In this document: piece after piece, positions 1 through 30,516 of the stretch
How positions within the stretch are numbered: position 1 is the first letter of the stretch
How the letters are laid out: each line of letters opens with the position of its first letter
Virus record (IMG/VR): IMGVR_UViG_3300031741_000011
Location: 1-30,516 of that record
DNA length: 30,516 bases
Direction: 5' to 3' (one strand)
From: a virus
Translations under genes and position numbers: made by a program
The notes under the pieces: model-generated
Told to the model about the DNA's origin: nothing
Databases searched by the model: none
Seen by the model: the letters and a program-made list of their open reading frames with translations, nothing else

Positions 1-1004
1 AGGAGTCCATCTTGCCACTGTGTTACTGTTACACCACCATCTGATACCATATCTACCTTACCAATGAGGTCCATCCGTGTAATCTCAGAGTCGAAGTTGA
101 TACGTTCTGTCTGCCAGTTGAGCCATGCTGCTACCTGCTCAATCATGGTAGTCTTACCAGTACCAGTATGCCCATGAAGGTACATACGTTGGTTAGTAAG
201 GATAGCATAAAGAACTCTTTGAAGTTCCTTAGGACGGAAGAGATAGTTAGGGTCAACAAAGGGTACGTTAGGGTTGGCTACCTCTTTGCCTGTCTCGTTG
301 TCTGTCCATGTCCAAACAGGTACATCAAAGTTCTCCTTAAGTACACCATTGAAGAGTTTCTTTACTGATACCATAGTAGTAGTACCTGTAAGCTCACCCT
401 CTGATACCTCTAGGCCACCGTACTCCTCAGTTAGCTTAGCTGTAGTCAACTCCTTGATGGTCTTACGTAGGTCCTTAGCCACTTGTACTGCTGCCTTAGC
501 GTCTGTATCGAAGGCAAATTGGAGGTCAACATTCAACTCCTTAAGGGCCTTAACGTGGGCACCTTGGGCTTCGTACATCTCCTCAGTAATAGCACCACTA
601 GGTCGCACCTCTTCAGTCTTACCGTCGAGGATAACAGAGCCATCTCCAATCATGGTTGTGAACTGATCGGTACATTCCTTAGTCTGAAGAGGCCAAGCTT
701 CTCCACCATAGTACCGTTGTGCAGGGTCTTTGAAGTCACAGTTCTTTCCGTGCTCATTGACCAGCCAGTCAGTAAAGTCACTAGTGCTTACTCGTCCGGT
801 GAGTACCTGCCATAGAGTACCAGCAGGCTGCATCTTCAAGACATAGTAGAGTGTCTTACCGAAGTGATCTTGGATACGCAACTCATTCGGGGTACCCCTG
901 AGCATACGCTTCAAGAGGTGTACTGTTGCCTTAAGGTCTGTCTTCGTAGGGTCCTTGGGGTCAAAGAGTGATGCTGCTTCCTTTGTCCATACTGATAGTT
1001 CCAT
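1..1004 (-). CDS. CobS-like AAA+ ATPase (3' end outside window)
   Basis: The first 334 residues are visible; the gene runs off the left edge. Residues 278-285 are a Walker A motif (GHTGTGKT). The flanking text, with a D-P-N-Y-L-F-R segment before it and INFDSEITRMDLIG after it, is what I know from CobS, the AAA+ subunit of aerobic cobaltochelatase, and from phage CobS-like ATPases. The Walker B region would lie outside the window. Start: ATG at 1004 with an AAAGGAAT ribosome site. About 230 residues precede the AAA+ core, much more than I expect in bacterial CobS; this extension contains no motif I recognise. Phage copies usually lack the rest of cobalamin synthesis, so a remodelling ATPase role is as likely as a metabolic one. 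It is the last visible gene of the leftward operon. The family call is firm, the function is not. Confidence 0.82.
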   Translation of the reverse strand, partial: MELSVWTKEAASLFDPKDPTKTDLKATVHLLKRMLRGTPNELRIQDHFGKTLYYVLKMQPAGTLWQVLTGRVSTSDFTDWLVNEHGKNCDFKDPAQRYYGGEAWPLQTKECTDQFTTMIGDGSVILDGKTEEVRPSGAITEEMYEAQGAHVKALKELNVDLQFAFDTDAKAAVQVAKDLRKTIKELTTAKLTEEYGGLEVSEGELTGTTTMVSVKKLFNGVLKENFDVPVWTWTDNETGKEVANPNVPFVDPNYLFRPKELQRVLYAILTNQRMYLHGHTGTGKTTMIEQVAAWLNWQTERINFDSEITRMDLIGKVDMVSDGGVTVTQWQDGL

Positions 1005-1055
1005 AGTACTATATTCCTTTGTTGTTGTTGTCTTAGGTCTGTAAAGATAAACTCC

Positions 1056-1454
1056 TTACTCTTCTTGTGCACTGTAGTACTCCTTAGTTCCGGGACGATA
1101 GGTCCAGCCTTTCTTCTTACAAGGCATAACCTTATCCCCTTTGAAGATACCTAAGTACTCCCCACTAGTACCATCGTAAGCAAGGAGTGGACGTAAACTA
1201 TCGTTCTCTTTGTTACGGAAGAGGGTGTAAAGGATAGTTGTAAGTCCAATGGAATTGTAGCGTAGAACATGATTAACGTAATCATCCCTAGTACTTAGGA
1301 AGCTTTGTTCAAGTGATCCATTAACTAAGCTAATGCAAGGTACTGTATTCCCTAGGGTTTTACTACTTGCCTCTAGCTTAGACATATGGTGAGTGAACTT
1401 AGCTAAACACTTTAAGTTCTCCGTGTTAGCTACTGTAAATAATACATAACTCAT
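1056..1454 (-). CDS. Hypothetical protein, 132 aa
   Basis: I recognise no family. The open frame extends upstream to 1499, but the better start is the ATG at 1454: it sits one base after the stop of the upstream gene (1456-1458) and has AAAGGGAT before it, whereas the longer form would overlap that gene by 44 bases. The protein is mixed alpha/beta in appearance, with no membrane segment, and has a Lys-rich patch near the C-terminus (CKKKGW). It lies between the HTH protein and the CobS-like ATPase and is co-oriented with both, so it is probably an early or middle phage protein of the same transcript. Confidence 0.7.
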   Translation of the reverse strand: MSYVLFTVANTENLKCLAKFTHHMSKLEASSKTLGNTVPCISLVNGSLEQSFLSTRDDYVNHVLRYNSIGLTTILYTLFRNKENDSLRPLLAYDGTSGEYLGIFKGDKVMPCKKKGWTYRPGTKEYYSAQEE

Positions 1455-1455
1455 G

Positions 1456-1821
1456 TTAGCTATCCCTTTGTAGGTTACGTAGCTTGTAACGTAGGCCATG
1501 CTTCCCTACCTTACGGTACTGAAAGACTATCTGTATCACAGCTTTCTCTGTTAGACCAAACTTTATGGCGGTGTCCTTAGCTGTATGGTTGTCGAAGTAA
1601 GAACAGATCAGCCATTTCTCACCTTCAGTACGTACAGGTACTGGAGGTCCGCCTCCCAATCCTCGGGTCATACGCAAGGGTTTAACACCAGCTTTGCGAC
1701 ACCAAGCAAGTACTGTACTGTCACCTGCACCGTACCTTTTAGCCGTGACTGTTACACCATGCCCTACGGCATACTTCACTGCTGCTTTCTTTACGTTTGT
1801 TGAATAAGGTGTACCGGGCAT
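1456..1821 (-). CDS. DNA-binding protein with two helix-turn-helix segments
   Basis: This is a 121-aa basic protein. Residues about 8-45 read as a transposase/Trp-repressor type helix-turn-helix (KAAVKYAVGHG, then AKRYGAGDSTVLAWCRKAG). A second HTH-like stretch covers about 70-103 (the AKDTAIKFGLTEKAVIQIV region). A Gly/Pro-rich linker (GLGGGPPVPV) joins them. No catalytic transposase domain is present, so this is a stand-alone DNA-binding or regulatory protein. It has a strong ribosome site (GAGGAGAAGGA) and its start overlaps the preceding stop by one base (TAATG), implying translational coupling. A plausible job is controlling promoters in the divergent region at 3-4.4 kb, but that is inference. 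Confidence 0.65.
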   Translation of the reverse strand: MPGTPYSTNVKKAAVKYAVGHGVTVTAKRYGAGDSTVLAWCRKAGVKPLRMTRGLGGGPPVPVRTEGEKWLICSYFDNHTAKDTAIKFGLTEKAVIQIVFQYRKVGKHGLRYKLRNLQRDS

Positions 1822-2129
1822 TATCCTTCTCCTCTTGTGTTACCTAGGTTAAATCCCATAGGTTCTTTATTACTGTTGTTGTTGTTATCCTTGAAGGTAC
1901 TGCCCCTAAGAGATTCTTCTAGACGCTTGAGGTCCTCTGGACTATAGGTTGCACGTACCCTGTTTGCCTCCTGTTGTAGCATCTCGTTAGCTGTCTGCAC
2001 CCCAGCGTTGAAGGCCGTATGGTAGGCAGTAGACACAATCCCTTTGTAGTCCTTCCTGCCTAAGATAAACCCTAGGATTATACCTAAGGACACCCCAGCT
2101 AGTGAGGCTGTTAAGAATATATCGCTCAT
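1821..2129 (-). CDS. Small single-pass membrane protein, 102 aa
   Basis: Residues about 4-24 form a hydrophobic, Gly-rich transmembrane helix, followed at once by GRKDYKG. By the positive-inside rule the C-terminal part is therefore cytoplasmic. That part is helical and charged (about 45-75) and ends in an Asn-rich tail (DNNNNSNKEP). The orientation is opposite to an inner-membrane spanin, and one membrane helix with a long cytoplasmic tail does not fit a typical holin, so I do not call it a lysis gene. Start ATG at 2129 follows AAAGGAGAAAG. It is the third gene of the leftward operon. Function unknown; a host-membrane takeover role is possible. Confidence 0.7.
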   Translation of the reverse strand: MSDIFLTASLAGVSLGIILGFILGRKDYKGIVSTAYHTAFNAGVQTANEMLQQEANRVRATYSPEDLKRLEESLRGSTFKDNNNNSNKEPMGFNLGNTRGEG

Positions 2130-2189
2130 GTCTTTCTCCTTTTAGTTAGACTTAAGTAAGCTTAGCCCCGACGTTGTCTCGCAAGTCTT

Positions 2190-2381
2190 TCATTCTACTT
2201 TCTCCCACTCAATACAGGCATTCATGAAAGTGGCCTTATCAAAGTTACTGTTTGTTCCAGCGCACACCAACATGATCTCAACGCAGATACTTTCCCATTG
2301 ATGGTATACGTCAGAGCCTTGACCCTTTGGACGACCATTAGCCAGAGCCTGAGCCATAGCGTTGAAATGTTTACGTGTCAT
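2190..2381 (-). CDS. Hypothetical small phage protein, 63 aa
   Basis: It begins MTRKHFNAMAQALA, a type of opening I have seen in short uncharacterised phage proteins (MTRKxY...). A conserved-looking C-terminal part follows (CVEIMLVCAGTNSNFD, ending IEWEKVE). No membrane segment or enzyme motif is visible. AAGAAGGA lies 9-12 bases ahead of the ATG. It is separated from the upstream 173-aa gene by about 90 bases containing a hairpin (2419-2446). Function unknown. Confidence 0.65.
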   Translation of the reverse strand: MTRKHFNAMAQALANGRPKGQGSDVYHQWESICVEIMLVCAGTNSNFDKATFMNACIEWEKVE

Positions 2382-2418
2382 AAGGATAATCCTTCTTATC
2401 GTTTAAGGTAAGAGGAAT

Positions 2419-2446
2419 ACCCCTAAGTGTCTTATCCCTTAGGAGT
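2419..2446 (-). other. Intergenic RNA hairpin in leftward operon
   Basis: ACCCCTAAG at 2419-2427 and CTTAGGAGT at 2438-2446 form a 9-bp stem with one wobble pair when transcribed leftward, with a 10-base loop. There is no following T-run, so it is not a canonical intrinsic terminator. It may be an RNA processing or stability element between the 173-aa and 63-aa genes. Confidence 0.5.
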
Positions 2447-2472
2447 ACTCTTTGATGTGTGTCTTGGCCCTC

Positions 2473-2994
2473 TTATGCTGCCATGCTCTCGACGTACTTA
2501 CGCAATTCCCGCACCTTGTTAACAAAGGCAGGATGCACAGTCACGTTGTCCTTCTCGGCAGCTACCTTCACCTTTGCCTCGACACCATCAGCAAACTTGA
2601 GGAAAGCTGAGTGATCATCATAAGGTGTAGCTTTAGACGCTGGCTTGAGCTTAAAGAATGGCTCAGCACGTGCGGCATTTAATATCTTACCCATCATTTG
2701 GTAATTTGCAGTATGAGTTACCCAAATGCTTTCGTCGGTATTCCATACAAGAGGGGTGTACTTAGCCACCCATAGGGCAAAAGACTTGGAGTGGTAGGGC
2801 GAAGCGTTTTGCAGTAAGTTCAAACGCTGACAGGCCACTTCACCCGCTTTAACTTGATCTTCCTTACCCTTAGCTCGCGCCCAAAACGACAACACTGCAA
2901 AGCCAACTGCGTGAACTTTATCTTGCAGTTTCCCTGCATCCCGCTCAACTGCGGAAATTGCGTTGTCTATTTGATCTTCTTTATAGATATACAT
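2473..2994 (-). CDS. Hypothetical protein, 173 aa, first clear gene of leftward operon
   Basis: The protein is largely helical, with no signal peptide or membrane helix. Residues about 1-50 are charged and helical, the middle is aromatic (SPYHSKSFALWVAKYTPLVW) and the C-terminus is basic and helical. I do not recognise a family, although I have the impression of similar proteins in marine T7-like phages. Start ATG at 2994 with AGAAAGGA nine bases ahead. The leader upstream contains an imperfect hairpin (3021-3061), and the gene faces the divergent control region. It is the first convincing leftward gene, so it is probably an early protein. Confidence 0.72.
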   Translation of the reverse strand: MYIYKEDQIDNAISAVERDAGKLQDKVHAVGFAVLSFWARAKGKEDQVKAGEVACQRLNLLQNASPYHSKSFALWVAKYTPLVWNTDESIWVTHTANYQMMGKILNAARAEPFFKLKPASKATPYDDHSAFLKFADGVEAKVKVAAEKDNVTVHPAFVNKVRELRKYVESMAA

Positions 2995-3020
2995 GGTATG
3001 GTCCTTTCTCTAGGTGTTAA

Positions 3021-3061
3021 TACCTTTAGATAGCCCTCTTTCTTTAGAGCTATCCAAGGTA
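3021..3061 (-). other. Long imperfect hairpin in leftward leader RNA
   Basis: TACCTT (3021-3026), GATAGC (3029-3034) and TCT pair with AGA, GCTATC and AAGGTA (ending at 3061). This gives about 15 base pairs with small internal bulges and a 6-base loop. It ends 10-15 bases upstream of the ribosome site of the 173-aa gene and has no T-run. Its form suggests an RNase III-type processing site or a 5' stabiliser, as in T7 early mRNA, but this is inferred from shape only. Confidence 0.55.
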
Positions 3062-3065
3062 CCAA

Positions 3066-3108
3066 CCGCCCTATGGTATGCACCATAATCTTTTGAAGAC
3101 TTAGGCGG
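3066..3108 (-). other. Nested inverted repeat upstream of leader hairpin
   Basis: CCGCC (3066-3070) pairs with GGCGG (3104-3108). Inside it, TATGGT (3072-3077) and ACCATA (3082-3087) form a perfect 6-bp stem with a 4-base loop. It adjoins the larger hairpin at 3021-3061. Function unknown; it could be part of a structured leader or a protein-binding site. Confidence 0.4.
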
Positions 3109-3244
3109 AAAGAACCTTATGTGATTTTCTATTTGATACCACGATCATCAAAATCCGTATCCCTTCCCCTCGCCGACGTATCGCCAAGATTTGAAGCTCA
3201 CCCGTACTAGGGAATGTAACATGAAGCGAATATACTTGTGGCAT
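3101..3244 (-). CDS. Doubtful small ORF, 47 aa (68 aa if extended to 3307)
   Basis: An open frame on the minus strand reads MPQVYSLHVTF and continues with a short beta-strand-like and Arg-rich text. It could be extended upstream to an ATG at 3307. Neither start has a good ribosome site (AAAGAA close to 3244; none at 3307), and the frame ends inside the structured leader. It could be a tiny early host-takeover protein, or chance coding in a control region. I list it only because its position, just ahead of the leftward operon, is where phages place such genes. Confidence 0.2.
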   Translation of the reverse strand: MPQVYSLHVTFPSTGELQILAIRRRGEGIRILMIVVSNRKSHKVLSA

Positions 3245-3538
3245 ATATTCTTTGGAGCGCCATACCCGCACAGCACCTGATCTCGGGGTATAATTATGTG
3301 ATAGCATGCAAGGTTACTGACCCCTCGCGCTCCGACCTGTAACTTCAGGCCATGCCATGCGTCCTATGACCGTGCTCAGTGCTTGGCCCTACGTCGGGGT
3401 CTTTTGTCCGGGGCTTTCCCAAGTGTGGGCAGCGACGTCCGTTGGTAACCTTAGATCACAAGTCAGACTGTAATACAAGTAACGTTTTCGTGATAATTGT
3501 TACAAAGGGAAAATCGCTCAAAGAGTACAGGGGAAGGC

Positions 3539-3568
3539 GTGTGCGTGCCTGTGTGCGTGCCTGTGTGC
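3539..3568 (+). repeat. 12-bp tandem repeat, 2.5 copies
   Basis: GTGTGCGTGCCT is repeated exactly at 3539-3550 and 3551-3562, followed by half a copy (GTGTGC) to 3568 and related GTGCGCGTG text. It lies just before the purine-rich TGAGGA region. Confidence 0.85.
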
Positions 3569-3594
3569 CCAAGCGTGCGCGTGAAGGATAAACT

Positions 3595-3640
3595 TGAGGA
3601 AGTAAAGAGTAGACTGAGGATGGTCACGAAGATGTGAGGA
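3595..3640 (+). repeat. Three TGAGGA boxes at exact 20-bp spacing
   Basis: TGAGGA starts at 3595, 3615 and 3635, so the three copies lie on nearly the same face of the helix. More copies follow at 3717-3722 and 3760-3765, with TGAGG at 3712 and 3752. The enclosing 3586-3737 stretch is roughly three-quarters purine on the plus strand by eye. The pattern resembles iterons for an initiator or regulator protein. Confidence 0.6.
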
Positions 3641-3882
3641 CACTGGAGGTTGTAGACAAAGAACAAAGGGTGAAGAAAAGTGTACAAAAGGATACTCAAG
3701 GATTTACAAGGTGAGGTGAGGAAAGACAAGAGAAGCCCCTGTGTGAGCCTGTGAGGCTGTGAGGATGGCGTTCACGTTATGTTCCATATGTTTCAATGCG
3801 TTGGTGTATACAATGGTATACTAAACTGAAATACACTTAACACGTTAACGACCTCCCCCTGTGAATAAATGTTGCAGAAGTA

Positions 3883-3909
3883 CCACACAGTGTGGCTCCG
3901 GAGCAACAC
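3883..3909. promoter_or_regulatory. Two overlapping palindromes, operator or RNA switch-like
   Basis: CCACAC-A-GTGTGG occupies 3883-3895. The overlapping GTGTGGCTCCGGAGCAACAC (3890-3909) has a perfect 10-bp core (GCTCCGGAGC) and outer GTGT/ACAC arms with one mismatch. The two hairpins share GTGTGG and so exclude each other. No T-run follows. A protein-binding site is the simplest reading. Confidence 0.45.
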
Positions 3910-3940
3910 CTTGTCCGGGGGGTCGGGGTTCCTTGTATAT

Positions 3941-4008
3941 AGTACATTACACCTAAAAATTATCTCGGGAACTTTTACCTAAAGTACCTTACACCTAAAA
4001 ATTATCTC
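3941..4008. repeat. 26-bp direct repeat, copies 42 bp apart
   Basis: 3941-3966 and 3983-4008 are identical except for one base (AGTACATTACACC versus AGTACCTTACACC, both continuing TAAAAATTATCTC). The 42-bp period equals four helical turns. Their core ACCTAAA (3951, 3993) also occurs at 3977 and 4285, the last just upstream of the rightward promoter at 4306. TTTTACCTAAAGT is exactly shared by 3973-3985 and 4281-4293. These look like binding sites for one regulator or initiator. Confidence 0.75.
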
Positions 4009-4080
4009 CCCAAGTTTTAAGAAAATACTGCCGTAAGACCAAAGGCTTATAAGAAATATGTAATAAAAGTAAAATACTAC

Positions 4081-4109
4081 TTGACAAATACCTCCCGGCG
4101 CTATACTCT
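4081..4109 (+). promoter_or_regulatory. Sigma70-like rightward promoter 1
   Basis: A perfect -35 TTGACA lies at 4081-4086. Candidate -10 boxes are TATACT at 4102-4107 (15-bp spacer) or TACTCT at 4104-4109 (17-bp spacer). The predicted start point falls in the perfect palindrome at 4112-4125. The transcript would have a long leader before the small terminase at 4380. Confidence 0.5.
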
Positions 4110-4111
4110 TA

Positions 4112-4125
4112 TATACTATAGTATA
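4112..4125. promoter_or_regulatory. Perfect 14-bp AT palindrome at promoter 1
   Basis: TATACTATAGTATA reads the same on both strands and overlaps the expected start site of the TTGACA promoter at 4081, a typical repressor position. The following GTATAGTACT (4121-4130) recurs at 4198-4207. Confidence 0.4.
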
Positions 4126-4189
4126 GTACTTAAGGTACATTGTACTGTATGTTATTAACCTAGAGTTATTTATTCCTTCTTTAAAGACT

Positions 4190-4210
4190 ACTATACGGTA
4201 TAGTACTATA
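4190..4210. promoter_or_regulatory. Second AT palindrome cluster
   Basis: ACTATAC-G-GTATAGT (4190-4204) overlaps a perfect 12-bp palindrome TATAGTACTATA (4199-4210). It shares GTATAGTACT with the site at 4112-4130, and TATAGTACTAT with the start-codon region of the CobS-like gene (1002-1012, read on the minus strand). It may be an operator, or a palindrome of no function in AT-rich DNA. Confidence 0.35.
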
Positions 4211-4305
4211 GGTAAGGAGTCATAGACCTCCTTCTCTATTGTCTCATCCTCTAAGGACCCTCCTACTTAAAAATAAACTATTTTACCTAAAGTCCATTTT
4301 AGGGG

Positions 4306-4334
4306 TTGACTTTTGCCTCAAATAGTATTAAGAT
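4306..4334 (+). promoter_or_regulatory. Sigma70-like rightward promoter 2
   Basis: TTGACT (4306-4311), a 17-bp spacer and TAAGAT (4329-4334) make a good sigma70 promoter, predicting a start near 4341 and a leader of about 40 bases before the ATG at 4380. A conserved TTTTACCTAAAGT box ends 13 bases upstream of the -35, where an activator could bind. Confidence 0.6.
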
Positions 4335-4379
4335 ACTAATATAGGGGTAGTGAACAAACTACTTTAGGAAAGGTTCTTT

Positions 4380-4913
4380 ATGTCTAGTCACTCTCGATTC
4401 CAGAATGCTTCAGGTGCTTGGATTACTAAAGGACTCTTCCGAGAGGTCTCCTATGATCGTCTAGACCATGTTATCTTTACCCTGAAGCCAGAGCCTTGCT
4501 CCCTGCCTAACGGTAAGGTCCTCGACTCCTTCCCTCAACTCTACTTGTCTCTCTGCAAGACTGACCCCACTGAGGCTACCTTGGCTCGCCTAGTCTTCGG
4601 TGGCTACGAGCATTGGAAGATTCTCTCGGAGACAGTAGCCCTCAAGGAATACATCGAGGCCCTAAGGGAAGAGAATGCCATAGGCATCAAGAGTGAAGCT
4701 TACGATTACCTCCTGAAGGAAGTACGGACTAAAGGTAAGAATGCTTACCAGTCGGCTAGGTACCTCCTAGACAAAGGAGTCATCCCCGGCAAGGTAAAAG
4801 ATTCTCTCACAGTACGCCAAGCTAAAGTTAAGAATGATGACCTCAACAAGCAAGCCTCTAGCCTCATCTCTGAAGATGCAGAACGTCTAGGTTTAAAACT
4901 GGTAAAGGAATAA
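4380..4913 (+). CDS. Terminase small subunit
   Basis: This 177-aa protein has the layout I know from podovirus small terminases. There is an N-terminal S-x-x-x-F-x-x-A-x-G-x-W/Y-I-T-x-G-L-F stretch (residues about 3-20), a short I-F-T-L-K motif, L-Y-L-S-L-C-K-x-x-D-P-T-E with GGYEHW (about 52-77), and a helical C-terminal half (KSEAYDYLLKEVRTKGKNAY, ARYLLDKG) for oligomerisation. It should recognise phage DNA and present it to the large terminase. Start ATG at 4380 with TAGGAAAGG ahead. It is the first rightward gene, about 45 bases after promoter 2. Unusually, its large-subunit partner lies 6.5 kb downstream, beyond the fibre locus. Confidence 0.7.
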   Translation: MSSHSRFQNASGAWITKGLFREVSYDRLDHVIFTLKPEPCSLPNGKVLDSFPQLYLSLCKTDPTEATLARLVFGGYEHWKILSETVALKEYIEALREENAIGIKSEAYDYLLKEVRTKGKNAYQSARYLLDKGVIPGKVKDSLTVRQAKVKNDDLNKQASSLISEDAERLGLKLVKE

Positions 4914-4917
4914 AGAC

Positions 4918-5220
4918 ATGAGGACCATCCTCCTTACTCTATCCTTCCTTCTTGTCTCAGCCCTAGGCTCCGTAGGTCTCTTGTCAGCTCAGGAGGACCA
5001 AGTTGATCCTTGCATCCCTACTACTGCCTTTATTGAGAACATAGACGATAACGGTTACCAAGTAATAGCAGAGTACTACTCCCCAGAAGGTATCCTCGTA
5101 GTTATCTTGGACCCTCAGGAGGACAAATGGGCCATCTTCTTGGCTAATCCCACAGGTATCTCCTGCTTCCTCATGAGTGGCGAAGGGTATCATCAAGAAC
5201 ATGCTGGAGAACTTCTATGA
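4918..5220 (+). CDS. Small exported (periplasmic) protein with two cysteines
   Basis: This 100-aa protein has a clear Sec signal peptide: MRT, a hydrophobic core to about residue 20, and a likely cleavage after LLSAQ (about residue 25). The mature part has exactly two cysteines (C32 and C83), compatible with one disulfide, and ends in a G-I-S-C-F-x-x-S-G-E-G-Y motif. From memory, small exported proteins of alphaproteobacteria carry a similar G-x-x-C-x-x-x-S-G-E ending; this is one hint to the host. Its function is unknown. Candidates are superinfection exclusion or envelope modification. Its stop overlaps the start of the first fibre gene (ATGA), so the two are translationally coupled. Confidence 0.7.
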   Translation: MRTILLTLSFLLVSALGSVGLLSAQEDQVDPCIPTTAFIENIDDNGYQVIAEYYSPEGILVVILDPQEDKWAIFLANPTGISCFLMSGEGYHQEHAGELL

Positions 5221-6176
5221 CTAAACGCCCTACAATAACCTCAGTGGCTGATGTTCCTAATAACGCTGGGGCTATCAATACTAACCTAGAGGCACTCAGG
5301 GATGGCTTCGATAATACTCTATCCTTAGACGGTAGTACCCCTAATGCTATGGGGGCAGACCTAGACCTTAACTCCAATGACGTCCTTAACGGAGCCACCA
5401 TTAACGCAGCTAACGTCGTAGTGGCTGGTATTAACTTAACTGACCAAGTAGCTTTAGCTAAGGCCTCAGCAGCGGCAGCGTTAGTAAGCGAGGGTCTAGC
5501 AGATGCTGATGCTACACAGACTGCTGCTGATCGTATCCAAGTAGCTGCTGACCTAGTCTCGACAAACCAAGATACACTAGACACCGCAGCCGACCTAGTT
5601 CTAACCAACCAAGATACTATAGATACTGCTGCTGATGTACTGGAAAGTGAAGACAGCAATCTTGAAGCAAACGACTGGGCTAACCGCGCAGAAGACTCTC
5701 TTACTCGGACATTCCTCAATGGTGTTGGAACGAATAGAGCTGCTGGTAATTACTCCACACTTCATTACGAAGCTAAAACCAGAGCAGATGAAATACTAAC
5801 AAATGCAGATGCAATTGCCACTGCTGCTGATGTGATCCTCGCAGAGGCCTCTAAGGCTGCTGCTGCTATTAGTGAAACAAACGCTGCTGCGTCATACGAC
5901 AGCTTCGACGATAGGTACCTCGGCGCTAAGGCGACTGCACCTACATTAGACAATGACGGCGCTGCAATCCTTACTGGCGCTTTGTACTTCGATACTGTAT
6001 CCGATGATATGCAGGTGTGGGATTCAGCCGCTTGGGTAGCTGCTTATGTTTCCCTCTCCGGTGCGCTACTCGCGACGAACAACCTGTCGGACTTAACTAA
6101 CGCGTCTACTGCAAGGATAGCCCTCGACGTAGATCAAGCTGGTACTGCAATCGCAATGTCAATCGCTCTAGGATAG
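5217..6176 (+). CDS. Tail fibre protein 1 (virion-anchor domain and coiled repeats)
   Basis: This 319-aa fibre protein has an N-terminal domain (about 1-73) containing INTNLEALRDGFDNTLSLDG and DLDLNSNDVLNGA. It is clearly homologous to the N-terminus of the fibre gene at 10368 and is taken as the tail-anchoring part. Residues about 75-220 are Ala/Asp-rich and helical, with an exact-period 14-aa repeat at 110-137 (AADLVSTNQDTLDT, then AADLVLTNQDTIDT), typical of a trimeric coiled shaft. The C-terminal part holds a LYFDTVSDDMQVWD motif common in phage fibres, then NNLSDL. No obvious receptor-binding tip follows, so it may act as an adaptor for the proteins encoded next. The codon and CTAG pattern changes near 5640, halfway through the gene. 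Confidence 0.78.
   Translation: MTKRPTITSVADVPNNAGAINTNLEALRDGFDNTLSLDGSTPNAMGADLDLNSNDVLNGATINAANVVVAGINLTDQVALAKASAAAALVSEGLADADATQTAADRIQVAADLVSTNQDTLDTAADLVLTNQDTIDTAADVLESEDSNLEANDWANRAEDSLTRTFLNGVGTNRAAGNYSTLHYEAKTRADEILTNADAIATAADVILAEASKAAAAISETNAAASYDSFDDRYLGAKATAPTLDNDGAAILTGALYFDTVSDDMQVWDSAAWVAAYVSLSGALLATNNLSDLTNASTARIALDVDQAGTAIAMSIALG
5544..5639 (+). repeat. 42-bp in-frame repeat in fibre 1
   Basis: Units at 5544-5585 and 5586-5627, with a partial third to 5639, encode two successive 14-residue helical repeats (AADLV-TNQDT-DT). Synonymous differences between the units indicate an old duplication kept at protein level. Confidence 0.7.
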
Positions 6177-6184
6177 GATAACAA

Positions 6185-6496
6185 ATGGCAACCTTCACGT
6201 TTAAGAACTACACCTCGGCGGCAGTCGGCACAGGTGAAACCACTATTATGACAGTGGCGGCATCCACTACCTCAACCTTAATCGGACTGACCGTGGCGAA
6301 TGTTACCGCAACACAGATTGCAGTCGATGTTAAACTCAACGCGGTCCACATTGTTAAAGGGGTTCCCATCCCGGCTAATAGTGCAATCAGCGTCTTGGCA
6401 GGTAAGATTGTTGCTGAGACTACTGATACGATCAAGGTGACAAGTGACACGGCAAGTTCTGGTGATGTTATTCTGTCAGTGATGGAGGAAACCTAA
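6185..6496 (+). CDS. Small beta-rich structural protein of fibre locus
   Basis: This is a 103-aa protein made almost wholly of beta-strand text (Thr, Ala, Val), with IPANSAISVLAGKIV and a terminal DVILSVMEE. I know similar about-100-residue proteins beside fibre genes in marine phages, without an assigned job; they are probably virion or baseplate components that cap or decorate a fibre. It lacks a signal peptide and cysteines. The ribosome site is TAGGATAGGAT, nine bases after the stop of fibre 1. Base composition is of the cassette type (few CTAG, more GCG and ACG codons). Confidence 0.55.
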   Translation: MATFTFKNYTSAAVGTGETTIMTVAASTTSTLIGLTVANVTATQIAVDVKLNAVHIVKGVPIPANSAISVLAGKIVAETTDTIKVTSDTASSGDVILSVMEET

Positions 6497-6497
6497 G

Positions 6498-7616
6498 ATG
6501 GGTGGTTACATAGGCTCACGGGTAGTCGTCCCACAGGTTGACGGCTACACCAAGGCGGAAACCCAGACTCTGGTTGGCAACGCAACTAAATCAAACGCTG
6601 AAGTTAAAACAGCCTACGAGGCTAATGCTGACACCAATGAGTTCTCCGATGCCGAGGTGTCTAAGCTAGCTGGCATTGCCGCAGGAGCTACAGCAGGTGT
6701 GGCAGTTGATTATTCCGAAGACATAACCCGGCTTTATTTGAACGTGGCGGAAGCTGCCGCGTCCCGCTTTAACATGGCTGATGGCATTCTGGACGGATAC
6801 AACGGCAGCAGTGATGTCGATCTAGTGTCAAGCACGGATATGGCACACTGGAGTGATTCTTTTTTACCGACGAAGGGCGCTCTATTGTCGTCTAAATCTA
6901 TGACATCTAATGTTTTACCTAGTCCATTTGTAGCTTCTGCCAGTAACGGAGCCGCCACGGCGTGGGAAGTACACGACGGCACGACTGTCTACGAGTCTAC
7001 TGGCGCACATCCCTCTTGGCACAAAATAGATATAGGGTCTAACCAAACAGTCGGCTCTTACGGCATGGCGTCCGGGGTGAACACCTCTGTCGGCTTTAAC
7101 TATACCGCGTGGACTTTCGAGGGGTCTACCGACGATAGCACATGGGTCGAACTAGACTCTAGGACAGGTTTCACTGATTGGGGGGCTGTGGTGGGAGCAG
7201 AAATCCAATTCAAATGCACTTCCGGTAGTTACCGTTACTACCGTTGGAATCCTACCGCTGGTGGCACATACTCGTCCGGCTTGCACGTATATGGCTTGAA
7301 TACGACCCCAGCCACACTGATTTCCGAACCCTTCATTGCAGATGTTGTTCCGGCTACAGCCCGTGTGGGTGTCTTGGTCGATGGAGCGTTCACGATTAAT
7401 ACCACACTAATTGCCTCGGTAAGCCGCGATGGTGGCACGACGTTCACCGCAGCGACACTGGTGCTAATAGATACTATGTCGGGTGGGTACACCTACTACG
7501 AGGACGCAGCAGTGGACATATCAGCCCAGCCTTCCGGCACGTCTATGGTGTACAAGGTGTATTCCAACTCAGGAACCTTTTCAAGCATTTCAGCAGCTCT
7601 TTTACAGTGGGGATAA
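6498..7616 (+). CDS. Fibre/adhesin with F5/8-type (discoidin-like) domain
   Basis: This 372-aa protein opens with GGYIGSR, like the GYIG opening of the gene at 8939. A short shaft follows containing a fibre-type motif (NEFSDAEVSKLAGIAAGATAG, read in pieces at about 47-68). Residues about 141-267 resemble an F5/8 type C (discoidin) carbohydrate-binding module: S-x-G-A-A-T-A-W-E, SWHKIDIG, WTFEGSTDDSTWVELD, YRYYRW. A further beta domain fills about 270-372, with SRDGGTTFTAA near 316-326. Sugar or glycan binding on the host surface is the likely role. It has a good ribosome site (GGAGGAA) and starts two bases after the previous stop. Confidence 0.65.
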   Translation: MGGYIGSRVVVPQVDGYTKAETQTLVGNATKSNAEVKTAYEANADTNEFSDAEVSKLAGIAAGATAGVAVDYSEDITRLYLNVAEAAASRFNMADGILDGYNGSSDVDLVSSTDMAHWSDSFLPTKGALLSSKSMTSNVLPSPFVASASNGAATAWEVHDGTTVYESTGAHPSWHKIDIGSNQTVGSYGMASGVNTSVGFNYTAWTFEGSTDDSTWVELDSRTGFTDWGAVVGAEIQFKCTSGSYRYYRWNPTAGGTYSSGLHVYGLNTTPATLISEPFIADVVPATARVGVLVDGAFTINTTLIASVSRDGGTTFTAATLVLIDTMSGGYTYYEDAAVDISAQPSGTSMVYKVYSNSGTFSSISAALLQWG

Positions 7617-7619
7617 ACC

Positions 7620-7811
7620 ATGACCGCGCGTAGACTTCTAGACACCAAGACCCGGCAAGCAAAACTCGGCGCAGAAACCGACACCACAATTACGAATGAC
7701 CTGCTCGACGAACTCGAAAGCCTTCTGCCTGCTGACAACCCTGCTGTAATGAAGCGTAAAGCCCTTCGTGACTTACCTACTAAGGTAACCTCTCCAAATG
7801 TACCAAGATAA
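7620..7811 (+). CDS. Short tail-fibre-assembly-like protein (reduced)
   Basis: This is a 63-aa protein. Its C-terminus (KRKALRDLPTKVTSPNVPR, residues 45-63) matches the ending of phage tail-fibre assembly chaperones (Y/R-R-x-A-L-R-D-L-P ... F-P). It aligns by eye with YRKALRDLP at 105-113 of the protein at 9929. The usual preceding E-R-D-x-L-L-A-x-x-D-W segment is missing, so it is a shortened version or a degenerate copy. It sits directly after the discoidin-type adhesin gene, as expected for a dedicated chaperone. Confidence 0.5.
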   Translation: MTARRLLDTKTRQAKLGAETDTTITNDLLDELESLLPADNPAVMKRKALRDLPTKVTSPNVPR

Positions 7812-7829
7812 ATTAAAGGAGTGTTTTGA

Positions 7830-8612
7830 ATGACCAGAGCATCTGACCTCGCAAGGTATAACGCCGCGTTGACCGTTGGGTCACTGACCTCTACTGGTAT
7901 TGACGACAACGCCACTTCTACAGCCATTACGATTGATGCGTCTGAGAATGTTGGGATTGGAAACGCTAGCCCTAGTCAGGCACTTGACGTAACAGGAAGC
8001 ATTGCAGTCTCCGGTACAGTGGATGGTCGTGACGTAGCAACTGATGGTACTAAACTAGACGGTGTTGCTGTAGGTGCTACGGCAGGTGGTGGTGCAACGG
8101 AGTTCATCGCAACGATTGATTTGTCCAGCACTGCAACAGCGGCTTTCACGGGGTTTGATAGTGGGTCGTACGACGATTATGTCTTTAAGTTCTTAAATGT
8201 TATCCTTGCGACCGACTCGCAGTATCTTGAAGTGCATACATCGTCTAACGGCGGTGCGAGTTACGACACTGGAAGTAACTACGACTACAGGTATATGCAG
8301 CTATCCGCGACTTCCATTTCAGGCTGGCAAGGTAATACGCAAACAAGGCTATTGATGGCGGGAGCTATAGCTAATATTGAAGGGGGTCTGAGCGGTACTT
8401 TAAACGTTCACGGGGCGCATCTCGCGCAAAGAACGTATACCACCAGCCACGTCAGCGCGGCATATGCAGGCGCGGTCCACCATTTGCTGGCGCAGTATGT
8501 AGGAGGAGGGCGACATAGAACCGCTGCTGATGTGGATGCAATAAGGTTTAGGTCATCTTCGGGTAACATGGCGTCAGGAACAATCACAATGTATGGAATG
8601 AAAAATGCCTAG
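7830..8612 (+). CDS. Tail fibre / receptor-binding protein 2
   Basis: This 260-aa protein starts with a short N-terminal segment and an ENVGIGNASPSQALDVTGS motif (residues 39-57) common in phage fibres. A TVDGRDVATDGTKLDG linker (63-78) follows, shared with the gene at 8939. Residues about 94-260 form a beta-rich tip (IDLSSTATAAFTGFDSGSYD, then AIRFRSSSGNMASGTITMYG), an ending I know from many marine phage fibres as a receptor-binding domain. The ribosome site AAAGGAG is eight bases from the ATG. The last eight bases overlap the start of the next gene, an assembly-type protein. Confidence 0.68.
   Translation: MTRASDLARYNAALTVGSLTSTGIDDNATSTAITIDASENVGIGNASPSQALDVTGSIAVSGTVDGRDVATDGTKLDGVAVGATAGGGATEFIATIDLSSTATAAFTGFDSGSYDDYVFKFLNVILATDSQYLEVHTSSNGGASYDTGSNYDYRYMQLSATSISGWQGNTQTRLLMAGAIANIEGGLSGTLNVHGAHLAQRTYTTSHVSAAYAGAVHHLLAQYVGGGRHRTAADVDAIRFRSSSGNMASGTITMYGMKNA
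8013..8050 (+). repeat. 38-bp direct repeat, copy 1 (second at 9260-9297)
   Basis: 8013-8050 and 9260-9297 differ at one base in 38 (GGATGGTCGTGAC versus GGATGGCCGTGAC). Both encode GTVDGRDVATDGT. Flanking codons for the same peptide differ at third positions, so the identical block is shorter than the shared protein motif. It is a plausible recombination joint for exchanging fibre tips. Confidence 0.85.
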
Positions 8613-8919
8613 ATATAGCGCAGTAGCTGGTAAGCGCGGCGAGGCCGTTAAGCGGGTTCAATTCACCGCAGCACAGGAAATAGAACGGGACGCTGAGGAA
8701 GCACACGCGGTTTCAGCAGAGGTTGTTGGTGGACAGGTGCGGGACGATAGAGATGGTAGGTTGGTGAATGAAGTAGATACTGCCGCAGGTAATATCTTAC
8801 GTTGGTCGGCCCTCACTGAGGAAAAGAAAGCTGCTTGGTCAGAGTACCGTCTAGAACTTCTTGATGTACCTCAGCAGGCTGGTTTCCCAACAAAAGTAAC
8901 TTGGCCGATAAAGCCATGA
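8605..8919 (+). CDS. Tail-fibre-assembly-type protein 2
   Basis: This 104-aa protein has FTAAQEIERDAEEAHA at residues 20-35 and ends with YRLELLDVPQQAGFPTKVTW (81-100) then PIKP. The W-x-x-Y-R-x-x-L-x-x-x-P-x-x-x-G-F-P-x-x-V-x-W-P ending is the hallmark of phage tail-fibre assembly chaperones. The family's E-R-D-x-L-L-x-x-x-D-W helix is replaced by a different text, and the RWSALTEEKKAAW part supplies the Trp. It overlaps the preceding fibre gene by eight bases, so fibre and chaperone are probably made in linked amounts. Confidence 0.6.
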   Translation: MPRYSAVAGKRGEAVKRVQFTAAQEIERDAEEAHAVSAEVVGGQVRDDRDGRLVNEVDTAAGNILRWSALTEEKKAAWSEYRLELLDVPQQAGFPTKVTWPIKP

Positions 8920-8938
8920 TGACTAAGGAGACAATGTA

Positions 8939-9919
8939 ATGTCAGGTTATATCGGCCCCGACCCCATCCCACAGGCGGTGATGCACGATGAGGTATTCAC
9001 GGCCACGTCTGCCCAAACAACATTTGCCACCGCAGGTTACACTGTCGGCTATATTCAAGTGTATCAGAACGGAGTGTTGCTAACAAATACCTCTGACTAC
9101 ACAGCCACTAACGGCTCAGACGTTGTGCTTGGCACTGGGGCTACCGCCTCAGATACTATCCGGGTTATCTCCTTTGTACCGTTCGAGGTGGTGAATCTGA
9201 TTAATACGGCTAACCAGACGTTTACTGGGACGACTACAGTTGATATTCTTGCGGTATCAGGTACAGTGGATGGCCGTGACGTAGCAACTGATGGTACGAA
9301 GTTGGATGGTATTGCCACCTCTGCTGATTATGTCGCAGGGGACGTTGCGGCCAAGGGCGACCTGATGGCTGGCACAGCGGTAGATACCCTTGGTGTTCTG
9401 ACAGTTGGAGCCAATGACACTGTTCTGACAGCGGATAGTGCCGAAACGTCTGGGATGAAATGGGCTGCTGCTGCTAGCGGTGGACCGACTATAGGCACAG
9501 AACAAGCCACCACATCTGGCACGGCCATTGATTTTACGGGCGTACCAGCAGGAACTACACGAATTGATATTGCGTTTGATGGGGTCTCATTGAGCGATAC
9601 AGACAATTTTCTGGTTCAGTTGGGAGACGCCGGAGGCTTTGAGACTACGGGATATGCCGCTAATTCAGACTCAATAGCCACCACATCTGGGTTTAACATA
9701 GCAAACATCTGGGCTGGTTCCACTACGACCGGGCCTATGCGGTTGACCCACATGGGCGGCAACTCTTGGGTTTCAAATCATCAAGTTTACCAATGGACTA
9801 CTAGATACGTAGACGGGGCTGGTGCAAAAACTCTTTCGGGTGAACTTACCCAAATTAGAGTAACTAGGGATGGCACCAACACGTTCGACGCTGGTGTCGT
9901 CAATATAATCTATTCGTGA
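8939..9919 (+). CDS. Tail fibre / receptor-binding protein 3
   Basis: This 326-aa protein begins GYIGPDPIPQAV followed by FTATSAQTTFATAGYTVGYI and VYQNGVLLTN (to about residue 66), a frequent N-terminal module of marine phage fibres. A GTVDGRDVATDGTKLDG linker (108-124) matches the one at 7830. Residues about 180-326 are a beta-rich tip with FTGVPAGTTRIDIAFDGVSL and FLVQLGDAGGFETTGY, another well-known fibre-tip type, ending VVNIIYS. The ribosome site AAGGAG is spaced nine bases. It is followed by a full-length assembly-type chaperone. By gene context it is an alternative or additional adhesin. Confidence 0.7.
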   Translation: MSGYIGPDPIPQAVMHDEVFTATSAQTTFATAGYTVGYIQVYQNGVLLTNTSDYTATNGSDVVLGTGATASDTIRVISFVPFEVVNLINTANQTFTGTTTVDILAVSGTVDGRDVATDGTKLDGIATSADYVAGDVAAKGDLMAGTAVDTLGVLTVGANDTVLTADSAETSGMKWAAAASGGPTIGTEQATTSGTAIDFTGVPAGTTRIDIAFDGVSLSDTDNFLVQLGDAGGFETTGYAANSDSIATTSGFNIANIWAGSTTTGPMRLTHMGGNSWVSNHQVYQWTTRYVDGAGAKTLSGELTQIRVTRDGTNTFDAGVVNIIYS

Positions 9920-9928
9920 GGGATTGAA

Positions 9929-10312
9929 ATGTTCGTAGCAATAATGAAAACAGAGAGCGGCAGGGTTGCTAAAGTCCAAGACCCGTTTGACACTCTGGCA
10001 GATGCTCAGGCGCATGTTGACGCTCATAGCAGCAGTTATCCAAATGCCTTTGCGATAGCCAAGCCGAGTGGGAAGTTAGCGGATTGGTTGGTCGCATCTG
10101 ACCGTTCCGTTTCCGTTTCCACGCTTCCTACAGACCCGGCTGTTGTTAGATCAGAACGTGACGAGTTACTTGCAGCTACCGACTGGGAGGCGATCCGCGC
10201 ACTTGAGGCTCTGTATCTAGCCGACACACCGCTTGGTATCTACCGCAAGGCCCTGCGTGACCTACCTGCTTCGGCAGATTTCCCTGACACGCCAATGCCA
10301 ACTAGGCAGTAA
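9929..10312 (+). CDS. Tail-fibre assembly chaperone-like protein 3 (complete form)
   Basis: This 127-aa protein is the clearest of the three copies. It has the helix RSERDELLAATDWEAIRALE (74-93) and the ending YRKALRDLPASADFPDTP (105-122), as in the phage tail assembly chaperone family. Residues 1-65 form a small separate domain (FVAIMKTESGRV, DTLADAQAHVDAH). It is expected to help trimerise or attach the preceding fibre and may not be in the virion. GAGGGA lies seven bases ahead of the ATG. Confidence 0.68.
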   Translation: MFVAIMKTESGRVAKVQDPFDTLADAQAHVDAHSSSYPNAFAIAKPSGKLADWLVASDRSVSVSTLPTDPAVVRSERDELLAATDWEAIRALEALYLADTPLGIYRKALRDLPASADFPDTPMPTRQ

Positions 10313-10367
10313 GACGTCACAGCAGCACTCTCTTAACAAAGACAAAGATCATCTATAAGGACAAGTA

Positions 10368-11378
10368 ATGGCCACTAAGTTATCTACACTTATCTCTATC
10401 GTCACTGGCTACTTCTCCAGTACCCAACTGAATAGTAACTTCACTGCTATCGCAGATGAGTTCGATAATACTTTGTCTCGTGATGGTACCGCTCCTAATA
10501 CTATGGAGGCAGACTTTGACTTGAACTCTAATGATCTCCTCAATGGTGCTAATGTCCATACGGATAACCTATACATAGCAGGGACTAAGACTGTCTCTAC
10601 TTCTGCTACCCCTACATGGAAAGGCCCTTGGGTAACCACTACTGTCTATGCCCTAGACGATGTGGTGAGTGACTCAGGCAGCTCCTACATCTGTATCGTA
10701 GCTCACACAGGGGGAACCTTCGCTACTGACCTAGCGGCTCTTAAGTGGGCGGCCATGGCAACCAAAGGTGCCACAGGTGCTGGTACTGGTGACATGCTAA
10801 TCGCCAACAACCTCTCTGATGTAGCCTCAGTAGCTACCGCTAAGGTCAACCTAGGAGTAGAGGTTGGTGTAGACGTACAAGCCTATGGGGCTATCCTAGA
10901 CGACCTCTCAGGTCTCACACAAGCAACAGATAAGATTCCCTACTTCACCTCAGGCTCAGCAGCAGGTGTCCTCGACCTCCTAGACGAAGACACTATGTCC
11001 TCTGATAGCGCTACTGGTGTCCCTACCCAACAGTCAAGTAAGGCTTATGCTGACACTACCTTGGCAGCAGCAGTAGCCACCATCGCAGCTAAGCCTCAGA
11101 TCGTAGCTTGGGTAAACTTCAATGGTACAGGCACACCGACTGTTAACGCTAGTTACAACATAACAAGTATAACAGATAATGGTACTGGCGACTGGACCAT
11201 CAATTTCACGACCAACATATCTGATGCGAATTACGCGGTTTCATTCGCAATAAACAAGACTGACACATCAACATCATTCGTCAGAACTCGCGCGGTTGGA
11301 TCATTGCGCATGGGTATTCAGACGACTGGTGTTGGCGCAGCAGACGCCTCAGACATCAGCGTAGTCATCGTAAGGTAA
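10368..11378 (+). CDS. Tail fibre protein 4 (anchor, collar and receptor-binding tip)
   Basis: In this 336-aa protein, residues about 18-65 (LNSNFTAIADEFDNTLSRDG, DFDLNSNDLLNGA) repeat the anchor domain of fibre 1. A WKGPWVTTTVYALDDVV-type stretch and GSSYICIVAHTGGTFATD (about 82-125) follow, a small carbohydrate-binding-like module often seen in fibres, then NNLSDVASVATAKVNLGV and a shaft. Residues about 243-336 (IVAWVNFNGTGTPTVNASYN, DISVVIV) are a common fibre-tip domain. Because it alone here joins a clear anchor to a clear tip, it may be the main fibre. The stop is 9 bases before the large-terminase start. Confidence 0.78.
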   Translation: MATKLSTLISIVTGYFSSTQLNSNFTAIADEFDNTLSRDGTAPNTMEADFDLNSNDLLNGANVHTDNLYIAGTKTVSTSATPTWKGPWVTTTVYALDDVVSDSGSSYICIVAHTGGTFATDLAALKWAAMATKGATGAGTGDMLIANNLSDVASVATAKVNLGVEVGVDVQAYGAILDDLSGLTQATDKIPYFTSGSAAGVLDLLDEDTMSSDSATGVPTQQSSKAYADTTLAAAVATIAAKPQIVAWVNFNGTGTPTVNASYNITSITDNGTGDWTINFTTNISDANYAVSFAINKTDTSTSFVRTRAVGSLRMGIQTTGVGAADASDISVVIVR

Positions 11379-11387
11379 TAACTTAAC

Positions 11388-12926
11388 GTGGTAATGGAAG
11401 TTCAAATAAGAGAAGCTGCTGAGGCAGACTTAGCTACCTTCATTAAGTTGGTAGCTCCCGGCAGAGTCTTAGGCGCAGTACACGAAGAGCTTCTTAGGTG
11501 GTGGACAAGGGATGAAGCTAAGGATCATCAGCTCTGTCTCCTCCCACGTGACCACGGTAAGTCAGCTATGGTTGCCTACCGAGTAGCTTGGGAACTAACT
11601 AAGGACCCTACCCTAAGAGTTCTTTACATCAGTGCTACCTCAGGCTTAGCTGAGAAACAACTAGGTTTTATTAAGACTATCTTCGAGAGTAAGATTCACC
11701 GTAGGTACTGGCCTCTCCACATTAAGAAGGAAGAGGGAAGACGCTCTAGGTGGACTAACAAGGAGATTGAACTTGACCACCCTAAGCGTAAGGAAGAACA
11801 GATACGTGATCCGTCTATCATGGTTGCTGGCCTCACCACTAATATTGCTGGCCTCCACTTTGACATCGCAGTACTTGATGATGTAGTAGTATACGATAAT
11901 GCTTACACCCTAGAAGGACGCAAGAGGGTAGAGACACAGTACTCCTTCCTCGCTTCCATTGAAGGTACAGGCTCACAGGAGTGGGTAGTAGGAACTAGGT
12001 ACCACCCGAAGGACCTCTACAACACCATGAAGGAAATGCTAGAGCCTCACTTCATGCCTGACGGTACTATAGACGGGGAAGAGCCTATCTATGAAATCTA
12101 CGAGCGAGTAGTAGAGGACAGTGGAGATGGCACAGGGGAGTTCCTCTGGCCTAGGCAACAGAGACCAGATGGTAAGTGGTTTGGCTTTGACGCGAGGGAA
12201 CTAGCGCGTAAGAAGGCTAAGTACCTAGACCGTACTCAGTTCAGAGCACAGTACTACAACAACCCTACTGACCCTGACTCTCGTCCTATTGACTATGACA
12301 AGTTCCAGTACTACGAGAGGAGCCTCCTCAATCAGGACAATGGTCACTGGTTCTACAACGGACGTAAGCTCAACCTTATTGCTTCTATCGACTTCGCCTA
12401 CAGCACTAGAGTACGAGCTGACTTCACGGCCCTAGTGGTAGTAGGAGCAGACGCTGACAATAACCTTTATGTCTTAGACATCACAAGGTTCAAGACCTCA
12501 GACATCTCTGAGTACTTTAAGCACATCCTAGCTTCAGTCAACAAGTGGGACTACCGTAAGCTAAGGGCTGAGACATCAGTAGCACAGAAGGCTATTGTAC
12601 AGTCCCTCAAGTACGACTACATAGCCACTCACGGCTTAGCCCTAGCGGTAGACGAAGTAAAGCCTAACAGGCATCAGGGGAGCAAGGAGGAGCGTATGGA
12701 GGCTATCTTAATACCTCGCTACTCTAACCTCCAAGTTTACCACTACAAAGGGGGTAACTGTCAGTTGCTTGAAGAAGAACTAGTTACCAATAATCCTCAG
12801 CATGATGACATCAAAGATGCTCTAGCTACAGCCATTGAAGGTATAGTTAAACCAATGCAAACATTCCGTAGACGCAATAACTCTAATGTCATTGAGTTCA
12901 GCTCCCGGTTCGGAGGACGTGTATAG
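11388..12926 (+). CDS. terL: Terminase large subunit (packaging ATPase-nuclease)
   Basis: The 512-aa length is normal. The ATPase domain has Walker A LLPRDHGKSA (51-60), Walker B DIAVLDDVV (159-167) and a coupling motif GTRYHP (202-207). The nuclease domain starts near 328 with ASIDFAYSTRVRADF (catalytic Asp in ASIDF), and the late acidic motif is PQHDDIKDALA. The enzyme pumps DNA into the prohead through the portal and cuts concatemers. Start: GTG at 11388 is chosen because TAAGG lies 12 bases upstream; ATG at 11394 would be further from it. The gene overlaps the portal start by one base (TAGTG). Confidence 0.95.
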   Translation: MVMEVQIREAAEADLATFIKLVAPGRVLGAVHEELLRWWTRDEAKDHQLCLLPRDHGKSAMVAYRVAWELTKDPTLRVLYISATSGLAEKQLGFIKTIFESKIHRRYWPLHIKKEEGRRSRWTNKEIELDHPKRKEEQIRDPSIMVAGLTTNIAGLHFDIAVLDDVVVYDNAYTLEGRKRVETQYSFLASIEGTGSQEWVVGTRYHPKDLYNTMKEMLEPHFMPDGTIDGEEPIYEIYERVVEDSGDGTGEFLWPRQQRPDGKWFGFDARELARKKAKYLDRTQFRAQYYNNPTDPDSRPIDYDKFQYYERSLLNQDNGHWFYNGRKLNLIASIDFAYSTRVRADFTALVVVGADADNNLYVLDITRFKTSDISEYFKHILASVNKWDYRKLRAETSVAQKAIVQSLKYDYIATHGLALAVDEVKPNRHQGSKEERMEAILIPRYSNLQVYHYKGGNCQLLEEELVTNNPQHDDIKDALATAIEGIVKPMQTFRRRNNSNVIEFSSRFGGRV

Positions 12927-14659
12927 TGCCTACTACATTCGATGTTGAACACACCCTAAGTGCTGACCACGTAGCTACTGAGATTGCTACTAGGTGGGAC
13001 ACTTGGAATAAGCTACGTACTGGCTGGGTGAATGAGAAGAAGGAACTCCGTAACTATCTTTATGCTACGGACACTACAACTACGAGCAACAAGAAGCTTC
13101 CTTGGTCTAACTCCACGACTACCCCTAAGCTCACCCAGATCAAAGATAACCTACACGCTAACTACTTCGCTGCTTTGTTCCCCCAACAGAACTGGATGAG
13201 ATGGTATGGAGAAGATGAGGCATCTGATACTAAGATCAAGAGGGAGACAGTTCAAGCTTATATGCAGAACAAAGTTGACCAGTCTAGTTTTGTGGATACA
13301 TGCTCCGTACTCTTGGACGATTATATCCAATACGGCAATTGCTTTGGGACTGTTAGCTTTGAACGTGGATACATAGACAAGGAGTCTGGTGAAGTAATGG
13401 AGGGCTACGTAGGTCCTCGTCTTACTCGTCTCTCCCCCTTTGATATTTGCTTTGACCTCCAAGCTGCTACCTTCGAGAAGACCCCTAAGATCATTAGGTC
13501 TATCCTCACCCTAGGTGAAGTGAAGCGTAAGGTAGACGATGGGGACACTTCTATGCAAGCTGTCTTCTCCCGTATGCTGGGTAATAGGCAAGCAGTCCTA
13601 GACCAGTCTGACCTAAGCAAGTCTGAAGGATTCGTAGCTGATGGGTTCTCTGACATCCAACACTACTACGGGTCTGACTACGTAGAGGTCCTTACCTTCT
13701 ACGGTGACATGTACGACCGTAACACCAATGAGCTAATGAGTGATAGGATTATCCAAGTACTAGATAGGGCTTATGTCTTATCCAACGTGGAGAATCCCTC
13801 ATGGCATGGTATCTCTCCTATCTTCAAGGCTGGCTGGAGGGACCGTCCTGACAACTTGTACTCAATGGGGCCACTGGATAACCTAGTAGGTATGCAGTAC
13901 CGTATCGACCACCTAGAGAACTTAGCTGCTGATGTCTTCGACCAGATAGCCCTGCCTATGATTAAGATCAGAGGGATGGTAGAGGACTTTGAGCAACAGC
14001 CCGGAGAGCGTATCTACATTGGCGAGGAAGGTGACGTAGGATACCTGCACCCAGATACCACTGCTTTGAATGCTGACTTCAAGATTGATATATTACAGAA
14101 CCGTATGGAGGAAATGGCAGGTGCTCCTAGATCAGCTATGGGTATTCGCACACCCGGTGAAAAGACTGCCTTCGAGGTTCAAACACTTCAGAACCAAGCT
14201 GGTCGTATCTTCCAGCATAAGACTGCTCACTTCGAGAGAGTATTTGTGGAACCTGTACTTAACGCTATGCTTGAGACTGCTCGTAGAAATATGGATCAGG
14301 AAGAAGTAATCCGTATCCATGACGAGGCTCAAGGAGTAACTATCTTTGATACTATCCAGAAGTCGGACATCGTAGCCAAAGGTAAGCTCCGTCCCTTAGG
14401 GGCTAGGCACTTCGCCGAGAGGGCACAGCGACTACAGAACCTACAGCAGGTGTGGCAGGTAAAGCAGACCGACCCTACTGTTGCTGCTCACCTCTCAGGT
14501 AAACTGTTCGCACAGATCATGGCAGATGAACTAGGTGAACCAGCTCTCTACAAGGAGAACATAGCAGTTGAGGAACAACTAGCGACTCAACGTATGGCTA
14601 CAGAAGCAGAAGTACAGTTCCAAGAGGAACAACAAATTGCAACCGAATTGGGTCTATAG
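12926..14659 (+). CDS. Portal (head-tail connector) protein
   Basis: This 577-aa protein has features of podovirus portals: an N-terminal helical part with RWDTWNKLRTGWVNEKKELRN and WSNSTTTPKLTQIKDNLHANY; a middle part with GNCFGTVSFERG and RLSPFDICFDLQA; and the region at about 385-440 (MAGAPRSAMGIRTPGEKTAFE, NQAGRIFQHK), a familiar portal signature leading to the crown helix. It forms the dodecameric ring for DNA entry and exit. Start GTG at 12926 has CGGAGGACG ahead and overlaps the large-terminase stop. The C-terminus is Gln/Glu-rich and helical. Confidence 0.92.
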   Translation: MPTTFDVEHTLSADHVATEIATRWDTWNKLRTGWVNEKKELRNYLYATDTTTTSNKKLPWSNSTTTPKLTQIKDNLHANYFAALFPQQNWMRWYGEDEASDTKIKRETVQAYMQNKVDQSSFVDTCSVLLDDYIQYGNCFGTVSFERGYIDKESGEVMEGYVGPRLTRLSPFDICFDLQAATFEKTPKIIRSILTLGEVKRKVDDGDTSMQAVFSRMLGNRQAVLDQSDLSKSEGFVADGFSDIQHYYGSDYVEVLTFYGDMYDRNTNELMSDRIIQVLDRAYVLSNVENPSWHGISPIFKAGWRDRPDNLYSMGPLDNLVGMQYRIDHLENLAADVFDQIALPMIKIRGMVEDFEQQPGERIYIGEEGDVGYLHPDTTALNADFKIDILQNRMEEMAGAPRSAMGIRTPGEKTAFEVQTLQNQAGRIFQHKTAHFERVFVEPVLNAMLETARRNMDQEEVIRIHDEAQGVTIFDTIQKSDIVAKGKLRPLGARHFAERAQRLQNLQQVWQVKQTDPTVAAHLSGKLFAQIMADELGEPALYKENIAVEEQLATQRMATEAEVQFQEEQQIATELGL

Positions 14660-14671
14660 GAGATACCTTCA

Positions 14672-14833
14672 ATGGCAGCACTTAAGAAATCTAAGCGTCC
14701 TAAAGCACGAGATAGTGTAGGGATCAACCGCAACAGTAAGCATGACCAAGATCAGTCCCTGATGCCTAAGGCTAAGTCGAGTGCTCCTAAGAAGAGTATC
14801 CGCCCTAAGGCTCGTCCTAAGAAGAAAAAGTAG
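14672..14833 (+). CDS. Very basic 53-aa protein between portal and scaffold
   Basis: ATG at 14672 follows TAGGAGATACC, a good ribosome site, and the frame runs to TAG at 14831-14833. About 20 of 53 residues are Lys or Arg. The motif RPKAR/MPKAK/RPKAR recurs three times (residues 9-13, 31-35, 44-48) and the C-terminus is KKKK. There is no hydrophobic core, so it is probably disordered and nucleic-acid binding or portal/scaffold binding. Comparable small basic genes sit next to portals in other marine podoviruses, but I cannot name a family. Its spacing on both sides (12 and 5 bases) fits a real gene of the operon. Confidence 0.72.
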   Translation: MAALKKSKRPKARDSVGINRNSKHDQDQSLMPKAKSSAPKKSIRPKARPKKKK

Positions 14834-14838
14834 GACCT

Positions 14839-15066
14839 ATGGATTCTAAGTGGATCAAAGGATTAGCTGGTGAGGAGAAGGAACGTAGAGTTTCTGAAGT
14901 TAAAGCTCACCATAGAGCATTCTCCGATCTAAGAGAAATCTTAGAGAAGGAATGGAAGAACCCTAAGGAGTCTGACTATGAGTCTCCATCATGGGCATTT
15001 AAACAAGCTGACACCATCGGCTTCAACAGGGCACTTACAACAGTGCTTAATCTTATAAAGGAATAA
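14839..15066 (+). CDS. Small hypothetical phage protein, 75 aa
   Basis: The first half is a charged helix (EKERRVSEVKAHHRAFSDLR). The second half carries the pattern S-P-S-W-A-F-K-Q-A-D-T-I-G-F-N-R-A-L (residues about 49-66), which I have seen in short uncharacterised proteins of marine phages near portal and scaffold genes. No enzyme motif is present. TAGGA lies close to the ATG. It is probably an assembly accessory protein; the function is not established. Confidence 0.6.
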   Translation: MDSKWIKGLAGEEKERRVSEVKAHHRAFSDLREILEKEWKNPKESDYESPSWAFKQADTIGFNRALTTVLNLIKE

Positions 15067-15069
15067 ACA

Positions 15070-15801
15070 GTGAGCGTATTCGGTACAGACCAAACACCAG
15101 TTGGTCAAGCACCAGTGACAGGAGACCCTAATGCTACACCAAGCGTTGTGGATCAACTCGTCGGAGAAGGTAAGAAGTTTAAGACAGTAGAGGAAGCATT
15201 GCAGGGTAAGGTGGAAGCCGACTCCTACATTGATGAACTCAAAACTAAACTGTCTTCGCTCGAAGCGGAGGTCTCCAAAGGCTCTCGTATAGACGAATTA
15301 CTTTCTCAGTTGCAGGACAAGGCTATATCACCTGCTCCTATTCTAGAGACACCCAATACTGATAGCGTACCACAGCTTGACGTGAGTGACCTTAAGAGCC
15401 TTGTAGGAAGTGCAATTAGTGAACAGAAGCAAGACGAGATTAAAGCTAAGAATCTTGCTGTTGTTGAACAAGAACTAGCTAAGGCCTTCGGGACCGAAGC
15501 TAAGACAAAGGTAGATGCTAAAGCTAAGGAGCTTAATTTATCTGAGAAAACTCTAGAGAGTATGGCCGCTGAATCTCCAACAGCCTTCCTCACCTTGATG
15601 GGCCAAAGTCTTCCTAAGGCTGGCAGCCCTATCGTAGAGAGTTCTGTTAATCTAGAGGCATTTCAATCCTCAGGGAAGCGTGGTAAAACTTACTACGACA
15701 ACCTAAGGAAGACTAACCAAACCCAATACTTTTCAGCGAAGGTTCAACAGCAAAGAGTTGTTGATCGACAAGAGCTGGGAAGTGAGTTCTACAACAATTA
15801 A
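15070..15801 (+). CDS. Capsid scaffolding protein
   Basis: This 243-aa, acidic, Glu/Lys-rich protein is placed immediately before the major capsid gene. It starts at GTG (15070) with AAAGGAAT nine bases ahead. Residues about 29-47 (LVGEGKKFKTVEEALQGK) are typical of scaffolds of marine phages. Residues 50-80 are a likely coiled coil, and a helical middle and basic C-terminal tail (about 205-243) fit the usual layout in which the C-terminus contacts the capsid shell. It guides procapsid assembly and then leaves. No protease motif is visible. Confidence 0.8.
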   Translation: MSVFGTDQTPVGQAPVTGDPNATPSVVDQLVGEGKKFKTVEEALQGKVEADSYIDELKTKLSSLEAEVSKGSRIDELLSQLQDKAISPAPILETPNTDSVPQLDVSDLKSLVGSAISEQKQDEIKAKNLAVVEQELAKAFGTEAKTKVDAKAKELNLSEKTLESMAAESPTAFLTLMGQSLPKAGSPIVESSVNLEAFQSSGKRGKTYYDNLRKTNQTQYFSAKVQQQRVVDRQELGSEFYNN

Positions 15802-15814
15802 GGAGTAAATACCT

Positions 15815-16783
15815 ATGTCTGGTATGTCAACAGGCAATAGCACTCATCTCATTCGATCCGAACTATGGGCGAGTGACCTCAAGGAAGTACTTGAGGACGA
15901 GTTGCAGGCCACTAAGTATGTGCGTATGCTTTCAGAGTTTCCTGACGGTAACACGTTCACAATCCCATCTATCGGTACAGCCGTAGTAGATGACTATGTA
16001 GAAGATGCTGCTGTCAAGTATCGTCCTCTCGACACTGGTGAGTTCCAGTTCACTATCACAGAGTACCTGTCTTCGGCCACGTACATCACGAAGAAGAACA
16101 TGCAAGACGCATACTACATGCAAGAACTTGTATCTTCGTTTGTACCGAAGCAACAGCGTGCTATCATGGAGCATTTCGAGAAGACTACTTTCGAAGCCCC
16201 TGAAGCTAGTGTCTCTGCAAACTCACAGGAACTGATTAACGGTAAAGCTCACCGCTTTGCTGGTGGGAACTCAGGTAAGATTGAGGTAGCTGACTTTGCT
16301 TATGCACGGCTAGCCCTTAAGACTGCCAATGTTCCTGACACTGGCTTAGTAGCCATTGTTGATCCGTCCATTGAGTACGAGCTTAATACACTTGCTGCTT
16401 TCACTACCGTTGCTAACTCTCCTCGCTATGAGGGTATCGTCTCTGACGGTGTTGCAACTGGTATGAAGTTCATTGCCAATATCTACGGCTTTGATGTGTA
16501 TACCTCGAACCACCTGAAGACAGTAACTGATAGTGCTCTCCCTGAGCGTGATCTGTCTACTACCTTCAATGCTGGTGCTGTAACTGCGAAGGCTAACTTG
16601 TTCTTCTCTGCTGCTGGTGACGTCACGCCTCTCGTAGGTGCATGGCGTCAAATGCCAGAAGTGGACTCGGAGTACAACAAAGACTACCAACGTGAGGAGT
16701 ATGTAACTACTGCTCGCTATGGTGTTAAGTTGTTCCGTCCTGAGAACATGGTCACCGTTGTTTGCAACACTGCTGTAGCTTAA
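15815..16783 (+). CDS. Major capsid protein
   Basis: This 322-aa protein is directly downstream of the scaffold with a strong ribosome site (TTAAGGAGTAAA). The N-terminal arm (SELWASDLKEVLEDELQATK), the FPDGNTFTIPSIGTA segment, the long spine helix (MQELVSSFVPKQQRAIMEHF) and the later GFDVYTSNHL region fit an HK97-fold capsid subunit. The C-terminal part (SEYNKDYQREEYVTTARYGV, RPENMVTVV) is the usual closing beta-element. No N-terminal delta domain or cleavage is evident. Codon choice is more uniform than in neighbours, as expected for the most abundant protein. Confidence 0.9.
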   Translation: MSGMSTGNSTHLIRSELWASDLKEVLEDELQATKYVRMLSEFPDGNTFTIPSIGTAVVDDYVEDAAVKYRPLDTGEFQFTITEYLSSATYITKKNMQDAYYMQELVSSFVPKQQRAIMEHFEKTTFEAPEASVSANSQELINGKAHRFAGGNSGKIEVADFAYARLALKTANVPDTGLVAIVDPSIEYELNTLAAFTTVANSPRYEGIVSDGVATGMKFIANIYGFDVYTSNHLKTVTDSALPERDLSTTFNAGAVTAKANLFFSAAGDVTPLVGAWRQMPEVDSEYNKDYQREEYVTTARYGVKLFRPENMVTVVCNTAVA

Positions 16784-16804
16784 GCTAAGAAAGGAACTAA
16801 AGAA

Positions 16805-17302
16805 ATGGCTTGGACTAACTCTGACGGACTTCTAGTTCGTTTCGGTACAGATAAAGGCGCTGTTCGTAACAACGGTATTACAGCCGAAAATGTGCATAAG
16901 ACTCTTGTACACAAATTCGACTTTAACGACATTGCTACGACTGACACGGCTGCTGCTGCTCCTGAGGATGCGTTTATTCCTAATGGTTCAGTAATTGTTC
17001 GTGCTACTCTGTACGTAACTACTGGTTTCGTAGGTGCTACTGGCACCCTTGACATCGGCCTTAAAGTGGCTGCTGGTACGAACACAGATGATGACGGCAT
17101 TGATGCTGCTATCGCTGTGACAGCCCTCAACGCTCTTGGGGATACTATCATGTGTAACGGGGCACTCGTGCTCGCTGAGACAGGTGATTTGACTGGTGTA
17201 CGCTTTACTGCTGACCAGTACATCATGACTACTTGGGACACGGCTGCTTTCACAGCAGGTGCTGCTACCCTAGTAATCGAGTATCTCGAACTAGAGTCTT
17301 AA
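16805..17302 (+). CDS. Head-associated structural protein, 165 aa
   Basis: It begins MAWTNSDGLLVRFGTDKGAV, an opening known from proteins directly behind capsid genes in marine phages. The rest is beta-rich (VIVRATLYVTTGFVGATGTL, IGLKVAAGTN), with a terminal LVIEYLELE. A capsid decoration or minor head protein is the likely role, judging from gene order. AAAGGAA precedes the ATG. A hairpin 11 bases past the stop (17314-17339) separates the capsid pair from the tail genes. Confidence 0.65.
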   Translation: MAWTNSDGLLVRFGTDKGAVRNNGITAENVHKTLVHKFDFNDIATTDTAAAAPEDAFIPNGSVIVRATLYVTTGFVGATGTLDIGLKVAAGTNTDDDGIDAAIAVTALNALGDTIMCNGALVLAETGDLTGVRFTADQYIMTTWDTAAFTAGAATLVIEYLELES

Positions 17303-17313
17303 TAAAGACTAAC

Positions 17314-17339
17314 GGGGTATCCTTTAACTAGGGTACCCC
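17314..17339 (+). terminator. Hairpin after capsid genes, possible partial terminator
   Basis: GGGGTATCC (17314-17322) and GGGTACCCC (17331-17339) form a 9-bp stem with one wobble pair and an 8-base loop. There is no U-tract after it, so it would be a weak terminator at best, or a processing or stability element. Its place after the capsid genes parallels the terminator after T7 gene 10. Confidence 0.45.
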
Positions 17340-17384
17340 ACCCACCGAGAGTAAGAAGATAACTAACCTTTCAGGAGATTCCTT

Positions 17385-17936
17385 GTGGCTACAACAATCG
17401 AACACTCAGTCCTAACGACTACCGAGCTGCATGAACCTAAAGGTATTGCTGCTGCCACTGCTGATTATGTATACCTAGCTGATGGCACAGGATCAGGTGA
17501 CTGGGAAAGAGCTAACCCTCACGGTGGCATTAGGTATACCGACCTTACGACAGGGACAACTTTTACCACGCCAACTACAGACACCCTTGTTAATGTTGCA
17601 ACGGCAGTGACACACGCTGCTGATTTCACCACTAATGACCTAGGCCGTCTCACCTACACAGGTACACCAGCTCGTCACATACACGCAGTTATGGACTTCA
17701 CTGTTAAACACTCCTCTGGTGGAGGTAACGATATGTTCTTCCAAATCTACAAGAATGGTAGCCCCTTTGACGCCGAGATAGCCGTTTCAGCAGATAGCTC
17801 CACCTTCATGCAAGTACCTATTCACTTTGATAATGTAGTTGCGACTAATGACTACTTCGAACTGTACTGTAAAGCCGCCTCAGGGAACATTGTGGTCTAC
17901 CAGCTCTATTCCTTTATTATGGGGATGCCCGGATAA
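17385..17936 (+). CDS. Virion protein with C-terminal jelly-roll-like domain
   Basis: This 183-aa protein starts at GTG (17385), supported by TCAGGAGA seven to ten bases upstream. Residues about 12-40 (TTELHEPKGIAAATADYVYL, ADGTGSGDW) are a motif I know from virion proteins of many marine phages and prophages. Residues about 88-183 (HAVMDFTVKHSSGGGNDMFF, EIAVSADSSTFMQVPIHF, YFELYCKAASGNIVVYQLY) read as a TNF-like beta sandwich. It is probably a head fibre or decoration protein that exposes a binding domain. The stop overlaps the next start (TAATG). Confidence 0.65.
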   Translation: MATTIEHSVLTTTELHEPKGIAAATADYVYLADGTGSGDWERANPHGGIRYTDLTTGTTFTTPTTDTLVNVATAVTHAADFTTNDLGRLTYTGTPARHIHAVMDFTVKHSSGGGNDMFFQIYKNGSPFDAEIAVSADSSTFMQVPIHFDNVVATNDYFELYCKAASGNIVVYQLYSFIMGMPG

Positions 17937-18667
17937 TGAAGATGACCCTCCTAGAGATTGTCCAGAAGACTCTCAATGATATGGACAGTGAAGATGTAAA
18001 TGCCATAGGGGATACCCTAGAGGCTATGCAGATCGCTAGTATCGTAGAGGATGTCTACTTCTCAATCATTGCAGCCCATGAGGTGCCTGAGCATAAGGAA
18101 CTCTTGAAGCTCACCGCCCTATCAGATAGTACTTACCCCACTCACTTTGAGTACCCGACTAATGTCAAGGATATAGAGAAGGTATATTATAATATCTCCC
18201 TGACTGCTATTCCTAATTACAAGGAGATATTCTTTGCTGAACCCTTGGACTTCCTCAATATTACTGACAACCAGAGCACAGACTACGATACGGTACTAGA
18301 CAAGAATGGTAGCACCACCCTATTCATTAGTAATACTAAGATGCCTACCTACTACACCTCCTTCGATGAGGAGTACATGGTATTTGATTCGTACCTAGCA
18401 ACGGAGGATACTACACTCCAAGCAGCAAAGACTAGAGCCTATGGTCAAAAGTACCCCACCTTCACCATCTCGGATTCCTTCACCCCAGACCTTGAAGCGA
18501 AGATGTTTCCCCTTCTTCTGGCGGAAGTCAAGTCCCAAAGTTTCTCCCTCTTTAAGCCGCAAGTAGACCCTAAGATAGAACAGAAGGCTAGGCGTCTACG
18601 CTCCTTCCTACAGAATGATAAGCATAAAACTAACCGAGGAAATAAGACGAATGACTATGGCCGCTAA
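17936..18667 (+). CDS. Tail tube / head-completion adaptor (T7 gp11-like)
   Basis: This 243-aa protein has the sequence style of the adaptor between portal and nozzle in podoviruses. It opens LLEIVQKTLNDMDSEDVNAI, continues THFEYPTNVKDIEKVYYN, has a Y-x-T-S-F-D-E-E-Y-M-V-F-D-S-Y box (about 141-153) and ends with FPLLLAEVKSQSFSLFK and a basic tail. This family is often annotated tail tubular protein A. It would form a ring under the portal. The start overlaps the previous stop, and the last 17 bases overlap the following small gene. Confidence 0.8.
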   Translation: MKMTLLEIVQKTLNDMDSEDVNAIGDTLEAMQIASIVEDVYFSIIAAHEVPEHKELLKLTALSDSTYPTHFEYPTNVKDIEKVYYNISLTAIPNYKEIFFAEPLDFLNITDNQSTDYDTVLDKNGSTTLFISNTKMPTYYTSFDEEYMVFDSYLATEDTTLQAAKTRAYGQKYPTFTISDSFTPDLEAKMFPLLLAEVKSQSFSLFKPQVDPKIEQKARRLRSFLQNDKHKTNRGNKTNDYGR

Positions 18668-18974
18668 GTTTGAAGACCACCTAGAGCTAGGCACCACTGA
18701 GATTACTAGCGACAAGACTAAGAATACGTACACCATCCAGAAGCACGTAAGGTTCCCCTCTCTCTACGTCATCAAGTCCTCTAAGGGTGAGCGACCTAAG
18801 GCACTAGACAAGATGTTTACTAGTCCTGAGGAAGCTAAGAACTTCATGCGAAAGTACTTAGAAGACCTTAAGATGACAGTTGTAGCTAGAGGCGACCTAC
18901 GTGATGCACGTAAAGCTAAAGAGAAAGATAGTGTAGCTAATGCCCATAACCCAGAAAGCACAGACAAAGTTTAA
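18651..18974 (+). CDS. Small protein between tail adaptor and nozzle genes, 107 aa
   Basis: The frame is open from 18615, but ATG at 18651 (CGAGGA ten bases ahead) gives a normal overlap with the adaptor gene and is preferred; ATG at 18657 is also possible. The core FPSLYVIKSSKGERPKALD and FTSPEEAKNFMRKYL suggests a small alpha/beta fold. The C-terminal 25 residues are charged (RDARKAKEKDS). Similar-sized proteins sit at this place in other marine phages, without known function. Its end overlaps the nozzle gene by 35 bases in another frame. Confidence 0.6.
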   Translation: MTMAAKFEDHLELGTTEITSDKTKNTYTIQKHVRFPSLYVIKSSKGERPKALDKMFTSPEEAKNFMRKYLEDLKMTVVARGDLRDARKAKEKDSVANAHNPESTDKV

Positions 18975-21138
18975 TAAGGGTCTCATTACTGAGGCTGGGG
19001 AGCTTACGTTCCCTGAAGGTGCCTCTGTTAATGAAGCCAACTGTACCCTAGAGCGTACTGGTGAACGTAGGCGTAGGCTAGGTTTAGTGTACGAAGACAG
19101 TAACAGTCTCTCAGGAGCTATCCTCCCCCAAGGGACCCTCGTCACTACTGGTGAGTGGGTTAACGTAGGAGGACAAGCTAACCTACAGTACTCAGTAGTA
19201 CAGCTTAAAGGTGTCCTGTACTTCTATAACAAGTCTGTCTCCCCTATCTCAGGCCAAGCTGTGGCTGTTAGTGACGCTGATCCTACTGTCTTCTCCATAG
19301 CCCTATCTACCTATGAGACTCTTACTGGTGATGGGGCGTCAACTCGGATACAGATGGCCTCTATCAATGGTGCCCTAGTAGTCACCTCCTCCCAGATTAA
19401 TTCCTTCTACTTAGAGAGGGACAACACAGACGGTACCTTCACACAGACACAGATTAACTTCAGGGTCAGAGACTTTGAGTACCTAGGCACTAAGTCGGAC
19501 TACGATACTAAAGGTGCCTCCTCTGAGGTACGTAAATATGATACCGCTAACACAGGGTGGACTGCCACTAAAGGTGAGGCTGCCCTAAGCGCCTACAAGG
19601 CGGCTAACGGTGCTAGCTACCCTCCCCTCACTCACCCTTGGTACTCAGGCAAGGATGCCACCGGGGACTTTGATGAGGCTGAGTGGCAGAAGGTATACGG
19701 CGGCTCTAGTCTCATTGCTAATGGCCACTTCATCTTAGACCTCTTCAGTAAGGACCGTAAGACTGGCTTCGATGCTGAGAACTCCGCTGCTCTTACCTAC
19801 GCTACTGAGACTGAGACCTCTAGGTTCAAGACTGTAGCTGCCTTCTCAGGTAGAATATTCTATGCTGGCCTAGACTCACAGAAGAACTCCACTAAGATAC
19901 ATTTTTCCCACCTCCTTGACGACCTAAGTGAACTAGGGGATTGCTTCCAAGTTAATGACCCTACGTCGGAGGAGATCAGCGACCTCTTAGCTACTGATGG
20001 TGGGTATATCCAGATACCTGATGCTCACTCTATTAATAAGCTCACTGTCCTAGGAGCCTCTATCTTTGTCTTTGCTGAGAATGGTGTGTGGCAGATCACA
20101 GGCATAGATGATGTCTTCAAGGCCACAGGGTACTCAGTCCGTAAGGTTACTGATACTGGTCTCATTGCTGTAGGCTCATACGTTAAGACTGAGGACGCTA
20201 TCTTCTGGTGGTCTCCTTCTGGTATCCACGTCTTATCCTTCGCACCAGAAGCACAGCAGTACTCAGGGCAGAATATATCACTTAGTACTGTACAGACTTT
20301 CTACAACGCTATTGAGGCTGGAGCTAAGCTTAATGTTATCTCTGCCTATGACTCAATTAATAAGCAAGTCTTCTGGCTATACGCTTCGGCAGATGAGCCT
20401 TTGGACTACAAGTACAATGAGATACTGATCCTAGATATTGTCCTACAGGCTTTTGTCCCTTGGTCCATCTCTGATGCCACCGCTGGTACGTCTTATATTG
20501 TTGGTACTGCATTCTTCAGTGGTGTCGGCCATGGTCAAGTAGAGCACAAGGTGGTAGACTCAGACGGTCGGCAGGTAGTTGACTCCTTAGGTAATGAGGT
20601 GGTAGCTACCTTCGCTGATACTAGCTCCTCAGGTGACTCAGAGATTAAGTTCCTAGTCAGGGATGGGGCCACAGGTAAGGTTACCTTCGCCACCTTCTCA
20701 GGCACTGCCTTCTTAGACTGGAATACTACTAACTACACCTCCTTCGCTGAGTCAGGTTACGACTTCCTAGGTGATATGTCTGTACGTAAGACTATTCCTT
20801 ACATCAATGTCTACATGAAGGTCACTGAATCTGGGTGGGCTGGTAACGAAGTAGATGGGTATGTGCCCACACGAGAAGGTAGTCTTAAGATGTCTGCCTA
20901 CTGGGACTTCAAGACTACTACATCCTCTGTGGCTCAACAAGTATACCGACTCAAGTACCCCCCTGTCGTGGACACCAGTAACCTAACTGCCTTTAACTAC
21001 CCTCATACTGTTATCTCCACTAAGAGTAAGTTAAGAGGATCAGGCAGGAGTGTACGTCTCAGGTTCGAGAGTGAACAAGGTAAAGACTTTAACCTACTAG
21101 GCTATGAGGTACTAGGGGACAGGAGCAACAAGTTCTAA
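18940..21138 (+). CDS. Tail nozzle / tail tubular protein B-like
   Basis: This 732-aa protein opens with an N-terminal stretch (FNKGLITEAGELTFPEGASV, LERTGERRRRLG) that I know from podovirus nozzle proteins. Long beta-propeller-like repeats follow (FSGRIFYAGLD, INKLTVLGASIFVFAENGVW, FWWSPSGIHVLSF, VFWLYAS). In T7 the equivalent gp12 forms the tail tip through which DNA leaves. The start at 18940 overlaps the previous gene and has only a weak ribosome site, so translation probably depends on coupling. It is long enough to be complete. Confidence 0.82.
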   Translation: MPITQKAQTKFNKGLITEAGELTFPEGASVNEANCTLERTGERRRRLGLVYEDSNSLSGAILPQGTLVTTGEWVNVGGQANLQYSVVQLKGVLYFYNKSVSPISGQAVAVSDADPTVFSIALSTYETLTGDGASTRIQMASINGALVVTSSQINSFYLERDNTDGTFTQTQINFRVRDFEYLGTKSDYDTKGASSEVRKYDTANTGWTATKGEAALSAYKAANGASYPPLTHPWYSGKDATGDFDEAEWQKVYGGSSLIANGHFILDLFSKDRKTGFDAENSAALTYATETETSRFKTVAAFSGRIFYAGLDSQKNSTKIHFSHLLDDLSELGDCFQVNDPTSEEISDLLATDGGYIQIPDAHSINKLTVLGASIFVFAENGVWQITGIDDVFKATGYSVRKVTDTGLIAVGSYVKTEDAIFWWSPSGIHVLSFAPEAQQYSGQNISLSTVQTFYNAIEAGAKLNVISAYDSINKQVFWLYASADEPLDYKYNEILILDIVLQAFVPWSISDATAGTSYIVGTAFFSGVGHGQVEHKVVDSDGRQVVDSLGNEVVATFADTSSSGDSEIKFLVRDGATGKVTFATFSGTAFLDWNTTNYTSFAESGYDFLGDMSVRKTIPYINVYMKVTESGWAGNEVDGYVPTREGSLKMSAYWDFKTTTSSVAQQVYRLKYPPVVDTSNLTAFNYPHTVISTKSKLRGSGRSVRLRFESEQGKDFNLLGYEVLGDRSNKF

Positions 21139-21596
21139 TGACAGTTGTATTTGCAGAAGAGAACTTCTATACAGTCAAAGATGATATTCTCCCCCTCATA
21201 GAAGACCACTGGGAAGAGATTGCAGTCAACAAGGACAAGATTAAACTTAACCCAGACTGGGAAGCTTACGAAGCCCTGTACCAATCAGGGTCCTTGGGCG
21301 TCTACACAGCACGGGAAGACGGTGCTCTAGTTGGGTACCTAGTCGTGACCGCAGCACGTAACCCTCACTACAAGGATCATGTCTTTGCTTCCAACGACAT
21401 CTTATTCCTTACCCCCAGTCACCGTAAAGGGTTTACTGGGTACAAGCTAATCAAGTTTGTGGAGAAGGACCTAAAGGGTAAGGGCATATCAGTCTTTATC
21501 GTTAACACTAAAGTACACCAACCATTTGATGTACTAATGAAGCGATTAGGTTTCTCTTTAATAGAACGAACTTACTCAAAGTACTTAGGAGAGTAA
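21138..21596 (+). CDS. GNAT-family N-acetyltransferase
   Basis: This 152-aa protein matches the GNAT fold: strands at GVYTAREDGALVGYLVV (54-70), NDILFLTPSHRKGFTGYKLI (86-105) with the acetyl-CoA pyrophosphate-loop pattern (R96-K-G-F-T-G-Y), and a C-terminal MKRLGFSLIERTYSKYLG. It transfers an acetyl group from acetyl-CoA to an amine; the substrate is unknown. It is embedded between the nozzle and internal virion genes with TAATG coupling to the former. It could modify a virion or host protein and might even be packaged. Acetyltransferases at this place are known in other podoviruses. Confidence 0.8.
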   Translation: MTVVFAEENFYTVKDDILPLIEDHWEEIAVNKDKIKLNPDWEAYEALYQSGSLGVYTAREDGALVGYLVVTAARNPHYKDHVFASNDILFLTPSHRKGFTGYKLIKFVEKDLKGKGISVFIVNTKVHQPFDVLMKRLGFSLIERTYSKYLGE

Positions 21597-21597
21597 C

Positions 21598-22038
21598 ATG
21601 GGCATTCAAGCATTCGTCGCCATAGCTAGTGTCGGCCTTCAGATAGCTGGTGTAGTGTCAGCAAGGGAAGGGGTGGCTGACCAGAGGAAGGCTAATGCTC
21701 TTACGGCCCGGCGCAATAGCCTACAGGTGGCTAGGGAGCGTAAGCAAGCTATCCGCAGGAGCATTGCCCTGAAGGCTGAGGCTAGGGCTAACGCTCAAGG
21801 GCAGGGAGGTGCTGGTAGCTCAGGATTCTTCGGCTCTGCTGGCTCCTTGGCTTCACAGACTGGCTCTAACGTAGGCTTCGGGCAGCAACTCTCAGGCATC
21901 AATACACAGATTACTAGCCTTATGGGTTCAGCCCAAGCTAAGCAAGATATGGCTAGCCTCTACGGTGGCCTAGGACGTAGCCTACCGGGAATGGTAGATA
22001 CTGTTGTAAGTCTATTTCCTAAGAAGGAGGATGAATAG
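21598..22038 (+). CDS. Internal virion protein (T7 gp14-like)
   Basis: This 146-aa protein has a hydrophobic N-terminal helix (IQAFVAIASVGLQIAGVV, residues 3-20), then a basic Arg/Ala-rich helix (about 28-66), a Gly/Ser/Ala-rich middle (QGGAGSSGFFGSAGS) and a C-terminal amphipathic part. This is the layout of gp14-type ejection proteins, which enter the outer membrane and start the DNA channel. The role rests on composition and on position ahead of two giant internal proteins. Ribosome site AGGAGAG; it ends two bases before the ATG of the next gene's TAGATG. Confidence 0.7.
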   Translation: MGIQAFVAIASVGLQIAGVVSAREGVADQRKANALTARRNSLQVARERKQAIRRSIALKAEARANAQGQGGAGSSGFFGSAGSLASQTGSNVGFGQQLSGINTQITSLMGSAQAKQDMASLYGGLGRSLPGMVDTVVSLFPKKEDE

Positions 22039-25000
22039 ATGACAGGGTTCAACCCTCTATCCGAAGAGCAAGTAAACGGGAATGCAGAGCCTAAGGAAGA
22101 GTTTAATCCTCTTCTTGAGGAGGGAGACCTTGTTACCCCCTCTCGTACTGAGAAGCAAAAAGACAGGTCCGCCAACTTGTACTCCTCTTTCTCTACCCGC
22201 AGCCCCGCTGAGATCAGGGGTATCATTAATGCTGGTACAGAGTGGCGCTTAGAGGAAGAAGCTCAGACAGTAATCACAGAGAACAACAGGGTTGCTGTGG
22301 AAGGTGCTGTGTCCGACCGTGTGACGGATGAGACCCTAGCTGAGATGTACCTTAATGTCTCGCAGACCCCAGTATACGACAGGATCACTGACCCTTCCCT
22401 TACTGCTACCCTACTGACCTCAGGAGATGTAATGCTTAAGGAGTATGCTCGACGTAGTATTGAGCGTACCATTATTCTTGTTGATTCTATAGAGTCTTCT
22501 ATGAGTAAAGCCTCAGAGAGAGACTTCGCCACTGACTTAGCGTGGACTGACAGTGTATTGTCTCAGCTACCTTTCCTCTCGTCCTTCCAAGCTAAGAAGA
22601 GGAATGAGTTAGCCCAAGAGATTATGTCTCACATCTCTAACCCTGCTATCACCAACGAAGAGTACGGGACGCTCGTGGCTGAGTCCTTGAAAACTGCTGC
22701 TGACCAAGGTCTCCTTACAGATGAGAATAGATTCTTCATTCAGGACCTAGTGGCAATCATTAGCGAAGGGGATGAGGCCTATCAGAGTCAATTTGCTCTG
22801 GCCCTTCTTGATGTCGTAGTTCTAGATGCTAGTCTCGCAGTACGCGGAGGTAAGGTCGTTAAGACAATAGGTAAAGCAGGGTGGATACTGGGAGCTGACC
22901 TGTCCCTCGATGTAGCACGAGTAGCTGGTAAGGTAAAACGTCAAGAGAAGCTTGTCGATAGTATCCTAGCTGATGCTCGTCTAAGTGATACCCCAGAGAC
23001 TAGTGCTGTGACCCTTGGCGACCACACAGAGTCCCTCTCAGTTCCTAGTGTCAACCGTAGTGAGTACTTAAGTGCTCCTGCCCAAGAGGCTAAGAGAGAT
23101 TTCGAGAATAACAACACAGCCTTCAATGAACTTATCTCTATTAACTTCGGACAGGCCCTAGATGAGGGTATAGTAGAGGGTCTACGTGCCCAGTTCATTG
23201 ATATTCGTAAACGAGCCTCCGCTGAGAGTGGTACTCGCCAGTTCATTGACTTCGACGTAAGTGTTGATGGCCTAGGCAATGTATTCTTCCAAGAGGTTAT
23301 AGGCACAAGCACAGGTAAGTACTTCAAGTCCCTAGCCCAAGCTAAAGTAAGGGCAAAGGCCTTAGGAGGAGAAGTCCGTCAGGTTGCTGATGGTCAGTTC
23401 GCTGTCCTCAGGTCAAAGGCCGCTCCTTTGAACACTAAGATTGAAGATGTTGGGGACCTAGAAGACTTGTTCTTCTTTAAGGCCACTGACGACCAAGAGC
23501 TAGGCTTAGGTTTCTGGGCTAAATTCGGGTCCCCTTTGGTGCAGACAACTGATAGGCTTAATGCTATCCTCAAGCAAGGAGAAGCAGCTAGGTCTACTGT
23601 CAAGACTACAGTCCTAAGGAACCACAACAAGCTCCTCAAAAGCCTGAAGAAGGTGGAGGTACGGGAAGTAGGAGCCATCTTTGATAGTATGCTCAATGGT
23701 AGGCTCGCTAAGGTTACTGATAAGACAGACATGACAGTGGAGCAGTTTAACACCGAGTTCTTTAGGCTCCACAGGAAGAACCCTAATACTAGCCAACAGG
23801 CTTTCTTCGTCCAAACCCAAGAGTTGAACAAACTTGACTACTTCCTAAGGGCTGACCCTCTGTTTAAGCAGGCTACTGACGCCAAAGAGACCATGCTGTA
23901 CATAGGAGATGACGCCTTCAGGGCTGTCAAGACTGAAACCATACCTGCTGACCGCTTGGTTTACGACATAGACAAGAAGAAACTAGTGCAGCCCAGTGAG
24001 GTACCAGATGGTGCCCCTATTTATCAGGCTAGAACAGAAGTGTTCAGGGGTCTCGGCGGAGAGTCCGTTGAGTACGCCTTCGCTAGAACGCCCACTACTC
24101 GTAGGGTGTACCATACTGACGTACTTAATTACAATCCCGGTGGTCACCGAGAGTACTTGAAGAATAGTATTAAGTTCTACCTCAAACAGACAGTGGAAAC
24201 CGCCTTATCTGGTACAGGCACCGTTAAGACTAAGCCACGTACCTTCATGGGGGTAAGAACTGAGCAGGAAGCTAAGGAAGTAGTACGTCAATGGGACAAT
24301 ATCGTTGATGCCCTAGCAGTTAGGGTGGGAGAGACTTCTACTGATGAAGCATTCCTCCGAGGAGCTACCGCACTCAAAGGGGACAGCGCCCTAGACGCCC
24401 TAGTTCTGTCTAATAACGCTTGGAATAGGAATATCCAGTCATTCTCTGACCTCTTGGACTTCTCTAAGGACGCGGGGATGAAGCTGAATAGGAAGGTTGA
24501 CTTCGCTGCTGATGGTAAGCCCTTGTCTCAGGACCCTAAAGGGTTCTTGTCAGGTATTAACCCAGATGAGGACGTAGCCATCTCCTTCAGGAACTCTCGT
24601 AACGGCAAGAGGCAGGACTCAGCTCTCCTAGGCTACGGTGGTGACGTTAATCCTACCTTAGACCCCTTGGACTCCCTTGAGCGAGGGTTCTCCTCCTCTG
24701 TCGCCATCAGGTCTGAGATGGAATACTCCCTTGCTGCTATCAATGGCCTAATCAAGCAGGCTATGGAGAAGAAGGTCCTCCTCAACCCCTCTGAGATCAA
24801 AGGTCTCCCTATTACAGCTAAGCTGAAGGGGATGAAGATTGATGACTCGACTGAAGTAGGGAAGAAACTAGCCCTAGAGCAGAAGAGAGTAGAGTTCAGG
24901 CTGCGCAAGAAGAGTGCCTTCGCTAAGGCTTGGGACCAAAAGGTTGCTGAGCTAGGAGATTTCTTCTACGGCAAGGACTTCAAGTGGACAGCTAAGCAAG

Positions 25001-26532
25001 TGGACAAGATGTCTGCTGATCCTATCTCTGCACTGCGTGGCTATGTCTTTGACAGTAAGTTAGGCCTCTTCGCACCCGGACAGTACTTCGTTCAGGCTAG
25101 CCAAGTGGTCAATATTGCTGGCTTAGGTGACGGTATCTCTGGATTCATCGGTACTGCTGCTTACGCGCCTACTCGGTTCGCTCTCCTTAATGGTAATCCT
25201 ACGGTTATACGGGAGATAGCAGAGAGAATTGCTCCTATCATGGGCTTAACCCCAGATCAGTACGTTGAGATGGTAGGATTACTCAAGTCTTCTGGCAGAG
25301 ACATCGTTGGCATCTCCGTAGCTGAATTAGGTGACGCTGCTGCTGGTGCTTCTCCTGCTCTAAGGGGTTTAAGAGAGAAGGGACGCTTCTTCTTCAACGA
25401 AGGGGAGCTTGTAGCTCGTATCTCAGCGCATAACACTGCTTACTTAGAGTTCACTAAGAAGTTCCCCGGTAAACCAGCTTTGTCTCAAGAAGGACGTAGG
25501 TGGATTGCCCATAGACAGGATGTATTAACTCAAGCTATGACTCACGCCTCTCGTGGTGTAGGACAAGACCTTCCCGGCCTCCAGTTCCTTACCTTCTCGT
25601 GGCGTATGAGTGAAGCTCTCTTCGCGGGTACCATAAAGCAAGCTACTGGAGGCAAAGTAGCCAAAGGGGCTAAGTCTGTACTTACGGGCAAGGAGAAACT
25701 TAAGCTTACCTCCACCTTGCTGGCTACTTTTGGCCTAGCTGGTCTACCTATTGGTGGTGTAGGCTTCGATGTGATAGAGGATAACTACGGTACTGTAGTT
25801 CCTGACTCCTTACACACTGCTGTACGATACGGCCTCTTAGATGTGGCTATTAGTTCTCTTATTCAGTCTGATACTGCCTTCTCCTCAAGAGTTGCTTGGG
25901 GCGAGGGACTCTTTGATGTCTTTATGAACCTAAGCTCAGGCAACTTCGCTGAAGTCGCTGGTGGTCCTAGCTATGATCTAGTTAAGGATGGCTTAACTGT
26001 GGTCGCTGGCCTAGCTAGAGGCTTAACCTCAGGTAACGTAGACCTAGCTAAAGTATCCTTCAAGGATATGGCTCGTATGACCACTACAGGCAACAGGGTC
26101 TTTGATGCTTATACTGCTTGGACCGTAGGGGAGTATGTTAGCCGTAAGGGGTCTGTAGTCTCGGATAGCTTGACTAAAGGTGACGCTGTGGCCAGAGCTT
26201 TCGGCATCCCTATCAAAGAACTAGAAGCGGTATGGGCAAAGGGCTTCAATGACCGTTTAACTAAGGACTACCTTACTGGTGTTGCTGACCGACACAACAA
26301 ACTAGGCAAGGTCGTTGAGGATTTAATCAGAGATGGGGAGTATGATAGGGCGGATGAGATAAATCGTATCATTACCCTAGAGTTTCTCTCTAAGACACCT
26401 AGTCAACAGAAGATACTTAAGAGATACTACAGGAAGAATGGATTGTACAGCCAACAAGATACTATTATTGCACAAGAAGCTTTGAAGATTAGCGGAAGTG
26501 GTTTGGCTGAAAGAATGAAGGGGAATAACTAA
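22039..26532 (+). CDS. Giant internal virion / ejection protein, 1497 aa
   Basis: This is the largest gene in the window. The protein is mainly helical, acidic at the N-terminus and basic later. Hydrophobic helices lie near residues 1223-1245 (STLLATFGLAGLPIGGVGFD) and in the following few hundred residues, which could insert in the host membrane. The C-terminus (WAKGFNDRLTKDYLTGV, YYRKNGLYS, ending ERMKGNN) is typical of T7 gp16-like ejection proteins of marine phages. I see no lytic transglycosylase motif here; that activity is in the next gene. It has a strong ribosome site (AAGGAGG) and overlaps the next start by one base. Like gp15/gp16 it is expected in the head core and ejected with DNA. 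Confidence 0.72.
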   Translation: MTGFNPLSEEQVNGNAEPKEEFNPLLEEGDLVTPSRTEKQKDRSANLYSSFSTRSPAEIRGIINAGTEWRLEEEAQTVITENNRVAVEGAVSDRVTDETLAEMYLNVSQTPVYDRITDPSLTATLLTSGDVMLKEYARRSIERTIILVDSIESSMSKASERDFATDLAWTDSVLSQLPFLSSFQAKKRNELAQEIMSHISNPAITNEEYGTLVAESLKTAADQGLLTDENRFFIQDLVAIISEGDEAYQSQFALALLDVVVLDASLAVRGGKVVKTIGKAGWILGADLSLDVARVAGKVKRQEKLVDSILADARLSDTPETSAVTLGDHTESLSVPSVNRSEYLSAPAQEAKRDFENNNTAFNELISINFGQALDEGIVEGLRAQFIDIRKRASAESGTRQFIDFDVSVDGLGNVFFQEVIGTSTGKYFKSLAQAKVRAKALGGEVRQVADGQFAVLRSKAAPLNTKIEDVGDLEDLFFFKATDDQELGLGFWAKFGSPLVQTTDRLNAILKQGEAARSTVKTTVLRNHNKLLKSLKKVEVREVGAIFDSMLNGRLAKVTDKTDMTVEQFNTEFFRLHRKNPNTSQQAFFVQTQELNKLDYFLRADPLFKQATDAKETMLYIGDDAFRAVKTETIPADRLVYDIDKKKLVQPSEVPDGAPIYQARTEVFRGLGGESVEYAFARTPTTRRVYHTDVLNYNPGGHREYLKNSIKFYLKQTVETALSGTGTVKTKPRTFMGVRTEQEAKEVVRQWDNIVDALAVRVGETSTDEAFLRGATALKGDSALDALVLSNNAWNRNIQSFSDLLDFSKDAGMKLNRKVDFAADGKPLSQDPKGFLSGINPDEDVAISFRNSRNGKRQDSALLGYGGDVNPTLDPLDSLERGFSSSVAIRSEMEYSLAAINGLIKQAMEKKVLLNPSEIKGLPITAKLKGMKIDDSTEVGKKLALEQKRVEFRLRKKSAFAKAWDQKVAELGDFFYGKDFKWTAKQVDKMSADPISALRGYVFDSKLGLFAPGQYFVQASQVVNIAGLGDGISGFIGTAAYAPTRFALLNGNPTVIREIAERIAPIMGLTPDQYVEMVGLLKSSGRDIVGISVAELGDAAAGASPALRGLREKGRFFFNEGELVARISAHNTAYLEFTKKFPGKPALSQEGRRWIAHRQDVLTQAMTHASRGVGQDLPGLQFLTFSWRMSEALFAGTIKQATGGKVAKGAKSVLTGKEKLKLTSTLLATFGLAGLPIGGVGFDVIEDNYGTVVPDSLHTAVRYGLLDVAISSLIQSDTAFSSRVAWGEGLFDVFMNLSSGNFAEVAGGPSYDLVKDGLTVVAGLARGLTSGNVDLAKVSFKDMARMTTTGNRVFDAYTAWTVGEYVSRKGSVVSDSLTKGDAVARAFGIPIKELEAVWAKGFNDRLTKDYLTGVADRHNKLGKVVEDLIRDGEYDRADEINRIITLEFLSKTPSQQKILKRYYRKNGLYSQQDTIIAQEALKISGSGLAERMKGNN

Positions 26533-29042
26533 TGGCACAGATTGATATAGGCGACTCAGGGACAGCGGTTGAACCTGTCCAGAGTCCAGTGAGTAGTGAT
26601 AGTATTACTCAATCCCTCTTCGGAAGGAATGGGTTGTTTGATACCTCAGGTAGGACAACAGCTAAGCCTAGTGAAGGCGATAAGTTCCAAGCTCGTGTCA
26701 AGAAGTTTGAAGGAGATAGGGGAATAAGCCCCACTGCTTCTAACTACGAAGACATGTGGAGTAAGAACATTACCGCGTACATAGCTAAGAATCCACAGGA
26801 TGCTGAGCGAGCAGGTAAGTTTTTCACTACTATCACTGGTCGAGAAGTTAACACCCCTGAGCAAAGGCTTCTGAGTGAACAAGATACTTGGTACGCCACT
26901 GACCCCGAAGGTCAACGCCAACTGAAGATGATTCAGAATACTGTTGGGGACGACCCCGGCAGAGTAGTCGAGGAGCAGAGTAGGCGTTATGCAGCTCACG
27001 TAGGCGAGGTTGCTGATCTTCAAGCTGCCACCCGCGCTGCTGATACTGCTATTAAAGCTAATAGTACCGCTGCTGAGGTATCCAAAGGGTACTGGGAGAA
27101 CGCTAAGACTGCTTCTACACGCAAAGTGGATGATATTGCTGAACTAGCCCGTACTGCTCTCATCCAAGCTGCTGGTTCACCTACGGGTACAGCTACAATT
27201 GCTGGAGTAGAGGTTAAACTCCAAGATGTTGTTGGATACCTGAAGTCCGAGAGGGCTAGGCTTAAAGGAGAAGTAGTCACTAGTGGGCAGAACCAGATAA
27301 ACAATAGCCTTGGGTATGGTAACCTAAGAGAGCCTAGTGATGACTGGGAAGTTGACGTATTCAAGCTATACGACAGCATAACACAGATCGCTGAGGAAAA
27401 CTTCGGTACTCCTAAGAAGATTGAATCCTTCTTAAGGGGAGAGAACTCTGTTGACTTAATCAGGGCTGTGAACGAACAGGGTTTAGGGTGGACCTTAGAG
27501 GTTAACCGTCTTTTCCCTGAGGAAATAGCTAGGGACCTCTTGTCTCAGTCGGGAATCAAAGAAGCAGTGGCCTCTTTGGGTAAAGTTCTCAAGGCTGAGT
27601 CCGTAGGTGAGGACGCTTCCTCTGAGGACATTAAGAACGCCGCAACTGTGCTCCTCCAGACTGGTACTAAGTCAACTACAGGGGAGCAAGTGGAGAAGAC
27701 TACAGCAGAGGGTATCAGGCTGCACCTTAAGGCGACTTCAGGTCCTATCCAACTGGAGACATTCGAGAAGTCTATCCAGAAGCAGCTTTCTCTCTTCTCT
27801 AAGATGAGCGACTCCGCTAGGTCTGACACCATAGTCAACCTACAGGAGGACCTAAAGCGTACTCGTACTGCTATTGAACGTAAAGCCTTTCGTAGCGGAT
27901 TCAACACTACATTTAGTGATGATGGTTCAGTAGACTTTACCGTGATTGACCAGAGTGGTATTCCGGGCACTATCGGAGGACAGAAGACCTCCAAGGTCCT
28001 AGGGGACCTGATGAATAATCATCAGATGAAGCTCTATAACCGGAAGATTGATGTCTACTCCAACGATAAGTTTGGTAAGGAAATCTTAGACTTTGATTCC
28101 AGTATCACGCAAGCTAGGGTGACAGATGTTTCCTTTACCCTTCCAGAAGAGGTGGCCGCAGATACAGACTTTACTGATGCCGTCACCGCTGTCTCTAATA
28201 ACGTAGACATCAGGGAGGAGTGGTTATACCGAGCTATTGACTTTGAAACTGCTGGCTCTTGGAGTACTAGTATTAAGAACCCTAGGTCCTCAGCCACTGG
28301 TCTCATTCAGTTTATGGGAGATACGGCTAAAAATTTAGGCACTACTACTGATGCCCTGTCTAAGATGACTAGAGCACAGCAGATGCAATGGGTAGAGAAG
28401 TACTTATCTCCTTTCAAAGGACGTATGAAGAACTTTGCCGATGTCTACTTCGCTATTCACTGGCCTCTAGCTATAGGCAGGGATGACTCCTTCGTCATGT
28501 ACTCGACTACCTTCAACAAGGATGCCTACGTCGCTAATAGAGAATTTGATACTAATGGTGACGGCACAGTGACAAGGGGGGAAACAATAGCTGATGTCCT
28601 ACGTCGCAGTGGAACAGGTAAGGCGACTACTGCCGGTCCTCGTCTCACTACAGAGGAGGCTACAGTACCTTCAAAGACGGCTGAACTACAAGGACGTGGT
28701 ATCAGTGGGTTCGAGGGACCTCCAGCACCCTCTGGTGGTGCTCCTATTACTCCTTCTCCTTCACTAGATAGCTCTAAGGTGCGGACGTACAAGGAGATAC
28801 TAGAGGAAGCAGGGATGGGACGTAAGGAAGAGTCTCTCCCCGGTGACAGAGGTCTCATTAGGGCCTCTAACGCCACTATCTTTGATAAGGACATGATGAG
28901 GCTACTCCAAAGGTTCGGCTTGGACCCTAATGAAGTCTTCCAGTTCAATAGTGAGGCTGAACTACAAGCTGCTATTGACTCAGGCCTAGTACAGGCAGGA
29001 GATAAGGTAATGGTGGGCGACCAAGTAGGGGAGGCTGAGTAA
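26532..29042 (+). CDS. Internal virion protein with lytic transglycosylase domain and EF-hand-like loop
   Basis: In this 836-aa protein, residues 1-560 are mainly helical. Residues about 565-660 are a lysozyme-like SLT domain: the catalytic Glu is E572 in DFETAGSW, followed by NPRSSATGLIQFM and TAKNLGTT. It would cut peptidoglycan during DNA entry. Just behind it, residues 673-684 (DTNGDGTVTRGE) are a textbook EF-hand calcium loop (D-x-N-x-D-x-T-x-T-x-x-E). A Pro/Ser-rich linker and a C-terminal domain (LLQRFGLDPNEVFQFNSEAE) follow. TAATG couples it to the 1497-aa protein before it and to the next gene. In T7 the transglycosylase is at the start of gp16; here it is on a separate protein, near its C-terminus. 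Confidence 0.82.
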   Translation: MAQIDIGDSGTAVEPVQSPVSSDSITQSLFGRNGLFDTSGRTTAKPSEGDKFQARVKKFEGDRGISPTASNYEDMWSKNITAYIAKNPQDAERAGKFFTTITGREVNTPEQRLLSEQDTWYATDPEGQRQLKMIQNTVGDDPGRVVEEQSRRYAAHVGEVADLQAATRAADTAIKANSTAAEVSKGYWENAKTASTRKVDDIAELARTALIQAAGSPTGTATIAGVEVKLQDVVGYLKSERARLKGEVVTSGQNQINNSLGYGNLREPSDDWEVDVFKLYDSITQIAEENFGTPKKIESFLRGENSVDLIRAVNEQGLGWTLEVNRLFPEEIARDLLSQSGIKEAVASLGKVLKAESVGEDASSEDIKNAATVLLQTGTKSTTGEQVEKTTAEGIRLHLKATSGPIQLETFEKSIQKQLSLFSKMSDSARSDTIVNLQEDLKRTRTAIERKAFRSGFNTTFSDDGSVDFTVIDQSGIPGTIGGQKTSKVLGDLMNNHQMKLYNRKIDVYSNDKFGKEILDFDSSITQARVTDVSFTLPEEVAADTDFTDAVTAVSNNVDIREEWLYRAIDFETAGSWSTSIKNPRSSATGLIQFMGDTAKNLGTTTDALSKMTRAQQMQWVEKYLSPFKGRMKNFADVYFAIHWPLAIGRDDSFVMYSTTFNKDAYVANREFDTNGDGTVTRGETIADVLRRSGTGKATTAGPRLTTEEATVPSKTAELQGRGISGFEGPPAPSGGAPITPSPSLDSSKVRTYKEILEEAGMGRKEESLPGDRGLIRASNATIFDKDMMRLLQRFGLDPNEVFQFNSEAELQAAIDSGLVQAGDKVMVGDQVGEAE

Positions 29043-29968
29043 TGGGCTTCAAGAACTTAGGCGATGCGCCCCAACAGGCGCCAACAAGTTCGTCTACTGG
29101 TGGGGAGGGTATCCTAGCTAAGGGCGTCAAGTGGTTAACAGGAGAGGCGTCTGAAACTATTGAAGGGGTAAAGGGGTTAGTCGATATTGCAACTCCCGCC
29201 TTCAAGGAAGGGGCTGAGGCTATTATGTCTATCCCTGACTCGCCTACTAATAAGAAGATACAGAAGTTTGGGGCTAAATTAGATGAGACTGCGGCTAAGT
29301 TACCTAAAGCCCTTACTTCAACACCAGCTCGGATGTTTCTTCACGACATCTTTGGGGCAGACCAGTACCAAGGGAGCATCAACGAGAAGACGGGTAAAGT
29401 CTCTATGAGAGTGGCACCTTGGACAAACAAGGACGTTAGCAAAGGAGAGATAGACTGGATAAGAGAGAGGGCTAAAGGACTCGGCTTGAAGAAGGTAGGA
29501 GACACCGGAAGAACTAGTTACGATGGAGCCTACAAAGGCACCCCTTCCGCTAGGCGAGGTCGAGGGATAAGCTTGAAGGAGGCCTTTGACGGAGTATCCT
29601 CTAATGACCCAGCCACCCTCACTAAGTTCTCTTCTGGTAGTGGAACGTATACTGTGGACGGGAGAGGACACCTCATGTATACAGACACTCATGACTATAA
29701 TACGTATGAGGATAAAGACGGTAAGTTAGTGTCCCCAGAGGAGTTTGATAAGAATTACAACGTGTTCTTTGAACTACTTAGGCAACCTACTAATGGCCTT
29801 TCTTACCAAGATGTGCGTAATATAGGTTTCCTCTTAGGCTCTCGTGGGGATACAGGTACTCCTATTGAGTATGACCTAGGTCCTTGGGTGCCTGTAACAG
29901 CGGTAGCTAAGTCTCCCCGCCCTAAACCTAGGCCAGATAAGAAAGAAGGCCCACCTGTTGCCCCTTAG
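29042..29968 (+). CDS. Unrecognised protein after ejection genes, 308 aa
   Basis: I recognise no family. Residues 1-100 are Ser/Gly-rich and helical. The middle is basic (KGLGLKKVGDTGRTSYDGAY, SARRGRG). Residues about 200-285 look like a compact domain with many Asp, His and Tyr (GTYTVDGRGHLMYTDTHDYN, then NIGFLLGSRGDTGTPIEYD). The C-terminus is Pro/Lys-rich (PRPKPRPDKK). Position between the virion transglycosylase and the endolysin suggests an ejected or envelope-acting protein, perhaps an enzyme. It starts one base inside the previous stop with GGGGAGG ahead. Confidence 0.6.
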   Translation: MGFKNLGDAPQQAPTSSSTGGEGILAKGVKWLTGEASETIEGVKGLVDIATPAFKEGAEAIMSIPDSPTNKKIQKFGAKLDETAAKLPKALTSTPARMFLHDIFGADQYQGSINEKTGKVSMRVAPWTNKDVSKGEIDWIRERAKGLGLKKVGDTGRTSYDGAYKGTPSARRGRGISLKEAFDGVSSNDPATLTKFSSGSGTYTVDGRGHLMYTDTHDYNTYEDKDGKLVSPEEFDKNYNVFFELLRQPTNGLSYQDVRNIGFLLGSRGDTGTPIEYDLGPWVPVTAVAKSPRPKPRPDKKEGPPVAP

Positions 29969-29990
29969 TCTTTAATAGAAAGAACTTGAC

Positions 29991-30516
29991 ATGCTTAAAC
30001 AATTACTAGAAGCTCTTATAAGCCTGCTGAGGAGCGCTAAGGTACCCTCGCCTACCTTTAAGACCTCAAGGCTCTCAGGCACCCCTTCAGGGGGCACTGG
30101 TGGACTAAATAGAGCCTCTATTGACCTGATTAAACGGTGGGAAGGCTTACGATTGGAGGCTTACAGGGATTCAGCGGGCTACTGGACCATTGGCTACGGT
30201 TGGGCTGAGACTAATGGTATGTTACCTAAGCCTCGCGCTGGGTTGAAGATAACAAAGCAAGAAGCAGAGGACCTCTTAGTACGTGGCCTCAAGATATTCA
30301 CTAAAGAAGTAGACAACCTACTTACTCGTACTCCTACTGCTAATCAGAGGGGGGCTATGGTCTCTCTTGCCTATAACATTGGCCTAGGTAGCTTCCGTAA
30401 GAGTACATGTCTTAGGCGGTTCAATAAGGGAGACATTGAAGGTAGTGCCACAGCTCTCCTTTGGTTCAACAAGGCTGGTGGACGGGTCCTCAAGGGCTTA
30501 GAGAACAGACGTGCTG
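29991..30516 (+). CDS. GH24 endolysin (T4-lysozyme family), C-terminal end outside window
   Basis: 175 residues are visible and only a short tail should be missing, since the family ends near ...LENRRA. The catalytic triad fits T4 lysozyme in spacing: E51 (RWEGLRLEAYRD), D60 and T66 (SAGYWTIGYG), with E-D 9 and D-T 6 residues apart. Later motifs NQRGAMVSLAYNIGLGSF and LLWFNKAGGRVLKGL complete the fold. It hydrolyses peptidoglycan for lysis. Residues 1-40 form an extra N-terminal piece with an amphipathic helix (LKQLLEALISLLRSA) and a Ser/Gly linker. This is too charged for a clear signal-anchor, so a holin is probably needed. Ribosome site: weak AGAAAGA before ATG 29991. Confidence 0.9.
   Translation, partial: MLKQLLEALISLLRSAKVPSPTFKTSRLSGTPSGGTGGLNRASIDLIKRWEGLRLEAYRDSAGYWTIGYGWAETNGMLPKPRAGLKITKQEAEDLLVRGLKIFTKEVDNLLTRTPTANQRGAMVSLAYNIGLGSFRKSTCLRRFNKGDIEGSATALLWFNKAGGRVLKGLENRRA

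Follow-up and report, generated by a model that had tools for sequence, protein, structure and literature searches.

A stack of three adhesin and helper gene pairs in a Cobavirinae-like podovirus contig and its possible place in a modular adhesion apparatus

The stretch of DNA analysed here, called the window, is the whole of a 30,516-base (30.5 kb) linear virus contig. Its large terminase shares 61-71% identity with the terminases of the Cobavirinae SIO1, P12053L, ICBM1, ICBM2, CRP-4, CRP-5, and T5S1, and the genes 3' of the terminase (portal, capsid, tail tube proteins, GNAT, and internal virion proteins) are arranged as in SIO1 and the ICBM phages. Judged by its terminase and by the order of its virion genes, the window comes from a Cobavirinae-like (Zobellviridae) marine podovirus, of which it represents a fragment. 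A variable host-recognition region lies 5' of the terminase, and it holds a stack of three adhesin genes (genes are named here by their first coordinate: 6498, 7830, and 8939), each with a small gene directly behind it. All six open reading frames are on the + strand, where a sequence-only reading of the window had placed them. The count of three adhesins given in that reading holds for the stack, but the region contains more fibre-like genes, with 5217 and 10368 flanking the stack. The features of the module are as follows.

5217..6176, + strand: anchor-bearing tail fibre 1 (319 aa); its N-terminal ∼70 aa are common to the Cobavirinae fibres examined; PHROG tail fibre matches
6185..6496, + strand: protein of 103 aa, function unknown, between anchor fibre 5217 and the stack; matches phrog_26609 and phrog_1276 (unknown function)
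6498..7616, + strand: adhesin 1 (372 aa); MGGYIG adapter, EANADTNEFSDAEVSKLAGI linker, F5/8-type-C-like domain, and a C-terminal domain of its own; tail protein PHROGs
7620..7811, + strand: reduced APC 1 (63 aa); only the conserved C-terminal PF16778-like domain remains, its tryptophans gone
7830..8612, + strand: adhesin 2 (260 aa); MTRASDLAR adapter, linker, and beta-sandwich tip (88-260)
8002..8068, + strand: 67-nt repeat, copy 1; SGTVDGRDVATDGTKLDG linker of adhesin 2; 85% identical to 9249-9315
8605..8919, + strand: APC 2 (104 aa), canonical PF16778 member
8939..9919, + strand: adhesin 3 (326 aa); MSGYIG adapter domain, linker, and tip (∼190-325) homologous to the adhesin 2 tip
9249..9315, + strand: 67-nt repeat, copy 2; the adhesin 3 version of that linker, a linker met again across many viral stretches
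9929..10312, + strand: APC 3 (127 aa), PF16778 member
10368..11378, + strand: anchor-bearing tail fibre 2 (336 aa); CBM_5_12-like segment; adjoins the terminase
11388..12926, + strand: large terminase, the 3' boundary of the module; phrog_38, E 4e-82; 65-71% to SIO1, ICBM1, P12053L, and T5S1

Directly 5' of anchor fibre 5217 lies a 100-aa protein with a secretion-signal-like start (4918-5220), which has only a weak PHROG match of unknown function. Elsewhere in the window, amid the internal virion genes, residues ∼531-698 of an 836-aa protein (26532-29042) match 'baseplate hub' and peptidase PHROGs.

The three adhesins are assembled from different parts. Their N-terminal adapters differ; the MTRASDLAR and MSGYIG N-termini have counterparts in unrelated phages, and MGGYIG starts like the MSGYIG type. 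The linkers are very widespread among viral stretches, with the EANADTNEFSDAEVSKLAGI linker of adhesin 1 present in 115 confirmed ones, and the 67-nt repeat within the linkers of adhesins 2 and 3 is a plausible recombination site. Two tip types are present in the stack. One belongs to 7830 and 8939, whose tip families proved homologous by hhalign (P 88.8%, E 2.5e-6), and the end of adhesin 1 is different. We considered whether adhesin 3 arose by recent duplication of adhesin 2 and rejected this, since the two tips are too divergent (16% identical by profile alignment), each having relatives at ∼45% elsewhere.

The small genes begin between -8 and +9 nt from the ends of their adhesin genes, and each stands directly after a tail fibre gene, the position that goes with PF16778. 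The proposal that a homologous small protein lies behind each adhesin was borne out, although by profile search only 8605 (E 1.5e-13, 50.8 bits) and 9929 (E 6.4e-11, 42.4 bits) score above the Pfam cut-off of 26.6 for PF16778 'phage tail assembly chaperone', and 7620 has no Pfam match. Homology of 7620 to 9929 was detected by alignment (score 75; the highest of 2000 shuffles reached 46) and by phmmer (E about 2e-4), and 7620 was the best non-seed match (E 0.0077) of an HMM built without it; an hhalign comparison of 7620 with the APC profile is not independent, because that profile includes 7620. We regard 7620 as a divergent relative of the family and not as a member. The sequence-only reading had taken 9929 as full-length and 8605 as altered, and this order has to be reversed, since 8605 is the canonical protein and 9929 the divergent one. 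The LRDLP/LLDVP ... FP ... WP ending attributed to all three is complete only in 8605 (LLDVP..FP..WP), with 9929 ending in FPDTPMP and 7620 in SPNVPR. The description of 7620 as reduced was correct: only the conserved C-terminal domain is left, in which the R..D....R.L..LP frame is kept, and the tryptophans and the whole variable N-half are gone. Its predicted structure is of low confidence (pLDDT 62, pTM 0.29), and a search of viral contigs returned no relatives. From its alignment, 7620 is probably a decaying copy or a minimal one, stripped of the variable half. Across 41 rows, the APC alignment is highly variable. Among solved structures, PDB 2kz6 is related in sequence to 8605 by profile (E 2.9e-16), and is named only 'uncharacterized protein'.

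The pairs differ in how well relatives agree with them. The tip of adhesin 2 was modelled with pLDDT mostly 70-90, except at 151-180, and the model is similar to lectins and GH32 C-terminal domains (Z 7-9), a likeness that may reflect only the common beta-sandwich arrangement; Foldseek of adhesin 2 against the PDB gave nothing below E 0.001. Where the next gene of a relative could be read, tips of the 7830 type almost always have an APC behind them, and these APCs are mostly of the 'VNG' type, alignable to 8605 over its full length. Most relatives in this survey were found by an APC query, which biases the result towards APC presence; the least biased case is locus L124, found via the adhesin, where a relative of the tip (45%) also has an APC next. 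The claim that each adhesin brings its own chaperone is corroborated for 7830/8605, the sole pair in the window concordant with its relatives, but not for the stack as a whole. Tips of the 8939 type, with relatives in Pelagibacter, Rhizobium, and Rhodobacter phages, are followed elsewhere by a different APC type (L037-L046) or by no APC (L012, L025, L044, and L045). No relatives of 9929 were found by search in viral contigs, its N-half has no detected relatives, and only its C-terminal domain matches phages. Judged by these relatives, pairing is not strict and 8939/9929 is uncorroborated. In adhesin 1, a discoidin-like segment resembles PF00754 (E 6e-5, 23.6 bits, below the Pfam cut-off of 28.2), and the sole relative found for its tip, in L265, has no APC directly after it; its partner 7620 lacks the variable half.

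Tip and helper were then compared across phages. In a comparison of 50 non-redundant adhesin-APC pairs, the more similar two tips were, the more similar were their APC N-halves (r=0.65, 0/2000 permutations), with no such relation to the adapter (r=0.006); the conserved C-terminal 60 aa of the APC followed the tip more weakly (r 0.37). A first independent locus set held only 9 adhesin-APC pairs and had no power. In a second set of 78 loci, comprising 41 pairs, the N-half correlated with the tip at r=0.71 and with the adapter at r 0.39, and N-halves were similar in 69% of pairs sharing a tip on different adapters, compared with 7% of pairs in which both differed. In these two locus sets, the variable N-half of the helper tracks the tip far better than the adapter. 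Since tip and N-half are adjacent on the DNA, plain linkage could give part or all of this correlation. A direct case is found in the closely related phages L051 and L053, where the tip and APC of L051 cassette 2 are those of L053 cassette 1, on another adapter. The shared block is 95% identical in DNA over 905 bases, with the APC 100% identical over 101 aa, whereas the APCs in the same position of the two phages are 57% identical, and both the tip and the APC of L053 cassette 2 are different. To judge from these alignments, tip and APC have moved between adapters as one block in these phages. Together, these comparisons suggest a tendency for fibre tip and helper to be inherited jointly across phages as one swappable unit, and, with the three adapters differing, they uphold the earlier view that the genes form a stack of cassettes and not a single fibre. 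When bacterial genomes were scanned with one APC, a single weak locus came up.

The three-pair stack is not new, being annotated already in isolated relatives. The 2019 study of the ICBM phages (PMC6775973) reported three tail assembly chaperones alongside two tail fibres, noted that the fibre region is variable, and described a fibre apparatus that is not as simple as in T7. Lentibacter phage vB_LenP_ICBM2 (MF431616, Veravirus, Cobavirinae) resembles the window in having an anchor fibre and then three fibre-like genes, each with an annotated chaperone, with the terminase next, but its adapters and tips are others, its three chaperones are full length (134-141 aa), and no second anchor fibre precedes the terminase. 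Lentibacter phage vB_LenP_ICBM1 (MF431617, Siovirus) likewise has an anchor fibre followed by adhesin-chaperone pairs in the same place, but it has two pairs and no reduced chaperone. Stacks of three are uncommon here: in the first locus set, three APCs were seen only in ICBM2, L073, and the window itself, and in no locus of the later set of 78; both counts are lower bounds, as some loci are incomplete. Relatives with a single fibre, T5S1 and P12053L, also exist. In T5S1 (L290 7936-10272), the named relative closest by terminase, a single anchor-bearing fibre of 778 aa lies beside the spanin gene, a place different from that of the stack.

Other known systems share the gene arrangement. Alteromonas phages V22 and A5 carry a tail fibre and chaperone module common to unrelated phages, in which the gp27 chaperone of V22 was experimentally proven and is essential for V22 fibre function (PMC7289586, PMC10579305). 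As in the window, the small chaperone gene follows the fibre gene, but there is a single pair and the chaperone is of the DUF4376 type. By homology to gp27, the APCs described here are not V22-type (DUF4376) chaperones (hhalign probability 0.6%), and V22 gp27 matches PF14301 and not PF16778. Mu, with its fibre and Tfa, and T4, with its fibre and gp38, also place the helper gene directly 3' of the fibre gene (PMC7289586); the Tfa and gp38 families gave no match among the Pfam results for the window. We found no paper under the PF16778 name or accession, nor any experiment demonstrating that proteins of this family are chaperones, and the putative chaperone role of PF16778 proteins comes from annotation, analogy, and gene position.

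The flanking fibres bear on how the three adhesins may be attached. The proteins 5217 and 10368 are homologous (E 6e-18) and have a tail-anchor-like N-terminus in common. Fibre 5217 matches the fibres of ICBM1, ICBM2, P12053L, and SIO1 in segments at 43-63%, and 10368 and its positional counterpart beside the terminase of locus L003 are 67% identical over 181 aa; the carbohydrate-binding-module (CBM_5_12)-like segment of 10368 matches PF02839 below cut-off (E 5.5e-5). The ∼70-aa N-terminal domain occurs also in fibres of ICBM1, ICBM2, P12053L, SIO1, T5S1, and several environmental relatives, and from its position and conservation is likely to be the tail anchor. Locus L030 also has two anchor-bearing proteins. 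A stand-alone anchor-domain gene of ∼97-100 aa is found in CRP-4 (L122 1710-2003), L012 (2576-2869), and L020 (5639-5941); the existence of such a gene suggests that in those cases the fibre may be assembled from separate subunits.

Within the module, the anchor domain is confined to 5217 and 10368, and is absent from all three cassette adhesins. Because no adhesin carries the Cobavirinae anchor, a compound and perhaps branched appendage seems likelier than three independent fibres, and the parallel adhesins of the sequence-only reading become doubtful. Our best reading, which we hold slightly more probable than its negation, is that the stack encodes part of a modular compound adhesion apparatus, built of tip and helper cassettes, that would serve as the host-recognition module of a Cobavirinae-like podovirus. 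Two observations speak against it: T5S1 and P12053L have a single fibre, and tips of the 8939 type occur elsewhere with other helpers or with none. Three parallel fibres, with each adhesin trimer on its own virion site and bound to its own receptor, would agree with the three different adapters, the two tip types, and the separate small gene behind each adhesin. Besides the missing anchor, however, the adapters are generic starts that occur also in unrelated phages, and we consider this arrangement rather unlikely.

The small proteins might act differently from transient chaperones, remaining on the virion as accessory adhesins bound to the tip. Such proteins have been described for Mu (Tfa) and S16 (gp38) (PMC7289586), and a variable N-half that follows the tip is compatible with this role, but the small proteins showed no similarity to receptor-binding proteins and their conserved part is a short tryptophan-containing domain, which makes this alternative unlikely. 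It is still less probable that the stack consists mostly of relics, with one functional adhesin and the others, together with the reduced 7620, decaying remnants of past exchange. Such decay could explain the loss of the N-half and tryptophans in 7620, and single-fibre relatives exist, but the six frames are intact and closely packed, sequences resembling ribosome sites lie 5' of 6498, 7830, 8939, and 9929 (weaker at 7620 and 8605), and isolated phages also have stacks. Receptor switching, a possibility raised by the sequence-only reading and considered here as phase variation or alternative adhesin expression, gained no supporting point and is very improbable. All genes are on one strand and the inverted repeats between cassettes are only 16-23 nt long and 74-94% complementary, and switching by inversion was rejected; terminator-like sites on the + strand of the stack are weak and inside genes.

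In the compound, tip-and-helper apparatus that we favour, the shared N-terminal domain would anchor the flanking fibres 5217 and 10368 to the short tail, and the three adhesins would be joined by their adapters to these fibres or elsewhere on the virion, making the appendage compound and possibly branched. Each small protein would aid trimerisation and folding of the tip encoded just before it, and the unit of exchange would be the tip with its small gene, with crossovers in the widespread linkers and within the conserved domain of the helper. A more specific version, which we put forward tentatively and with less confidence, is a plug-in appendage, in which adapters are fixed and specific to a position, tip and helper cassettes are interchangeable, and the variable half of the PF16778 protein recognises the tip. 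The adapter order MAITLDG, MSKISL, and then MSTxxVD, seen in L117, L121, L071, and L073 with a helper behind most of these adhesins, is shared by the podoviruses ICBM1/ICBM2 and by L071/L073, which are phages of another type and have a different anchor. Docking of each adapter at a fixed site would lead one to expect such an order. This agreement could be chance (∼1 in 6, from two independent examples with three adapters), and the adapters of the window are of other types.

If cassettes are indeed inherited as units across marine phages, host recognition in this group, which is widespread, could be changed by swapping one short block of DNA. The variable half of the helper may then predict the tip that it serves, and what is now the annotation 'tail assembly chaperone' would become a hypothesis of specificity that can be tested.
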